Source: Alphaproteobacteria bacterium
GTDB lineage: Bacteria > Pseudomonadota > Alphaproteobacteria > UBA8366 > GCA-2717185
Assembly (NCBI GenBank): GCA_040905865.1
Contig: JBBDQU010000066.1
Span: 1 to 64,000 of the forward strand
Direction of reading: 5' to 3'
DNA length: 64,000 bases
Shown: positions 1 to 64,000 of the stretch, piece after piece
Layout of the letters: every line of letters starts with the position of its first letter
Numbering within the stretch: the stretch's first letter is position 1
The notes under the pieces: generated by a model
Told to the model about the DNA's origin: nothing
Database searches by the model: none
The model's input: only the letters and a program-made list of their open reading frames with translations
Program-made: the position numbers and the translations under genes

Positions 1-12
1 GCCTGGTCCCAA

Positions 13-45
13 GCGGAAAGGGGCCGCAATATTGCGTTTTTCCGC
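13..45. promoter_or_regulatory. Nested inverted repeat upstream of greB
   Basis: GCGGAAA at 13-19 pairs with TTTCCGC at 39-45. Inside it lies a perfect 12-base palindrome, CGCAATATTGCG, at 25-36. It stands 38 bases ahead of the greB start, so it could be an operator or a hairpin ending an upstream transcript. No T-run of terminator length follows. The function is inferred only from position. Confidence 0.25.
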
Positions 46-82
46 AGCCTGTTAAGACCGGCCGGTGGCGGGGGAAAGACCG

Positions 83-634
83 GTGAGCAAGGCTTTCACC
101 AGGGAAACCGAGGTCGAGGAGGTCGAACCCGATGCCGGACCGGCGATCCCGAAGGGCGTGAAGAATTACATCACGCCGGAAGGTTTCGAGAAGATGCGGG
201 CGGAGCTGAAGCAGTTGCTCAGCGAAGAACGGCCGAAGGTTGTCGAGGTCGTATCCTGGGCGGCGGGCAATGGCGACCGGTCGGAAAACGGCGACTATAT
301 CTACGGCAAGAAGCGGCTGCGCGAAATCGACCGTCGTATCCGTTTTCTGCAGAAACGGATGGAAATCGCCGAGGTTGTCGATCCCGCGAAACAGACCAGC
401 CGCGACCGGGTTTTCTTCGGCGCGACCGTGACCTATTGCGATGAAAATGATCGGGAACGCACGGTGCGTATCGTCGGCATCGACGAGGCGCGGCTGGAAA
501 ACGGCGAGGTGAGCTGGGTGTCGCCCGTCGCCCGCGCGCTGATGCGGGCCGGCGAAGGCGATGTCGTCCGGATGAAGACGCCGAATGGCGACATGGAAAT
601 CGAGATCCTGACGATCCGTTACGGAGACGGGTAG
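83..634 (+). CDS. greB: Transcription elongation factor GreB
   Basis: GreA/GreB factors enter the secondary channel of RNA polymerase and stimulate cleavage of backtracked RNA, rescuing stalled complexes. The 183-residue product has the expected layout: an N-terminal coiled-coil with the acidic tip (GDRSENGDYIYGKKRLREID, about residues 64-83), then a C-terminal FKBP-like domain ending in MEIEILTIRYG. YIYGKK plus the basic, longer N-terminus favour GreB over GreA. I chose the GTG at 83 because the protein then begins MSKAFTRE, typical of GreB, with GGGGGAAAG about 7 bases upstream. An in-frame GTG at 65 would add six residues. It converges on the aldolase gene with only 7 bases between stop codons. 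Confidence 0.9.
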   Translation: MSKAFTRETEVEEVEPDAGPAIPKGVKNYITPEGFEKMRAELKQLLSEERPKVVEVVSWAAGNGDRSENGDYIYGKKRLREIDRRIRFLQKRMEIAEVVDPAKQTSRDRVFFGATVTYCDENDRERTVRIVGIDEARLENGEVSWVSPVARALMRAGEGDVVRMKTPNGDMEIEILTIRYGDG

Positions 635-641
635 CGCCGGG

Positions 642-1358
642 TTACAACCTGTCGGCGCCCGCCCGCGCCGCGTAATAATCCCAGGCGCGTTCCATCGCCA
701 GCGGCCCGATCAGCGCTTCCGGCGTTTTTTCGATCTCCCCGGGGCTGAGATACGTCACATTGCCCAGCGGCATGGTCTGTAGCTGCAGTTTTGCATTCAC
801 ATGGGTATAGACGGCGGCGAGCGTCACTTCCCGGATGCTGGCGCCGGTCACGGTACAGCCATGGCCGCGCATCAGCACGACCCGCGCATCGCCCAGCGCC
901 CGCGCCATGTCGCGCGCCTGTTCCATATCGGTCACCAGCAGCGACGTATCGCCGAACCGGTCCGCGATATCCCATACGGGGACATGGGCGCCAATGACTC
1001 CGGTCGTGTGCACCAGCGGGCGCAGCGGCGTCTTCGTCACTGTGAAGGGGATGATTTCATGCGCGTGGTTATGGATGACCGCATGCACATCCGGCCGGGC
1101 TTCGTAAATGGCGCCATGGATATGCCGTTCGGCATAGGGTTTGCGGTCGTCCTTGCCGATACTGTCGCCGGTCAGGTGAAATTCCATGATGTCGGCGGCG
1201 GTTACCAGCGACGGGCTGCGCGACCGCGAAATAAAATACTGGTCCGGTTTTCCGGGATTTCGCGCGCTGACATGGCCAAAGGCATCGGCGATGCCTTCAT
1301 GGGCCAGAATGCGGTTCGCGATCACGATATCGCGCTTGATTTCGGTAATCCTGAACAT
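642..1358 (-). CDS. Class II aldolase/adducin family protein
   Basis: This 238-residue protein belongs to the zinc-dependent class II aldolase/adducin family (fuculose-phosphate aldolase, RhaD and related epimerases or decarboxylases). Visible features are FGHVSAR near residue 28, the metal-binding pair HNHAHE near residue 97, and a second metal histidine in MRGHGCTVTG near residue 164. These fit a cytosolic lyase cleaving a C-C bond in a hydroxylated acid or sugar phosphate. A GAGG ribosome site precedes the ATG. It is the last gene of a seven-gene minus-strand operon, 48 bases after the SDR dehydrogenase, which suggests it acts on a product of that enzyme or of the LuxC/LuxE pair. The substrate cannot be read from sequence. 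Confidence 0.85.
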   Translation of the reverse strand: MFRITEIKRDIVIANRILAHEGIADAFGHVSARNPGKPDQYFISRSRSPSLVTAADIMEFHLTGDSIGKDDRKPYAERHIHGAIYEARPDVHAVIHNHAHEIIPFTVTKTPLRPLVHTTGVIGAHVPVWDIADRFGDTSLLVTDMEQARDMARALGDARVVLMRGHGCTVTGASIREVTLAAVYTHVNAKLQLQTMPLGNVTYLSPGEIEKTPEALIGPLAMERAWDYYAARAGADRL

Positions 1359-1406
1359 CCCGGTCGCCTCAAGAGACGGGCCCCGCTGGCCCGCCCGGCG
1401 CGGATG

Positions 1407-2174
1407 CTACCCCATCACCAGCCCGCCATCCACAAATAGCGTCTGGCCGGTCATGAACCGGCTCCATTCGGAAGCGAGGAACAGGACCGGGCCGGTCACG
1501 TCCTCCGGCGTCGCGATGCGGCGCAGCGGGGTCTGTTCGATGATGGCGTCCTTTACCGCTTCCTTCGTACCGCGGCTGGCATCGGTCGGATAGACCAGCC
1601 CGGGGGCGACGCAGTTGACGCGGACACCCAGGGGTCCCAGTTCCGCCGCCAGCGTGCGGCTGAACCCGACCAGCGCGGATTTGGCGGTGGTATATTCGTG
1701 ATAGGGGACGACCGCGCGCGCGATGAGGTCGGTTGCGATATTGACGATGCTGCCCGTCGCCCGCCGCGTCATCACCGGCGACACCGCATGGCACAGGTTG
1801 AAGGTGGATTGCAGCGCGCTGTCGACCTGGTCGCGGTAATCGGTCCAGTCCAGTTCGTCGAATCTTTTACGGTTATCCGGATCGAAGGCGTAGGGACGGA
1901 AGGCATTGTTGATGACGGCATCGATCCGGCCGAACTCCTCCGCCACCGTATCGACCATTCGCTGCATGGCGGTTCCGTCGGTGACGTCGGCCTGAATTGC
2001 CAGGGCGTCGCCGCCCGCCGCCTTGCAGGCATCGACAGTGCGGTTCGCGGCATCCGCGTTCCGCAGGTAATTGACGACCACATTGCCGCCTTCCGCGGCG
2101 AAGGCCCTGGCGACGGCCGCGCCGATGCCGCGGCTGGCGCCGGTGACGATGACAGTCTGCCCGCGAAAATCCAT
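1407..2174 (-). CDS. SDR family oxidoreductase (FabG-like)
   Basis: A classical short-chain dehydrogenase of 255 residues. It has the NAD(P)-binding TGASRGIG at residues 11-18, a diverged NNA motif (INNAF, near 89), the catalytic YTTAK (Tyr-x3-Lys, near 160), and the C-terminal GQTLFVDGG of the FabG/glucose-dehydrogenase group. It would oxidise or reduce a hydroxyl/keto substrate in the cytosol. It lies 19 bases after the ABC binding-protein gene and 48 bases before the aldolase, so it is very probably cotranscribed with the importer and the LuxC/LuxE-like genes. Family membership is certain; substrate and cofactor preference are not. Confidence 0.9.
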   Translation of the reverse strand: MDFRGQTVIVTGASRGIGAAVARAFAAEGGNVVVNYLRNADAANRTVDACKAAGGDALAIQADVTDGTAMQRMVDTVAEEFGRIDAVINNAFRPYAFDPDNRKRFDELDWTDYRDQVDSALQSTFNLCHAVSPVMTRRATGSIVNIATDLIARAVVPYHEYTTAKSALVGFSRTLAAELGPLGVRVNCVAPGLVYPTDASRGTKEAVKDAIIEQTPLRRIATPEDVTGPVLFLASEWSRFMTGQTLFVDGGLVMG

Positions 2175-2193
2175 CGTTTGCCGCCGCGCCGGA

Positions 2194-3183
2194 CTATTTC
2201 GGCAGCAGGTCGGTGCGCACGACTTTGGTGATGTCGATGTCGTTCTTGATCAGGCCGAGCAACTTGAACGTCGCCGCCCCCTGCTCCAGCGGCTCGATAT
2301 CGAACGCGCCGAGGCCGTGTTTCGCCGTCGTCGGCGAAATCGCGGACCGGTTTCGCAGCTTGATGATTCCCAGATTGACCTCTTCGTCCTTGCCGTTGAT
2401 CGCGCGGGTCATCGCGATCTTCGCGGCCTCCACCGGTTTGGCGATCATCCAGGCCGCGCTGTCCCTGTATGCTTCCAGGAAACGGCGCAACAGATCCTTC
2501 TTCGTGTTGTACATTTCCTCGGTGACGACAAACAGGTCGCTGGGCAGGTTCAGATAATCGCGTACCTCGATTACATTGACTTCGCCCAGGCCCTTCATCC
2601 TGCCGACAAACAGGCCCGTATCGGTTGCCGACGTGGCGTCGACCTGTCCCTGGACGACCGGCGCGAAATTGAGCAGGCCGGTGACCTCGATAGTGACGTC
2701 CTCTTCCGACATGCCGGCCTGCGCCAGCAGGAGCTGCAGGTTCTGGCGGGTGCCGCTGTTCAGGCTGTAAACACCGACACGCTTTCCTTTCAGGTCCGCC
2801 GGTTTGGTGATGTTGCGGGATTTCGGGGAAACCACATTGAAGACGTTTTGCGGGTAAATATTATAGATCGCGATCAGCTTTTCACCCCTGTCCAACGCGA
2901 TAAACAGGCTGGCGGGATCGGTGAAGGCGATGTCCGCCTGTCCCGACAGCATGTTGACGATGGCCGAACCGCCGCCGGTACCCGGCACGTAGACGAGATC
3001 GATTCCCTTCGCCTTGAAGAAGCCCTTGTCCGGTTCCGCCAGCAGGTTGGTGATTTCGCTGATCGCCGGGCTCCAGCCGGCAACGGTGACCGTGTCGAGC
3101 GCCTGGGCTGCCGCCGGCCCGGCCAGCGCCAGCATGGCGGAACAGACGATGAGGAAGGGGGTGCGCAGCAGCTTGCGGATCAT
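2194..3183 (-). CDS. ABC transporter substrate-binding protein (SsuA/NMT1-like)
   Basis: A periplasmic solute-binding protein of 329 residues of the SsuA/TauA/NMT1-THI5 fold. It has a signal peptide (MIRKLLRTPF then a hydrophobic stretch ending AAAQA, residues 1-27), then VTVAGWSP and a receptor core with GTGGGSAIVNMLSGQADIAF. Such proteins bind sulfonates, nitrate, thiamine precursors or aromatic acids. I chose the ATG at 3183 because it makes a 4-base ATGA overlap with the permease stop and starts a clean signal peptide; a longer reading would add 12 unconvincing residues. Permease and ATPase lie directly upstream in the operon. The ligand is unknown. Confidence 0.88.
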   Translation of the reverse strand: MIRKLLRTPFLIVCSAMLALAGPAAAQALDTVTVAGWSPAISEITNLLAEPDKGFFKAKGIDLVYVPGTGGGSAIVNMLSGQADIAFTDPASLFIALDRGEKLIAIYNIYPQNVFNVVSPKSRNITKPADLKGKRVGVYSLNSGTRQNLQLLLAQAGMSEEDVTIEVTGLLNFAPVVQGQVDATSATDTGLFVGRMKGLGEVNVIEVRDYLNLPSDLFVVTEEMYNTKKDLLRRFLEAYRDSAAWMIAKPVEAAKIAMTRAINGKDEEVNLGIIKLRNRSAISPTTAKHGLGAFDIEPLEQGAATFKLLGLIKNDIDITKVVRTDLLPK

Positions 3184-3938
3184 TGTTCGGTTCCTGTCAC
3201 ATGTTTGCGAAGCAGCCATTTTTCGAACCAGATTGTCGCCTGAAAGAGGAGCATTCCAAGTATCGTTATGACGATCAGTACGGCGAACATCAAGGGCGAG
3301 TCCATCATCCCCTGCGAGGCGATGATCAGCGCGCCCAGCCCTTCACGCCCGCCGATGAATTCGCCGACCACCGCGCCGACCAGCGACAGCACCACAGCGA
3401 CCCGGAACCCGGCCATGATCACCGGCAGACCGGCAGGGATTTTCAGCCGCAGCAGGGTCTGCATTCGCGTCGCGCCCAGCATGCGAAACAGTTCTCGCTT
3501 CTGCGGGTCGACATGCTGGATCGCGGTCAGCGTGTTCTCCAGCAACGGAAAGAAACAGATCAGCGCCGTGATGACCACGATGGAGGTCATGCCGAAACCG
3601 AACCAGATGATAAACAGCGGCGCCAGCGCCAGCTTCGGAATCACCTGACTGGCGATGATATAGGGATACAGGATTCGGCGCAAAAAGGCGGATTCGCCCA
3701 GCACGACGCCGCAGACAAACCCGACGATGCAGCCCGTGGCGAGCCCGAGCAGCATTTCCGCCGCCGTCAGCCAGATATGCGGCAGCAGGTAGCCGCTGGT
3801 CAGCCCGCTCCACAGCGTGTCGAGCACCGCCGACAGCGACGGCAGCACCAGTTCGGGAAAGCCGGAAACGCGGGAAAACACTTCCCAGCCAATCAGGAAG
3901 GCGACGAACAGCGCGGCGGAAATCAGCCTGTGTGTCAT
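3180..3938 (-). CDS. ABC transporter permease (SsuC/TauC-like)
   Basis: An inner-membrane permease of about 252 residues with some six hydrophobic helices. The inner-membrane loop EFIGGREGLGALIIASQG is the EAA-type contact for the ATPase and is typical of the SsuC/TauC/NrtB branch. The start at 3938 gives MTHRLISAALFV and overlaps the ATPase stop as ATGA; the same overlap recurs at its own 3' end with the binding-protein gene. This tight coupling shows a single importer unit. The transported compound is presumably the substrate of the linked reductase/aldolase enzymes, which is inference. Confidence 0.88.
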   Translation of the reverse strand: MTHRLISAALFVAFLIGWEVFSRVSGFPELVLPSLSAVLDTLWSGLTSGYLLPHIWLTAAEMLLGLATGCIVGFVCGVVLGESAFLRRILYPYIIASQVIPKLALAPLFIIWFGFGMTSIVVITALICFFPLLENTLTAIQHVDPQKRELFRMLGATRMQTLLRLKIPAGLPVIMAGFRVAVVLSLVGAVVGEFIGGREGLGALIIASQGMMDSPLMFAVLIVITILGMLLFQATIWFEKWLLRKHVTGTEQ

Positions 3939-4690
3939 GCCGGTACATCCATCGCATGGCGGACATCCGCGCACAGCGCGGTGAAGTTCTGAGTGAACCG
4001 GATTTCCCCGTCGCGCGGCCGGGGCAAGGGGATCGTCAGGTCGCGGATCAGCCGCCCGCGATCCATCACCGCAACCCGGTCGGCCAGATACACGGCTTCA
4101 CGGATGTCATGGGTCACGAACATTACCGTCGTGTTGCGCAGCCGGAACAGGCGCAGCAGGTCGTCCTGCAGTTCCTCGCGCGTGATTGCATCCAGTGCGG
4201 CGAAGGGTTCGTCCAGCAGCAGCACGGGGGGCTCCAGGATCAGCGCCCGGGCAATGGCGACGCGGCTCTGCTGCCCGCCGGAAAGCTGCGTCGCGTTGCG
4301 GTCGCCCAGTCCCGACAGTCCGACCAGCGTCAGCAGCGCCTCCAGCTTCTCCCGGTCTGCGGCGCCCGGCCGCCGTTTCAGCGAAATCGGCAGCAGGATG
4401 TTTTCCGCCACCGTCAGCCATTCAAGCAGGGTCGGCCGCTGGAACACGAACCCGATCTGTTCGCCCGGCTCGCGCACCGTCCGGCCCTGCAAGGTAATCG
4501 ATCCGCTATCGGGTTGCAGCAGCCCGGCGACAAGTTTCAGCAGGGTGGTCTTGCCGCAGCCGCTGCGCCCGACCAGGCAGTGGAAATCGCCCTCGCCGAT
4601 GGACCAGTCGAAACCGTCGACGATAAGTTCCGGCTTGCCGTCCGAATCCCGGTAGGTATGGGTGACGCCCCGCAGGCTTACGAAATCCAT
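3935..4690 (-). CDS. ABC transporter ATP-binding protein (SsuB/TauB-like)
   Basis: The 251-residue ATPase shows Walker A GRSGCGKTT near residue 42, Q-loop VFQRPTLLEW, signature LSGGQQSRVAIARAL near 137, Walker B VLLLDEPFAALD near 157, and the switch histidine in FVTHDIREA. It energises import through the neighbouring permease. It lies 10 bases after the LuxC-like gene and overlaps the permease by 4 bases. Sequence style matches nitrate/sulfonate/taurine-type importers; a more exact substrate cannot be assigned. Confidence 0.9.
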   Translation of the reverse strand: MDFVSLRGVTHTYRDSDGKPELIVDGFDWSIGEGDFHCLVGRSGCGKTTLLKLVAGLLQPDSGSITLQGRTVREPGEQIGFVFQRPTLLEWLTVAENILLPISLKRRPGAADREKLEALLTLVGLSGLGDRNATQLSGGQQSRVAIARALILEPPVLLLDEPFAALDAITREELQDDLLRLFRLRNTTVMFVTHDIREAVYLADRVAVMDRGRLIRDLTIPLPRPRDGEIRFTQNFTALCADVRHAMDVPA

Positions 4691-4700
4691 CTCGCCCGCG

Positions 4701-6152
4701 TCAGTCGGTATAGGGGGCGAAGGCTTCGGCGGCGGTCTCCGCCGAGCGTTCGACTTCGACCATGCTGATCAGGTCCAGCAGGTTAAACCGTCCGTCATGA
4801 TGCCAGCCTGCTTCGGGCGCCGTCATGCTGCCCAGCGCGCAGATGCGCGTCACCCCTGCTTCGCCCAATATACCCGACAGCCGGTGCAGCTCTTCCGGCG
4901 CGGCGGCAATGCCAGCCGTCTGCAGGAAGGCTTTGAACGGCGCAACCAGCGGCGCGACCTCGTCCAGCGCATCGACCGCGACAATGCGGATCGTCCGGTT
5001 CAGCCCGCTGGGGTCCAGGGTCGTCGCGGCGTCGCTGTACACCGCGCACCAGCTACCGGTTTCGCCGGCAATCACATCCATTTCCGGGCGGGACATCGCC
5101 TCGGTTTCCGCCGCGTCGCGCCAGGCGGCAATGCCGCCGGCTTCCGCGATGGTCAGTTCCCGGCGCGGATACTTTGCCTCGAACCCGGCCAGCGCATGGG
5201 CGACATATTTTGTGAATTCGCGCGGCGATACCCGGCCGCCGCGTTCCACGAAGAACAGATGCGGCGAATAACAGCCCTGCTGGTCGTAGCGCACCACGTC
5301 ATAGGCCGCCTGCCGCGCCACGCCCGGCGCCTTGCGCGTGTCCAGCGCGGCGCGGGAAATCATGCCGAAGCTGACCTTGTGCCCATGCGGCAGGTAACGC
5401 GTCGTGACCGGGATCCGCCGGCGCAGGTCGGACAGCGCCTCATTGCCGCCATAGGCGATCACGGTATCGGCCTGTTTCAGCAGCGCTTCCTCGCGTGCCG
5501 CGTCGCCGCCCTTCCACCATACGATGGCGAGGCAATTGGCGAGCCTTGGTTCCACTTCCGCCAGCAACCGCGCGAACCAGCCGGCGAACAACGGCTCGCC
5601 GCTCGGCAGTTTGCCGATGTTCCCCGCCTTGACCAGCAATCCGGCCACCAGGCTCCACAGCGGCAGGCCCGGCACATTCCCGGCCCAGACATGGACCAGC
5701 AGGCCGGGACCGACGGCTTTCGTAAAGCCGCCCTTCGGCGCGGGCTGGAATTCGTCCAGGACTTTCGGATTGGCGAAATCCTCGGCGATGAATTTCCGCA
5801 ATTCCGGCTTGCGGAAGGTTTTCAGGTAACCGGTCAGGCCGAGCCGAACCATCTCCGCGTCATAGCCGCTGACCAGCGGCAGCAGCGCCTCGCATTTCCG
5901 CCGGTACGGATCGTTGCGATCCAGCAGCCGGGCGATGGCGCGGTCGATTACCTCGACGATTTCCGACACCGTCATGGCTTTCAGCACGTCACGGCTCGCC
6001 TGTTTCACCCGGGTGGCCAGCGCATCCATCTGCGCGTCGTCCAGCACGGGCACCTCGACCGCCAGCGCCGCATTGCCGCGCGCGAAGTTCAGCACCCGCC
6101 ATTCGACGTCGGCCTCGGCAATGCCCGGAAGATACCCTGCCCGTTCGGTCAA
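4701..6152 (-). CDS. LuxC-like acyl-CoA reductase
   Basis: The protein resembles the LuxC family (PF05893), which reduces an activated acyl group to an aldehyde with NADPH. In light-emitting bacteria LuxC forms the fatty acid reductase with LuxE. Visible landmarks are HVWAGNVPGLPLW near residue 154 and RYDQQGCYSPHLFF near 288, where Cys294 matches the acyl-thioester cysteine of LuxC (Cys286 in Vibrio harveyi). The length of 483 is near the family's usual 475-480. The start is probably TTG at 6152, nine bases after a GAGGGG and 5 bases after the LuxE-like stop; no in-frame ATG lies nearby. It sits between a LuxE-like ligase and an importer. No luciferase luxAB genes are in the window, so light production is not implied. 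Confidence 0.82.
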   Translation of the reverse strand: MTERAGYLPGIAEADVEWRVLNFARGNAALAVEVPVLDDAQMDALATRVKQASRDVLKAMTVSEIVEVIDRAIARLLDRNDPYRRKCEALLPLVSGYDAEMVRLGLTGYLKTFRKPELRKFIAEDFANPKVLDEFQPAPKGGFTKAVGPGLLVHVWAGNVPGLPLWSLVAGLLVKAGNIGKLPSGEPLFAGWFARLLAEVEPRLANCLAIVWWKGGDAAREEALLKQADTVIAYGGNEALSDLRRRIPVTTRYLPHGHKVSFGMISRAALDTRKAPGVARQAAYDVVRYDQQGCYSPHLFFVERGGRVSPREFTKYVAHALAGFEAKYPRRELTIAEAGGIAAWRDAAETEAMSRPEMDVIAGETGSWCAVYSDAATTLDPSGLNRTIRIVAVDALDEVAPLVAPFKAFLQTAGIAAAPEELHRLSGILGEAGVTRICALGSMTAPEAGWHHDGRFNLLDLISMVEVERSAETAAEAFAPYTD

Positions 6153-6157
6153 ACCGG

Positions 6158-7237
6158 TTATCCCCTCGCGGCTTCCAGAAAGGCGTCGACCGCCATGGAA
6201 CAGCCCTTCGCTTCCGCGCCCTGCACCCGGCCCAGCAGCAGGAACCCTCCGTCGGCCGCGATCCCGGCGTCTTCGGTCAGGATGGCGGAAACGCAGTTGA
6301 AATGGGCCAGGTCGCAATGCACGATCACCCCGGTCTCGCCGCGCGGCAGTTCCGCCCCGGTCAGCGGGTTGATGATGCGGCTGCGGATCCAGTGCGGTCC
6401 GGATTTCACCGACGGCACGACTGCGTTGCCGTTGTCGTAGAACTGGGTGCTCAATTCGGTCATGCCGTACATGTTGATGCAGTTGCCGCGCGGCACGCCG
6501 AACGCCGCCGATAGCTGATCGTAGAAGTCATCCATTTCCAGTTCGCGCGACTGCCCCTTGAACCCGCCGGTATCGAGGATTCGGCTGCCGACCGGCAGTT
6601 TTGCACTGCGTCCCGATTCGCGCATTTCGTCCATCAGGTGCACGAAACTGTAGGTCGCGCCCAGCAGCGCATAGCGTTCGCCAGTCGTTTCCGCATGGTC
6701 CAGCGCGGCATACAGCGTGTCCGTATCCAGCCCGTCCGGCCCGATCAGGGAATGGCTGTCGACCGTGCCGAATTCGCGCTTTGCCAGCGCCAGGTAATGC
6801 GCCAGCGACGAATTCGGCATCATGCTCTCGTCCGGAAACAGGATGCCGATGCGTATTTTCGCGCGCCCCGCCATGAAGCGTTCGCGGAAATGCGTTACCA
6901 TCGATGCGTCATAGACCCGCAGGTCCGGGTGGTGGCACTTGCCGCGCAGCTCGCCCCGGGTCGTGCCGCTGGTCATGAACACCGCCCCGGCGTCTTCCGC
7001 TGCGCAACAACTCAACGTCAGGTCCTTGTAGGCGTTGATCGGTACCGCGGGAATGTCGCGCCAGTCCTTCACCGTCCGCGCCGTCCGCCCGCGCTGCTGG
7101 CAGAACCGGCGATAGGGCTGGTTATTCTCGAACTGGTAGGCGAAGACGGTCAGCGCCATTGCGTTGAACGCATCGTCATCCGCGCCATCGCGGTCGATGA
7201 AGGCGAGCAACGCCTCAATAATTTGCGCTTCTGTCAT
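6158..7237 (-). CDS. LuxE-like acyl-protein synthetase
   Basis: This 359-residue protein matches the LuxE/acyl-protein synthetase family (PF04443), adenylate-forming enzymes that activate a carboxylic acid with ATP and hold the acyl group as a thioester. It shows the P-loop-like MTSGTTRGELRGKCHHP (about residues 88-104), the conserved MYGMTELSTQFYDN near 267, and a near-C-terminal GCS whose Cys346 sits where LuxE carries its acyl-accepting cysteine. It is the first gene of the seven-gene operon, 5 bases ahead of the LuxC-like gene. Together they should turn an acid into an aldehyde. Chain length or aromatic nature of the acid is unknown. Confidence 0.82.
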   Translation of the reverse strand: MTEAQIIEALLAFIDRDGADDDAFNAMALTVFAYQFENNQPYRRFCQQRGRTARTVKDWRDIPAVPINAYKDLTLSCCAAEDAGAVFMTSGTTRGELRGKCHHPDLRVYDASMVTHFRERFMAGRAKIRIGILFPDESMMPNSSLAHYLALAKREFGTVDSHSLIGPDGLDTDTLYAALDHAETTGERYALLGATYSFVHLMDEMRESGRSAKLPVGSRILDTGGFKGQSRELEMDDFYDQLSAAFGVPRGNCINMYGMTELSTQFYDNGNAVVPSVKSGPHWIRSRIINPLTGAELPRGETGVIVHCDLAHFNCVSAILTEDAGIAADGGFLLLGRVQGAEAKGCSMAVDAFLEAARG

Positions 7238-7268
7238 GCGGATCGAACCTGTTGGCGGGAAATTGGCG

Positions 7269-7333
7269 CTAGATCAGATTCACAGGTTTGAATGGAACCG
7301 CAACCGGTTCCATTCAAACCTGATGTGCTACAG
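7269..7333. repeat. Palindromic intergenic repeat, copy 1
   Basis: Two perfect 18-base arms, 7283-7300 and 7305-7322, flank the loop CAAC. The element starts CTAGATCAGATTCAC and ends ACCTGATGTGCTACAG. The right half (7306-7330) matches 60696-60720 at 22 of 25 positions, and the ends resemble the copy at 18773-18842. It lies between pcm and the LuxE-like gene, both on the minus strand, and might end the pcm transcript, though no T-run follows the stem directly. Confidence 0.65.
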
Positions 7334-7358
7334 TACCCACTATCGGGCGGGAGGCTGC

Positions 7359-8033
7359 TCAATTCAAGCCGCCCAGCAATGGCACAAACGCCACGGGCAG
7401 GTTGCAGCTTTCGCGGACCTTGCCGGTTTCGGCGTCCTTTTCCATCACGACGAGCGACTGGGTCATGTCCTGACGGCCGAGCGGGATGACCATGCGGCCG
7501 CCGGGGCGGAGTTGATCGAGCAGCGCCGTCGGCAGTGTCGCCGCCGCCGCCGTGACAAGGATTGCGTCATAGGGCGCCTCCGCTGGCCAGCCATTGCCGC
7601 CATCGCTGTAAATCACCGTGACATTATCGTAGCCCAGCCGTTTCAGCAGCGCCTTTGCGTCGCCGGCCAGCGATGCGATCCGTTCGACCGTCACGACGGT
7701 TTTGGCAATTTCCGCCAGCACCGCCGCCTGATAGCCGCAGCCCGTGCCGATTTCCAGCACATGCGATTGCGTCGTCAGGGCGGCAAGCTCGGTCATGATG
7801 GCGACGATGTAGGGCTGGGAAATCGTCTGCCCCTGCCCGATGGAAAGGGGCCGATTCTGATATGCCAGGTGCCGCAGGTCGTCCGGCACGAATTCTTCCC
7901 GGGGCACCGTTTCCAGCGCGGCGACGACCGCCGGGGAAAGCCGGGTTATGCCCACGTAGCGTCGAGTCGCCGCCACCTCCCGCGCGATTTCGTCCAGCAG
8001 GTACCGGCGCGCCTGTTCGTTTGCATCGGTCAT
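7359..8033 (-). CDS. pcm: Protein-L-isoaspartate O-methyltransferase
   Basis: Pcm methylates isoaspartyl residues in aged proteins with S-adenosylmethionine so they can be repaired. The 224-residue product has the family hallmarks RPLSIGQGQTISQPYIVA (about residues 61-78), the SAM-binding motif VLEIGTGCGYQAAVLAE (near 92), and RLGYDNVTVIYSDGGNGWP. It diverges from the chaperone gene htpG with about 100 bases between starts; both handle damaged protein. The ATG at 8033 begins MTDANEQARRYLLDEI. The reading frame stays open upstream, but that part is antisense to htpG and not plausible protein. Confidence 0.93.
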   Translation of the reverse strand: MTDANEQARRYLLDEIAREVAATRRYVGITRLSPAVVAALETVPREEFVPDDLRHLAYQNRPLSIGQGQTISQPYIVAIMTELAALTTQSHVLEIGTGCGYQAAVLAEIAKTVVTVERIASLAGDAKALLKRLGYDNVTVIYSDGGNGWPAEAPYDAILVTAAAATLPTALLDQLRPGGRMVIPLGRQDMTQSLVVMEKDAETGKVRESCNLPVAFVPLLGGLN

Positions 8034-8065
8034 GATGGCGCTTTCCGTAGTATCGAGGCAAAGGT

Positions 8066-8094
8066 CTTGCGACTCACGGCATCGTAACACATAT
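8066..8094 (+). promoter_or_regulatory. Possible heat-shock (sigma-32 type) promoter of htpG
   Basis: CTTGCG at 8066-8071 and ACATAT at 8089-8094 are 17 bases apart. This resembles the alphaproteobacterial RpoH pattern (CTTG, then a CYTATNT-like box) and sits 39 bases ahead of the htpG ATG. htpG is a classic heat-shock gene. The -10 match is only partial. Confidence 0.35.
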
Positions 8095-8132
8095 AGCGGT
8101 AGGTTTTGACAAGGGGGTGGATATAGAACGCC

Positions 8133-10082
8133 ATGGCAGCAAAAGAAAAACCCGCAAAGAGCGCGAACAAGTCGGCGGGCGGCAAGAAGGCCGCCGCCAG
8201 CGGTGAAACGCATTCGTTTCAGGCGGAAGTCAGCCGCCTGCTGGATATCGTCGCAAACGCGCTGTACAGCGAAAAGGAAATCTTCATCCGCGAACTCGTG
8301 TCGAACGCGGCGGATGCCTGCGACCGTCTGCGCTACAGGGCGATTACCGAACCGTCGCTGACCGAAGGGGACCCGAATTTCCGCATCGCCATCGAGGTCG
8401 ACAAGGACGCCCGTACGCTGACGATCAGCGATAATGGGCTCGGCATGACCCATGACGAGATGGTGGAAAACCTCGGCACCATTGCGCGGTCCGGAACGAC
8501 CGCATTCGTCGAGCAGCTTTCCGGCGATGCGAAGAAGGATGTTTCCGTTATCGGGCAGTTCGGCGTCGGGTTCTATTCCAGCTTCATGGTCGCCGACAAG
8601 GTGGATGTCATCAGCCGCCAGGCCGGATCGGACGAGGCCTGGCAATGGTCGTCGGACGGCAAGGGCGCCTTCACCATGTCGGAGGCGCAGGCCGATGGGC
8701 GCGGCACCCGTATCACCCTGCACCTGAAAGAAGACCAGTCGGAATATGCCGATGCCTACCGGGTACGCAGCGTGGTCAAGACCTATTCCGACCATATCGC
8801 CTTCCCGATCACGGTAAAGGACGTCAAGGCCAAGGACGACGCCGACAAGGCTCCGGAAGCGGTCAATACGGCATCGGCGCTGTGGACCCGCCCGGCCAGC
8901 GAGGTAACCGACCAGCAGTACAATGAGTTCTACCACCACGTTTCCCACACGCCGGGCGACCCGTGGACCAGGCTGCATTTCCGCGCCGAGGGCGTGATCG
9001 AATATTCCGGGCTGCTCTATATCCCGGCGAACCGGCCCTTCGACCTGTATACACAGGAAAAGGCGTCCAAGGTGCGTCTCTACGTGAAGCGCGTGTTCAT
9101 CACCGATAATTGCGAGGAGCTGGTGCCGCGCTGGCTGCGCTTCCTGCATGGCGTGATCGATTCCGCCGACCTGCCGCTGAATATCAGCCGCGAGATGCTG
9201 CAGAACAATCCGGTGCTGACGCGCATCCGCAACGGCATTACCAGCCGCGTGATGCGCGAACTGGAATCGAAGGCGGAAAAAGACGCCGAAGCCTATGGCG
9301 CCTTCTGGGACAATTTCGGCGCGGTATTGAAGGAAGGTCTGTATGACGGCACAGGCGACCGCGAGGCGTTGCTCGGCCTTACCCGCTTCCGTTCCACCCA
9401 TGGCGACGGGCTGGTCTCGCTGAAGGACTATGTCGGCCGGATGAAGGAAGGCCAGACCGCCATCTACTACATCACCGGAGACGACCTGGATGTGGTAAAA
9501 CGCAGCCCGCAGCTCGAAGGCTTCCGGTCGCGCGGGGTCGAGGTATTGCTCATGACCGACCCGGTGGACCAGTTCTGGGTGCCGATGGTCGGCCGGTTCG
9601 ACGACAAGCCGTTCAAATCCGCAACCCAGGGCGGCGCCGACCTGTCATCGATCAGGAAGCCGGACGGCAAGGACGACGATAAAGCCGAGGACGCGCCCGC
9701 CGAGGAGGATATCGGCCGGTTGACCGCCGCGCTGAAACTGGCGCTCGGCAAGAACGTGAAGGATGTCCGGTCCTCCGACCGGCTGACCGAAAGCGCGGTC
9801 TGTCTCGTTGCCGGGGAAGGCGATCTCGACATGAACCTGGAACGCATCATGAAGCTGCACGGCCAGGTGTCGGAACGCGCGCCGCGGATTCTGGAAGTGA
9901 ATCCGTCGCATCCGCTGATCCGCCAGCTCGCCGAGCAGGCCAGGGCGGATTCCGGCAGTATGGAGGATTCGGCCTTCCTGCTGCTCGACCAGGCCCGGAT
10001 ACTCGAAGGCGAGCAATTGCCGGACCCCGCCGCATTCGCGCGGCGGATGTCGGCGGCAATGGCGAAAGGATTCGGCGCGTGA
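8133..10082 (+). CDS. htpG: Chaperone protein HtpG (Hsp90)
   Basis: Bacterial Hsp90, an ATP-driven homodimeric chaperone of the cytosol. The 649-residue length is normal. Residues about 25-245 form the GHKL ATPase domain, with IRELVSNAADACDRLR (catalytic Glu, Mg-binding Asn), ISDNGLGM, and the ATP-lid glycines IGQFGVGFYS. The middle domain carries RLYVKRVFITDN and LPLNISREMLQ, and the C-terminal dimerisation part ends in an Ala/Met-rich tail. The N-terminus has a basic 28-residue lead (AAKEKPAKSANKSAGGKK) that is longer than usual. It is divergent from pcm, followed by its own terminator, and likely heat inducible. Confidence 0.97.
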   Translation: MAAKEKPAKSANKSAGGKKAAASGETHSFQAEVSRLLDIVANALYSEKEIFIRELVSNAADACDRLRYRAITEPSLTEGDPNFRIAIEVDKDARTLTISDNGLGMTHDEMVENLGTIARSGTTAFVEQLSGDAKKDVSVIGQFGVGFYSSFMVADKVDVISRQAGSDEAWQWSSDGKGAFTMSEAQADGRGTRITLHLKEDQSEYADAYRVRSVVKTYSDHIAFPITVKDVKAKDDADKAPEAVNTASALWTRPASEVTDQQYNEFYHHVSHTPGDPWTRLHFRAEGVIEYSGLLYIPANRPFDLYTQEKASKVRLYVKRVFITDNCEELVPRWLRFLHGVIDSADLPLNISREMLQNNPVLTRIRNGITSRVMRELESKAEKDAEAYGAFWDNFGAVLKEGLYDGTGDREALLGLTRFRSTHGDGLVSLKDYVGRMKEGQTAIYYITGDDLDVVKRSPQLEGFRSRGVEVLLMTDPVDQFWVPMVGRFDDKPFKSATQGGADLSSIRKPDGKDDDKAEDAPAEEDIGRLTAALKLALGKNVKDVRSSDRLTESAVCLVAGEGDLDMNLERIMKLHGQVSERAPRILEVNPSHPLIRQLAEQARADSGSMEDSAFLLLDQARILEGEQLPDPAAFARRMSAAMAKGFGA

Positions 10083-10105
10083 CCGGCTGACGGCCGTCCC
10101 GTTCG

Positions 10106-10135
10106 CGGTATGCCGGTTCCCCGGGTACCGTTTTT
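10106..10135 (+). terminator. Rho-independent terminator of htpG
   Basis: CGGTA (10106-10110) pairs with TACCG (10126-10130), with an inner CCGG/CCGG stem around loop TTCC, followed by TTTTT at 10131-10135. It starts 24 bases after the htpG stop. Confidence 0.7.
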
Positions 10136-10175
10136 GGCGTAGACTGTTCCGCCAATACGTGACGGAGTCGCCATC

Positions 10176-10529
10176 ATGCGCCTTACCCGTATCGGGTCAT
10201 GCCTTGCCGGCGTGGCGCTGTTACTGTGGTCCGGCATTGCATCCGCAGACCCGGACTGCACCTGCCGTTATCGCGGCGTATCCTATGCCGTCAGCAGTTG
10301 CGTGTGTATCGATACGGGCGAAGGCCCGCGCCTTGCCTGTTGCGGCATCGTTCTGAACAATACGTCCTGGTCGTTTACCGATCAGGCCTGCCCGGTTACA
10401 CGGCGGGATCCGCCGGGCGGCACCGGATCCGTGGCGCTGTCGCGAATGTCCGACTCCCCGCGTCAGTCGCGCGGAAAGGTGACCGCTTCGATCTTGTTGC
10501 CCTCCGGGTCCAGGATGAAGGCCCCGTAA
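10176..10529 (+). CDS. Small secreted cysteine-rich protein, function unknown
   Basis: The 117-residue product begins with a signal peptide (MRLTRIGSCLAGVALLLWSG, cleavage likely after ASA at residue 24). A short mature part follows with cysteines in the pattern CTC-x12-CVC-x11-CC and a last CP, plus LNNTSW near residue 61. The cysteine spacing suggests disulfides or metal binding in the periplasm. A GGAG lies about 9 bases before the ATG. The last 67 bases overlap the opposite-strand VOC gene, so the C-terminal third (after about residue 77) may be longer than in relatives. I do not recognise the family, and no partner gene is evident. Confidence 0.6.
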   Translation: MRLTRIGSCLAGVALLLWSGIASADPDCTCRYRGVSYAVSSCVCIDTGEGPRLACCGIVLNNTSWSFTDQACPVTRRDPPGGTGSVALSRMSDSPRQSRGKVTASILLPSGSRMKAP

Positions 10530-10840
10530 TATTCCGTCATCGCGCCCTGCCGGGGCCCCGGATCGCCGTCGCTGGTCCCGCCGCCGGCCAGTGCGGCGGC
10601 GAAGAATGCGTCGACCGCTTCACGGCTCGGCGCCCGCAGGCAGATATGGGCGCCCGTTTCCGCCGGCTCCGACGATTTGCCGGGCCGCGTATTCAGCCAG
10701 AATTCGGGATACTTCTTGCCGAACCCGACGGTCCCCTCCCGGTCCACAAGGCGGGTCAGCCCGATGGTCGCCAGCAACGTCTCGTAATAGGCCGCGCATC
10801 TGGCAAGGTCATGCACCGCAATCGATACATGGTCGATCAT
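10463..10840 (-). CDS. VOC (glyoxalase/bleomycin-resistance) family protein
   Basis: A 125-residue single-domain member of the vicinal oxygen chelate superfamily. It starts MIDHVSIAVHDLARCAAYYE, with the first metal histidine at residue 4, has GAHICLRAPSREAVDAF in the middle, and ends YGAFILDPEGNKIEAVTF with the usual final glutamate ligand. Members are metal-dependent lyases, epimerases or dioxygenases. It follows the CoA-ester lyase-like gene by 12 bases and is probably the last gene of that operon; an epimerase or isomerase role in CoA-thioester metabolism is possible but unproven. Confidence 0.85.
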   Translation of the reverse strand: MIDHVSIAVHDLARCAAYYETLLATIGLTRLVDREGTVGFGKKYPEFWLNTRPGKSSEPAETGAHICLRAPSREAVDAFFAAALAGGGTSDGDPGPRQGAMTEYYGAFILDPEGNKIEAVTFPRD

Positions 10841-10852
10841 CCGGCGGCGCCG

Positions 10853-11752
10853 TCAGACGTTGCCGCGCGCAGCGATCCGGTCGGCTCGCGCAATCAGGCG
10901 CTGGGCGCGGATCACCACCGGGATGTCGATCATCTTGCCGTCCAGCGACCACGAACCCCGTCCCTCTGCAATCGCCTTCTTGTCACCCTCGACGACCCGC
11001 CGGGCATAGGCGACCGCTTCCGGTTTCGGGCTGAATTCCTCGTTCAGGACCGCCACGTTGGCCGGATGGATGCAGGATGCGCCCTCGAATCCGAATTTCG
11101 CCGAATGGCGGACCACGGCGCGATAGGCGTCCGCATCGCTGAAATCGGCGACGGTGCCGATCAGCCCCATCGGCGTCAGCCCGGCGGCCCGGGCGGCGAG
11201 CAGCGACTGCTGCTTGGGGTACTGGTAGACCTCCGGATCCGGTTCGAAACCGCAGTCGAGCGCGAAATCCTCCCCGCCCAGCAGGACGGTCGCGACGCGC
11301 GGGCTTGCCCTGGCGATGGCGTCCATGGAAAAGAACGCATTCGCCGTTTCCACCATCGGGATCAGCCGCGTCGTGCCGACGCGCATCCCGCGCTTGGCTT
11401 CCAGGCTGTCGACCAGTTCCGCCAGCAGCCTGACGTGGTCGGCGCTTTGCACCTTCGGCAGTTTCAGGGCCGTGACCAGCGGCGAAATGGCTGCCTCGAT
11501 ATCACGCACCGCCAGTTCCAGTTCCCGGTTGATGCGGACCAGAACATCGGCGCCGTTGCGCGCGACCTTCACCGCCGCTTCCAGAATCAGCGTGCGGGCG
11601 TGGTCTTTTTCCGATGGCGTGACGCTGTCCTCCAGGTCGAGGATGACGCCGTCGGCGCCGCGCGTATGCGCCTTGTCCACGTAGCGGTCGACATTGACCG
11701 GTACGTATAGAAGCGATCGCCAGACCGGATTGTCGTTCACCGTTGCGTTCAT
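10853..11752 (-). CDS. HpcH/HpaI aldolase/citrate lyase family (CitE-like) CoA-ester lyase
   Basis: The 299-residue protein matches the CitE/malyl-CoA lyase/citramalyl-CoA lyase family: RSLLYVPVNVDRYVDKA at the start, ILDLEDSVTPSEKDHAR (acidic metal-binding motif, about residues 37-53), VRIN near 72, IPMVETANAF near 131 with the catalytic/metal glutamate, and LLGGEDFALDCG. Such enzymes cleave or form beta-hydroxyacyl-CoA esters with Mg2+. The ATG at 11752 lies 26 bases past the stop of a family III CoA-transferase. Transferase plus lyase strongly resembles modules that activate an acid to its CoA ester and split it into two units (for example citramalate or malate type). The exact substrate is inference. 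Confidence 0.88.
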   Translation of the reverse strand: MNATVNDNPVWRSLLYVPVNVDRYVDKAHTRGADGVILDLEDSVTPSEKDHARTLILEAAVKVARNGADVLVRINRELELAVRDIEAAISPLVTALKLPKVQSADHVRLLAELVDSLEAKRGMRVGTTRLIPMVETANAFFSMDAIARASPRVATVLLGGEDFALDCGFEPDPEVYQYPKQQSLLAARAAGLTPMGLIGTVADFSDADAYRAVVRHSAKFGFEGASCIHPANVAVLNEEFSPKPEAVAYARRVVEGDKKAIAEGRGSWSLDGKMIDIPVVIRAQRLIARADRIAARGNV

Positions 11753-11778
11753 ATTATTCTCCCCAGTTTTTGTGGGCG

Positions 11779-12984
11779 TCACAGGACGCCACGTTCTTTC
11801 AGTGCCGCGACTTCCGTTGCAGAAATGCCGATACGACCCAGGATTTCCGCGTTGTGCTGGCCCAGCGAAGGCGCCGGGCGGGCGAATCCGCCCGGCGTGC
11901 GCGACAGTCGCGGCACGATATTGTGCATCGGGACCGTGCCCATGTCCTCGTCCGGCAGATCGACGTTGATCTCGCGCTCGCGGAAATGCGGGTCTTCCAT
12001 GATCTGTGCGATGTTGTAGACGGGCGCCACGGTAACGTTCTCGCGGTCGAAAACCTCCATGCATTCGTCCAATGTCCGCGCGCCGATCCAGCCGCCGACG
12101 ATTTCATCGACCTCATTGCGATTGGCGACGCGGGCGGTGTTGTTGTGGAATTTCGGGTCGCTGTTCATGTCGTCGCGGCCGATGACGCGGAAAATGCGTT
12201 CGGCCATCGACTGGATGGATCCCGACATGGCGAGCCATTTGCCGTCACTGGTCGCGTAAACATTGCGCGGCGATGAGGTGTTGGACCCGCTGCCAACGCG
12301 TTCGCGCACGTCGCCCGTCACCTTGTGCCAGGCCGCCTCCGCGCCGAGGATCGAATACATCGGCTCCAGCAGCGACAGGTCGATAACCTGCCCGTCGCCG
12401 CCCTTTACCTCGCATTCACGGATCGCGATCAGCACCGCCATGGCGCCATACAGGCCGGCGATCATGTCCGCCATGGCGAGCGGCGGCAGGACCGGCTCCC
12501 GGTCCTCGAACCCGTTGCGGTCGGCAAAGCCGGACATCGCCTCGACCAGCGTGCCGAAGCCGGGCCGGTGTTTGTAGGGGCCGGTCTGGCCGAAGCCGGA
12601 CACGCGGACGAGTATCAGCTTCGGATTGCGGGCATGCAGTACGTCCGGGCCAAGGCCCATTTTCTCCAGGGTGCCCGGACGGTAATTTTCGATCATCACG
12701 TCGGCCTGTTCGACGAGGCGCAGCAGGATGTCCCTGGCGTCGGCTTCGCGAAGCTCCAGCGAAACGCTTTTCTTGTTGCGGGCATAGACCTTCCAGTTGA
12801 CCGGGATATTGTCGGTCAGCCAGTGGCGCAGCGGATCGCCCTTGCCGGCGGGTTCGATCTTGATCACCTCGGCGCCGTAATCGGCCAGCTGCAGGCTGAC
12901 CATGTTGCCCGCCACCAGTCGGGACAGGTCCAGCACGGTTTTGCCGTCCAGCGGCCCCTTGAAATTCTCGTCGAAACTCGGCAC
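11779..12984 (-). CDS. CaiB/BaiF family III CoA-transferase
   Basis: A 401-residue family III CoA-transferase, which swaps CoA between carboxylic acids through an aspartyl-CoA intermediate and works as interlocked dimers. Family signs are LDGKTVLDLSRLVAGNM at the start, YGAEVIKIEPAGKGDPLR, NKKSVSLELR, VMIENYRPGTLEKMGLG, and PLAMADMIAGLYGA, which contains the likely catalytic Asp near residue 172. It is the first structural gene of a minus-strand operon with the CitE-like lyase and the VOC protein, and starts 39 bases after the LysR stop. This context points to catabolism of a dicarboxylic or hydroxy acid. Confidence 0.92.
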   Translation of the reverse strand: MPSFDENFKGPLDGKTVLDLSRLVAGNMVSLQLADYGAEVIKIEPAGKGDPLRHWLTDNIPVNWKVYARNKKSVSLELREADARDILLRLVEQADVMIENYRPGTLEKMGLGPDVLHARNPKLILVRVSGFGQTGPYKHRPGFGTLVEAMSGFADRNGFEDREPVLPPLAMADMIAGLYGAMAVLIAIRECEVKGGDGQVIDLSLLEPMYSILGAEAAWHKVTGDVRERVGSGSNTSSPRNVYATSDGKWLAMSGSIQSMAERIFRVIGRDDMNSDPKFHNNTARVANRNEVDEIVGGWIGARTLDECMEVFDRENVTVAPVYNIAQIMEDPHFREREINVDLPDEDMGTVPMHNIVPRLSRTPGGFARPAPSLGQHNAEILGRIGISATEVAALKERGVL

Positions 12985-13023
12985 GTCATATCCTTTCCGC
13001 AGGTGATCCCGGCAATCAAGGCG

Positions 13024-13908
13024 CTACACACCGTCCGCCGCAAGCAGAAAATCCCGGAACAGCCGTACTTTGTTCATGCCGCCCCTGGCCCGTGGCCAGG
13101 TCAGGTAGTAGCGGCGGCCGCTCGGCACGCGCAGGTCGAATGGCGCGGTCAGCCGCCCGGATTCAATGGCCTGGCCGACCGCCAGAACCGGTGCGATCGC
13201 GATGCCCTGACCCTGAATGGCGGCCTCGACCGCCATTGCCGCATCCTCGAAGACAGGCCCTGCAAGGCTGTCGGCATCCCGCAATCCGGCCGCGGCGAAC
13301 CAGCGCGGCCAGGCATCCGGGTGGCTGGTCGAATGCAGCAGCGTCGACCGCGCGACCGCCGCCGGCGTCCCGGGAACCGGAAAATCCGGGCTGCAGACCG
13401 GTATCAGGGATTCAAGGCCGATTTCGCGCGATTCCAGGCTGGCGCTGTCCGTATTCTCGCCCAGCACCGCGATGTCGATCCCCGATCCGTGCAGCGCCGC
13501 CGCGGTTTCCAGAACCCGCAGATGCACCGATAACGCCCGGTGGGTACGCTGGAAATCGGCCAGCCTGCCGATCAGCCAGCGGCTCGCCACTGATGTTGCG
13601 CCGACCGTCAGTACCGCGTCTTCCGGGCGGCGGATCATCCGCGCCGACGCGGATTCGATCCGGGCCAGCGCATCGCGGATATCGGATGCGTAGTGTTGCC
13701 CGGCATAGGTCAGCGCAATCGAGCGGCCGACCCGCTGGAACAGCTTCTGGCCCAGATGGTTTTCCAGGGTCGCAACCTGCCGGCTGACCGCGCCCTGGGT
13801 GACGCCGAGTTCCTGCGCGGCGCGGGTGAAGCTCAGCAGCCGCGCCGCGCTTTCGAAGGCGCGCACGGCATTCAGCGGCGTGCGAAACGGTCGGTCGAAC
13901 GGATCCAT
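13024..13908 (-). CDS. LysR family transcriptional regulator (GcvA-like)
   Basis: A LysR-type activator of 294 residues. The winged helix-turn-helix spans about residues 13-70 (LNAVRAFESAARLLSFTRAA, ELGVTQGAVSRQVATLE). The effector-binding domain follows, with the GcvA-type RTHRALSVHLRVLET and a closing YYLTWPRAR. The ATG at 13908 starts MDPFDRPFRTPLNAVR. It lies on the same strand just before the CoA-transferase operon and is divergent from ribH2 (108 bases between starts), so it could control either. Being upstream of the CoA-transferase, it most likely regulates that cluster in response to its substrate. Confidence 0.92.
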   Translation of the reverse strand: MDPFDRPFRTPLNAVRAFESAARLLSFTRAAQELGVTQGAVSRQVATLENHLGQKLFQRVGRSIALTYAGQHYASDIRDALARIESASARMIRRPEDAVLTVGATSVASRWLIGRLADFQRTHRALSVHLRVLETAAALHGSGIDIAVLGENTDSASLESREIGLESLIPVCSPDFPVPGTPAAVARSTLLHSTSHPDAWPRWFAAAGLRDADSLAGPVFEDAAMAVEAAIQGQGIAIAPVLAVGQAIESGRLTAPFDLRVPSGRRYYLTWPRARGGMNKVRLFRDFLLAADGV

Positions 13909-14016
13909 GGAAATCCATGATATTTTCTCATAAGTTAGTCGCCAATCTTTTGCTTGTCGATGTACCCTGTGGTCGGACACATTCCCGGTTCCGGTTCCGA
14001 AAACGAGGGCTCGCCC

Positions 14017-14484
14017 ATGCCGCCGCGCAAACGCACGACCAAACCCGACCGCATCGCCTTTATCGAGGCGCGCTGGCATGCGGATATCGTCGACCAGGGG
14101 CGCAACGCCTTCATCGCCGCGCTCTGCGCGCGGGGAATGAAGGAGGAATCGATCGACCTGTTCGACGTGCCGGGCAGTCTTGAAATTCCCCTGATGGCGA
14201 AACGCGTCGCCGAGACCGGAAAATATGCCGCCATCGTTGGCGCCGGACTGGTCGTGGATGGCGGTATCTACCGGCATGAATTCGTGGCGCAGGCGGTGCT
14301 GAACGGGATCGTTCAGGTGTCGCTGGAAACCGGCGTACCGGTCATTTCCATGGTGCTGACGCCGCACCGGTTCCACGAGCATGACGAACACAACCGGTTC
14401 TTCCGCGAACATTTCAAGGTCAAGGGCGTGGAGGCGGCGGCGGCCTGTATCGACATGCTGGCGGGGCTGGCCACGGTGAAATAG
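14017..14484 (+). CDS. ribH2: 6,7-dimethyl-8-ribityllumazine synthase, type II (RibH2)
   Basis: Lumazine synthase makes the direct riboflavin precursor from 5-amino-6-ribitylaminouracil and a four-carbon phosphate. This 155-residue protein has the type II signature: VDGGIYRHEFVAQAVL replaces the GxxxxGxTxHF segment of ordinary RibH, followed by LETGVPVISMVLTPHRFHEH. RibH2 proteins of Rhizobiales (Brucella, Mesorhizobium) form decamers, and these bacteria also have a normal RibH1. I chose the ATG at 14017 (MPPRKRTTKP) because GAGGG precedes it by 8 bases; an upstream ATG at 13954 is in frame. It stands alone, away from other rib genes. Confidence 0.9.
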   Translation: MPPRKRTTKPDRIAFIEARWHADIVDQGRNAFIAALCARGMKEESIDLFDVPGSLEIPLMAKRVAETGKYAAIVGAGLVVDGGIYRHEFVAQAVLNGIVQVSLETGVPVISMVLTPHRFHEHDEHNRFFREHFKVKGVEAAAACIDMLAGLATVK

Positions 14485-14504
14485 CCGCCGCCCTATCACT
14501 TTGC

Positions 14505-15428
14505 TTAGGTTCTTGTGGCAGATCCCGCGACCGAAGGGGGCGCCGCTCCGGCCAGCCCGATACCGCCCGCGACGGCGGCGGCGCCCGCCAGATGATAGAG
14601 ATGCAGAGTCTCGCCCAGAAACGCCACCGACAGGGCGGCGGCGAAGACCGGCAGCATATGGGCCGTCAGCGCCGTCCTGCTGGGCCCGACCAGTGCAATC
14701 GCGCGATTGTAGCAGAGATAGGCGGCGATCGAGGCGAAAACGGCGATATAGCCGACCACTGCGAAGGATGACGGGGTCGCCGGCATGACCCGGATCGTCA
14801 GGTGCTCCCACAGGTAGACGGGCAGCGTCATCGCGACGGCCATCGCCATCATGCCGGTCAGCATCGTATTGGGATGCATGTCGGGGGGTTTGCGCTTGAT
14901 CAGCACCGAATAGAACGCCCAGGACACAACCGCCCCGACCATCCAGATATCGCCCCGGGTGAATTGCAGGCCCAGTACCGTGCTGAGATCGCCTTTGGCG
15001 ACGACGATCGCCACGCCCGCCAGCGACAGCGCCGTTCCGGCAATCTGCAGCGGATGCAGCCGGTCGCCCAGCATGAACCGCGCGACAACCGGGACCAGGG
15101 CGGGGGTCATGGCGTAGATCAGCGCGGCGTTCAGCGCCGTCGTCGTGTTCAGCGCGACATACAGGAAGGTATGGAAAATCAGGCCGCCCAGCAGCGCCAG
15201 CAGGGCCAGCCATCGCCAGTGCCGGCGGATCAGCGGCCATTGGCGGCGCGTCAGCGCGAGGGTAAACGGCAGGAACAGCGCGAAGGCCAGGACCCAGCGC
15301 CAGAAAGACAGGCCGACCGGCGGCACATCCGCATGGAACGCGCGCGCAACGACGATGTTGCCGGCCCAGAACAGCGCGGCGCAGGCCATTAGCGGATAGG
15401 CGATTGCATTGGGGTTGCGATCCGTCAT
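14505..15428 (-). CDS. DMT superfamily transporter (EamA family)
   Basis: A 307-residue inner-membrane protein with about ten hydrophobic helices arranged as two EamA repeats: first around AACLFWAGN-like ACAALFWAGNIVVARAF (residues about 11-27) through ALNAALIYAMTPALVPV, second from IWMVGAVVSWAFYSVLIKRK through RTALTAHMLPVFAAALSVAF LGE. Drug/metabolite exporters of this type move amino acids, purines or other small metabolites. It converges on ribH2 with 20 bases between stops. No neighbour suggests a substrate. Confidence 0.88.
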   Translation of the reverse strand: MTDRNPNAIAYPLMACAALFWAGNIVVARAFHADVPPVGLSFWRWVLAFALFLPFTLALTRRQWPLIRRHWRWLALLALLGGLIFHTFLYVALNTTTALNAALIYAMTPALVPVVARFMLGDRLHPLQIAGTALSLAGVAIVVAKGDLSTVLGLQFTRGDIWMVGAVVSWAFYSVLIKRKPPDMHPNTMLTGMMAMAVAMTLPVYLWEHLTIRVMPATPSSFAVVGYIAVFASIAAYLCYNRAIALVGPSRTALTAHMLPVFAAALSVAFLGETLHLYHLAGAAAVAGGIGLAGAAPPSVAGSATRT

Positions 15429-15537
15429 GGCCGCACGCTAATGCCCGATTCGGTGTTCAGCAATCTCGGACCTTTCAACGAGGCCCCTGCAACGCCATAT
15501 TGCCGGACAGCGCTACCGCAACCGACAGGCTTCAATC

Positions 15538-17549
<2,012 letters not shown>

Positions 17550-17592
17550 CCCAGGCGCGCCGGACCGCATGGAAGCCGCAAGCCGTACCCGG

Positions 17593-17620
17593 ATTCGTGG
17601 CCTTCGATTCGTGGCCTTCG
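17593..17620. repeat. Short tandem repeat, 2 x 14 bp
   Basis: ATTCGTGGCCTTCG occurs twice in perfect tandem (17593-17606 and 17607-17620) in the gap between pobA and a small hypothetical gene. It is probably slippage-derived; no function is evident. Confidence 0.6.
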
Positions 17621-17682
17621 CTTGGTTCCCGGGGCGGGATATGGCATTCTGAGTGCCGGTAACAAAGCGGGAAGGCGGCGCC

Positions 17683-18000
17683 ATGACAGACGACTCAGGC
17701 CACGATTCAGAGCACGGGGCAGACGACCTTCATCTGCAGATCGCGAATGCGCTGATCAATTTTGCGAATGACCGGATCGGGGAAGGCCATGATCCCATGG
17801 AAGTCGCCATGGGCATGCGCAATGCCGCGGCGAATTTTACGGCGTTTGCAGTAACGGGCCATAACAGCGCGGATTACACGATAGAAACCGCGGCCGACGA
17901 ATTCCACCAGCTTCTGCATCATTACGAGGACCGGCACAAGGAACAGGCGCGTCCGATGACGTCGCTGGAGCAACTGGTCGAACGGGTGAAGAACGAGTAG
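17683..18000 (+). CDS. Conserved small cytosolic protein, function unknown (DUF3144/DUF5076-like)
   Basis: This 105-residue acidic protein has a helical core, LQIANALINFANDRIGEGHD then PMEVAMGMRNAAANFTAFA, followed by a His/Glu-rich helix (DEFHQLLHHYEDRHKEQ). The pattern of a short helix, a VAxGMRxAAANFxAF segment and a helical tail recalls small uncharacterised proteobacterial families such as DUF3144; I cannot be sure which. There is no signal peptide or membrane segment. The ATG at 17683 follows GGAAGG by 9 bases. It lies between pobA and the carbonic anhydrase on the same strand but with gaps over 100 bases, so it may be expressed alone. Confidence 0.7.
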   Translation: MTDDSGHDSEHGADDLHLQIANALINFANDRIGEGHDPMEVAMGMRNAAANFTAFAVTGHNSADYTIETAADEFHQLLHHYEDRHKEQARPMTSLEQLVERVKNE

Positions 18001-18133
18001 TCGCCTTGTTCATGGCTGGCATGCCATACCATGTCTATGTACAAGCGGGATACTGGGTTATTGGTTCGATACGCCCCAAAGGCATGATTCGGGGGCCCGG
18101 AAATATTTTAGCCAACAGGCGGGGCAAGTAGTG

Positions 18134-18775
18134 ATGACCGGCGTAGAAATACTTTTGAACGGCTTCCGGAAATTTCGCGAAACCTATTACGAAAAAGCGC
18201 CCGAGATATACCGGGACCTGTGGCGCAACGGGCAGCGGCCGCGGTTCGCCGTTGTCGCCTGTTCGGATTCGCGGGTCGATCCGGCGATCGTGCTGCAGAC
18301 GGAGCCCGGCGAAATTTTTGCGGTGCGCAATGTGGCCGCCCTTGTGCCGCCCTATGAGGAAGCCGGCGCCTATCACGGCACCAGCGCGGCGCTTGAATTC
18401 GCAATCGACGGGCTGCATGTTGAACATGTCATCGTAATCGGGCATGCGCATTGCGGCGGCGTGGAGGCGATGGTTCGCAATCAGGAACCGGGTCCGTCGA
18501 CCGGCGGCATGTTCATCACGGCGTGGACCGATCTGTTACGCAAGGCGCGCGAACGGGCGCTGGCGGTAGACTCCACGCTCTCCGGCGACGATCTTGTCGA
18601 TGCGTCGGGACGCCAGGCGGTGCGGCTGTCGCTGGAAAACCTGGACACATTTCCCTTTATCCGCAAGGCAGTGGCGGAGAACCGGGTTAGCCTGCATGGC
18701 TGGTATCTCAATATTTTCGATGGCAAGCTGGAAATATGGAATCCGGAGCACAATGTATTCGAATCGCAACATTAG
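18134..18775 (+). CDS. can: Beta-class carbonic anhydrase
   Basis: Interconverts CO2 and bicarbonate. The 213-residue protein carries the beta-class zinc site: Cys43-x-Asp-x-Arg (ACSDSRVDP) and His104-x2-Cys107 (GHAHCGG). The rest is typical: VRNVAALVPPYE, YHGTSAALEFAIDGLHV, and a C-terminal GWYLNIFDGKLEIW. Zinc is bound by the two Cys and the His. An ATG at 18134 directly follows a GTG at 18131; either could serve. Its TAG stop is also the first three bases of a palindromic repeat. It supplies bicarbonate for carboxylation reactions. Confidence 0.93.
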   Translation: MTGVEILLNGFRKFRETYYEKAPEIYRDLWRNGQRPRFAVVACSDSRVDPAIVLQTEPGEIFAVRNVAALVPPYEEAGAYHGTSAALEFAIDGLHVEHVIVIGHAHCGGVEAMVRNQEPGPSTGGMFITAWTDLLRKARERALAVDSTLSGDDLVDASGRQAVRLSLENLDTFPFIRKAVAENRVSLHGWYLNIFDGKLEIWNPEHNVFESQH

Positions 18776-18842
18776 ATCAGGTCGTGGTTTGTTGGAATCG
18801 CCTGTGGCGACCCAAAGATCACGTGAATCTGACGTGCTCTAG
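18773..18842. repeat. Palindromic intergenic repeat, copy 2
   Basis: The element begins TAGATCAGGTCGTGG, contains TTGTTGGAATCGCC / GGCGACCCAA, which can pair imperfectly, and ends GAATCTGACGTGCTCTAG. The termini TAGATCA and TGCTCTA form an imperfect inverted repeat. Its left part resembles 28588-28631 (about 29 of 38 positions), and its right end resembles the ends of the copies at 7269 and 60681. It supplies the carbonic anhydrase stop codon and precedes uvrB by 16 bases. Confidence 0.6.
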
Positions 18843-18857
18843 TGTGATGGCAAGGTT

Positions 18858-21038
18858 TTGACAGCAATCCCCGATATCATGCTGGTCCGGCCGGAAGCCG
18901 GTTTCGAGCGGCCGCTTTCCGAAGGCGGCCGGCGGCTGGTTCTGGAGTCGAAATACCAGCCGGCGGGCGATCAGCCGCAGGCGATCAGGGAACTCTGCGC
19001 CGGGCTGGAAGCCGGGGAGCGCGACCAGGTGCTGCTCGGGGTTACCGGTTCCGGCAAGACCTTCACGGTCGCGCATGTGATCCAGGAACTGCAGCGGCCG
19101 GCGCTGGTGCTTGCGCCCAACAAGACGCTGGCGGCGCAGCTCTACGGCGAGATGAAATCGTGTTTTCCGAACAATGCGGTCGAATATTTCGTTTCGTACT
19201 ACGATTATTATCAGCCCGAAGCCTATGTGCCGCGCACCGATACCTATGTGGAAAAGGAATCCTCGGTCAACGAACAGATCGACCGGATGCGCCATTCCGC
19301 GACACGGGCATTGCTGGAACGCGACGACGTCATCATCGTGGCCTCGGTGTCCTGCATATACGGTATCGGCGCGGTGGAGACCTATTCCAACATGGTGGCG
19401 GAGGTCGAGGTCGGCATGCAGCTCGACCCGCGCGACCTGCTGAAGCAGCTTGTCGAATTGCAGTACCGGCGCAACGACACGGCCTTCATGCGCGGCGTGT
19501 TCCGGGTGCGGGGCGATACGATTGAAATCTTCCCGGCGCATTACGAGGACCGCGCCTGGCGGGTGTCCCTGTTCGGCGACGAGGTCGAGGCGATCCACGA
19601 ATTCGACCCGCTGACGGGGGAAAAGATCGGCTCGCTGGAAACGATCCGGATCTATGCGAACAGTCACTATGTAACGGCGCGTCCGACCCTGTTGCAGGCG
19701 ATTGTCGGCATCAAGGAGGAACTGAAACAGCATCTTGCAATGCTGAATGCGCAGGGCAAGCTGCTGGAGGCGCAGCGGCTGGAACAGCGCACCGTATTCG
19801 ATCTGGAAATGATCGAGGCGACGGGCGCCTGCGCCGGGATCGAGAATTATTCGCGCTACCTGTCGGGCCGCAAGGCGGGCGAGCCGCCGCCCACCCTGTT
19901 CGAATACCTGCCGGACAACGCGGTGCTGATCGTCGATGAAAGCCACGTCACGGTGCCGCAGCTGGGCGGCATGTACAAGGGCGACTATGCGCGCAAGTCG
20001 ACCCTGTCGGAATACGGCTTCCGGCTGCCGTCCTGCATGGATAACCGCCCGTTGAAGTTCGAGGAATGGGAAGGCATGCGGCCGCAGACGATATTCGTGT
20101 CCGCCACCCCCGGCCCGTGGGAGCTGGAGCGCACCGCCGGCGCCATTGTCGAGCAGGTCGTCCGCCCGACCGGGCTGATCGACCCGGTCTGTCATATCCG
20201 CCCGACCGAAAACCAGGTCGATGACCTGCTCGCCGAATGCCGCCTGTGCGTGGAAAAAGGCGAACGCGTGCTGGTCACGACCCTGACCAAGCGCATGGCC
20301 GAGGACCTGACCGAATACATGATCGAGGCGGGGCTGAAGGTGCGCTATATCCATTCCGACGTGGAAACGCTGGAGCGGATCGAGATCATCCGCGACCTGC
20401 GGCTCGGCGTCTTCGACATCCTGATCGGCATCAACCTGCTGCGCGAAGGGCTGGATATCCCAGAATGCGCCCTTGTCGCGATCCTGGACGCGGACAAGGA
20501 GGGCTACCTGCGCTCCCGCACGTCGCTGGTGCAGACAATCGGTCGCGCGGCGCGCAATATCGACGGGCGGGTGCTGCTCTATGCGGACAGGATGACCGGT
20601 TCGCTGCAATACGCGCTGGACGAAACCAATCGCCGCCGCGAACGCCAGCAGGCCTACAACGCGGCAAACGGGATCACGCCGGAATCGATCCGCAAGGATA
20701 TCGGCGATATTCTGGAATCGGTATACGAGCGCGACCATGTCACGGTCGATATCGGCGATCCGAAACTGAAACACCTCGTCGGCATGGACCTGCGCACCTA
20801 TATCGAGGCGCTTGAAGCGCGCATGAAGGCGTCCGCGGCGGAACTGGAATTCGAGGAGGCGGCCGCCTATCGCGACGAGATCAAGCGGATCGAAACCCGC
20901 GACCTCGACATGCCGGCCGATTCCGCGCCGATCAATCCGAAGATCGCGGCGTCCATTCAGTCCGTTCCGCGGGGCATCATGCCGAAAGGCCGCCCGGGCG
21001 GAAAGAAGGGCACGAAGCGCATGCGCCGGGGGGTGTGA
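18858..21038 (+). CDS. uvrB: Excinuclease ABC subunit B
   Basis: UvrB is the DNA-damage verification helicase of nucleotide excision repair; it receives DNA from UvrA and recruits UvrC. The 726-residue protein has Walker A GVTGSGKT (61-68), the damage-probing beta-hairpin [12 protein letters not shown] (about 114-125), helicase motifs [10 protein letters not shown] and IGRAARNI, and the C-terminal UVR motif ([18 protein letters not shown]) that binds UvrC. It ends in a basic tail ([16 protein letters not shown]), longer than the E. coli protein. The TTG at 18858 gives MTAIPD; an ATG at 18879 is an alternative. uvrC lies 1.2 kb downstream on the same strand. Confidence 0.97.
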
Positions 21039-21102
21039 CCGTGGCGGAACGGTCCTATATACGGCCTTGTGCGGCTGTGGGCCGGCACCCTATCCTGCGG
21101 CC

Positions 21103-21867
21103 ATGACAATACCGAAAACGGCACTGGTTACCGGCGCGGCCCGGCGCATCGGCAAGGCGATCGCCTGTGACCTCGCGGCGTGGGGCTGGTCGGTCGTCGT
21201 GCATTACAACCGTTCGGCGGAAGACGCCGACGCGGTCGTCGCCGAAATCGGGCGCCGGGGCGGAACGGCGATTGCCCTGCGTGCCGACCTCGCCGTGGAG
21301 GCGGAGACAAAGCGGCTGATGGTCGATTCGGTCGCCCGGTTCGGTCCCGTCGGATGCCTGGTGAACAATGCATCGCATTTCGAACGCGACGGCATCGCGG
21401 ATGCGACGCGGGCAAGCTGGGACGTGCATCTGGAGTCCAACCTGCGGGCGCCGTTTGTCCTGTCGCAGGATATGGCCGCGGCGCTGCCGGCCGGCGAGGA
21501 GGGCGTCATTGTCAACATCCTTGACCAGCGGGTCTGGAACCTGACGCCGTATTTCGTGTCGTACACGCTGAGCAAGACCGGATTGTGGACGCTGACCCAG
21601 ACACTGGCGCTTGCACTGGCGCCGCGCATCCGGGTCAACGGAATCGGTCCGGGGCCGACCTTGCGCAATGAACGCCAGACCGAGGAACAGTTTCGCCGCC
21701 AGCAGGAGTCGGTGCCGTTGCGGCGCGGCGCGTCGTCGGAAGAAGTCGCCCGGGCGGTCCGCTTCATTGTCGAATCGCCATCGATGACCGGGCAGATGAT
21801 AGCGCTTGACGGCGGGCAGCATCTTGGCTGGCGGCAGCCGCTGGGCGACGGACCGGTCGATGAGTGA
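21103..21867 (+). CDS. SDR oxidoreductase resembling pteridine/dihydromonapterin reductase
   Basis: A 254-residue short-chain dehydrogenase. Its nucleotide motif is TGAARRIG, with Arg where classical enzymes have Gly, which is the pattern of NADPH-dependent pteridine reductases (PTR1, FolM). Other motifs are VNNASHFERD, a catalytic YTLSK, and the FolM/PTR1-like IGPGPTLRNERQTEEQFRRQ. It probably reduces a pterin or related substrate in the cytosol. I chose the ATG at 21103; an earlier ATG at 21067 would add 12 residues with no supporting features. It sits between uvrB and uvrC. The pterin role is inference from motifs. Confidence 0.85.
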   Translation: MTIPKTALVTGAARRIGKAIACDLAAWGWSVVVHYNRSAEDADAVVAEIGRRGGTAIALRADLAVEAETKRLMVDSVARFGPVGCLVNNASHFERDGIADATRASWDVHLESNLRAPFVLSQDMAAALPAGEEGVIVNILDQRVWNLTPYFVSYTLSKTGLWTLTQTLALALAPRIRVNGIGPGPTLRNERQTEEQFRRQQESVPLRRGASSEEVARAVRFIVESPSMTGQMIALDGGQHLGWRQPLGDGPVDE

Positions 21868-22268
21868 ATTCGCAAATGTCCGGTATGATTATACAACTAA
21901 ACATCTATAAACGAAGACTGTGCAGAACAGTATTCAGCTCAGGTTGTGCACATTCGCGCTATGCGACGGTGTTTTCACTCTCCCAAAGCGTTGTAACGGA
22001 ACGGTAACTATTTGGTTACATTCAAGTTATAAAAATATCAATCAAATCAATTGTTTAACATATTGCTCAATTATTAGGCAATGAGGTCAAGGCACTGCAA
22101 TAGCAGGCCGAAGGCCTCCCGACAGGGTGTTTTCCACAGGGATATGCACATATACCGGGGATATCCGTTCCGACAGCGTCATGCAGATTCCGGGTTGCCG
22201 CGGAAGCGTCGGAAAATACTGAATTATGTTACAATGCGGCCATGCGGTTACCATGTGTTACTTGAGAA
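21868..22268. other. 401-bp AT-rich intergenic region before uvrC
   Basis: This gap is much richer in A+T than the flanking genes, above all 21890-22080. It contains an inverted repeat, GTAAC-N6-GTTAC (22004-22019), and several T/A-rich stretches that could hold promoters or a DNA-bending site. I see no convincing gene: a 63-codon frame at 22081-22272 has no ribosome site and a random-looking composition. No alphaproteobacterial SOS box (GTTC-N7-GTTC or GAAC-N7-GAAC) was found by eye. Confidence 0.5.
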
Positions 22269-24194
22269 ATGACAGTCTGTGAAATGACGGATGAAGCTGA
22301 CCCGGCGCCTGGCAACAGGGCGATGCGGCATCAGGGCCTGGCCGCCGGCGCCGAGGTGATTCGCGGTTACCTGAAAACGCTGCCGGTAGCGCCCGGCGTC
22401 TACCGCATGATCAACGAACGCGGCGATGTGCTGTATGTCGGCAAGGCCCGGCAGTTGCGCAACCGCGTCGCGTCCTATACGCGCCCGGCGCAATTGCCGA
22501 TCCGGCTGCAGCGCATGATTGCCGAAACAAAACGCATGGAGTTCGTGACGACCCATACAGAGGTCGAGGCGCTGCTGCTTGAATCGAACCTGATCAAGAA
22601 ATTGCTGCCGCGCTATAATGTGCTGCTGCGCGATGACAAGACCTTCGCCCATATCCTGATCACCGGCGATCACGAATTCAGCCAGATCGTGAAACACCGG
22701 GGCGCCCGCAACCGGCCCGGCGCCTATTTCGGGCCATTCGCCTCGGCCGGCGCCGTCAACCGGACCGTAACGTCGTTGCAGCGCGCCTTCCTGCTGCGGA
22801 ACTGTTCGGACAATATATTCCGCAACCGGACCCGGCCCTGCCTGCAGTATCATATCAAGCGATGCAGCGCGCCCTGCGTGGGCCGGATCGGCAAAGAAGA
22901 TTATGCGGCCATGGTCGATGCGGCGCGAGATTTTCTCACGGGCCACAGCGGTGCCGTGCAGGCCCGGATGGCGAAGCAGATGGAAGCCGCCAGCGAGGCC
23001 ATGGAATACGAAACCGCCGCGAAAATCCGTGACCGGATTCGCGCGCTGACCCAGATTCAGGCGCATCAGGATATCAATGTGCCGGACCTGGACGATGTCG
23101 ATGTGATCGCCCTGCATATGGAGGGCGGCCAGTCCTGCGTGCAGGTCTTCTTCTTCCGGAACGGCCGGAATTACGGGAACCGGGCCTATTTTCCGTCGCA
23201 TGACCGGCATCAGGACGCGTCGGAGGTTCTTGCCGCCTTCGTCGGTCAGTTCTATGCGGACAAGCCGCCGCCAAAAGCCGTTCTGTTGAGCCATGATCTG
23301 GCGGAACGCGATCTGCTTGCCGAGGCGCTGTCGGTGCGGGCATCGCACAGGGTGCAGCTGATGACGCCGAAACGCGGCGCGAAACGGAACCCGGTCGACC
23401 ATGCGATTGCCAATGCGCGCGACGCGCTGGGCCGCCGTATGGCGGAAAGCGCGTCGCACCGCAAACTGATGGATGCCCTGGCGGAACGGCTCGATCTGGA
23501 CGCATCGCCGGAACGGATAGAGGTCTACGACAACAGCCATATCCAGGGCAGTAACGCCATTGGCGCAATGATCGTCTGCGGTCCGGACGGCCCGATGAAG
23601 AACGCCTACCGCAAGTTCAATATCAGGACCGTCGGCGGCGACGGCGACGCCGAGGGCGGTGACGATTATGCGATGATGCGCGAGGTTCTGACCCGCCGCT
23701 TCCGTCGGGCGCAAAAGGAAGATCCGGAACGGCGCGACGGCCAGTGGCCGGATCTTGTGATCGTTGATGGCGGACGGGGCCAGCTCGGCATTGCCAGCGA
23801 GGTGTTCGCGGAACTCGGCATAGACGATGTCGCGCTGCTGGGCGTGGCCAAGGGGCCGGATCGCAATGCCGGCCGCGAACAGTTCTATCGGCCGGATGGC
23901 CGCGTCTTCATGCTGGCCCCGCGTGATCCGTTGCTCTACTTCATCCAGCGCCTGCGGGACGAGGCGCACCGCTTCGCGATTACCGCGCACCGGGCGCGGC
24001 GATCCCGGGGCATTTCAGCGTCGCCGCTGGATGATGTCGCCGGAATCGGGGCGAAGCGCAAGAAGGCATTGCTGCTGCATTTCGGTTCCGCCCGCAGCGT
24101 TGCGCGCGCCGGACTGGCCGACCTGGAAGCGGTAAGCGGCATCAGCAAGGCGGTGGCGGAGAAAATTTATGGCCATTTCCACAGTGATCAGTAG
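22269..24194 (+). CDS. uvrC: Excinuclease ABC subunit C
   Basis: UvrC makes both incisions around a lesion in nucleotide excision repair. The 641-residue protein has the N-terminal GIY-YIG nuclease (PGVYRMINERGDVLYVGKAR, about residues 43-62), the cysteine cluster RTRPCLQYHIKRCSAPC, the UVR motif (EAASEAMEYETAAKIRDRIR) that binds UvrB, the RNase H-like second nuclease (EVYDNSHIQGSNAIG; VIVDGGRGQL), and C-terminal helix-hairpin-helix repeats (LDDVAGIGAKRKKALL). An N-terminal lead of about 25 residues is longer than usual; ATGs at 22269 and 22284 both fit. It starts the conserved uvrC-pgsA-molybdopterin block. Confidence 0.96.
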   Translation: MTVCEMTDEADPAPGNRAMRHQGLAAGAEVIRGYLKTLPVAPGVYRMINERGDVLYVGKARQLRNRVASYTRPAQLPIRLQRMIAETKRMEFVTTHTEVEALLLESNLIKKLLPRYNVLLRDDKTFAHILITGDHEFSQIVKHRGARNRPGAYFGPFASAGAVNRTVTSLQRAFLLRNCSDNIFRNRTRPCLQYHIKRCSAPCVGRIGKEDYAAMVDAARDFLTGHSGAVQARMAKQMEAASEAMEYETAAKIRDRIRALTQIQAHQDINVPDLDDVDVIALHMEGGQSCVQVFFFRNGRNYGNRAYFPSHDRHQDASEVLAAFVGQFYADKPPPKAVLLSHDLAERDLLAEALSVRASHRVQLMTPKRGAKRNPVDHAIANARDALGRRMAESASHRKLMDALAERLDLDASPERIEVYDNSHIQGSNAIGAMIVCGPDGPMKNAYRKFNIRTVGGDGDAEGGDDYAMMREVLTRRFRRAQKEDPERRDGQWPDLVIVDGGRGQLGIASEVFAELGIDDVALLGVAKGPDRNAGREQFYRPDGRVFMLAPRDPLLYFIQRLRDEAHRFAITAHRARRSRGISASPLDDVAGIGAKRKKALLLHFGSARSVARAGLADLEAVSGISKAVAEKIYGHFHSDQ

Positions 24195-24249
24195 AATGTA
24201 TATGCAGCCGCTGGCCTGAAAAAACGCTTCCGCCCTGAAAGATGGCAAC

Positions 24250-24861
24250 GTGATTAGCAAACTGCCGAACCTCCTGACGCTATCGCGGATCGGGGCCATA
24301 CCCGCAATTGTTGCGTTGTTCTGGATCGACGGCGATACGGTGCGCTGGGTGATGCTCGCGATTTATGCCTTCGCCTGTATCACGGATTTCTTCGATGGTT
24401 ACGCAGCGCGGTCGATGGGCACGATTTCCAGCTTCGGGCGGTTCATGGATCCGGTGGCCGACAAGCTGCTAGTCGCGTCGATCATTTTCATGCTGGTAGC
24501 CTTCGACCGCATCGTCGGGATGGCGATCCTGCCGGGGCTGGTTATCCTGTGCCGCGAACTGCTTGTGTCGGGACTGCGGGAATTTCTGGCGGAAATAAAG
24601 GTTGGCGTCCCCGTCAGCGGACTTGCCAAATGGAAGACCTTCATCCAGATGTTAGCACTGGGCTTCCTGATTGTCGGCGATGCCGCGCCGGATGTTATTC
24701 CAGCGGTAATTATCGGCGATATCGGATTGTGGGTCGCTGCGACCCTGACCATCGTAACGGGGTATGATTATCTCAAGGTCGGTCTGGTGCATCTGAGGAC
24801 GGAATCGGCGCCACCGCCGAAAAAGGCGCCGGCGCAAACGGCGAAGAACAGCACGGGCTAA
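24250..24861 (+). CDS. pgsA: CDP-diacylglycerol–glycerol-3-phosphate 3-phosphatidyltransferase
   Basis: PgsA makes phosphatidylglycerol phosphate from CDP-diacylglycerol and glycerol-3-phosphate, the first committed step to PG and cardiolipin. The 203-residue membrane protein carries a perfect CDP-alcohol phosphotransferase motif, D-x2-DG-x2-AR-x8-G-x3-D-x3-D, from DFFDGYAAR to DPVADK (about residues 40-76), with several membrane helices. The Lys/Ala/Pro-rich tail is slightly long. The start is GTG at 24250. It follows uvrC by 55 bases, a pairing conserved in many alphaproteobacteria. Confidence 0.95.
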   Translation: MISKLPNLLTLSRIGAIPAIVALFWIDGDTVRWVMLAIYAFACITDFFDGYAARSMGTISSFGRFMDPVADKLLVASIIFMLVAFDRIVGMAILPGLVILCRELLVSGLREFLAEIKVGVPVSGLAKWKTFIQMLALGFLIVGDAAPDVIPAVIIGDIGLWVAATLTIVTGYDYLKVGLVHLRTESAPPPKKAPAQTAKNSTG

Positions 24862-24889
24862 GGCCCGGTCCGTAGCGGAGTAGCTTGGT

Positions 24890-25411
24890 ATGAAGGTATT
24901 CGGACTGTCCGGGTGGAGCGGCAGCGGCAAAACGACGCTTGTCGTGAACCTGATTCCGGTGCTTCTGTCGCGGGGTATAAGCGTGTCCACGGTGAAGCAC
25001 GCCCATCATGACTTCGACATCGATAAACCTGGCAAGGATTCGTATGAACACCGGCAGGCCGGCGCCACCGAGGTCATGATCAGTTCCGCCCGGCGCTGGG
25101 CGCTGATGCATGAGCATAAGGGAGGACCGGAACCCGATCTGGACGAGATCATCGTGAACATGACGCCGGTGGATCTGCTGCTGGTCGAGGGCTACAAGCG
25201 ACATGCGCACGCCAAGCTGGAGGTGCATCGCCCGGCGAACGGCAAGCCGCTGCTTTGCGTGAATGACCCCTGCATTGTCGCCGTTGCCTGCGACGTGGCC
25301 CTGACAGGGCTGGCGCTGCCGGTACTGAATTTGAACGACGTGCCCGGTATCGCGGATTTCATTCTTGCCGCGACCGGGTTACGGGAGACCGTGACCCATG
25401 GCGCAGCTTAG
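24890..25411 (+). CDS. mobB: Molybdopterin-guanine dinucleotide biosynthesis protein MobB
   Basis: MobB is a GTP-binding adaptor that helps MobA convert molybdopterin into its guanine dinucleotide form. The 173-residue protein has the P-loop GWSGSGKTTLVVNLI (residues about 6-20), STVKHAHHDFDIDKPGKDSY, and VDLLLVEGYKRH. It overlaps the following moeA gene by 14 bases, so the two are translationally coupled. MobA itself is not in the window. Confidence 0.93.
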   Translation: MKVFGLSGWSGSGKTTLVVNLIPVLLSRGISVSTVKHAHHDFDIDKPGKDSYEHRQAGATEVMISSARRWALMHEHKGGPEPDLDEIIVNMTPVDLLLVEGYKRHAHAKLEVHRPANGKPLLCVNDPCIVAVACDVALTGLALPVLNLNDVPGIADFILAATGLRETVTHGAA

Positions 25412-26684
25412 CGACGACTGCTTTGCGTTCGGAGGCGAATTGACGCCGCTGGACCAGGCGCTGGCGGCGCTGAATGACCGTACTGTCGCGATTGCCGGTG
25501 TTTCGACGGTGCCGCTGGCGCATGCGGTCGGCCGTATCCTGGCCGAGGACATCGTGTCGCCGATGAATGTGCCGCCACACGCCAATTCGGCCGTGGACGG
25601 CTATGCGGTTTATTTTGCGGACCTGTCGCCGGACCTGGAAACCCGGCTTGCCGTTACCGGCCGCGCCGCGGCGGGGCATCCGCTACCGCATCCGGCGCGG
25701 CGTGGCGTGGCGACCCGGATTTTTACGGGTGCGGCGATGCCCTCCGGCGATGGCGACGCAGGCCCGGATACCGTCATGATGCAGGAAGACTGCCAGCTGG
25801 ACGGCGATACGGTTGTGATCCGGCCCGGCATCAAGACGGGGGCCAACCGGCGGGCGGCGGGCGAGGATATTCGCGCCGGAGAGACAGTTTTGGCCGCCGG
25901 GCGGCGGCTTCGCCCGCAGGAGGTCGGCGTCGCGGCGTCGCTGGGCCGAACGTCGCTGGATGTATACGACCCGCTGCGCGTCGCGGTTTTTTCCAGCGGC
26001 GACGAATTGCGCGACCCGGGCGGTCCGGGGCTGGACCCGGGCGCAATTTACGATTCGAACCGTTACATGCTGACGGCGGCGCTGTCGCGGCTTGGCTGTA
26101 GCGTAACGGACCTGGGCATCATCCGCGACAGGGTCGGTGCTATTCGCGATGCGCTCGCCGCCGCAGCCAGGGATCACGATCTGGTGATTACATCGGGCGG
26201 CATGTCGACCGGCGAGGAAGACCACATCAAGGCTGCGGTCGAGGCGCTGGGAAAGCTGCATTTCTGGCGTCTGGCGATCAAGCCCGGCCGGCCCGTGGCG
26301 CTCGGTCAGATCAACACGCCGCGCGGCCCGGTGCCGATCGCCGGATTGCCGGGCAACCCGGGCGCCGCGATCGTGACGTTTCTCATGGTGGCGCGGCCGC
26401 TGATTCTGCGTCTTGCCGGGGCCGTGGATACGGCGCCGATCACGTTCCGGGTACGGGCCGGGTTTGAGCATCGCAAGAAAATCAGCCGCCGTGAATTTGT
26501 CCGCGCCCGCATTGAAACCGGTTCCGACGGTTTTCCCGAGGCGTATAAAAACGGCCGTAGCGGGGCCGGCGTCCTGTCCTCGCTGGTAGGCGCGGACGGC
26601 CTGGTCATGCTGCCCGAAGACTTGACCGCGCTGGAGCCGGGCAACATGGTAGACTTCCTGCCATTCACGGAGGTCATGCCATGA
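25398..26684 (+). CDS. moeA: Molybdopterin molybdenumtransferase
   Basis: MoeA inserts molybdenum into adenylylated molybdopterin. The 428-residue protein shows the expected sequence: PPHANSAVDGYAVYFADL near residue 58, RIFTGAAMPSGDGDAG with VMMQED, a central molybdopterin-binding domain (VFSSGDELRDPGG and TSGGMSTGEEDH), and GLPGNPGAAIVTFLMVARP before the C-terminal beta domain. It overlaps mobB at the start (14 bases) and moaD at the end (ATGA), so mobB-moeA-moaD-moaE are one operon for molybdenum enzymes. Confidence 0.96.
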   Translation: MAQLSDDCFAFGGELTPLDQALAALNDRTVAIAGVSTVPLAHAVGRILAEDIVSPMNVPPHANSAVDGYAVYFADLSPDLETRLAVTGRAAAGHPLPHPARRGVATRIFTGAAMPSGDGDAGPDTVMMQEDCQLDGDTVVIRPGIKTGANRRAAGEDIRAGETVLAAGRRLRPQEVGVAASLGRTSLDVYDPLRVAVFSSGDELRDPGGPGLDPGAIYDSNRYMLTAALSRLGCSVTDLGIIRDRVGAIRDALAAAARDHDLVITSGGMSTGEEDHIKAAVEALGKLHFWRLAIKPGRPVALGQINTPRGPVPIAGLPGNPGAAIVTFLMVARPLILRLAGAVDTAPITFRVRAGFEHRKKISRREFVRARIETGSDGFPEAYKNGRSGAGVLSSLVGADGLVMLPEDLTALEPGNMVDFLPFTEVMP

Positions 26685-26932
26685 AGATTCTGTATTTTGC
26701 GTCGTTGCGGCAGCGCACGGGTACCGGTGAGGAGGATATTTCGCTCCCGGATGGCGTGCGCGACGTGGCGGGGCTGATCGATTGGCTGAAAGGTCGCGGC
26801 CCGGAATATTCGGATGCGCTGGCGGATACCAGCGCAATTCGTGTTGCCGTAAATCAGGAATTTGCTACGCTGGAGACAGCGCTCGAAGGCAACGAGGAAG
26901 TGGCCCTGTTTCCGCCTATGACCGGAGGTTGA
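26681..26932 (+). CDS. moaD: Molybdopterin synthase sulfur-carrier subunit
   Basis: MoaD is the ubiquitin-like carrier whose C-terminal thiocarboxylate gives sulfur to molybdopterin. The 83-residue product has the beta-grasp fold start MKILYFASLRQRTGTGEEDI and ends in the required Gly-Gly (ALFPPMTGG). It overlaps moeA as ATGA and is followed one base later by moaE, its enzymatic partner. Confidence 0.95.
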   Translation: MKILYFASLRQRTGTGEEDISLPDGVRDVAGLIDWLKGRGPEYSDALADTSAIRVAVNQEFATLETALEGNEEVALFPPMTGG

Positions 26933-26933
26933 T

Positions 26934-27413
26934 ATGACCGTACGGGTACAGCGTGACGATTTCGATGCCGGCGCGGAAATTGCGGCGCTGACCAGGGGCA
27001 ATACACAGATTGGCGCCGTGACGAGCTTCGTGGGCCTTGTTCGCGACATGCACGGCGCTGCGGGATCGGGCGCGATGACCCTGGAGCATTATCCCGGCAT
27101 GACCGAAAAAATGCTTGCCGCAATCGATGACGAGGCGAATGCTCGCTGGCCGCTGGAAGCCAGCCTGATCGTCCATCGTTACGGGCGGTTGACGCCGGGC
27201 GACCGGATCGTTCTGGTCGTTGTCGCCAGCCCGCACCGGGCCGCGGCGTTCGACGCCTGCCATTTTCTGATCGACTGGCTGAAAACCAGGGCGCCGTTCT
27301 GGAAGCTGGAGGAAACCGGGACGGGCGAGGCACGCTGGGTGGAAGCCCTGGAGAGCGACGATGTGGCGGCGGAACGCTGGGCTGCGAAATCCCGGAAGGG
27401 GGCGGCGGAATAG
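26934..27413 (+). CDS. moaE: Molybdopterin synthase catalytic subunit
   Basis: MoaE forms the heterotetramer with MoaD that converts precursor Z to molybdopterin. The 159-residue protein has AVTSFVGLVRDMHG near residue 27, LEHYPGMTEKML, VHRYGRLTPGD, SPHRAAAFDACHFLIDWLKT, and the active-site KTRAPFWKLEETG near the C-terminus, with lysines that contact the MoaD tail. GGAGG precedes its ATG inside the end of moaD. Confidence 0.96.
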   Translation: MTVRVQRDDFDAGAEIAALTRGNTQIGAVTSFVGLVRDMHGAAGSGAMTLEHYPGMTEKMLAAIDDEANARWPLEASLIVHRYGRLTPGDRIVLVVVASPHRAAAFDACHFLIDWLKTRAPFWKLEETGTGEARWVEALESDDVAAERWAAKSRKGAAE

Positions 27414-27415
27414 CG

Positions 27416-27619
27416 ATGGCCGAGATCATCAACCTGCGTGAGTTCCGCAAGAAAAGGGCCCGCAACGAGAAAGCCGCCGAGGCGGCGCGCAGCCGCGCCC
27501 TGGCTGGCCGCACGATGCCTGAAAAGAAACGGGACCAGGACGCCGCCGACCGCGCGAAATCGGATCTCGACAGCAAGAAGCTGGACGGTTCCGATCCCGA
27601 CCCCGGCGAGACAGCGTAA
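27416..27619 (+). CDS. DUF4169-like small basic protein
   Basis: A 67-residue, highly charged, helical protein beginning MAEIINLREFRKKRARNEKA, with the segment GRTMPEKKRDQDAADRAK. This matches the pattern of the small alphaproteobacterial DUF4169 family (MxEIINLRxxRKxxAR, then GRTKxEK). No function is known. It starts two bases after the moaE stop, so it is read with the molybdopterin operon, which need not mean a shared task. Confidence 0.8.
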   Translation: MAEIINLREFRKKRARNEKAAEAARSRALAGRTMPEKKRDQDAADRAKSDLDSKKLDGSDPDPGETA

Positions 27620-27655
27620 TCCACGACGACATGGCCTGGCAGAAGGCGATCTGCT

Positions 27656-28549
27656 CTAGGCGGCGTTGAGCGTCGCGGGCACCTCGCTGCGGACTTCGAT
27701 GTCGTAATCCTGCATCAGCGTCCGGGTCATGTCGCCGGGCGTGAAGCGGTACTCGCCGATTTCGCGGACAGGTGTTACTTCGACGGCGGTACCCGTTAGA
27801 AAGACTTCCGATGCGCCGGCGAGTTCTTCCGGCCTGATATGCCGCTGTACGATCTCATACCCGCGTTTCCTGGCAAGGGCCGATACCGTGCGCTTGGTAA
27901 TGCCGTCGAGGAAGCAGTCCGGTTCCGGCGTGTGCAGTTTGCCGTCTTCCATCAGCATGAAAATATTAGCCCCGGTCGCTTCGGCGATATAGCCGCGATA
28001 ATCCTGCATCAGCGCGTCTGCATAGCCTTCGCGTTCCGCATCGTGCTTTGACAGGGTGCAGATCATGTACAGCCCGGCCGCCTTGGTCTTGCAGGGAATT
28101 GTCGCCGGGTCGGGGCGGCGCCATTTTGCCCATTTCATGCGGATTCCGGCCATCCGGTCGGCGAAGTAATCGGGCCATTCCCATGCGGCGATGGCCACAT
28201 GTATCTGTGTTTTCTGGGCCGAAACGCCCATCATCTCCGCGCCGCGATAGGCGATCGGCCGGATGTAACCGTCCTTGATGCCCTGCCTTTCCACGACCAG
28301 TCTGCAGGCGGCATTGATTTCATCGACCGTATAGGGAATCTTGAAATCCATGGTCCGGGCGCCGGCGAAAAGCCGCTCGGTATGTTCGTTAAGCTTGAAG
28401 ATACGGCCGTCATAGGCGCGCTCGCCCTCGAACACGCAGGATGCGTAATGCAGCGCATGCGTCAGGACATGGACATTGGCATCCTTCCAGGGAACCAGGC
28501 CGCCATCCATCCAGATAAATCCCGGGCGGTTATCGTAGCTCATATCCAT
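27656..28549 (-). CDS. ilvE: Branched-chain amino acid aminotransferase
   Basis: IlvE is a PLP enzyme of fold type IV that transfers amino groups between glutamate and the keto acids of Leu, Ile and Val. The 297-residue length is normal. Landmarks are THALHYASCVFEGERAYDGR (about residues 30-49), PCKTKAAGLYM (with the PLP lysine, about 159), EATGANIFM, and FLDGITKRTV; the tail has GTAVEVTPVREIG. GGGAG lies 6 bases ahead of the ATG at 28549. Its TAG stop falls in TAGAGCA, an end motif of the palindromic repeats, and another repeat copy lies just upstream. Confidence 0.94.
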   Translation of the reverse strand: MDMSYDNRPGFIWMDGGLVPWKDANVHVLTHALHYASCVFEGERAYDGRIFKLNEHTERLFAGARTMDFKIPYTVDEINAACRLVVERQGIKDGYIRPIAYRGAEMMGVSAQKTQIHVAIAAWEWPDYFADRMAGIRMKWAKWRRPDPATIPCKTKAAGLYMICTLSKHDAEREGYADALMQDYRGYIAEATGANIFMLMEDGKLHTPEPDCFLDGITKRTVSALARKRGYEIVQRHIRPEELAGASEVFLTGTAVEVTPVREIGEYRFTPGDMTRTLMQDYDIEVRSEVPATLNAA

Positions 28550-28587
28550 CGATTTCTCCCTGATCGATCCGTTTCATGCGAATATTT

Positions 28588-28631
28588 GATCGGATCATGG
28601 CCTGCTGGAATCGCCTCTGACGATCCAACAG
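28588..28631. repeat. Palindromic intergenic repeat, copy 3 (partial)
   Basis: GATCGGATCATGG leads into CTGCTGGAATCG and CGATCCAACAG, which form an imperfect stem. The stretch aligns with 18775-18813 at about 29 of 38 positions. It lies between ilvE and the MarR-type gene, which are divergent, so it occupies their shared promoter region. Confidence 0.5.
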
Positions 28632-28763
28632 CCCAGTAAATTTACCGGCAACATGAAATAAAGTAACATGTTGTCGGAAAACCGGCCGACTTTGTAACAT
28701 TCGCACGATTTTTGTGTCAAACATGCTGCCATAATATACGCGGCATCATACAGGAGTATACCG

Positions 28764-29267
28764 GTGGATAGCGCGGCGCCCACAACTGCAACCCCTTCAT
28801 ATCTGCGCGATGAGGAGCTGCGCCAGGGTATCGAAATGATGTTCTACGCCTATCGCGACTTCACGGCGGAACCGGATGCCATTCTCCAGCAGTTCGGTTT
28901 CGGCCGCGCGCATCACCGCGTGATTTACTTCGTCGGCCGTTATCCGGGTGCTTCCGTGTCTGCACTGCTCGCCATCCTCAAAATCACGAAGCAGAGCCTG
29001 AACCGCGTTCTGGGACAACTGGTGCGCGAAGGCTTTATCGTGCAGGTACAGGGTGTCGAGGACAGGCGCCAGCGGTTGCTGGAACTGACGGTGAAAGGAC
29101 GCGCCCTGGAGATGCAATTGACCGCCAACCAGCGCGAACGGTTTTATCGGGCATACAGGGAATCGGGCGCGGACGCGGTGGAAGGTTTCCGGAAGGTCAT
29201 ACTGGCGCTGATATCGGGGAACGAGGATCGCCGGCGGTTCGCCCCCGACGGGGATCCGGACAGGTAG
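28764..29267 (+). CDS. MarR family regulator (PetP-like)
   Basis: A winged-helix MarR protein of 167 residues. The DNA-binding part covers RAHHRVIYFVGRYPGASVSA, LLAILKITKQSLNRVLGQLV and the wing VQGVEDRRQRLLELT. It starts at GTG 28764 with AGGAG upstream. An OmpR-type regulator and a kinase follow on the same strand. A MarR gene directly before an OmpR gene is the arrangement of petP-petR, known in Rhodobacter capsulatus next to the bc1 genes; the bc1 genes here lie 13 kb away. The PetP identity is therefore likely but inferred. Confidence 0.85.
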   Translation: MDSAAPTTATPSYLRDEELRQGIEMMFYAYRDFTAEPDAILQQFGFGRAHHRVIYFVGRYPGASVSALLAILKITKQSLNRVLGQLVREGFIVQVQGVEDRRQRLLELTVKGRALEMQLTANQRERFYRAYRESGADAVEGFRKVILALISGNEDRRRFAPDGDPDR

Positions 29268-29309
29268 GCGGATGAAGCAAAACAGGCAGATTGCCGGGAT
29301 GCATGTGCG

Positions 29310-29993
29310 ATGATGCCGGACGAACCTCATATCCTTGTCGTCGACGACGACAAGCGCTTGCGGGACCTGCTTCGCAAATACCTGATGGACAATGGCTTCC
29401 GGGTTACCGTCGCCATGGAGGCCATCGACGCGCGGGCGCGCCTGCAGGCAATGGAGTACGACCTTATCGTGATGGACCGTATGATGCCGGGTGAAGACGG
29501 GCTGGCGTTGACCCGGGCGATCCGCGAAGGCAGTGCTGTCCCGATACTGATGCTGACCGCGCTGGACGGGATAGACGCGCGCATCGACGGGCTGGAAGGC
29601 GGTGTGGACGACTACCTGACCAAACCTTTCGAGCCCCGCGAACTGCTGCTCCGGATCACGACGATACTGCGCCGCGTTCGACCTTCCGCGACGGATCGGA
29701 AGGAAATCCGTATCGGCGAGTTCCTGTTCGACCCCAAACGGGAGGTGCTGTCCAGCGGCGGCAACGCAATCCGGCTGACCGCGTCCGAAGCAAGCCTTCT
29801 GGCAGTCCTGGCCGAAAACGCAGGTACCGTTCTGAGCCGCGAAGATTTGACGCAGCTTTGTGAAATCGATGGCAGCGACCGTATGATCGACGTTCAGGTA
29901 ACGCGGCTGCGCCGCAAGATCGAGCCGGATGCCAGAATGCCGCGATATCTGAAAACGGTGCGCGGACGGGGGTACGTTCTGTGGCCCGACTAA
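29310..29993 (+). CDS. OmpR family response regulator (PetR-like)
   Basis: A two-component response regulator of 227 residues. The receiver domain has the acidic pocket VVDDD (10-14), phosphoacceptor Asp56 in VMDRMMPGEDG, LTALDG, and the conserved lysine in YLTKPFEPREL. The C-terminal winged-helix domain shows LTASEASLLAVLAENAG, REDLTQL, DRMIDVQVTRLRRKIE and TVRGRGYVL. It lies 42 bases after the MarR-type gene and overlaps the sensor kinase by 13 bases, giving a three-gene regulatory operon. Target genes are not visible; the bc1 operon is a candidate by analogy with PetR. Confidence 0.93.
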   Translation: MMPDEPHILVVDDDKRLRDLLRKYLMDNGFRVTVAMEAIDARARLQAMEYDLIVMDRMMPGEDGLALTRAIREGSAVPILMLTALDGIDARIDGLEGGVDDYLTKPFEPRELLLRITTILRRVRPSATDRKEIRIGEFLFDPKREVLSSGGNAIRLTASEASLLAVLAENAGTVLSREDLTQLCEIDGSDRMIDVQVTRLRRKIEPDARMPRYLKTVRGRGYVLWPD

Positions 29994-31324
29994 ATCGCTG
30001 GAATCCCGCCCTGCTGGTAAAGCGGGTTCTGCCGCGCACCCTGTTCGGCCGGTCGCTCTTGATCATCGTGTCGCCGCTGATCCTGTTGCAGCTGATTTCC
30101 GCGCATATTTTCTATGATCGCCACTGGGAATCGATCACGCGCCGGCTGTCCAGCGCCATCGCCGGCGATATCGCGATGGTCATGGAGGAATTGCGCGAGG
30201 ATCCCAGCCCGGAAGGGCAGGCGCTGCTGTTCTCCAAAGCTCTCCGGACCTTCGGTTTTGCCATAACCATGCATCCGGGCGCCATCCTGCCCAACGAAAC
30301 CCTGCCGGTGGAAAACGAGCGGATCGACAAGGTCCTGACGATTTCGCTGAAGCAGTTGATCAACCGCCCTTTTCATATCGACACATCCTCCTACAAGGAA
30401 CAGGTCGTCATCGAAATCCAGCTGGCCGAGGGAGTCATGCGGGTTGTGGCGCCGGGCAGCCGGCTGTTCAGCTCGACAACCTACATCTTCATCCTGTGGA
30501 TGGTCGGTTCGTCGCTGATCCTGTTTGCGGTTGCGTCCGTGTTCATGCGCAATCAGATCCGCCCGATCCGGCGGCTGGCCCGCGCCGCGGACAGTTTTGG
30601 CAAGGGGCGGCCGGTGGAGGAAGATTTCCGTGCCGGCGGCGCAATGGAGGTCCGGCAGGCCGCGAGCGCCTTCAACCTGATGCGGGAACGCATCCGTCGC
30701 CAGATTCGCCAGCGCACGGATATGCTTTCCGGCGTCAGCCACGATCTGCGCACGCCGTTGACCCGCATGAAGCTGCAACTCGCCATGTTTGGCGACAGTC
30801 CTGAAGTGGAAGGGCTGAAGGCTGACGTGGTCCAAATGGAAAAGATGGTGGAAGGCTACCTGACTTTCGCACGTGGCGAAGGGGACGAACCGGCGGTCGA
30901 GACCGACCTCAGCAGCCTTGTCGAAGATGTTGTGAACGGATGGCGGCGCAATGGCACGGTCATCGATGCGCATGTAGAGGGCCGGTTGCAGGCCTGGTTG
31001 CGGCCCAATGCGGTGAAGCGGTGTCTTGAAAACCTGATCGCGAATGCAAACCGCTATGGCGAGCATATCTGGGTCAATGCCGGCAAGCGGGGGGCCGAAA
31101 CCGAAATCTCCATTGACGATGACGGCCCGGGCATTCCCGAGGAAATGCGCGAAGATGTGTTTCGTCCCTTCCTGCGGCTGGACGAATCCCGCAACCCCGA
31201 AACCGGCGGGACGGGTCTTGGCCTGGCGATCGCGCGCGATATCGCCCGTGCCCATGGGGGCGATATCGTGCTGGAAACGTCGCCGCATGGCGGTCTTCGC
31301 GCCCTTGTCCGGCTGCCGATCTGA
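29981..31324 (+). CDS. Sensor histidine kinase (EnvZ-like)
   Basis: An inner-membrane histidine kinase of 447 residues that should phosphorylate the overlapping OmpR-type regulator. Transmembrane helices lie near residues 24-45 and 166-189, bracketing a periplasmic sensor of about 120 residues with no cysteines. A HAMP domain follows (NQIRPIRRLARAADSFGKGR), then the phosphoacceptor helix with His254 in GVSHDLRTPL, and the ATPase domain: N box CLENLIANANRYG, G1 DDDGPGIP, G2 GGTGLGLAIA. The start is GTG 29981 inside the regulator gene. The signal is unknown. Confidence 0.93.
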   Translation: MARLNRWNPALLVKRVLPRTLFGRSLLIIVSPLILLQLISAHIFYDRHWESITRRLSSAIAGDIAMVMEELREDPSPEGQALLFSKALRTFGFAITMHPGAILPNETLPVENERIDKVLTISLKQLINRPFHIDTSSYKEQVVIEIQLAEGVMRVVAPGSRLFSSTTYIFILWMVGSSLILFAVASVFMRNQIRPIRRLARAADSFGKGRPVEEDFRAGGAMEVRQAASAFNLMRERIRRQIRQRTDMLSGVSHDLRTPLTRMKLQLAMFGDSPEVEGLKADVVQMEKMVEGYLTFARGEGDEPAVETDLSSLVEDVVNGWRRNGTVIDAHVEGRLQAWLRPNAVKRCLENLIANANRYGEHIWVNAGKRGAETEISIDDDGPGIPEEMREDVFRPFLRLDESRNPETGGTGLGLAIARDIARAHGGDIVLETSPHGGLRALVRLPI

Positions 31325-31459
31325 GACCGGCCGCGTATTGCCGGCGGCGTGATTATATTGAGGGATGACGTTAACCAATAAATCATCCTTTAATTAATAT
31401 AGTCCGGTTATGGGACATAGGGTTCCGCTGCGGCCAAACCCCTGGAAAACGATACCAAA

Positions 31460-32653
31460 TTGCCCACCTGGAACGTAAATATCCCCGAAATTCTCGACAG
31501 CCACAAACTATGGCTGGTTAACAGCGATGGCGGGCGGCAGGCGGACCTTTCGCGCCGGGAGTTGATGGAGGAGGATTTTTCGCGAAAGTCGCTGGATCGG
31601 GCGAATTTTGTCGGCGCGATCCTGAAGAACGCTTCCTTCGTGCAGGCAAGCCTTGTGGAAGCCGACATGTTCGGCGTGAACCTGCTGAATGCGGATCTGC
31701 GCAACGCGAATTTTACCAAGGCCATCCTGAAGGGCGCGATGCTGCGCGGCGCAAATCTCGAAAACGCGAATTTGAACGCAGCCGACCTGCGCGGCGGTAT
31801 CATACTTGAAGCGGATGGGGCGAGCACGCTTGGGCGGGACAGAACCGACATCAGCGACTGCTTCATGAACTATGCGACGATGCGCCGTACCCGTATGTCC
31901 GGCGTGGATCTGCGCGGGTCGCGCCTCGTGGGCGCCAGTCTCGAAGGCGCCTTTCTGTTCGGCGCCGACCTGTCCGGGACCAACCTGACCAATGCCGACC
32001 TGCGCGGCGCCGACCTGTCGGAGGCCCGGCTGGCCGGAACCAGCCTGGAGCGGGCGGATCTGCGCGGCGTGCAACTGCGCAACGCCATTTTCGACGCGAC
32101 CGACATGCGCGGGGCGCGGATGGATACGGCCCTGGAAATGGTTATCGACCTGAACCGGTGCACGATTGGCGAATCCGTCACGGCAATTTCCTTTGGCGAT
32201 TTTCCGGCGCAATTCCGGGCGGCGCTGCACCAGCACGAATCCTGGGTCAAGAGCGGCGGGGCGACGGGCCGGCCGGCTGTCCTGTCCGGAATGAACCTCG
32301 AGAATTTCGACCTGTCCGGGCGAAATCTTAGCGGGATAAAGCTGCGCGGCGCGCGACTGCGCGGTGCGAACCTGACGGGCTGCATCCTGATGCTGTCCGA
32401 TCTCAACGGCGCCGACTTGCGCAATACAAACCTGGAGGCCGCCAACCTGACCGGCGTCAGCCTGACGGAAGCCAATCTCTCGGGCGCCAGGATGCAGCGT
32501 GTTGTCCTGGGCGCGATCCCCTTGCGTGCGAAGGATGGAAACGCCACGGGCAGGATCCAGCGCGTGAGCCTGAAGAATGCCATACTGGCGGATACCGATC
32601 TTGCCGGGGTCGATTTTTCGGAATGCAACATGGATGGCGTGAAGTGGGAATAG
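31460..32653 (+). CDS. Pentapeptide-repeat protein with two similar halves
   Basis: A 397-residue protein built mostly of A(D/N)LxX pentapeptides, which fold into a right-handed quadrilateral helix. Two repeat runs (about residues 28-230 and 270-370) are each introduced by a related non-repeat segment: HKLWLVNSDGGRQADLSRRE near 14 and HESWVKSGGATGRPAVLSGM near 254. That suggests an internal duplication of a lead-in plus repeat module. No signal peptide or membrane helix is seen. The start is TTG at 31460 with an AT-rich leader. Such proteins can mimic DNA or act as scaffolds, but no function can be claimed. Its TAG stop begins a TAGAGCGCATCACA repeat-end motif. Confidence 0.85.
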   Translation: MPTWNVNIPEILDSHKLWLVNSDGGRQADLSRRELMEEDFSRKSLDRANFVGAILKNASFVQASLVEADMFGVNLLNADLRNANFTKAILKGAMLRGANLENANLNAADLRGGIILEADGASTLGRDRTDISDCFMNYATMRRTRMSGVDLRGSRLVGASLEGAFLFGADLSGTNLTNADLRGADLSEARLAGTSLERADLRGVQLRNAIFDATDMRGARMDTALEMVIDLNRCTIGESVTAISFGDFPAQFRAALHQHESWVKSGGATGRPAVLSGMNLENFDLSGRNLSGIKLRGARLRGANLTGCILMLSDLNGADLRNTNLEAANLTGVSLTEANLSGARMQRVVLGAIPLRAKDGNATGRIQRVSLKNAILADTDLAGVDFSECNMDGVKWE

Positions 32654-32659
32654 AGCGCA

Positions 32660-33880
32660 TCACACGTGCGGACGGTCACCCGGAAGGTCTTTCGGCTTCA
32701 GGATAAGCAGCGTCATCGGGCCGATAGCCGTGACAAGGGCAACCGATGCAAACGCCAGCGCCCAGGCTGTTACGCCGCCTCCGGCCAGATCGAGGATCAG
32801 CCCGACGGCCAGCGGTCCGATAAAGCCGCCTGCATAGCCCATCGTCGAATGAACCGCGAGCGTCGCGCCCCGCTGACCGGGCAGGGCGCTACCGGCGGCG
32901 CCGGCGGTCAAGGACGACGAATCGGCCCAGATCAGCATGCCGTACAGAATGCAGAGCACGGCGGCGAATTCATACGAAACCGCAGGCGCAAAGCCGATAG
33001 CCAGCGCCATGGCCATCGAAGCCAGCATGACGATGAACACGAAGCGGCGGCGGCCGATCCGCATGGCCAGTTCGTTGCCGGACACGCTGGCCCAGACGCC
33101 GAATAGCGCAAGCGCCGTGGCGATGGCTGTCGGCGAAATCACAGGCGCGCCGTCGCCCGATCGGGCGGCCGCGAAGAACAGGAACGTCACGACCCAGGTG
33201 CGCAGGACGCTCATTTCCCAGGTATGGACCAGATAACCCAGCGAATAGGCCAGCGCGGACCGGTTTCGCAGGACTGGCAGGAAATTCAAAAGCGCGGTGT
33301 GTCCGCCGATCCGTCTCTGCGGTATCCGAGATGGCAGCAATGCGGCCATAATCAGGCATGCCAGCAGCGCACCGGCGCCGCCGATGGCGATTGCCCATTG
33401 CCATCCGAACCAGGCTGCAGCCATACCCGCCACCACAAACGAACAGGCGCCGCTGACGCCAACGGCGGCGGCGTGAAACGATACAGCCCGGGACTGGCGG
33501 GGGCCTTCGACAAGGTCGCTGAGCGCCTTGAGGCCCGGCATATAGGTTCCGGCCCAGCCGATACCGGCCAGGATACGGAAAAATACGGCGGACCACAGAC
33601 CCTCGGCGAGCAGGGCGTAACCGAACAGCGCCATTGCCGTCAGGGCCGTGGAAAACAGGTATACCCGTTTTGGATCGACCCGGTCGGTCAGCGAAACCAG
33701 TACCGGGACCGTCAGGGTATAGGCGGCATAAAACGCCCCGACAATCCATCCCGCTTCCGTATTGGTCAATCGCCACGTATCGATGAACGCCGGCAGCAGC
33801 GCCGCCACCGCAAACGCGCCAATCTGCGCCAGCGCCTGCGAAACACATATGACGGCAGTGATTCGGCCTGGTGTCATCAA
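32660..33880 (-). CDS. MFS transporter (CynX/NimT-like)
   Basis: A 406-residue carrier with about twelve membrane helices. The loop 2-3 motif of the major facilitator family appears as LTDRVDPKRVYLFS near residue 65. GIGWAGTYMPGLKALSDLVEGPRQSRA between helices 4 and 5, and the later GMLIWADSSSLTAGAAGSAL, resemble the CynX/NimT anion-type carriers. It would move a small organic anion or drug by proton coupling. It converges on the pentapeptide gene with six bases between stops. No catabolic partner lies adjacent. Confidence 0.87.
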   Translation of the reverse strand: MMTPGRITAVICVSQALAQIGAFAVAALLPAFIDTWRLTNTEAGWIVGAFYAAYTLTVPVLVSLTDRVDPKRVYLFSTALTAMALFGYALLAEGLWSAVFFRILAGIGWAGTYMPGLKALSDLVEGPRQSRAVSFHAAAVGVSGACSFVVAGMAAAWFGWQWAIAIGGAGALLACLIMAALLPSRIPQRRIGGHTALLNFLPVLRNRSALAYSLGYLVHTWEMSVLRTWVVTFLFFAAARSGDGAPVISPTAIATALALFGVWASVSGNELAMRIGRRRFVFIVMLASMAMALAIGFAPAVSYEFAAVLCILYGMLIWADSSSLTAGAAGSALPGQRGATLAVHSTMGYAGGFIGPLAVGLILDLAGGGVTAWALAFASVALVTAIGPMTLLILKPKDLPGDRPHV

Positions 33881-34031
33881 GGAGCGCTCCCGGCACGGAG
33901 CGCGCGGCTGCGTTGCCTGTTTTCCCGATAAAGCTGCCTATTCAGTAACGCAAATCAGTCGTGCCGCAAATTAATTCCCAGCCAGGGCAACCGGAAGGCC
34001 GGTAACGGCGGCGCCACACGCGAATGTCGGG

Positions 34032-35180
34032 TCAGGCGCGTGCCCGGCCGAGCGCGCCGCCGATTTTTTCGACCGCCTTCAGCCCGCTTCCCGTCAGGAC
34101 GACGGCCACGGTCTCGTTCGGGCCTATGGTGCCGTCCGCCAGCAGCTTGCTGAGCCCGGCGCATGCGGTGGCGCTGGTGGGTTCCACGAAATAGCCCATC
34201 TGGCCCAGGTTACGCAGTGCGGCGACGATTTCGTCTTCTTCGACGGTTGTAATCGAACCATCGGATTCGTGCACGGCGTCCAGGACTTCGCGCAATCGCA
34301 CCGGCGTCGCGGAGGCGATGCCGTCCGCAATGGTCGGCTTGGCCGGAAAACGGGTTGCGTCGCGGACGCCTGACTGAAGCGCCGCGTGATAGGGCGCGCA
34401 GTTGGCGGCCTGGATGGCGTGGATGCGCGGTAGCCTGTCGATCTGCCCGCAGGCGAGCAATTCCGCGAAGCCGATATGGCTGCCCATGATGTTGCTGCCC
34501 TGGCCAAGTGGGGCCACGACACAATCCGGCGCCCTGAACCCGAACTGTTCCCAGAGCTCGAAGGCCAGAGTCTTGGTGCCTTCCAGGAAAAAAGGCTGGT
34601 GGTTATGGGCCGCATAAAACGTGTTGGCCGCTTCCGCCAGCGCAGCATCCGCGACGTCATCCCGGCTGCCGTCAATGGCGGTGACATCGGCGCCCATCGC
34701 CGCCATCTGGATTTTCTTCGCTTCGGGGGCGGCGGCGGGGACGAAAATCCGGCAGGCAAGGCCAAGCGCCGCCGCGTAGGTGGCGGCGGATGCGCCGGCA
34801 TTGCCGGATGAGTCCTCCAGAATTGCCGATACGCCCGCCTGTTTCAGATAATTCAGCATGACCATCGTGCCCCGGTCCTTGAAGGAGCCGGAAACCATCA
34901 GATAATCCGCCTTGAAGTGTACGCGTACGCCTTGCCACGATGCGGCGAGCAACGGCGTCCACCCGGCGCCCAGTGTCACCGCCGGTGGTCCCGGCAGGCG
35001 AACCGCTTTCGCATAGCGCCATAGCGAATGTTCGCTCACGACGATATCGTCAGGGCTCAACCCCGCACCCGGTGTCAAGTTGACGTAGCCGCCGTCATCC
35101 GGCGCCTTCCACAGCGGTTCCGTCGTGGGCCAGATTGCGCCGGTGCGCGGGTTGATGTAGCGCGCGGGGACGGTGTTCAT
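34032..35180 (-). CDS. Threonine-synthase-like PLP enzyme
   Basis: A PLP enzyme of fold type II, 382 residues, annotated as threonine synthase by likeness. Landmarks are GAGWTPLL, the PLP lysine in SGSFKDRGTMVML (near residue 104), DSSGNAGASAATYAAALG, LGQGSNIMGSHIGF, and a final VLTGSGLKAVEKI. It may make threonine from phosphohomoserine or act on another hydroxyamino acid. I chose the ATG at 35180 (MNTVPARYINP), preceded by GGAG; an upstream in-frame start adds an Arg-rich tail that looks artificial. No other threonine-pathway genes are close, so a catabolic paralogue is possible. Confidence 0.82.
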   Translation of the reverse strand: MNTVPARYINPRTGAIWPTTEPLWKAPDDGGYVNLTPGAGLSPDDIVVSEHSLWRYAKAVRLPGPPAVTLGAGWTPLLAASWQGVRVHFKADYLMVSGSFKDRGTMVMLNYLKQAGVSAILEDSSGNAGASAATYAAALGLACRIFVPAAAPEAKKIQMAAMGADVTAIDGSRDDVADAALAEAANTFYAAHNHQPFFLEGTKTLAFELWEQFGFRAPDCVVAPLGQGSNIMGSHIGFAELLACGQIDRLPRIHAIQAANCAPYHAALQSGVRDATRFPAKPTIADGIASATPVRLREVLDAVHESDGSITTVEEDEIVAALRNLGQMGYFVEPTSATACAGLSKLLADGTIGPNETVAVVLTGSGLKAVEKIGGALGRARA

Positions 35181-35303
35181 TTCATCAGGCTCCGGCTTGC
35201 CATTCAGTTCCGGATCAGGGCGGCGACATGTACCGAAGTTTCGCCTACACCCATTGCGGCGCCGCTTGCCGCGCAAACGCCAATCGCCGGGGCAAGCATG
35301 CGT

Positions 35304-35624
35304 CTATTTCGAGGCGCAGGAAATGCACTGGGCGGCATGCGGCAGAATCGCCAGCCGCTTCTCGTCAATCGCCTCGCCGCAGGTTGCGCAATCCCCATAG
35401 GTATCCGCCGCGATGCGGGCCAGCGCGGCCTTGATCTGCGCGATTTCATGCAGGGCGGAATCTTCCAGGCCTTCGAGAACTTCATCGCCTTCGGCTTCGG
35501 TTGCCTGTTCGGCGAAATCCGGGTCCGCGGGTTCCCTCAGATCCTCTTCGATCTCGTGCACCCGCGCCTTCAGAAACGACATTCGTTCTTCAAGCTGCGC
35601 CTTTATCTTCTGTGTGTCCAACAT
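35304..35624 (-). CDS. DksA/TraR family zinc-finger protein
   Basis: A 106-residue regulator of the DksA/TraR group, which bind the RNA polymerase secondary channel and alter promoter use with ppGpp. It has an N-terminal coiled-coil (QLEERMSFLKARVHEIEEDL, then acidic residues) and a C-terminal four-cysteine zinc finger: CATC near residue 80 and CISC near residue 101, with EAIDEKRLAILPHA between. It is shorter than housekeeping DksA and lacks the usual DXXDXA tip at the expected place, so it is probably a DksA-like paralogue. It follows the exopolysaccharide genes on the same strand. Confidence 0.87.
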   Translation of the reverse strand: MLDTQKIKAQLEERMSFLKARVHEIEEDLREPADPDFAEQATEAEGDEVLEGLEDSALHEIAQIKAALARIAADTYGDCATCGEAIDEKRLAILPHAAQCISCASK

Positions 35625-35713
35625 GACTCCATACCTGTATCGGGTGTTGCCAACTCATTGCGCGACCGTAGCTTATTTTCGCGGTTTGTTGGAAAATTTC
35701 CTCGATTGGATCA

Positions 35714-36964
35714 TCACGCCCACAGGCCGGGCGTGTCGATCAGTATTTTCTGGTTCAGCACCGTGCGGTTGGTTCGGCGAAAGGCACGGTGCGCAACAAG
35801 CAGCAGGACGATATCGGCGCGTTCGATCGCGGTGGCGGCGTCGACCAGCGTCACATTGGGCTTGCCGGCCAGAACGGCGGGCAGCTTCTCGATATGCGGC
35901 TCGACCACCAGAATTTCGCCAACCGACATTCCGGCGAGTTCCGCCGTGATTTTCAGCGCCGGGCTTTCACGCAAATCGTCGATGTCGGGTTTGTACGACA
36001 GGCCGAGGCAGGCGATCACCGGGCTCTTGAACCTGTCCGCATGCGCGGTCACTTTGGCGATGACATGCCCCGGCTTGTCGTCGTTGACCAGGCGTGCGGT
36101 GCGGATCAGGCGGGATTGTTCTGGGGCGGAGGAAACGATGAACCAGGGATCGACCGCGATGCAGTGCCCGCCGACACCCGGGCCGGGATTGAGGATATTG
36201 ACGCGCGGGTGCCGGTTCGCCATACGCAGCAATTCCCAGACGTCGATATCGAGATGATCGCAGATCAGCGACAGTTCGTTCGCGAAGGCAATGTTGACAT
36301 CCCGGTATGAATTTTCCGTCAGTTTCGCCAGTTCCGCCGTATTGGCGTCGGTGACCAGGCATTCTCCCTGCAGGAAAATATGGTAGAAATCGACGGCTTT
36401 CGCGGCGCATTCCGGCGTCATGCCGCCGATAATACGATCATTGTCCACGAGTTCGATCAGCACACGCCCGGGCAGCACCCGTTCCGGGCAATAGGCGACA
36501 TTGATATCGGGGTTTTCCTGGCCTTTCGCCGGAAACGTCAGGTCCGGACGCGCCTTCGCGAGCCATGCGGACAACTGCGCCGTTGTGCCGACGGGCGAAG
36601 TCGACTCAAGAATGACCAGCGTGCCGGATTCGAGGACGGGCGCAATCGCATTCGCGGCGGCCTGAACATGTTTCAGGTCCGGCTCGTGGCCGTCCTTGAA
36701 CGGCGTCGGCACGGCGATAACAAAAACGGATGCCGCTTCCGGGGTCGTCGTCGCCCGCAACCGGCCCGTCGCGACGGTACCCTGCACCAGGATGTCCAGG
36801 TCAGGTTCGGTAATATGCACGTTGCCGGCGTTGATTCGCCTGACGACGTCGTCGTTGATTTCGACGCCGACGACCTCGACGCCGCGGCTTGCCAGGACCG
36901 CCGCGGTGGGCAGGCCCACATACCCCAGTCCGACAACGGAAACTTTTTTAATTTCTGTATTCAC
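35714..36964 (-). CDS. wecC: UDP-N-acetyl-D-mannosamine dehydrogenase
   Basis: WecC oxidises UDP-ManNAc twice with NAD+ to UDP-ManNAc uronic acid, a building block of surface polysaccharides. The 416-residue protein has the NAD motif [19 protein letters not shown] (9-27), [24 protein letters not shown], a nucleotide-sugar region YCPERVLPG, and the catalytic cysteine in [13 protein letters not shown]. It overlaps wecB by 17 bases and so receives its substrate from the neighbouring enzyme. It forms a capsule/exopolysaccharide operon with wecB and the glycosyltransferase. Confidence 0.95.
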
Positions 36965-38072
36965 AGCGTAACCTTTCGACTATGCGTTCCGCGGCGCGCC
37001 CGTCGCCGAAGGGGTTATGGGCGCGGGCCATTCTGTCATATTCCGATTCCGAATCGAGCAGTTGAGTGGCGTTGGCGACGATCTGGGCGCTGTCGGCCCC
37101 GACCAGCCTCGATGTCCCGGCCTGAACCGCTTCCGGGCGCTCCGTTTTATCGCGCATGACCAGAACGGGTTTGCCGAGCGACGGGGCCTCCTCCTGGATG
37201 CCGCCGGAATCGGTCAGGATCAGATAGGACCTGTCCATAAGGTAGACGAACGGCAGGTAGTCCTGCGGCGGCAGCAGATGGACGCGTTCCGCATTGCCCA
37301 GGATACGGCTTACCGGTTCCTGGACATTGGGGTTCAGGTGCACCGGATAGATGATCTGAACGTCGTCGCGCTCCGCCAGCGTCGCCAGGGCCCGGCAGAT
37401 ATTCTCCATGCCGGGGCCGAAACTCTCCCTGCGGTGGCCGGTCACGAGAATGAGCCTGCGAGCCGGGTCGATGACGGAACCGAAGCGTTCCGCGAATTCG
37501 CGGCCTCTCGGACCGGTACGGACTTCCTCCACCACGTCGAGCAGGGCATCGATAACCGTATTTCCCGTGACCTCGATTGAGTCGGGCGGGATGCCTTCCC
37601 GCAGCAGATTGTCGCGGGATGCCGTCGTCGGCGGAAAGTGCAGCCGGGCCAGCGCGCTGGTCAGCTTGCGGTTCCCTTCTTCGGGCCAGGGCGCGTACAT
37701 GTCGCCGGTGCGCAGCCCGGCCTCGACATGGGCAACCGCAACCTTGCTGTAATAAGCCGCCAAAGCAGCGGCGAAGGTAGTCGTCGTGTCGCCCTGGACG
37801 ACGACGTAGTCGGGCGTGAACCTGCTGATGACCTCCAGAACGCCATCCAGCGCCGCGGCGGTGATCCCGGCCAGTGTCTGCCGGTCGCGCATAAGATTGA
37901 GGTCGTCATCGGGGACGATGCCGAACAGGTCGAGAACCTGGTCGAGCATTTCACGGTGCTGGGCGGTAACACAGACCCGGGCCTCGATATCCGGCGCCGC
38001 GGCGAGGGCCTTGACAACTGGCGCGAGTTTTATGGCTTCAGGCCGGGTCCCGAAAACCGTAAGTACTTTCAT
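36948..38072 (-). CDS. wecB: UDP-N-acetylglucosamine 2-epimerase (non-hydrolysing)
   Basis: WecB converts UDP-GlcNAc to UDP-ManNAc in the cytosol. The 374-residue protein shows [15 protein letters not shown] at the start, [70 protein letters not shown] and [20 protein letters not shown], all family hallmarks including the UDP- and allosteric-site residues. A GGAG lies before its ATG. It follows the glycosyltransferase by 50 bases and overlaps wecC. Confidence 0.96.
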
Positions 38073-38122
38073 CGGAAACTCCGAACGACTTTGGTTGAGG
38101 ATATGCGGTGCTTCACGGTCAG

Positions 38123-39337
38123 TCAGGCACGCCCCAGGACCCTGTCATAAACGGCCTGATAGCCGCTTACACTCGCGGTCCAGTTCCTTTCCTCTTCAAC
38201 GAAACGCCTGCCAGCATCAAGAATCGTCGGCAATGTATCGCGGGATGTTGCTATTTGCACGATTTTTTCCGTCAGGTCCCTTTCGTCGCCGGCCCGGAAC
38301 ATGAACCCGGTTTCGCCGTTCCGGATCAACTCCTTGTGGCCGCCGACATCGGATGCCAGAAACGCATTTTTTTGCGCCATGGCTTCCAGCGGCTTCAGCG
38401 GTGTCACCAGATCCGTCAGGCGGGTCGGGTGCCGCGCATAGACGAGCAGATCGACCAGAGTATAGTAGCGATTGACCTCCGCCTGCGGCACCCTGCCGGT
38501 AAAGATGACCCTGTCCGAAACGCCCAGCCGGGACGCCTGCGCCTTCAGGGCTTCTTCCATCGGGCCGCCCCCGACAAGGAGCAGCATCACATTGTCCAGC
38601 CTGGCGGCAATGTCGGGCAGCGCGCCGACGACGAGGTCAAGCCCTTCATAGGCATAGAACGAGCCGATGAAGCCGAGCACGAATTTCCCGTCGAGGCCGA
38701 GGCCGGCCAACAGCGCGTCATCCCGCGGCGTATCGGCGACGAAACTTTCTATATCGACCGCGTTCGGGATCAGGGAAATTTTCGACGCCGGGATACCCCG
38801 CGCGATCAGGTCTTTCCGCAGCCCGTCGCAGATCGTTGTGACCGCATCCACATTGCGAGCGGCGTAAGTTTCGAGGCCACGCGTCAGGCGGTAGCGCAGG
38901 CTTCCTTCGATCGTATCGCCGGCGGTTACCGCGGCATCTTCCCAGAAGGCACGGATTTCATAGACGACGGGCAATCCGTGGCGTTTTGCGGCCCGCATTG
39001 CCGGAATGGCGTTCAGGGCGGGTGAACTGGCCTGTATGATGTCGGGTTTTTCCTGTTCGGCCACCTGTTCGATAACTCGGGTCGTCAGGCGCATCTGGTC
39101 AAAATCGCGGATCACCGGCAGGCGCGCCACCAGACCCTGTTTCTGGAACGTCCGGTGATATTCGAAACCGCCGAATGTCTCCACCGGCGCTTCGGCCGCC
39201 GTATGGCGGGGCGTCGTCACATGGACGGTTTGCCAGCCGCGTTTGCGCTGTTCGCGCAATATCGCCATGGACCGGAACACATAGCCGCTGTGGAGGGGCA
39301 GCGAATGATCGTAAACATGAAGGATCTTGATGCTCAT
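38123..39337 (-). CDS. Glycosyltransferase family 4, exosortase/PEP-CTERM-associated type
   Basis: A 404-residue GT-B glycosyltransferase. The N-terminus [20 protein letters not shown], then RSMAIL and a VHVTTPRH segment, resembles the Daro_2409-type transferases linked to exosortase A polysaccharide loci (TIGR04063, as I recall it). The C-terminal half has the usual donor site: [42 protein letters not shown] and [17 protein letters not shown]. The ATG at 39337 has AGGGA 7 bases upstream. It heads the wecB-wecC operon, so it likely transfers a sugar during exopolysaccharide assembly. No exosortase gene is in the window. Confidence 0.87.
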
Positions 39338-39635
39338 TGCAGATCCCTGGGGTTCTGTCGCGTTGCCGGTTCGACAGACGCCGGAACTGATTTTGTTGAA
39401 AGCACGGGCATTACGGAACTGGTTCAATCGGGAATCTGCAACATGTCGGAGGCCACGGCGCGAACCCGCAATGCGGTTCGTTCAGTGATAAGGATAGGCT
39501 GAAACCGTTACGATGTAATTTACAATAAATGCCGTTGCCGCGCTTGCTTTTTGTTTTCCTGTCCGAATTACGGCCGCAGTCGTTGGCGCCGCAAGATTTA
39601 CCTGCAGCGCCAGTCCCTGTTCCGTTGCCGCAGGG
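39338..39635. other. 298-bp intergenic region upstream of the glycosyltransferase operon
   Basis: It must carry the minus-strand promoter of the glycosyltransferase-wecB-wecC operon. A short AT-rich patch at about 39505-39535 is the likeliest place. I see no gene, clear hairpin terminator for the stress-protein gene, or repeat here. Confidence 0.4.
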
Positions 39636-40502
39636 TCAGTGCGCCATGAATACAGGCAGGTTGCCTTCGTCCAGGATATACCGGGTGACGCCGCCGAAGA
39701 TGTATTCGCGCAAGCGGCTGTGGCTGTATGCGCCCATGACAAGCATGTCCGCGGTCGAGTCGGTCGCCGCCTCCAGAAGGACTTCGCCGACCGGCCGGTC
39801 ATTGACCTCCACAACGCGCGTTTGGCTGGAAACTCCGTGCCAGGCCAGATATTTCTTGAGTTCATCGCCGCCGGGGCCCGGCAGATCGCCCTCGTTTCCC
39901 GTGACCACCGTGACGGACCCGGCAGCTTTCAGAAAGGGCATGGCGGCGCCGACCGCACGGGCGGATTCGGCGCTGCCATTCCAGGCAATCATGATCCGGT
40001 CGCCGAGGCTGCTTCGCGGTGTCGGAGACGCCAGTAACAGGGGCCGCCCGCTGTGCAACAGAGCGGCCTCGAAGGCGACTTCATTTTCGACCGTTCCCTC
40101 CGATGAATCGCGCGACGCGATGACGAGATCGGCCAGCCGCCCGCAGGCTTCGGTGTTCTGGTCCGCATTGCCGACGATTTCGCGCCAGGAGCAGGTCGCA
40201 GCGGTCGATCCGGACGGCGCATCGGCGAGGGTGATCGCTTCGCGATCGCGCCAGGCATCGAACGCTGACCGCGCCTTGTGTGACCGGTTGACGTTTTCTT
40301 CCTCCGCCCGCTGGATAGATTCATCCACCAGCGCGCCGGAAATACCTTCACCCATATACGGTATCGCATCGCGCGGGTCGGTTCGCAGGAATGTCGTGTC
40401 GACATGGGCGTTGAACCGTTTTGCGACGGCGGCGGCGGTCGCAAAAACCGTATCGTCCGCCTTGCCGCCGGTTAAAGGCGCGAATATTACCCTGATTGTC
40501 AT
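39636..40502 (-). CDS. Universal stress protein, tandem UspA domains
   Basis: A 288-residue protein with two Usp folds. The N-terminal one starts MTIRVIFAPLTGGKADDTVF and is diverged. The C-terminal one starts RIMIAWNGSAESARAVGAAM and keeps the ATP-binding motif G-x2-G-x9-G-(S/T)-like MGAYSHSRLREYIFGGVTR. Tandem Usp proteins are cytosolic and induced by starvation, low oxygen or redox stress. It stands alone on the minus strand. Confidence 0.9.
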   Translation of the reverse strand: MTIRVIFAPLTGGKADDTVFATAAAVAKRFNAHVDTTFLRTDPRDAIPYMGEGISGALVDESIQRAEEENVNRSHKARSAFDAWRDREAITLADAPSGSTAATCSWREIVGNADQNTEACGRLADLVIASRDSSEGTVENEVAFEAALLHSGRPLLLASPTPRSSLGDRIMIAWNGSAESARAVGAAMPFLKAAGSVTVVTGNEGDLPGPGGDELKKYLAWHGVSSQTRVVEVNDRPVGEVLLEAATDSTADMLVMGAYSHSRLREYIFGGVTRYILDEGNLPVFMAH

Positions 40503-40603
40503 CTCACTGCTCCTTATTAATCTTCTGCTTCGGAATTACCGGGGAACGGGCCGGCACACCGCGATGATCTATATCATGCGACGCGAACTCTATGATGGTA
40601 ATG

Positions 40604-41149
40604 CTAATTTGCGAGCTTGACGAGCTTGGCCTGTGCCGACCGGACAGGTTCGCCATCGCGAATGCGCGTAAAGACGAGGTCCATGCCGGCGCCGCTCATG
40701 GTGCGGGCGTAACTCTGCATTTCATAGGTGCCGTCGCCGGAAATGGTCAAGATATAGGTGGTCATTGTGTGCTCTTCGATTCGGGCCCAGACATAGGGGT
40801 TCCCCGCCAGGGGATCTCCCGACGGGGTGCCCCGAAACACGCCTGGCTGGCCCGCCGGCGAAAAGTTGACCGTCTGCGCCTTTCGCTTGATCTTCGGGTC
40901 GTTCGGGCTGCCGCCGCGGATGACCGTCGTCCAGGTGACGCTGAATCCGCCGCCGCTCGGCCCGATGACTACATCGAGGTCCCGAACCGTGCTGCCGAAA
41001 TACAGGCTGTCGCGGTTTTCCGCATAGCCGCTGCCCTGAAAGGTTCCGTAAAACGTTTCGGGCGACAGGTTTTCGGCACGGGCGACGCCGAGCGACGCCA
41101 GAAAAAGGCCCGCGGCGATTACCGGCCACAGCACACGAGGATATTTCAC
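40604..41149 (-). CDS. Secreted hypothetical protein
   Basis: The 181-residue product has a signal peptide (MKYPRVLWPVIAAGLFLASL, cleavage after ARA about residue 25), then a likely beta-rich mature domain: FYGTFQGSGYAENRDSLYFG, DVVIGPSGGGFSVTWTTVIR, and YILTISGDGTYEMQSYARTM. It has no cysteines in the mature part. It should be periplasmic or surface-exposed. It follows hemF by 28 bases on the same strand and may be cotranscribed with trmL and hemF. I do not recognise the family. Confidence 0.72.
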   Translation of the reverse strand: MKYPRVLWPVIAAGLFLASLGVARAENLSPETFYGTFQGSGYAENRDSLYFGSTVRDLDVVIGPSGGGFSVTWTTVIRGGSPNDPKIKRKAQTVNFSPAGQPGVFRGTPSGDPLAGNPYVWARIEEHTMTTYILTISGDGTYEMQSYARTMSGAGMDLVFTRIRDGEPVRSAQAKLVKLAN

Positions 41150-41177
41150 GATCGGGGATCTCCTTCGCCGTTGGGAC

Positions 41178-42059
41178 TCATGGCCAGCGGACTTCCGGTG
41201 GCATTGACATCAGGATAGCCTCGGTATTGCCGCCGGTCATCAGGCCGAACCGCGTGCCACGATCATACAGAAGGTTGAATTCCACGTAGCGGCCGCGCCG
41301 GATGAGCTGGTGCTCACGCTCCGCATCGGTCCACGGTTCGTTCATATGGCGGCGAACAATCGGCACATAGGTCTCGATAAAGGCGCGTCCGACATCCTGC
41401 GTGAAAGCGAAATCGGCCTCCCAGTCCCCGGTGTTGAGCCGATCATAGAATATCCCGCCCACGCCGCGCGGCTCTTTGCGGTGCTTCAGGAAAAAATACT
41501 CATCGCACCACTTCCTGAACCGGGGGTAGTACGCCGGATCGTGCCGGTCGCAGGCGCCTCTCATGCCTGCATGGAACGCGGCGGTGTCCGCGTCGTCCGG
41601 CACCATCGGGGTCAGGTCCGCGCCGCCGCCAAACCAGCCTTCCGCCGTGACGATATGGCGCGTGTTCATGTGAACCGCCGGTACCCGCGGGGAGCGAAGA
41701 TGCGCCACCAGTGAAACTCCGGATGCCCAGAAACTTCCGTCTTCCGCCGCGCCGGGAATTTCCTTGCGGAACGCCTCGGAGAATGTGCCCGTCACGGTGG
41801 AAATATTGACGCCGACCTTCTCGAAGACCCGCCCCCGCATGACCGACATTTCGCCGCCGCCGCTCTGGATACCGCCACTGTCTTCGGCGTTGCGGTTCCA
41901 GGGGGTGCGCTCGAAACGACCCGGCGCGGCGCTGTCGCCGGTCATCGCGTCCTCGATTGCCTCGAACTCCGCGCAAATCCGGTCGCGCAGTTTGGCGAAC
42001 CAGGTGCTGGCCCGGTTCTTTTGTTCGTCACGCATCGCCTGTTCCGTCGTCTCCTGCAT
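41178..42059 (-). CDS. hemF: Coproporphyrinogen III oxidase, oxygen-dependent
   Basis: HemF decarboxylates coproporphyrinogen III to protoporphyrinogen IX with O2 in haem synthesis. The protein (293 residues from 42059) contains [20 protein letters not shown] with [56 protein letters not shown] and [20 protein letters not shown], all strongly conserved. The start is uncertain between ATGs at 42059 and 42035; both overlap the 3' end of trmL. Haem supply fits the nearby cytochrome bc1 genes. Confidence 0.95.
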
Positions 42060-42507
42060 GGCGTGGAAATCCGTCGGTTTGCCGCATCGCCTCACCCAAC
42101 ACCATCGCCGCCGCCAACGCAATGTTCAACGACCGGGCGGCCGGCGCCATCGGTATCCGCAAGCGGGCATCCGCCATGTCATGGACGTAATCGGGCACGC
42201 CGGCGCTTTCGCTGCCCAACAGCAGCGTGTCATCCGGGTGAAACGCGAAATCCGTAAAGGCGGTTGTCCCCTTTGTCGTCAGAAGGACGAGCCGACCCCG
42301 GGGGGCACGACAATAAGCCTCCCAGGAGGCATGCCGCTCCATTGCGACTCCATCGAGGTAATCCATGCCCGCGCGCCGCAGCCGGGCACTGGACCATACA
42401 AAGCCGCAGGGTTCGATGATGTCCGCTGCGATACCGGTACAGGCGGCGAGCCGCAGGATCGTACCGGTATTCTGGGGTATATCCGGCTGGAAAAGGGCTA
42501 TACGCAT
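42028..42507 (-). CDS. trmL: tRNA (cytidine(34)-2'-O)-methyltransferase
   Basis: TrmL is a small SPOUT enzyme that 2'-O-methylates the wobble base of leucine tRNAs. The 159-residue product has [20 protein letters not shown] at the start and the knotted SAM site [20 protein letters not shown] followed by [19 protein letters not shown]. It overlaps hemF by about 32 bases and is divergent from petABC, with a 305-bp gap between the starts. Confidence 0.94.
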
Positions 42508-42722
42508 TACGGTTCCGAATTAATGGACGATGCCGCGGCCGCGGCAGGCGTGACCGATCCGGATACGGACTGTCTTGGCGTTCCCGCCTTTTCATTCATT
42601 GCGAATCGCATTATAGGACACGGGGCTGGTGGGTCACGTTCGCGTTTCAGGCGTTGTTAACGACTTCACAAGGATACTCTGCGACCTACTGTCGCGGGTT
42701 GCGCGAGATTGTTGCGTTATTT

Positions 42723-42750
42723 TTGCTTCGTGCAGCAAGTCGGTTATGAT
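42723..42750 (+). promoter_or_regulatory. Probable sigma-70 promoter of petABC
   Basis: TTGCTT (42723-42728) and TATGAT (42745-42750) are 16 bases apart and 62 bases ahead of the Rieske start at 42813. They lie in the 305-bp gap (42508-42812) between trmL and petA; the rest of that gap shows no gene or clear repeat. Confidence 0.5.
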
Positions 42751-42812
42751 GGCCGCGATTTGGCGTGTAGATCGTTCCGGTTAAGCGGGCGATGTATGAT
42801 GAGGGGGAAAGC

Positions 42813-43358
42813 ATGGCGGATAATGCGGCGACGTCGGGCGACGAAGGCGTCGAACGGCGTGATTTTCTCGTGCTTGCGGCGGGCGCGATGGGCGTGGTCG
42901 GCACGGCGAGTTTTGTATGGCCGCTGATCGATTCCATGAACCCCTCTGCGGAAGTGCTGGCGCTTTCCACCGTTGAGGTAAATCTGGAACCGATTCCTGC
43001 CGGGCAGGCAATTACGGTCGTCTGGCAGGGCAAGCCGGTATTCGTCCGGCACCGGACTGAAGAGGAAATCAAGCAGGCAGCGGAAGTCGTGGTAGCGGAC
43101 CTGCGCGATCCGGAGCCTGATTCCGCGCGGGTGGAAAGGCCGGAATGGCTGGTCATGATCGGGTTGTGCACCCATCTCGGCTGCATTCCGCTGGGACAGA
43201 AATCGACGGATCCGCAAGGCGAATTCGGCGGCTGGTTCTGCCCGTGTCACGGATCGCATTACGATACGGCCGGTCGTATCCGAAAGGGCCCGGCGCCGAC
43301 GAACCTGCCGGTTCCGCCGTATTCGTTCGTCAGTGACACAACAATCCTTATCGGGTAG
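42813..43358 (+). CDS. petA: Ubiquinol-cytochrome c reductase iron-sulfur (Rieske) subunit
   Basis: The Rieske protein passes electrons from ubiquinol to cytochrome c1 in the bc1 complex. The 181-residue product has a twin-arginine N-terminus ([16 protein letters not shown]) and a single membrane anchor, then the 2Fe-2S motifs [10 protein letters not shown] and CPCHGSHYD, with the two Cys and two His ligands plus the disulfide pair. I chose the ATG at 42813 because GAGGGGGAAAGC precedes it; one at 42792 is in frame. It is first in petABC. Confidence 0.96.
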
Positions 43359-43367
43359 GGGGAGTCG

Positions 43368-44651
43368 ATGCGTTCCGATTCACAGTGGAAGAACCCGGTG
43401 ATCCGTTGGGTCGACGATCGTCTACCGATCTTCACGTATATGGACCACGAGTATCAACAGTTTCCGATGCCGAAGAACCTGAACTATTTCTGGAACTTCG
43501 GTGCGCTCGCCTCGATTGTCCTGGTGGTTATGGTCGTGACCGGGATCATTCTTGCGATGCAATACACGCCGCATGTCGATCATGCCTTTGAAAGTCTGGA
43601 GCGTATCCGGCGCGATGTGAATTACGGTTGGCTGATCCAGTACATTCACATGAACGGGGCGTCGATGTTCTTCATCGTCGTTTATATTCATATGTTCCGA
43701 GGCCTATATTACGGTTCCTACAAGGCGCCGCGAGAGCTGTTATGGATGCTGGGTGTCGTTATCCTGCTCCTGATGATGGCGACGGCATTTATGGGCTACG
43801 TGCTGCCCTGGGGCCAGATGAGCTACTGGGGCGCGACGGTCATCACCAACCTGTTCTCGGCCATTCCCATCGTCGGCGACGGGATCGTGACATTGCTGTG
43901 GGGCGGGTTTTCCGTGGAAAATCCGACGCTGAACCGGTTTTTCTCGCTGCATTACCTGCTGCCGTTCGTCCTGTTTGCGGTGGTCGGGCTGCATGTGGTG
44001 GCGTTGCATGTCTCGAAATCGAACAATCCCGACGGGATCGAGATGAACGGGCCGCAGGATTCGGTGCCGTTCCATCCGTATTTCACGGCCAAGGATTCGG
44101 TCGGAGTGGGTGTCTTCCTGTTGGTTTTCGCCTTCTTCGTGTTCTACGCACCTAATTTCTTTGGCGAACCGGACAATTACATCGAAGCGAACCCGCTGCA
44201 GACGCCGCCGCATATCGTGCCGGAATGGTATTTCCTCCCCTTCTACGCGATCTTGCGGTCGATTGATTTTGACGTACTGTTCATTCCGGCGAAGCTGATG
44301 GGCGTGCTGATGATGTTCGGATCGATCCTGATCCTGTTCATTCTGCCCTGGCTGGACACGGCGAAGGTTCGCAGCGCGAAATACCGGCCGATCTACAAGT
44401 TCGTGTTCTGGGTCTTCGTCATCGATTGTCTGGCTCTGGGATGGTGCGGGGCGCAACCGGCGGAGGGCATTGCGCTGATCGTCAGCAAGGTATCGACCTT
44501 CTACTATTTCTTCCATTTCCTGATTGTGATGCCGGTGCTTGGCAAGATCGAGACGCCTTTGCCGGTGCCGACAAGTATCAGTCAGGCCGTCACCGGCGGC
44601 GGTGGCGGCGCCGCAGCAGGGTCTACGGCTGCCAAGATGGAGAAATCGTAA
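43368..44651 (+). CDS. petB: Cytochrome b of the bc1 complex
   Basis: Cytochrome b carries both haems b and the quinol-oxidising and quinone-reducing sites. The 427-residue protein has eight helices, GNFWNFG-like [18 protein letters not shown], haem-ligand histidines in helix B and D regions ([37 protein letters not shown]), the Qo-site motif [14 protein letters not shown], and [20 protein letters not shown]. It starts 9 bases after petA and its TAA shares one base with the petC ATG. Confidence 0.97.
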
Positions 44652-45409
44652 TGCGCAAGGCGATTGTTACCCTGATCTCGGCGGCGGTGTTCGGTGCGGC
44701 CGGCCAGGCCATGGCTGTTGGCGGAGTCGAAATTCCAGAACAGGACTGGTCGTTCGAAGGCCCGTTTGGAACATATGACCGGGCGTCGGCTCAGCGCGGC
44801 TTGCAGATATACAAGGAAGTCTGCGCCGGCTGTCACAGCCTCAACATGCTCTATTACCGGAACCTGATGGATATCGGATACAGCGAGGCGGCAGTCAAGG
44901 CGTTTGCCGCCGAACACGAAGTCCAGGACGGACCGAATGACGAAGGCGAAATGTTTATGCGGCCGGCCCTGCCGTCCGACCGTTTGGTGAAACCGTTTGC
45001 GAACGAACAGGCGGCCCGCGCGGCCAATGGCGGGGCGCTTCCGCCGGATCTTTCGCTTATGGTCGAAGCCCGTGTCGGTGGTCCCGATTATCTTTACGCA
45101 TTGCTGACCGGTTATACCGATCCGCCTTCAGACGTAACGGTAATGGAAGGCATGAGCTACAATGCCTATTTCCCCGGGCACCAGATTGCAATGTCGCCAC
45201 CTCTCTTCGAAGGTGGCGTCGAATTCGCCGACGGCACGGCGGCAACGGTGGAACAAATGGCAAGGGACGTCACGACCTTCCTCGCCTGGGCGTCGGAGCC
45301 GAATATGGAAGAGCGCAAGGCGATGGGATTCAAGGTGATGCTGTTCCTCATCGTATTCTGCGGGCTGCTGATTGCCGTAAAACGCAAGGTCTGGGCGAAC
45401 GTCCACTAA
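44651..45409 (+). CDS. petC: Cytochrome c1
   Basis: Cytochrome c1 accepts electrons from the Rieske centre and gives them to soluble or membrane cytochrome c. The 252-residue product starts with a signal peptide ([20 protein letters not shown], cut after AMA), has the haem c motif VCAGCHSLN (about residue 56), ALPPDLSLMVEAR, a methionine-ligand region FPGHQIAMSPPLF, and a C-terminal membrane anchor (VMLFLIVFCGLLIAVKR). The ATG at 44651 overlaps petB by one base. A strong terminator follows. Confidence 0.96.
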   Translation: MRKAIVTLISAAVFGAAGQAMAVGGVEIPEQDWSFEGPFGTYDRASAQRGLQIYKEVCAGCHSLNMLYYRNLMDIGYSEAAVKAFAAEHEVQDGPNDEGEMFMRPALPSDRLVKPFANEQAARAANGGALPPDLSLMVEARVGGPDYLYALLTGYTDPPSDVTVMEGMSYNAYFPGHQIAMSPPLFEGGVEFADGTAATVEQMARDVTTFLAWASEPNMEERKAMGFKVMLFLIVFCGLLIAVKRKVWANVH

Positions 45410-45431
45410 CACCCGGTCATTGCAAAATATT

Positions 45432-45465
45432 AAAGGGTCGCGAAGCAGTTCGCGGCCCTTTTTTT
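45432..45465 (+). terminator. Rho-independent terminator of petABC
   Basis: AAAGGGTCGCGAA (45432-45444) pairs with TTCGCGGCCCTTT (45449-45461), one G-U wobble, loop GCAG, followed by seven Ts (45459-45465). It begins 22 bases after the cytochrome c1 stop. Confidence 0.92.
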
Positions 45466-45506
45466 ATTGGCTGTCCCGAATTGGCGGCAACGGTAAGTAC
45501 AGAGGG

Positions 45507-45570
45507 GGGGAATCCGGCTCAAGAGGAGAGGGTCACATGGCGTGACCTGAGGGAGTGAACCGGATTCCCC
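45507..45570. ncRNA. Candidate structured RNA: nested 64-nt hairpin
   Basis: A 15-base outer stem (GGGGAATCCGGCTCA at 45507-45521 with TGAACCGGATTCCCC at 45556-45570, one mismatch) encloses an inner 6-base stem (GGTCAC at 45531-45536, GTGACC at 45542-45547) around loop ATGGC. The two 8-9 base internal-loop strands are both purine-rich (AGAGGAGAG and TGAGGGAG). It lies between the petABC terminator and an LLM oxidoreductase, inside a 412-bp gap. It does not match SRP RNA (no GGAAG tetraloop motif) or tmRNA. Orientation is unknown. It could be a small RNA, a leader element or a remnant of a transposon end. Confidence 0.4.
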
Positions 45571-45713
45571 GACCGGCCAGGCAGAAAGTGTGGCTAGCAC
45601 CTTCGGTTACGCGCCCATGCCGGTTTCTTGGCTATTGTTCAACGTGTTGTCCGTTGCGGGCTCCTTTCGTCAATTCGACAGTATCGGGACCGTACCAACT
45701 GAATTATGCTAAT

Positions 45714-45732
45714 GCAAGTGATTATCATTAAC
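45714..45732. promoter_or_regulatory. Fur-box-like sequence
   Basis: GCAAGTGATTATCATTAAC matches the classical 19-base Fur consensus at about 14 positions. It is 89 bases upstream of the LLM oxidoreductase start and within an AT-rich stretch. In alphaproteobacteria Fur-type sites can belong to Fur, Mur or Irr regulators, so iron control of the next gene is only a suggestion. Confidence 0.3.
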
Positions 45733-45821
45733 GAAAAAGAATAAATCTGGATTTATTGCCGTCCGGGGCCCGCACCGGGTTAAGGTGCTCCCGGGGGGAA
45801 ACGGAATAGAGGAATGGGCGT

Positions 45822-46862
45822 ATGAAACTGGGATTGATTCCGGCGGAATTCAGCGGTCGGTATACCATCGATATGGCGTTGGTCCGCGAAGCGGAAGACC
45901 TCGGTTTCGATTCGGTCTGGACGTCTGAATCCTGGGGGAACGATGCGGTAACCCCCGCATCCTGGATGCTGGCGCTGACAACCCGGCTGAAGGTGGGAAC
46001 GGCGATCATGCAGATGCCGTCCCGGACGCCGGCCATGGCGGCGATGACGGCCATGACGCTGCATGACCTGTCCGGCGGCCGGTTCATACTGGGTATCGGG
46101 CCTTCCGGGCCGCAGGTTATCGAAGGATGGCACGGTGTTCCGTTCGGCAAGCCGATCGCCCGCACCCGCGAATATATCGACATCGTCCGCGCCATTCTCG
46201 CGCGTGAAACGCCGCTTGAGCATGACGGCGCGCATTACCAGATACCCTATCGGGGCGCGGGCGCTACCGGCCTGGGCAAGCCGTTACGCAGCATCATGCA
46301 TGGCGATCCCGCCCTGAAAATCTATACAGCGGCGATTACGCCCGCCGGACTTCGCGTCGCCGCCGAAAAGGCGGATGGCGTATTCCCCATCTTCATGGAC
46401 CCGGAAAAATTCAATGTTCTGGAAACGCCGTTGAACGAGGGCTTCGCGGCGGCGGGCCACGGCAAAACACTCGATAACTTCGATCTGGCGCCATTTGTCG
46501 CCATACAGGTCGGGAACGACCTGGATGCCTGCCGGTTGCCGATCAAGCAGAACATGGCGCTCTATATCGGCGGCATGGGGGCGCGCGACAAAAATTTCTA
46601 TAACGATTATGCTGGAAAGCTGGGTTACGAAGCCGCCGCTGCAAAAATTCAGGACCTTTTCCTGGCCGGAAAAAGAGCTGACGCAGTAGCTGCTGTCCCC
46701 GATTCGCTTGTCGATGCCGTGGCGCTGGTCGGTCCAAGGGAACGTATCGTCGAACGTCTGTCCGTCTGGAAAGACGCGGCGGCAAGAGGCCAGGTCACAA
46801 CCCTGGTCGCACGACGCCCCTCCCGGGAGGCAATGCGGATCCTTGCGGAGACGCTGCTTTAA
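45822..46862 (+). CDS. LLM class flavin-dependent oxidoreductase 1 (F420-type)
   Basis: A 346-residue member of the bacterial luciferase-like monooxygenase superfamily (TIM barrel binding FMN or F420). Signs are MKLGLIPAEFSGRYTIDMAL, LGFDSVWTSESWGNDAVTP, LKVGTAIMQMPSRTPAM, LSGGRFILGIGPSGPQVIEG and ALVGPRERIVERL near the end. The pattern suits the F420-dependent subgroup, though F420 use cannot be proved here. It shares the framework DAVTP, GTAIMQ, GPQ-x-x-EGW and ALYIGGMG with the gene at 48428-49477, so the two are paralogues. An MFS carrier follows on the same strand. Confidence 0.88.
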   Translation: MKLGLIPAEFSGRYTIDMALVREAEDLGFDSVWTSESWGNDAVTPASWMLALTTRLKVGTAIMQMPSRTPAMAAMTAMTLHDLSGGRFILGIGPSGPQVIEGWHGVPFGKPIARTREYIDIVRAILARETPLEHDGAHYQIPYRGAGATGLGKPLRSIMHGDPALKIYTAAITPAGLRVAAEKADGVFPIFMDPEKFNVLETPLNEGFAAAGHGKTLDNFDLAPFVAIQVGNDLDACRLPIKQNMALYIGGMGARDKNFYNDYAGKLGYEAAAAKIQDLFLAGKRADAVAAVPDSLVDAVALVGPRERIVERLSVWKDAAARGQVTTLVARRPSREAMRILAETLL

Positions 46863-47040
46863 CCGGGCAAGCGGACATCGCCCGGAAAAATCGCCTTTTC
46901 CGCCACAACCTCGACCGCCACCAAAGATAGCGAAAATGGAAACTTGCTCGTAAATAGATTGACCTGCGGTCAAAAAGCCGGACGATAGCAGAATCGTTGG
47001 CTGGAATTCCGGCCGATCACAAAGCCGGTTTTCAACGCCT

Positions 47041-48285
47041 GTGCAACACGTCGAAATACCGTTTGAGGTTGAAACCCATTCCTATCGCTGGATAGTGCTG
47101 GGCGGCGTCTGGCTGCTCTATTTCAGTTTCGGCCTGATCGCCGCCGGCATGGCGCCGATCGTGCAACCGATAAGCGCCGAACTGGGTCTCGACTATGCCC
47201 AAATGGGCTTCATCATGGGCGCGTGGCCCCTGCTCTATATCGTCTCGGCGATACCCTGCGGCACGCTTCTGGACCGAATCGGCCCGGGACGCGCGCTGCT
47301 GATCGGCATAGCATTCATTGCCGCGTCCGGCGCGTTGCGCGGCGCGGCTACCGGAGAGTACAGCCTGTTCCTTGCCGTCGCCGTTTTTGGCATGGGGGGC
47401 CCGATAATATCGGTCGGCGCGCCCAAACTGGTCAGCCTGTGGTTTGCATCGGCGGAACGCGGGCTGGCAATGGGGATATATATGACGGGGGCCAGCCTCG
47501 GCGCGGTGTCCGGTGTGGCGTTGACCAATAGCGTATTCCTGCCGCTGATGAATGGCGACTGGCGCGCGGTCATGTTCTGTTACGCCGGATTCGCCATTGC
47601 GTGCGGCGCCGTATGGTTGCTGGTCAATCTGAACCTGACCTGTCGGTCCGTGGAGGGCCGGTGCGAACAGGTCACCCAAGCGTCATCGTTTGAAAACGTC
47701 ACCGCTCTCTTGCGCCTGCCGTCGCTGCGCCTGGTCCTGCTATTGGGAATGGGCATCTTTTTCTTCAATCAGGCGCTGGGAAACTGGTTACCGGAAATCC
47801 TGCGCAGCCGGGGCATGGCGCCTGCCGAAGCCGGGTTCTGGGCCGCAGTTCCGACAGCAATCGGCATTATCGCCGCCCTGACAATTCCCCGCTTCGCCAC
47901 CGGTAGCCGTCGCATTCCGATCCTGGCGCTGGTGTTCCTGTCGGCCGCGGGGGCGACATTGCTGCTGCGCGCCGACCCGGGTCCGATACTGCTCTCCGGG
48001 CTGATACTTCAAGGCATTGCCCGCGGCGCCATGACGACGACAACGATGCTGCTGTTGATCGAACTTCCCGGCATCGACAGCCGGAAAACCGGTCTAGCGG
48101 GGGGAATGTTCTTTTCCGCCGCCGAAATCGGCGGCGTGCTTGGCCCCGCGACGATCGGTTACGTCTCGCATGCGACGGGCGGATTTTCGATGCCGTTGTT
48201 CTTGATGACAGTGGACGCCACCGTAATGCTGGTGTTGCTGTTCTTGCTCATGGGAACAATGCGCCGGACAGCGATACGACTGTAA
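47041..48285 (+). CDS. MFS transporter
   Basis: A 414-residue carrier with about twelve hydrophobic helices. It starts at GTG 47041 with ten polar residues before VLGGVWLLYFSFGLIAAGMA; the loop 2-3 motif appears as GTLLDRIGPGRALLIG near residue 77, and GGPIISVGAPKLVSLWF follows helix 4. It resembles the CynX/NimT group. It is 178 bases after the LLM oxidoreductase on the same strand and may import its substrate. It ends before a strong GC-rich inverted repeat. Confidence 0.87.
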   Translation: MQHVEIPFEVETHSYRWIVLGGVWLLYFSFGLIAAGMAPIVQPISAELGLDYAQMGFIMGAWPLLYIVSAIPCGTLLDRIGPGRALLIGIAFIAASGALRGAATGEYSLFLAVAVFGMGGPIISVGAPKLVSLWFASAERGLAMGIYMTGASLGAVSGVALTNSVFLPLMNGDWRAVMFCYAGFAIACGAVWLLVNLNLTCRSVEGRCEQVTQASSFENVTALLRLPSLRLVLLLGMGIFFFNQALGNWLPEILRSRGMAPAEAGFWAAVPTAIGIIAALTIPRFATGSRRIPILALVFLSAAGATLLLRADPGPILLSGLILQGIARGAMTTTTMLLLIELPGIDSRKTGLAGGMFFSAAEIGGVLGPATIGYVSHATGGFSMPLFLMTVDATVMLVLLFLLMGTMRRTAIRL

Positions 48286-48289
48286 ATGA

Positions 48290-48334
48290 GGCGCCCCGGG
48301 CAGGGGATCCGGGGGAGGGATTGTCCGGGGCGCC
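48290..48334. repeat. GC-rich inverted repeat between convergent genes
   Basis: GGCGCCCCGG (48290-48299) and CCGGGGCGCC (48325-48334) are perfect 10-base arms around a 25-base purine-rich loop. It sits four bases after the MFS stop. It may serve as a terminator for the carrier, but there is no T-run. Confidence 0.5.
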
Positions 48335-48427
48335 AATGACGGTTGCCCGCCTATTATCGATTAAGATGGGGTCTCTTGCACCTCCTGCAAAGAGGTCGCC
48401 AAAAAAATATACAATTAGATATTGCAG

Positions 48428-49477
48428 TCAGCGCCGTGGCGGATTCAGCCTTGCCGCTTCCGCCATCAGGGTGACCGCCGCATCCTGTTTGGTGCGCACC
48501 GTCAAACCGGTAGCCTCGCATTCATCCCAGGCCTTGTAGCGCTGCCTGATGCGCGCCGGCGGCCCGACCAGCGCCTTGGCGTCGACCCATTCGTCGGGCA
48601 CTGCTTCGGCGGCTTCCTGTTTGCGGCCGTCGAGATACAGTTCCTGAATCCGGTCGGCGGCGTCGGCATAGCCCCGGCGGATCATCATCTCCTTGTGGAA
48701 GTTCTTGTCCTTGTGGCCCATCCCGCCGATATACAGCGCCTCGCGCGGTTTCAGCCGGTCCAGCGCCGCCTGCACATCCTCGTCTATTTCCACATGCACC
48801 GAAGCCTGAATTTCGAAATTGTGGAATCCCTTGCCGTTGCCGGCCCGCTCGAACCCCTGCTCCAGCCAGCCCCTGTATTCGTGGAAGGTGCCGGGCGCGT
48901 ATCCCAGCGGGATCCAGCCATCGGCGATTTCGCCGGTCAGGCGGACAGTCGCTTCGTTGCCCGATCCGATATAAATGGGAATATCCGGATTCATGTGCAG
49001 GATGGATTGCAGCGGCTTGCCGACGCCCAGCGCACCCTCACCGGTATAGGGCAGGCTGATCTGCTTGCCGTCATGGGTGACGGGCGCTTCGCGGCGGAAT
49101 ACCTGGCGCATGATCGCGACGTAATCCTTCAGCCAGTAATAGGGGCGGCCCCAGGGCTGTCCGTACCAGCCTTCGACGATCTGCGGACCGGAAACGCCCA
49201 GGCCGGCAATGAACCGCCCGCCGCCCGCCATGGCGTCGATGGTGCCTGCGCTCATCGCCGCATTCGCGGGCGACCGGGCCGATACCTGCATGATGGCGGT
49301 ACCCAGCTTGATGCGCGACGTCACCGCCGCCAGATAGGCCAGCGGCGTGACCGCGTCCGACCCGTAAGCCTCCGCCGTCCAGACCGAGTCGTAACCCAGC
49401 CGTTCGGCAAGTTGCACACGCTCGACCGGCAGTTCCATGGTGGGGCCGGAATATCCGACGGAAAGGCCCAGTTTCAT
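48428..49477 (-). CDS. LLM class flavin-dependent oxidoreductase 2 (F420-type)
   Basis: A 349-residue luciferase-superfamily TIM barrel, paralogous to the enzyme at 45822. It begins MKLGLSVGYSGPTMELPVER, has LGYDSVWTAEAYGSDAVTPL, IKLGTAIMQVSARSPANAAM, GGGRFIAGLGVSGPQIVEGW and EALYIGGMGHKDKNFH. It probably reduces or oxygenates a substrate with F420H2 or FMN. It follows a PEP-mutase-family lyase by 16 bases, so the two form a pair. The reaction is not known. Confidence 0.88.
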   Translation of the reverse strand: MKLGLSVGYSGPTMELPVERVQLAERLGYDSVWTAEAYGSDAVTPLAYLAAVTSRIKLGTAIMQVSARSPANAAMSAGTIDAMAGGGRFIAGLGVSGPQIVEGWYGQPWGRPYYWLKDYVAIMRQVFRREAPVTHDGKQISLPYTGEGALGVGKPLQSILHMNPDIPIYIGSGNEATVRLTGEIADGWIPLGYAPGTFHEYRGWLEQGFERAGNGKGFHNFEIQASVHVEIDEDVQAALDRLKPREALYIGGMGHKDKNFHKEMMIRRGYADAADRIQELYLDGRKQEAAEAVPDEWVDAKALVGPPARIRQRYKAWDECEATGLTVRTKQDAAVTLMAEAARLNPPRR

Positions 49478-49493
49478 GCCCTTTTCCTTCGCG

Positions 49494-50357
49494 TCAGCTA
49501 CTCTTGAGCCAGTTGGCGGACTGCTGCTTGTATTCGGCGGCGCGGGTGACCTGGTCCATCAGCTCCCTGCCGGCAACGCCCTTCAGTTCCTTCGGCGGCG
49601 TACCGTCGCGCAGCGCCTTCAGCGTATTGTAAACCGCCTGCACCCCCGCCATGATCGGCATATGCCCCTGCAGGGCGATCCGGACACCTCGCGCGCCGAG
49701 GTATTCCTTGTCGCTCAACGCATCGTTGATGCTGCCGAGAAAGATCGGGATATTGAGCGCTTCGGAAATCGCATCCAGCTGATCGCGGGTGTTGACGCCG
49801 GTGAAGAATACGGCATCGACGCCCGCCGCTTCATAGGCCTTGCCCCGGGCGATCGCGTCTTCCAGTCCTGTGATGGAAACAGCACTGGTGCGTCCCGCGA
49901 TGACGAGGTTCGGGTCCTGGCGCCCGGCGAGCGCCGCCTTCATCTTGCCGACGCCTTCATCGATGGAAATCATCGTCTGGCCGCTGGCGCCGTAGGGCGT
50001 GGGCAGGACAGTGTCTTCGATCGTCATGCCCGCGACGCCGGCGGTCTCCAGTTCCTCCACCGTGCGTTTCACGCTCAGTGCATTGCCGTAGCCATGATCC
50101 GCATCCACCATCAGCGACAGGTTCCCGGCGCGGTTGACCCGGTAGGCCTGCGCCGCGAATTCGGTCAGGGTAAGGACGATCAGGTCGGGGGCGCCGAGCA
50201 CGGAAAGCGAACCGGTGGATCCCGCGAGCATGCCGACCTCGAATCCCAGATCCTCGGCTATCCGCGCGGAAATGGCGTCGTAGACGGATCCCGGATGAAC
50301 GCATTTGTCGCCATTGATAAGTTTCCGAAATCGCTCACGTCTGTCGGTCCAGTTCAT
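49494..50357 (-). CDS. Isocitrate lyase/PEP mutase family enzyme
   Basis: A 287-residue TIM-barrel lyase of the PEP mutase/isocitrate lyase superfamily, close in style to oxaloacetate decarboxylase and carboxyphosphonoenolpyruvate mutase enzymes. It shows CVHPGSVYDAISARIAEDLG, MLAGSTGSLSVLG, the Mg-binding LMVDADHGYGNA near residue 85, and a TIEDTVLPTPYG loop in place of the KKCGH loop of isocitrate lyase. The ATG at 50357 has GAGAGG 7 bases upstream. It heads a two-gene operon with LLM oxidoreductase 2. Confidence 0.87.
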   Translation of the reverse strand: MNWTDRRERFRKLINGDKCVHPGSVYDAISARIAEDLGFEVGMLAGSTGSLSVLGAPDLIVLTLTEFAAQAYRVNRAGNLSLMVDADHGYGNALSVKRTVEELETAGVAGMTIEDTVLPTPYGASGQTMISIDEGVGKMKAALAGRQDPNLVIAGRTSAVSITGLEDAIARGKAYEAAGVDAVFFTGVNTRDQLDAISEALNIPIFLGSINDALSDKEYLGARGVRIALQGHMPIMAGVQAVYNTLKALRDGTPPKELKGVAGRELMDQVTRAAEYKQQSANWLKSS

Positions 50358-50571
50358 CTGTCGGCCTCTCCCGTCCATGTTGCAAAAACATCGCCTTTCA
50401 TAACGGCGATGTCATTCGGGCTGCACGTTATCACCCGAATTCAGCGCAAACCAGTGCCGTGCCGCACCGGCCCGCTTGGCGCTTGCCGCTACCCCGCCGC
50501 ATCCATTACGGTTGCGCTGCGGCGGACGGTTCTGTCCGGTTGCGACAATCGGAAATCAGGGGGGCTGCGGG

Positions 50572-51780
50572 ATGCGTTGTGAGGTCGTCGCTATCGGTAC
50601 GGAACTGCTGCTGGGGCAGATTGTCGATACAAATTCGGCATGGATCGGTGAACAACTGGCGCTGGCCGGGATCGATTCGCTGTACCAGACCAAGGTCGGC
50701 GACAATTTCGATCGCATGGTGTCGACCATCCGTCACGCGCTGGAACGCAGCGATGCAGTGATCTGCTGCGGCGGGCTGGGGCCGACCCAGGACGATATCA
50801 CCCGCGAGGTCATCGCCCATATCATGGGAGTGCCGCTGGAGCGCGACGAGACCATTGTCCAGAAAATCCGGGATTATTTCGAAGGGCGCGGCCGGCCGAT
50901 GGCGGAAAACAACAAGCGGCAGGCCGATATCCCGGTTGGTGCGTCGATCATCGCGCAGATGCCCGGCACGGCCCCGGGCCTTGTGGCGCCCGTTGGAAAC
51001 AAGGTCATCTACGCGACCCCCGGCGTGCCGCGCGAAATGCATGAAATGATGCTGGGGACGATTCTGCCCGACCTGCAGCGCCGTTCCGGCCTTGCCTCGG
51101 TGATCCGCAGCCGCGTCATCCGCACCTGGGGCAACAGCGAATCCGGCCTCGCCGAGGTTCTCGCCGACCGGATCACGGAGCTGGATACCATCGGCAATCC
51201 GACGCTGGCGTTCCAGGCGAGCGGTATCGAAGGCATCAAGGTCCGCATTACCGCCAAGACGGGCGATGAGGCGACAGCGAAGAAGATACTGGATGAGGAA
51301 GAGGCCCGTATCCGCGCCATGCTGGGGAACATCATCTTCGGACTCGACGACGAGTCGATGGAATCCGTTGTCCTCCAACGATTGCGGGCGCGCGGACTGA
51401 CGCTGGCCGCGGCGGAAGCGATTACCGGCGGCGTCCTGGTGGAGCGCATGAGTACGCTGGACCCCGCCATGGCGACTTTCCGCGGCGCCATGATATCCGC
51501 CCGCTTCGACGATGCGGCGTCCTATGGTATATCCGGCGCGGAACGGGCCAAAAGATCGGCGCGCTTTGTCCGGGACGAATTCGAAACCGATATCGGTATT
51601 ACCGTCAACCTGGCGCAGGAAGGGGAAGGCGAGCGCCCGAACACCGCCTTCCTGCATATCGCGACGAAGGACCACGATTTCGGCATGGCGACGACCCTGC
51701 CCGGCGACCGCTACAGGCTGCGTACCTTCGGGGTCATTGAACTGCTGAACTACCTGCGCAAGACCCTCGACGCGCAATAA
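50572..51780 (+). CDS. cinA: CinA family protein with degenerate deamidase domain
   Basis: CinA couples a molybdopterin-binding-like N-terminal domain with ADP-ribose pyrophosphatase activity to a C-terminal NMN deamidase (PncC) domain. The N-terminal part is clear: VVAIGTELLLGQIVDTNSAW at the start, CCGGLGPTQDDITREVIA near residue 63, and YATPGVPREMHEMM near 147. In the C-terminal part the usual AESCTGG appears as AEAITGG (about residue 282), losing the serine and cysteine, and the rest is diverged. The length of 402 is normal. The ATG at 50572 follows a G-rich stretch. Pyrophosphatase activity is likely; deamidase activity is doubtful. Confidence 0.87.
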   Translation: MRCEVVAIGTELLLGQIVDTNSAWIGEQLALAGIDSLYQTKVGDNFDRMVSTIRHALERSDAVICCGGLGPTQDDITREVIAHIMGVPLERDETIVQKIRDYFEGRGRPMAENNKRQADIPVGASIIAQMPGTAPGLVAPVGNKVIYATPGVPREMHEMMLGTILPDLQRRSGLASVIRSRVIRTWGNSESGLAEVLADRITELDTIGNPTLAFQASGIEGIKVRITAKTGDEATAKKILDEEEARIRAMLGNIIFGLDDESMESVVLQRLRARGLTLAAAEAITGGVLVERMSTLDPAMATFRGAMISARFDDAASYGISGAERAKRSARFVRDEFETDIGITVNLAQEGEGERPNTAFLHIATKDHDFGMATTLPGDRYRLRTFGVIELLNYLRKTLDAQ

Positions 51781-51783
51781 ACC

Positions 51784-52722
51784 CTACCAGCCCAGGTCGC
51801 TGCGGATTTTCGCGAATTGTTCGAGCTGCCTTTCGCCGTCTCCGGCAAAGCGCAGCACAAAATATTCAACCCCGGCATCGGCGTATCCGGCCAGCCATTC
51901 CGCCGCACCCGCGGCTGATCCCGCATAGATCGCGGAGCGCTTTTTCATAACCTCCGGCGGGCGGTTGTAATAATGCTCGAAGAAGGTATCGAGCCGTTCG
52001 ACGGCGCGGGCTTCAGTTTCGTCCAGGGTCACCGTCACGTAGCAGGCGCCGGTGACGTCTGCCGGGTTGCGTCCGGCTTCTTTCGCAAACGCCTGAACTT
52101 TTCCGAAATCGGCCTCCCAGCCCGCCGCGGTCGGGGTGGACGGGAACCAGCCGTCGAATTCGCCGCCGGCACGCTTCATCGCGGCCTCGACCGAACCGCC
52201 GATCCAGATCGGCGGCCCGCCGGGGCGCGACGGCGTCGGGGCCAGCACGCCCTGCCGGACCGGCCAGCGACCGTCCCAGTCGACCGGCTCACCGGTCCAC
52301 AGCGCCCGGCACAGGCGCAGCCCTTCCAGCATCGTGCCGACGCGCTTTTCGAAGGGGACGCTGGCGGCGGCAAATTCCGCGCGGATATTGGGCACGTCCG
52401 TCGCGATGCCGACGCCAAGGATCAGCCGGCCTTCGGATATCTGGTCGACCGTGGCAACCTGATGGGCCAGCATGACCGGGTTGCGCAGCGCCGGTAACAA
52501 CACGGCGGTGCCGAGTTCGACATGCTTTGTCCGCGCGGCGACACCGGCCAGCAGCGAGATCGGTTCGTGACGGGGACGCGCCAGCACCGAATCGCCGACC
52601 CAGATGGAATCATAGCCAAGGTCTTCTGCTTTTTCGGCCGCGGCCAGCATGGACGCGACTTCCGGCCTGCCTTCCATGATCCGTTCGCGGGTTGGCAGCA
52701 GGTAGCCGAGCTTCGGAGCCAT
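51784..52722 (-). CDS. LLM class flavin-dependent oxidoreductase 3
   Basis: A 312-residue luciferase-superfamily TIM barrel, distinct from the two other LLM proteins. It shows LGYDSIWVGDSVLARPRHEP, VELGTAVLLPALRNPVMLAH, the common ATVDQISEGRLILGVGIATD, and PPIWIGGSVEAAMKRAGGEF. It is more like the TIGR03619/alkanesulfonate-monooxygenase style. It follows the rhodanese gene by 30 bases, on the same strand, and converges tightly on cinA (three bases between stops). Substrate unknown. Confidence 0.87.
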   Translation of the reverse strand: MAPKLGYLLPTRERIMEGRPEVASMLAAAEKAEDLGYDSIWVGDSVLARPRHEPISLLAGVAARTKHVELGTAVLLPALRNPVMLAHQVATVDQISEGRLILGVGIATDVPNIRAEFAAASVPFEKRVGTMLEGLRLCRALWTGEPVDWDGRWPVRQGVLAPTPSRPGGPPIWIGGSVEAAMKRAGGEFDGWFPSTPTAAGWEADFGKVQAFAKEAGRNPADVTGACYVTVTLDETEARAVERLDTFFEHYYNRPPEVMKKRSAIYAGSAAGAAEWLAGYADAGVEYFVLRFAGDGERQLEQFAKIRSDLGW

Positions 52723-52752
52723 GGCGAATTCCTCGTATTGGTTGCGGTTGCC

Positions 52753-53172
52753 CTATTCTTGCCGGGCGGGACTGTCCGGTCCAGCCGTGAAGGCAAATCC
52801 TTCATCGGCCCATCCGGTCATCCCGCCGATCATTTCCTTCACCGGGCGGCCCAGCCGCGCCAGGCGGAGCGCCGCCCTGTTGGCGCCGTTGCAATGCGGT
52901 CCGGCGCAGTAGACGACAAACAGCGTCTCCGGGGGCCATTCCGCCATGCGACGCTCCGTCATCTTGCCATGCGGCAGGTTGACGGCGCCGGGAATATGGG
53001 ATTTTGCGAACAGGGCCGGGCTGCGCACATCCAGCAGCACGAAATCCGCCACGCCGCGCGCCATGCTGTCCTGAACGTCCCAGCAATCGGTTTCAAATGC
53101 CAGCCGCGCCTCGAAATGGCGCAGGGCATCGGACGACGGCGCGGCCGGAATTTCCGATACGGGGCTTGCCAT
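52753..53172 (-). CDS. Rhodanese-like domain protein
   Basis: A single-domain sulfurtransferase-like protein of 139 residues. It has FVLLDVRSPALFAKSHIPGA with VNLPHG, and an active-site loop VVYCAGPHCNGANRAA near residue 89, with two cysteines that may carry persulfide. It ends KEMIGGMTGWADEGF. The ATG at 53172 was chosen because AGGAG lies six bases upstream; an ATG at 53178 abuts that site. Pairing with an LLM oxidoreductase hints at sulfur chemistry, which is speculation. Confidence 0.88.
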   Translation of the reverse strand: MASPVSEIPAAPSSDALRHFEARLAFETDCWDVQDSMARGVADFVLLDVRSPALFAKSHIPGAVNLPHGKMTERRMAEWPPETLFVVYCAGPHCNGANRAALRLARLGRPVKEMIGGMTGWADEGFAFTAGPDSPARQE

Positions 53173-53387
53173 GGGCATCTCCTCAAAGCCAGTGAATTCG
53201 TCGAACACACATACCCGACCTTGTGGTTGTGTGCCAGCCAGCGGCAGCGGCGTTCAATGCGGTTAGCGGTTGTAGGCTCGCGCTATCTGGAATAGAAAGT
53301 CGTCGATGGGGCCATATATTCAAATAAGTCACACAAATATCGACGTGTGCGGGAACGGTTGCGGGCGCAAAAATGGACCAGGAGAAT

Positions 53388-54071
53388 ATGGCAAAGGGTA
53401 AGGTTGAAGCACCTGTTGAAGTATATGACGATATGTATGAAAGCGAAACAGCATACAGCCGTCCATACAACAAGTCCCTATATTACCCTATGTTTCTGAA
53501 AGTACTGGAAGAGTTAAAGCGGCTTTCCACGACAAACGTCCTTGAAGTCGGATGTGGCGGCGGCATTTTCGCGCAAATGCTTATCGAGCACTCGGATATT
53601 CAGTATCGAGGCTTCGATTTCAGCGTGAACGGCATTAAAAAAGCCATGGAACGGAATGCGGGATCCGATTTGTTTTCGATCGGAAACGCGCTGGATGAGG
53701 CTAGTTATTTCGGACCATTTGATACGATTGTCTGCACTGAAGTTCTTGAGCATATTGAACGCGATCTGGATGTCGTGCGTCTATGGCCACACGGCGTTAA
53801 TTGCGTCTGCAGCGTCCCCAACTTTGACTACCCCACACACGTCAGGGTTTTTAAAGATGAAAGCGACGTGTTAAATCGGTATGGAGAACTGATCGACATC
53901 GACAGCATTACTCGGGTTGCCCGGCCATTATTTAAGGGTCAGACATTGCAAGGATACTTTCAGGAGTTGCGCTGGAAACGCGATAAGCCTGCACGTTTTC
54001 TGGCGATGCTTGGATACAAGGTATTCGAGAATTACGCGGGGTGGTTCGTTTTTTCGGGCAAAAGAAAATAG
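53388..54071 (+). CDS. Class I SAM-dependent methyltransferase
   Basis: A 227-residue methyltransferase with VLEVGCGGGIFAQMLIEH (SAM motif I), RGFDFSVNGIKKAM and DTIVCTEVLEHIERDLDV (motifs II and post-I). The rest is not diagnostic of a substrate, though such proteins often sit in polysaccharide or lipid modification loci. Its base composition is clearly more AT-rich than its neighbours, suggesting recent transfer. The ATG at 53388 has AGGAG three bases upstream; one at 53373 lacks a site. No partner genes surround it. Confidence 0.82.
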   Translation: MAKGKVEAPVEVYDDMYESETAYSRPYNKSLYYPMFLKVLEELKRLSTTNVLEVGCGGGIFAQMLIEHSDIQYRGFDFSVNGIKKAMERNAGSDLFSIGNALDEASYFGPFDTIVCTEVLEHIERDLDVVRLWPHGVNCVCSVPNFDYPTHVRVFKDESDVLNRYGELIDIDSITRVARPLFKGQTLQGYFQELRWKRDKPARFLAMLGYKVFENYAGWFVFSGKRK

Positions 54072-54128
54072 CTGTATGGAAAGCGTGGACAGTGATGGTA
54101 TTGCCTGACTGTTGCCGCGCAGACGGCT

Positions 54129-54488
54129 CTACTCTTCCGGACCCAGCAGGATGAAGATCGAATGTCGCAATTGGCCGGTCACCGATTTCGACAAATGCCC
54201 CTTGCCCGTCGTGTCCTCGACCAGAATCACCTCGCCGGCGCCGATTTCCCGAACCTCTCCGTCACTCGCGGTGATCTGCACGCCGGCATCCAGATTGACG
54301 ATATATTGCCGCCAGGGCGCTGGATGCCAGTCGAGGTCGTAGTCACCCGGTGTCTCGCGGAAGATGATGCATTCTACCGGTATCCTGTCCGAAAGCCGGC
54401 TCGTGCGCCGCTTTGACGTCCACTCGACCTCGATATCGCGAAAATGCGATTCGCCATTTTCGTCCGCGTAAATATTGTGAATCCGCAT
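54129..54488 (-). CDS. Cupin-like protein
   Basis: A 119-residue beta-rich protein. WHPAPWRQYIVNLDAGVQI near residue 54, then IGAGEVILVEDTTGKGHLSK near residue 80, recall the two cupin motifs: a metal-binding first half followed by a Gly-rich turn and His. It may be a small dioxygenase, isomerase or sugar-acid sensor. The ATG at 54488 follows GGGG by 5 bases; one at 54500 is in frame. It lies downstream of the two lactonases on the same strand. Confidence 0.75.
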   Translation of the reverse strand: MRIHNIYADENGESHFRDIEVEWTSKRRTSRLSDRIPVECIIFRETPGDYDLDWHPAPWRQYIVNLDAGVQITASDGEVREIGAGEVILVEDTTGKGHLSKSVTGQLRHSIFILLGPEE

Positions 54489-54620
54489 GGTTTCCCCCAA
54501 AGACCGATTTTCCGTTCCCGCGACGTTAACAGGCAGCTTTCGGCTTACCTATGCCCGGTCCGCAAGATGCGCCGTACAGCAACCGTGCGGACCTGCCGTA
54601 AGATCGCCAAAGCCTGCGAT

Positions 54621-55589
54621 TCAGCCGCCGGCGACTCCCTGGGTGTTGACGAAGACGGCATAGAGCGACTGGCTGGCGGCCATGAACAGCCGGTTGCGGT
54701 GCAGGCCGCCGAAGCACACATTGGCGCAGCGTTCCGGCAGGGCGATGCGGCCGATCTTCGCCCCGTCCGGGGCAAAAACCAGCACACCGTCCCGTTCGGG
54801 GCTGCCCATGCCCCAGCCGCACCACAGATTGCCGTCCATGTCGCAGCGCATGCCGTCGGGCGTGCCGCCGGGGCCGGCATCGATATGCACCCGCTTGCCG
54901 GATAGCGTCCTGCCGTCCGGCCCGACATCATAGGCGAGGATCTTGCGGGTCGGTTCGCCGCGCGATTCCACGATATGCAGGATCGATTCGTCGGGCGAAA
55001 AACACAACCCGTTCGGGCCCAGCACGTCGTCGGCAACGATCATCGCCTGTCCCGTTTCGGTATCGAGCCGGTATACGGCCTGCCGGTTTTCCGATTCCGC
55101 CCTGTGGCCTTCGTAATTGCCCAGGATGCCGAAGACTGGGTCGGTGAACCAGACCGAGCCATCGGATTTCACCACCACGTCGTTCGGCGAATTCAGCGGC
55201 TTGCCCTGCCAGGAATCCATCAGCACGGAGATCGTGCCGTCATGTTCGGTGCGGACCATGCGGCGGCCGCCATGCTGGCAGGTGACCAGCCGGCCCTGCC
55301 GGTCGCGGGTGTTGCCGTTGGAAAAATCGGTCGGACGGCGGAACACGCTGACCGCGCCGGTTTCCTCCTCCCATTTCAGGATGCGGTTATTGGGAATATC
55401 GCTCCACAGCAGGTAGCGGCCATCGCCAAACCAGACCGGACCTTCCGACCAGCGGCACCCCGTGTACAGCCGCTCCACCGGGGCGTTGAAGATGGCGTAT
55501 TGCCGGAAGCGTTCGTCCAGGACCTCTATCGCGGGGTCCGGGTATCGCGGAAGGTCGCGCCAGCCCGCGCTGGGATTGGCGCCTGGCAT
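54621..55589 (-). CDS. SMP-30/gluconolactonase family protein A
   Basis: A 322-residue six-bladed propeller lactonase (SMP-30/LRE family). Metal- and substrate-site motifs are visible: CRWSEGPVWFGDGRYLLWSD near residue 42, PLNSPNDVVVKSDGSVWFTD near 130, GPNGLCFSPDESILHIVESR near 198, and DGMRCDMDGNLWCGWG near 247. It should hydrolyse a sugar lactone. It shares one base with the upstream gene (TGATG), so the two are coupled and are tandem paralogues. Confidence 0.9.
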   Translation of the reverse strand: MPGANPSAGWRDLPRYPDPAIEVLDERFRQYAIFNAPVERLYTGCRWSEGPVWFGDGRYLLWSDIPNNRILKWEEETGAVSVFRRPTDFSNGNTRDRQGRLVTCQHGGRRMVRTEHDGTISVLMDSWQGKPLNSPNDVVVKSDGSVWFTDPVFGILGNYEGHRAESENRQAVYRLDTETGQAMIVADDVLGPNGLCFSPDESILHIVESRGEPTRKILAYDVGPDGRTLSGKRVHIDAGPGGTPDGMRCDMDGNLWCGWGMGSPERDGVLVFAPDGAKIGRIALPERCANVCFGGLHRNRLFMAASQSLYAVFVNTQGVAGG

Positions 55590-56557
55590 CAGCCGCCTTC
55601 CACGCCCTGCGTATTCACGTATACGGCATAGAGCGACCGGCTGGCCGCCATGAACAGCCGGTTGCGTTTCGCGCCACCGAAACAGACATTGGCGCAGCGT
55701 TCCGGCAGCGAGATATGGCCGATGGGGTCGCCGTCCGGCGCGAAGATTCGCACGCCGTCCTCTTCGGCGTTTCCCATACCCCAGCCGCACCACAGATTGC
55801 CGTCGATGTCGCAGCGCATGCCGTCCGGCGTGCCGGTGCCGGCATTGATGAAGGTCCGCTTGTTGGCAATGGATTTGCCATCGACCGAAACGTCATACGC
55901 CAGCAGCTTTCGTGTCGGATTGCCGCGGGATTCGACTACGTAAAGGATGCTCTCATCGGGCGAAAAGCATAGCCCGTTCGGTCCGGCGATATCGTCCGCC
56001 AGAACAGTAACCGCACCGGTCTGCCCGTCGATCCGGTAAATCCGCTCCGGCAATTCCTGTTCGCCCTTGATCCCGGTGTAATTGCCGAGGATCCCGAAAG
56101 GCGGGTCGGTGAACCAGATCGATTCATCGGATTTGACCACGACATCGTTGGGGGAGTTCAGTTGCTTGCCCTCGAAACGGTCCATCAGTACCGTTATGGC
56201 GCCGTCGAATTCGGTGCGGGTAACCCGGCGGCCGCTGTGTTCGCAGGTGATCAGCCGACCCTGCCGGTCGCGCGTATGACCGTTGGCATGGCCGGCCGGC
56301 GACCGATAGACGCTGACATGGCCGGATTCCTCGTCCCATTTCATGATCCGGTTATTGGGAATGTCGCTCCACAGCAGATGGCGGGCATCGCCGAACCAGA
56401 CCGGGCCTTCGGAAAACCGGCCGCCGGTATGCAGCCGTTCCACAGCGGCGCTGAAGATCGTGTATTTGCGGAACCGCTCGTCGAGGACGATGATGGCGGG
56501 GTCGGGATAGCGGGGAAATTCGCGCCACCCGGCGCTGAGGGGGGTGTCTGACGGCAT
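55589..56557 (-). CDS. SMP-30/gluconolactonase family protein B
   Basis: The upstream member of the tandem lactonase pair, 322 residues, equal in length to protein A and similar throughout. It has RFSEGPVWFGDARHLLWSD, QLNSPNDVVVKSDESIWFTD, GPNGLCFSPDESILYVVESR and DGMRCDIDGNLWCGWG. The two copies differ at many positions, so the duplication is not recent. Neighbouring cupin, threonate-dehydrogenase-like and hydrolase genes suggest a sugar-acid pathway. Confidence 0.9.
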   Translation of the reverse strand: MPSDTPLSAGWREFPRYPDPAIIVLDERFRKYTIFSAAVERLHTGGRFSEGPVWFGDARHLLWSDIPNNRIMKWDEESGHVSVYRSPAGHANGHTRDRQGRLITCEHSGRRVTRTEFDGAITVLMDRFEGKQLNSPNDVVVKSDESIWFTDPPFGILGNYTGIKGEQELPERIYRIDGQTGAVTVLADDIAGPNGLCFSPDESILYVVESRGNPTRKLLAYDVSVDGKSIANKRTFINAGTGTPDGMRCDIDGNLWCGWGMGNAEEDGVRIFAPDGDPIGHISLPERCANVCFGGAKRNRLFMAASRSLYAVYVNTQGVEGG

Positions 56558-56693
56558 TTGAATTGTTTCCCGGGTTGATTGCAGAAGCGGTGCGTAGCCT
56601 ATGCCGCAAAACCTTTGCGCGGCAAGTTATGGTGTTCCTGCGGGCGTATGCAGCGTACAAAACATCCGGGCAAACACATCAGGAGTACGCAGC

Positions 56694-57560
56694 ATGCCGC
56701 GCCACATGCCGGACAAGGCTTACAGGAACACCAAATTTCTGGACAGCCGGGACGGGCGCGTCCTGCGCATCATCGCGGAATATCTGGAGCCGCAAAAACG
56801 GCTGCGCGAGGCGGGAATCGAGGACACTATCGTCTTTTTCGGATCGGCGCGCACACTGCCGCGCGAGATTGCAGAAGACAGGCTCGCGACGCTGAAATCC
56901 ACGAAAGGCGCTGTCGCAGGGGAAATCAAATTAGCCGAACGGGCGGTGGAGATGTCCCGTTATTACGAGGCCGCGCGGGAGATGTCCTACCGCCTGACCA
57001 AATGGGCGGCCGCCCTGGCCAGCAGCGTGGGCATATCCGGACACCGGTTTTCGGTGGTGACCGGCGGCGGCCCCGGTATCATGGAAGCGGCCAACCGGGG
57101 CGCGGCGGAAGCGGGCGGACGCACAATTGGCATGAATATCTCGCTGCCCTTCGAGCAGTATCCCAACGACTATATTTCCGACGGCCTGGCGTTCGAGTTT
57201 CATTACTTCTTCATGCGCAAGTTCTGGCTGGTTTATATGGCGAAGGCTGTGATCGTGATGCCAGGAGGGTTCGGCACGCTGGACGAATTCATGGAAATCC
57301 TGACACTGGTACAGACCGGGAAGCTGCGCCGCAAATTGCCCCTGCTGTTGTTCGGTTCCGAATACTGGCGGAACATCATGCAACTGGAAAAAATGGCGGA
57401 TTACGGTACGATCAATTTCGAGGACCTGACGCTGTTTCATGTAACGGATTCAGTTGACGAGGCCTGCGACTGGCTGCAAAGCCAGCTTGCCGAATGGGCG
57501 GTGGATCATCCGGGTGCGGGCCTGACCGACAATGTCGAGCATGTCGGCAAACTCGATTAG
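56694..57560 (+). CDS. LOG family protein (TIGR00730-type nucleotide hydrolase)
   Basis: A 288-residue Rossmann-fold protein of the LOG/lysine-decarboxylase-like family, which includes cytokinin-activating phosphoribohydrolases and the nucleosidase PpnN. It has FFGSARTLPREIAED, VTGGGPGIMEAANRGAAEAG near residue 121, and VMPGGFGTLDEFMEILTLVQ near 187, both catalytic. It is longer than plant-type LOG proteins. The ATG at 56694 has AGGAG 8 bases upstream. It likely cleaves N-glycosidic bonds of nucleotides; the physiological substrate is unknown. Confidence 0.9.
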   Translation: MPRHMPDKAYRNTKFLDSRDGRVLRIIAEYLEPQKRLREAGIEDTIVFFGSARTLPREIAEDRLATLKSTKGAVAGEIKLAERAVEMSRYYEAAREMSYRLTKWAAALASSVGISGHRFSVVTGGGPGIMEAANRGAAEAGGRTIGMNISLPFEQYPNDYISDGLAFEFHYFFMRKFWLVYMAKAVIVMPGGFGTLDEFMEILTLVQTGKLRRKLPLLLFGSEYWRNIMQLEKMADYGTINFEDLTLFHVTDSVDEACDWLQSQLAEWAVDHPGAGLTDNVEHVGKLD

Positions 57561-57640
57561 CGCACAATTGACCATCTGGTTCGGCCGGGTGCACAGTTCC
57601 TGCAACTGGTAATGGAAAGCCTTGACGGGAGGAAAATGCG

Positions 57641-58492
57641 ATGGATACGGATACCCTGAATTTTACCATCCAGGACTACGAATATGTGCGCCATGGCGAT
57701 CGCGGGCTGGCGTTGCGGCTATACCGCCCGGCGGGACCGGGACCGTTCCCTGTTGTGATCGACCTGCATGGCGGCGCCTGGACGAATGGCGACCTTTCGG
57801 AATGCAGGGATCGCGATGAAGTGCTGGTGAATGCCGGCCTCGCGGTCGCGGCGCTGGATTTCCGCCAAGCATCCGACGGCTATCCTACGTCGTCAGTTGA
57901 CGTCAACACGGCCATCCGCTGGCTGAAGGCGCGTGCCGGCGAACTGAAGCTCGACCCGGACCGGGTTGGCATTACGGGGCAGTCCAGCGGCGGGCATCTG
58001 GCGATGCTGGCGGCGATGCGGCCGGCGGACCCGCGCTATTCGGCGATAGATATCGGCGTCGGCGGCGTGGACGCCCGGGTGCAGTGCGTCGGGATGACCT
58101 GGCCGGTGATCAACCCTATCTCCCGCTATAACCATGCGAAGCGCCAGCGGTCCGGCGCAAATCCGCCGGCCTGGGTCGGCGATATCCCCGAACGCCATGA
58201 CGCCTATTGGGGGACAGAAGCCAATATGGTCGAGGGAAACCCGATGCTGGCGCTGGAGCGGGGCGAGAAAGTGGAAACGCCACCGGCGATCTGGATCCAG
58301 GGGCGGCCCGACCCGGTGCATGATTACCGCGATCCCGACTCGCCGCTGGACCTCAACGAACCGGAACGGTTTGCGGCCAATTACCGCAAGGCGGGCGGGG
58401 AGATCGAGGTGCTGTACATCGAACAGGCGACGCGGTCGTCCAACACCTCATCTGACCCGCTGGCGGCGTTCTTCCGCCGGCACCTGTTCTAA
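57641..58492 (+). CDS. Alpha/beta hydrolase (HSL/carboxylesterase-like)
   Basis: A 283-residue hydrolase. It shows the oxyanion-hole motif DLHGGAWTNGDL near residue 41, the nucleophile elbow GQSSGGH near 113, and a C-terminal half with Asp (GRPDPVHDY) and possible acid/base residues. The final catalytic histidine is not obvious: the tail YIEQATRSSNTSSD replaces the usual GEGHGF-type motif. Catalytic activity is therefore somewhat uncertain. It converges on the dehydrogenase gene with overlapping stop codons. Confidence 0.85.
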   Translation: MDTDTLNFTIQDYEYVRHGDRGLALRLYRPAGPGPFPVVIDLHGGAWTNGDLSECRDRDEVLVNAGLAVAALDFRQASDGYPTSSVDVNTAIRWLKARAGELKLDPDRVGITGQSSGGHLAMLAAMRPADPRYSAIDIGVGGVDARVQCVGMTWPVINPISRYNHAKRQRSGANPPAWVGDIPERHDAYWGTEANMVEGNPMLALERGEKVETPPAIWIQGRPDPVHDYRDPDSPLDLNEPERFAANYRKAGGEIEVLYIEQATRSSNTSSDPLAAFFRRHLF

Positions 58493-59406
58493 TCTTCGTC
58501 CCCCGGCAGGGTGAGGTTCGCGTTGCGGGCATAGATCTTGGCGACGGCCGAATCGTCCTCGCGCCCGAACCCCGCCCCGCTGGCGGCGACGAACTGCTGC
58601 AGGGCAGCGGCGGTAAGGGGCGCGGAAAATTTCGCCGCATGGGCGACGTTGCCGACGATGCCCAGATCCTTCACGAAGATGTCGACCGCCGAATGCGGCG
58701 TGTAGTCGCCGGCCACGATATGGGGCACCCGGTTTTCGAACATCCATGACGTACCGGCGCATTTCGAGATGACGTCCAGCACGGTCGCGGGCGCGATTCC
58801 CTGCGACATGCCGAATGTCACGGCTTCCGCCGCCGCCGCGATGTGAATTCCGGCGAGCATCTGGTTGACGACCTTCAGGGCGGAGCCGGTGCCGGCGTCG
58901 TCGCCAAGCCGGAACAGGGTTTCCGTGATGGCGTCCAGGGCCGGCGCGGCGCGGTCGAAGGCGCCGGGCGCGCCGGACGCCATCATGGACAGCCGTCCTT
59001 CGGCGGCGCGGACCGAGCCGCCGCTCATCGGCGCATCCAGATAGTCAATCCCCAGCGCCGCCAGCCGCGCCGACATGGCGCGCGCGAATTCCGGCGCAAC
59101 GGTCGCGCAGGAAACGAAGACGGCGCCGTCCATCATGCTCTCGGCAATGCCGTTTTCTCCGAACAGCACGTCCTCGGTCTGCGCCGCGTTGACCACGACA
59201 CAGATGACGGAATCCGACTGTGCGATGGCATCGTTTCGGGATCCGGCAAGCGCGCCTTTCGCGCGCAGTGAAGCTTCGCGCGCCGGGTCGATATCGAATC
59301 CCCAGACCCGCAGGCCCGCATTCAGCAGTGATTCAGCTATACCGTACCCCATTGACCCAAGGCCGATGACGACGGTGCTGTAATCGGATTGCGCGCTGGC
59401 ATTCAT
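58489..59406 (-). CDS. NAD(P)-dependent beta-hydroxyacid dehydrogenase (L-threonate dehydrogenase-like)
   Basis: A 305-residue enzyme of the 3-hydroxyisobutyrate/tartronate semialdehyde/threonate dehydrogenase family. It has the NAD site VIGLGSMGYGIAESLLNAG, the substrate motif YLDAPMSGGSVRAAEGRLSM near residue 122, the catalytic lysine in GSALKVVNQML near 173, and a C-terminal helical domain VDIFVKDLGIVGNVA. The style fits LtnD. The ATG at 59406 follows AGGA by about 9 bases. Together with lactonases and a cupin it suggests sugar-acid breakdown. Confidence 0.88.
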   Translation of the reverse strand: MNASAQSDYSTVVIGLGSMGYGIAESLLNAGLRVWGFDIDPAREASLRAKGALAGSRNDAIAQSDSVICVVVNAAQTEDVLFGENGIAESMMDGAVFVSCATVAPEFARAMSARLAALGIDYLDAPMSGGSVRAAEGRLSMMASGAPGAFDRAAPALDAITETLFRLGDDAGTGSALKVVNQMLAGIHIAAAAEAVTFGMSQGIAPATVLDVISKCAGTSWMFENRVPHIVAGDYTPHSAVDIFVKDLGIVGNVAHAAKFSAPLTAAALQQFVAASGAGFGREDDSAVAKIYARNANLTLPGDED

Positions 59407-60026
59407 GTGACGATTCCTGTTCTGGTGCGGGCGGGTGCAGGGCCACATTATAACAGACCGCCGGAATTTTGCCGCGAGGGCAAATCCCGAGCCGAATAAA
59501 TCGTTTTGCGACGACGATCCGCACAAGCCCTATCGCTCGGCAAAAGCAGGCGCCGGATTTCTTTACAAACATGTCAATGTTCCGAACTTCCTTAATTGCC
59601 TGATATTAATTGAACTTCCGGGACAAGGAGCGCCGCCGCGCGGGAATTCGCGTGACAGGTGTCGGAAAAATTTACAATCGGTTCTCAAACGGTGTGTTTC
59701 ATTGTTTGCAGCATATTGAAAGAATTAAAAAAACCGGGTTGGCGCGTAAATTGCTTGTAACGTAGTCGGATGGGGTGAGTTGTGTGGGATCCGGCGTTAA
59801 TTTTGCGATAATCGTTTGTCCGGGGTTGTTGTGTCGACTCGCAGCTACTGCGGAGGATGGCGGCGCCATGTTGGATGGAGCCGGGATCGGGTCTTCAATT
59901 GACTTGTCTCCGCCATAATTTTCACGAAATGCCGCCCTTTTGTGCCGTCACGATCAATGCTGGGGTTAAGAGTCGCCAATAGAATGTCACCGATCACAGG
60001 ACCGGCACAGTGATAGAGTTTTCGCA
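59407..60026. other. 620-bp intergenic region with sigma-54 promoter
   Basis: No gene of normal size is supported. The part at 59560-59760 is AT-rich and ends in a sigma-54-type promoter. A possible mini-gene of 16 codons at 59868-59918 has GGAGG 11 bases upstream, too weak to call. The remaining 59760-60026 would be the leader of the PAS-domain gene. Confidence 0.5.
59739..59756 (+). promoter_or_regulatory. Sigma-54 (RpoN) type promoter
   Basis: TTGGCGCG-TAAA-TTGCTT closely matches the -24/-12 consensus TTGGCACG-N4-TTGCTT, with one mismatch in the first box. The invariant GG and GC are exactly 10 bases apart. It points toward the PAS-domain gene 271 bases downstream, leaving a long leader. 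An enhancer-binding activator would be needed; none is in the window. Confidence 0.6.
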
Positions 60027-60620
60027 ATGATCCCGCGTATCATAAAAGATTTCAAGCGTTCCACGAACGAGCCGAAAAAAATTGACGTCTTGCCTGCGGA
60101 CCTGCGTGCCGGGCTGCGCTACGGCAGGCAAAAGGCATTGTTTGCGTACTGGGAGAAAATCAAGGGAGCATACCCTATGCCTTCCCGGGCGGATTTCGAT
60201 CCTGTGGATATTCCAAAACTCCTGCCCTTTATCGGCCTGATCGATATTATTCAACCGGGCCCAATGTTTCGCTATCGCGTGGTCGGAACGGTAATGTCCG
60301 CGCGGTTCAGCCAGCCCCAGGATGGCCGGTTTGTTCAGGAGGCGACCACGCCGGACTACGGCGCCTATCTCGTGCGGGTCTACACTCTGCCCTACCGGCT
60401 GAAAACCCCGGTTCATATTACCGAGCGGACGGGCTTTTCAATGGGTTATGAGGAAATCTACTCGCGTCTGATGCTGCCGTTGGGCCGGGACCGGAAGACG
60501 CCGGATATGATTCTGTGTTCCGCCCTCAGCGATAATGCGGATTATCCGGAACTGGACAACACGATGTTGGATCCGCGCAGTGTCGCGGCGCTGGAAGTGG
60601 TGGCGCTGAAAGTCGCCTGA
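60027..60620 (+). CDS. PAS_5 family domain protein
   Basis: A 197-residue protein with the alphaproteobacterial PAS_5-type pattern: YWEKIKGAYPMPSRADFDPV with DIPKLLPFIGLIDII, then RYRVVGTVMSARF and EIYSRLMLPLGRD. These proteins hold a sensory PAS-like fold without an output domain. No membrane segment or enzyme domain is present. It begins at an ATG at 60027 and may be driven from the sigma-54 site upstream. Its function is unknown. Confidence 0.8.
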   Translation: MIPRIIKDFKRSTNEPKKIDVLPADLRAGLRYGRQKALFAYWEKIKGAYPMPSRADFDPVDIPKLLPFIGLIDIIQPGPMFRYRVVGTVMSARFSQPQDGRFVQEATTPDYGAYLVRVYTLPYRLKTPVHITERTGFSMGYEEIYSRLMLPLGRDRKTPDMILCSALSDNADYPELDNTMLDPRSVAALEVVALKVA

Positions 60621-60627
60621 CGCTGCG

Positions 60628-60722
60628 TGTAATGTGAATCTGATTCATCTTATTGAAGATACCGAAATTTTACAGGGTTAGTGGGATCCTGTCGTGGTTC
60701 CATATGAACCTGATGTGCTATG
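60628..60722. repeat. Palindromic intergenic repeat, copy 4
   Basis: The core, 60681-60722, holds GGATCCTGTCGTGG and GGTTCCATATGAACC, then CTGATGTGCTATGG. Positions 60696-60720 match copy 1 at 22 of 25. A GTGAATCTGATTCA at about 60635 resembles another end motif. The core overlaps the 3' end of ilvA and encodes its last 14 or so residues. Confidence 0.6.
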
Positions 60723-62234
60723 GTGCAGGAACGCCCGGTAGACGGGGTTTTCGGTTTCCGGCCAGTGGCGATATCCCGTCGCGGTCAAAAATTTGCGGAA
60801 TTCCGGCATTTCCGACCGGGGCACCTGCAGGCCGCACAAGACCCGCCCGAAAGCGGCGCCGTGATTGCGGTAATGGAACAGGCTGATGTTCCAGCGCCCG
60901 CCCAGATGGGTGAGGAAGTTCAGCAGGGCGCCGGGTCTTTCGGGAAACTGGAAACGGTACAGCACTTCGTTGTCCAGGCCGTTCGGGCTGCCGCCGATCA
61001 TGTACCGGATATGCAGCTTGGCCGTATCATTATCGGTGAGGTCGACGACCGGATAGCCGCCCTTGTGCAGCGCTTCCAGAATGGCCGCCTTCTCGGTCTC
61101 GCCGCTGTTCAGGCGCACGCCGACAAATATCTGCGCCTCGGTCCGGTCGGCATAGCGGTAATTGAATTCGGTCACGGACCGTTTACCCAGAATGCTGCAG
61201 AATTTGCGGAAGCTGCCGGGCCGTTCCGGAATCGTCACGGCAAACAGGGATTCGCGGTTTTCACCCAGTTCGGCGCGTTCCGCGATATGGCGCAACCGAT
61301 CGAAATTGACATTGGCGCCGCTGTTGATCGCGACAAGCGTCTTTCCCTTCAGCCCGTGTTCGGCTGCGTACTTCTTCAATCCCGCGGTGGCGAGCGCGCC
61401 TGCAGGTTCGGCAATGCTCCGGGTATCCTCGAACAGATCCTTGATCGCGGCGCAAATTTCATCGACGCCCGCCAGAACCATGCCGTCGACCAGCTTGCGG
61501 GCCATGCGGAAGGTTTCCTTGCCGACCTGCCGTACGGCAACGCCATCGGCGAAAATGCCGACTTCGTCCAGGACGACGCGACGGCCCTTTTCCAGCGACC
61601 GGGTCATGGAGGCGGCGTCGACAGGTTCGACGCCGATGATTTTGATCTCTGGCCGCAGCGCCTTCACATAGGCGGCGATGCCGGCAATCAGGCCGCCGCC
61701 GCCGACGGGCACGAAAATAGCGTCGATGTCGCTGGTGCACTGGCGCAGGATTTCCATGCCGACGGTGCCTTGTCCTGCAATCACATGCGGATCGTCATAG
61801 GGGTGCACGAAAGTCTGCCCCCTGGCCGCGGCGATTTCCAGTGAACGAAGATAGGCGTCCTGGTAGTCGTCGCCATGCAGCACGATGCGCGCTTTCAGTT
61901 TATCGACCGCCTGCACCTTGATGTCCGGCGTTGTGCGCGGCATCACTATAGTTGCGGGGATGCCCAGTCGCTGCGCGGCCAGCGCCACCCCCTGCGCATG
62001 ATTCCCCGCCGAGGCCGCGATGACGCCGGCTGTACGCTCCGCTGCCGTCAGGTTCATCATCTTGTTGTAGGCGCCGCGCAGCTTGAAGGAAAAAACCGGC
62101 TGCAGATCCTCCCGCTTGACCAGTACCGTATTGCCCAGCCGCTGGGAAAGGGATCGCAACTCGTCCAGCGGCGTTTCCCGGGCCACGTCATAGACACGTG
62201 CGTTGAGGACGTCGTTCAGATATCGTTTTGGCAC
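60678..62234 (-). CDS. ilvA: Threonine ammonia-lyase (biosynthetic)
   Basis: IlvA deaminates threonine to 2-oxobutyrate, the first isoleucine step. The 518-residue protein has the PLP lysine in PVFSFKLRGAYNKM near residue 51, SAGNHAQGVALAAQRLG, and the cofactor loop VPVGGGGLIAG near 175. The C-terminal regulatory part contains two ACT-like domains (about 330-415 and 425-505; AVTIPERPGSFRKFCSIL and RFQFPERPGALLNFL), so feedback control by isoleucine is expected. The tail after YRAFLHH (STSGSYGTTTGSH) is encoded by the repeat copy 4 and is probably not part of the ancestral protein. Confidence 0.94.
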   Translation of the reverse strand: MPKRYLNDVLNARVYDVARETPLDELRSLSQRLGNTVLVKREDLQPVFSFKLRGAYNKMMNLTAAERTAGVIAASAGNHAQGVALAAQRLGIPATIVMPRTTPDIKVQAVDKLKARIVLHGDDYQDAYLRSLEIAAARGQTFVHPYDDPHVIAGQGTVGMEILRQCTSDIDAIFVPVGGGGLIAGIAAYVKALRPEIKIIGVEPVDAASMTRSLEKGRRVVLDEVGIFADGVAVRQVGKETFRMARKLVDGMVLAGVDEICAAIKDLFEDTRSIAEPAGALATAGLKKYAAEHGLKGKTLVAINSGANVNFDRLRHIAERAELGENRESLFAVTIPERPGSFRKFCSILGKRSVTEFNYRYADRTEAQIFVGVRLNSGETEKAAILEALHKGGYPVVDLTDNDTAKLHIRYMIGGSPNGLDNEVLYRFQFPERPGALLNFLTHLGGRWNISLFHYRNHGAAFGRVLCGLQVPRSEMPEFRKFLTATGYRHWPETENPVYRAFLHHSTSGSYGTTTGSH

Positions 62235-62397
62235 GGAACAGAATGCCTTTCATACTGCCGGATGATTGCACACTATTGGCGCGGACGGGCGAGCCATAAT
62301 GGGTGAAGGCTGACTTATCAAGATTTGCATTCGATATTAGCCTGTCGCTTTGCGGTCCCGCATGGCGGGCACGTCATTCAGGAAGGGGAAACGGGGC

Positions 62398-63369
62398 ATG
62401 CCGATTCGCACCAAAGTTACCGAGATGCTCGGGATTAACCACCCGGTCCTGCTGGCGCCGATGGCCGGTGTTGCCGGCGGCGCACTTGCCGCGGCGGTCA
62501 GCAATGCCGGCGGGCTGGGCATTATCGGCGGCGGCTATGGCGACAGGGACTGGCTGACCCGGGAATTGGCGGCGGCCGGCAATGCGCCGGTGGGCGTCGG
62601 CTTCATCGGATGGTCGCTCGACAAACAGCCCGCACTGCTGGACCTGGCGCTGGACCACGCGCCCCGGGTGCTGTTCCTGTCGTTCGGTTCGTTCAGGGAA
62701 TACGGCGCGAAAATCGCGCTATCGACGGCACGGATGATCGTGCAGGTACAGTCGGTCGCACAGGCGCGCGAAGCCGTGGCGGATGGCGCGGATATTGTCG
62801 TGGCGCAGGGAACCGAAGCCGGTGGACACGGCAGCAGCCGGGCGACCCTGCCGCTGGTGCCGGCGGTTATCGATGCGATCGGCGATGTGCCGGTCATCGC
62901 GGCAGGCGGGATCGCGGACGGCCGCGGGCTTGCGGCGGCGCTCATGCTTGGGGCTTCGGCCGTATTATGCGGCACCGCGTTCTTCGCCAGCCGGGAGGCC
63001 CTGTCGCATCCCAATGCGAAGCAGGCAGCCGTTGCCGGGTCGGGGGATAATACGCAGCGCAGCGCGGTATTCGATATCGCGCGCGGCATCGACTGGCCGG
63101 CGCAGTGGAGCCTGCGAACCCTGCGCAACCGGTATTCGGAACAATGGGTGGACGATACCGAAACACTGCGGAAGCATGTGGCGCGGGAGAAAACGCGCTA
63201 CGCGCAGGCGGCCGAGGAAGGCGATACCGATATTGCCGCGGTTATCGTGGGCGAAGGCGTCGATCTTGTCCGCGCCAGCGAACCGGCTGCGGAAATCGTC
63301 AGCCGAATCGTATCCGATGCCGAACGACTGCTCGGCGATGCAGGACGTTTCCTGGCGCCACGTTCATGA
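62398..63369 (+). CDS. Nitronate monooxygenase family protein
   Basis: A 323-residue FMN-dependent TIM barrel of the 2-nitropropane dioxygenase/NMO group. It begins TEMLGINHPVLLAPMAGVAG and has VGVGFIGWSLD, DIVVAQGTEAGGHGSSRATL near residue 141 (FMN phosphate loop and the likely catalytic His), and VIAAGGIADGRGLAAALMLG. It would oxidise alkyl nitronates or a related substrate with O2. The ATG at 62398 follows GGGGAAACGGGGC. An FAD dehydrogenase gene follows by 100 bases on the same strand. Confidence 0.9.
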   Translation: MPIRTKVTEMLGINHPVLLAPMAGVAGGALAAAVSNAGGLGIIGGGYGDRDWLTRELAAAGNAPVGVGFIGWSLDKQPALLDLALDHAPRVLFLSFGSFREYGAKIALSTARMIVQVQSVAQAREAVADGADIVVAQGTEAGGHGSSRATLPLVPAVIDAIGDVPVIAAGGIADGRGLAAALMLGASAVLCGTAFFASREALSHPNAKQAAVAGSGDNTQRSAVFDIARGIDWPAQWSLRTLRNRYSEQWVDDTETLRKHVAREKTRYAQAAEEGDTDIAAVIVGEGVDLVRASEPAAEIVSRIVSDAERLLGDAGRFLAPRS

Positions 63370-63469
63370 TCGAACAACCGATCCTGCCGGCGCCAATACG
63401 GAGGCAATACGCACGGAACCGGTACGGGCGGGAAACCCCCCGGTCGGCAATCCATATCGGAGGGCGAGC

Positions 63470-64000
63470 ATGACCGATACGGGCAAGGTAGAAGACGGAT
63501 CGTGGGATGTCATTGTCCTCGGCGCGGGCGCCGGGGGTATGGCGGCGGCAATCGTTGCGGCGCGCGAGGGATTGCGGGTCCTTGTCCTTGAAAAAACCGG
63601 CCTTATCGGCGGTACGACAGCTTTTTCCGGCGGTATGGTCTGGGTGCCCAATAATCTGAAAATGGCGGCAATCGGGCTGACGGACAGCACGGAGGCGGCG
63701 GATCGCTATCTGACCGCGACGGCCGGACCCGGTGACAGCCTGAGGCAAGCCTATATCGCCCACGCGCCGGAAGCGATTGACTATCTGGACCGCAACAGCG
63801 CCGTCAACCTGGTGCCGCTTGCCTTCTATCCCGATTATTATCCGGACGAACCGGGCGCGACGATCGGCGGGCGGGTGATGGAGCCGTTGCCCTTCGATGC
63901 GAACATATTAGGCAGCACGTTCAAGTTGCTCCGCGCGCCGCTGCCGGAATTCACCCTTCTGGGTGGTATGATGGTGGCGAGGCCGGACATCGTTCACTTC
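63470..64000 (+). CDS. FAD-dependent oxidoreductase, 3-ketosteroid dehydrogenase/fumarate-reductase type (partial)
   Basis: The first 177 codons of a flavoprotein that runs past the window end. The start is ATG at 63470 with GGAGGG upstream. The FAD site DVIVLGAGAGGMAAAIVAAR lies near residues 13-32, followed by LVLEKTGLIGGTTAFSGGMV, the second flavin motif of the KstD/FrdA family, and a segment WVPNNLKMAAIGLTDSTEAA as in 3-ketosteroid-1-dehydrogenases. It likely desaturates a cyclic ketone or acyl substrate. The substrate domain is not visible. Confidence 0.85.
   Translation, partial: MTDTGKVEDGSWDVIVLGAGAGGMAAAIVAAREGLRVLVLEKTGLIGGTTAFSGGMVWVPNNLKMAAIGLTDSTEAADRYLTATAGPGDSLRQAYIAHAPEAIDYLDRNSAVNLVPLAFYPDYYPDEPGATIGGRVMEPLPFDANILGSTFKLLRAPLPEFTLLGGMMVARPDIVHF

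Follow-up and report, generated by a model that had tools for sequence, protein, structure and literature searches.

The LuxE–LuxC locus and its gene products

The window, i.e. the whole stretch of 64,000 nucleotides that was analysed, carries seven open reading frames on the minus strand between positions 642 and 7237, all in the places and orientation given by an earlier sequence-only reading, and each scoring above the Pfam curated cut-off of the family named there. Specifically, from the upstream end these encode a LuxE-like adenylate-forming acyl ligase of 359 aa (6158..7237; PF04443, 60.9 bits against a cut-off of 24.9), a LuxC-like acyl-thioester reductase of 483 aa (4701..6152; PF05893, 297.6 bits against a cut-off of 21), an SsuB/TauB/ThiZ-type ABC transporter ATPase (3935..4690; PF00005, ABC_tran, 123 bits), an SsuC/ThiX-type permease (3180..3938, the reading frame being open to 3974; PF00528, BPD_transp_1, 106 bits), an NMT1/ThiY/Thi5-type periplasmic binding protein, ssuA (2194..3183, open to 3219; PF09084, 159 bits), an SDR family reductase (1407..2174; PF13561, 211 bits) and a PhtC-like class II aldolase/adducin protein (642..1358; PF00596, Aldolase_II, 104 bits). 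The membership of the first two proteins in PF04443 and PF05893, which had been proposed from the letters alone, is thereby confirmed by profile. The aldolase and SDR genes are separated by 48 bases, and the junctions that follow towards luxE are an interval of 19 bases, two ATGA overlaps and intervals of 10 and 5 bases. To judge from the reading frames, ssuC most likely starts at the ATG at 3938, overlapping the ssuB stop (ATGA), and ssuA most likely at the ATG at 3183, overlapping the ssuC stop in the same manner, while the TTG at 6152, five bases past the luxE stop, is the likely start of luxC.

The residues expected of an acyl relay are in place in both proteins. The catalytic Cys294 of the LuxC-like protein, correctly located by the sequence-only reading, matches the cysteine of the YDQQxC motif when aligned to LuxC of the structure 7xc6, and is a cysteine in all 84 aligned homologues; Cys346 of the LuxE-like protein lies in a KGCS motif, aligns with the KGCS cysteine of LuxE in 7xc6, is a cysteine in 82 of 82 aligned sequences and is the candidate acyl acceptor. 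The structure model of the LuxE-like protein (pLDDT 90) has as its nearest folds the PaaK-type aryl/aryl-acetate ligases, which adenylate aromatic or small acids, and the top 50 Foldseek matches of the model do not include LuxE of 7xc6, so that the assignment to the LuxE family rests on sequence (PF04443 and the 7xc6 alignment). PaaK-type aryl-CoA/aryl adenylating ligases are thus the closest solved folds, but they differ from the LuxE-like protein in that the latter is paired with a LuxC-type reductase and bears the LuxE C-terminal cysteine.

Outside luminous bacteria, homologues of LuxC and LuxE carry annotations as fatty-acid or acyl-CoA enzymes. With the LuxC-LuxE fatty acid reductase of luminous bacteria (7xc6) the pair shares the two families, the acyl-relay cysteines and the proposed adenylate-thioester-aldehyde chemistry, and this family membership is what speaks for fatty aldehyde production here as well. 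However, the sequences are distant and fall far under the NCBIfam equivalogs for luminous bacteria (66.6 bits against a cut-off of 550 for LuxE, 100.2 against 750 for LuxC), luxA, luxB and luxD are not found among the operon's genes, as had been stated, and the operon instead includes an importer and an SDR and is preceded in relatives by a TPP riboswitch (see below). Given these low scores and the TPP control in relatives, a fatty-acid or luminescence role was rejected; its probability is virtually negligible.

Conservation of the operon and its hosts

When public genomes were searched with the LuxC-like protein, 80 loci were obtained, to which plasmid records contributed those of Azospirillum and Pantoea. 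Of 83 loci, 65 have all six genes in the order luxE-luxC-ssuB-ssuC-ssuA-SDR, an arrangement far beyond chance; ten of the 83 have luxE-luxC-SDR alone, and most of the remaining incomplete loci end at contig edges. Pantoea (L008) carries luxE-luxC-SDR without an importer of its own. The six genes keep this order throughout, be it in Alpha-, Beta- or Gammaproteobacteria or in Bacillota, i.e. the neighbourhood on which the sequence-only reading had built its pathway is conserved in relatives from two phyla. Hosts include Azospirillum, Bosea, Polaromonas, Ramlibacter, Variovorax, Acidovorax, Achromobacter and Pantoea, as well as Domibacillus, Metabacillus, Ammoniphilus and Desulfosporosinus. The clade is nevertheless patchy in its distribution, since an even genome draw recovered it in only 6 of 398 genomes from the phylum of the window and 4 of 299 from the phylum to which a Desulfosporosinus carrier belongs. 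In the LuxC tree a single branch separates the 13 Bacillota rows from all others. One contig (L034) bears the label Flavobacteriales TMED123 and is probably misbinned, as its LuxC groups within Rhodospirillaceae and the surrounding sequence resembles that of marine alphaproteobacteria.

The seventh gene does not belong to this unit. Only two genomes, that of the window and a sister (L011, genome G001), have a class II aldolase next to the operon, in both 48 bases after the SDR and on the same strand; it is beside the operon in none of the other loci, and no match was found in two further genomes (G003 and G004). The aldolase is a passenger, and of the seven-gene operon described earlier six genes stand as a conserved unit and the aldolase, which is adjacent in the window and one sister species, falls outside it. 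As a pathway member it was rejected for its absence from the other loci and from G003 and G004, and the step in which an aldehyde was to be condensed through the aldolase was dropped with it. The pathway first proposed, a general use of acids with oxidation or aldol condensation as its last step, could appeal to the adjacent same-strand aldolase of the window and L011; with the gene missing elsewhere, and with thiamine regulation and thiamine partners in relatives, it has become highly improbable. The aldolase gene adjoins the operon's end in no more than two species, both of one genus. The protein reaches 91.9 bits against the NCBIfam PhtC (3,4-dihydroxyphthalate decarboxylase) equivalog, whose cut-off is 200, and a second copy, 50 percent identical, lies elsewhere in G001. 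Further neighbours that had been named by reading the sequence (Nudix, cysM, metH-like and formate-dehydrogenase-like genes) were set aside as chromosomal context, as they recur within one genus or clade only.

TPP riboswitches upstream of the operon

The link to thiamine was first seen in an Rfam scan of the Bacillota loci, where a TPP riboswitch stands directly before luxE in Desulfosporosinus. RF00059 scores above the Rfam gathering threshold before luxE, or before thiD-luxE, in 23 loci, and a covariance model derived from 17 of these detects a TPP riboswitch ahead of the operon in 79 of the 81 loci whose upstream region was covered, at a distance of 53-280 bases before luxE, or of about 0.9-1.0 kb where thiD intervenes. 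Because this model had been trained on some of the 81 loci, an independent whole-genome draw was used as a test, and the riboswitch was present in all eight of its loci (five by Rfam's own threshold; one of the eight, L107, is close kin of L077). The switching of the operon by TPP would follow from the aptamer profile. Nearly all relatives of the locus are thus thiamine operons predicted to be under TPP-riboswitch control, which overturns the earlier picture of an orphan catabolic pathway, and the six-gene operon is almost certainly linked to thiamine.

The two exceptions among the 81 (L010 and L011) are both in the window's own genus, and the window copy likewise has no TPP riboswitch upstream of luxE, be it at gathering or relaxed Rfam thresholds or by the covariance model. 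In all three, pcm precedes the operon by about 100-120 bases. A relative from the same family but another genus (G004) has the riboswitch upstream of its operon. The window's genus has lost the element and its operon now stands behind pcm. Therefore, the thiamine role is visible only through relatives, and the locus exemplifies a regulatory clue that is missing in the genome at hand while being near-universal among related ones. That the window copy itself has no riboswitch counts against the thiamine reading. The window genome keeps TPP riboswitches elsewhere, before thiC and before thiO-thiG, and the window copy of the operon, whose residues are intact, presumably works without the usual TPP control.

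The luxE leader of the window, i.e. the interval between pcm and luxE (7238..7361, minus strand), has no Rfam match and contains a strong hairpin, a near-perfect 18-bp inverted repeat of AGGTTTGAATGGAACCGG and its complement around a short loop at about 7283-7322; the leader with this hairpin has a minimum free energy of -51.6 kcal/mol (z -5.1). The hairpin is absent from the sisters L010 and L011 and has no second copy within the window, and a terminator, an inserted repeat and an operator are the candidate readings of it.

Thiamine genes in the operons of relatives

In several relatives the operon includes genes of thiamine synthesis and salvage. thiD is part of it at five loci (L038, L041, L047, L056 and L081), and Ramlibacter-type loci have the arrangement riboswitch, thiD, luxE. 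In Metabacillus (L087) the riboswitch is followed by luxE, luxC, ssuBCA, SDR, thiM, thiD and thiE; in Ammoniphilus thiM comes after the SDR. The operon partner in L037 is thiM. A divergent Bacillota genome (G264), whose LuxC is 43 percent identical, has luxE-luxC-SDR and a ThiL-ThiN fusion facing thiD-thiM-thiE (L105:2603-10379), with a TPP riboswitch of its own on each side; neither ThiC nor a true ThiG was found in this genome.

Independent evidence in agreement with the riboswitch comes from the binding protein. Its model, built from 43 sequences of the window and the loci (mean pLDDT 89), has as best solved match the FAMP-binding ThiY 3ix1 (Z 32.7, 2.8 A over 293 residues), followed by the thiamin-bound SBP 4nmy (Z 31.2) and Thi5 (Z 28.4), with SsuA (Z 27.3) and TauA (Z 23.8) lower, and a search by sequence yields the same names. 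The protein combines an NMT1 profile match with a ThiY-like fold and may bind a thiamine-type pyrimidine, although a shared fold does not fix the ligand. In the SDR, Tyr161 and Lys165 are present in 78 of 78 sequences and position 148 is Ser or Thr; the enzyme is proposed to take the aldehyde-to-alcohol step, and would then run in the direction of reduction.

The acid proposed to be reduced

Taken together, the operon quite probably represents an undescribed form of B1 salvage, in which an oxidised thiamine fragment is repaired by carboxylate reduction through LuxE and LuxC relatives in at least two phyla. Specifically, the ThiY/Thi5-like binding protein and the ABC transporter would import a thiamine-derived carboxylic acid, most likely 4-amino-2-methylpyrimidine-5-carboxylate (oxidised HMP); the LuxE-like enzyme would adenylate it and pass the acyl group to its own Cys346 and then to Cys294 of the LuxC-like enzyme, as the conserved cysteines suggest; as is proper to its family, the latter would use NAD(P)H to turn the acyl-thioester into the aldehyde by reduction; and the SDR would convert the aldehyde to the alcohol HMP. 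From there ThiD, whose gene is found in the genomes, and ThiE would lead to thiamine phosphate, and in relatives TPP would switch the operon through the riboswitch. Of the earlier claims, import, activation and reduction of a small carboxylic acid on the LuxE/LuxC pair is upheld as a prediction, with neighbourhood and families conserved.

The choice of the acid can be narrowed by asking which further enzymes each product would need. ThiE carries the HMP-derived pyrimidine into thiamine phosphate; HET requires ThiM and thiamine requires a kinase, whereas HMP requires ThiD alone. A member of the ThiD family occurs in 28 of 28 genomes. ThiM is above cut-off in only 19 of 43 carriers; it is present in all Bacillota carriers tested, and the 24 carriers without it above cut-off include all Azospirillum, Acidovorax and Variovorax, as well as Polaromonas except for one borderline match. 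Among thiamine kinases the search covered thiamine pyrophosphokinase (TPK), which is absent from 33 of 33 proteobacterial genomes, the window's included. ThiC occurs in all 44 carriers first tested, the window genome among them, so the operon would be a back-up or supplement route there. In contrast, G004 has the operon, the riboswitch and ThiG, yet no ThiC; being a MAG of 95 percent completeness, it may owe this absence to a gap. As a discriminator ThiG is informative only for G264 and G004. With ThiM and TPK missing from most carriers, and with one relative that lacks ThiC yet has ThiG, HMP is the likeliest product, and on balance the oxidised pyrimidine is favoured as substrate. The likeness of the LuxE model to PaaK-type ligases that adenylate aromatic acids points the same way.

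Other acids would suit the same operon and chemistry. If the acid were 4-methylthiazole-5-acetic acid, it would be reduced to HET for ThiM, which accords with the presence of ThiM in all Bacillota carriers tested and with thiM lying directly after the SDR in L037 and L087; indeed, thiM is in or beside the operon in three Bacillota loci, where a thiazole or a whole-thiamine acid would be suitable. As a general product, however, a thiazole was rejected on the absence of ThiM from so many carriers, the binding protein is nearest to pyrimidine binders and the operon partner in Ramlibacter is thiD, all of which makes this substrate quite improbable. Thiamine acetic acid, with its hydroxyethyl arm oxidised, could be reduced to thiamine itself; the TPP control in relatives and the close relationship of the binding protein to a thiamin-bound structure (4nmy) are in keeping with it, but without TPK the free thiamine would need another kinase in the proteobacterial carriers, and in G004 it is the pyrimidine synthase alone that is missing, so only a small share of probability goes to this acid. 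A modest chance is left to some other oxidised B1 vitamer, yet undescribed, since the link to thiamine is strong and the exact acid is reached by elimination; nothing specific points to such a compound, whereas HMP acid is a known metabolite that fits. 4-Amino-2-methylpyrimidine-5-carboxylate has indeed been reported as a thiamine metabolite (Neal and Pearson 1964, as cited in PMC7780320).

Relation to known thiamine salvage

The reduction of oxidised HMP proposed here resembles the ThiXYZ/ThiY FAMP importer with TenA/YlmB pyrimidine salvage (Jenkins 2007, cited in PMC11117688), in which a ThiY/Thi5-type importer likewise feeds a pyrimidine to ThiD; it differs in that the route described there proceeds by amine hydrolysis rather than by acid reduction, and tenA and ylmB are absent among the operon's genes. 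With the TPP riboswitch regulons that contain thiM-thiD-thiE salvage operons (PMC3766115), the operon has the regulator in common, as far as relatives are concerned, and at L087 and L105 also the genes; it differs by the added reduction module. The text of this broad 2013 survey makes no mention of luxE or acyl-CoA reductase. In the open-licence literature no paper was found that joins LuxE/LuxC to thiamine or to a TPP riboswitch (supplementary tables, closed journals and databases may differ), nor any account of such a recycling route. Vitamin salvage operons are known as a kind, to which the chemistry and the parts appear new.

If the proposal holds, it would (i) assign a widespread LuxC/LuxE branch outside luminous bacteria to thiamine, (ii) name a testable new chemistry of B1 salvage, acid reduction, and (iii) imply that the oxidised pyrimidine truly occurs as a B1 vitamer in soils and waters. 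The B1 vitamers measured in PMC10881298 are HMP, AmMP, FAMP, HET and cHET, and the proposed acid would extend the list for soil and sea beyond this set.

Further observations at thiamine loci

Some features of individual loci are recorded here for their own sake. L049 has a second TPP riboswitch-like element (L049:6533-6667), 2 kb further upstream than that preceding luxE. In Metabacillus, the gene directly after thiE (L087:17364-18134) matches APH(3') aminoglycoside phosphotransferase with 330 bits against a cut-off of 205, for which a resistance gene and a vitamer kinase are the candidate readings. Finally, each of two Desulfosporosinus genomes (G125 and G137; L069 and L086) has three genes of the ThiC family, of which two are neighbours, an arrangement like that for benzimidazole (bza) synthesis.
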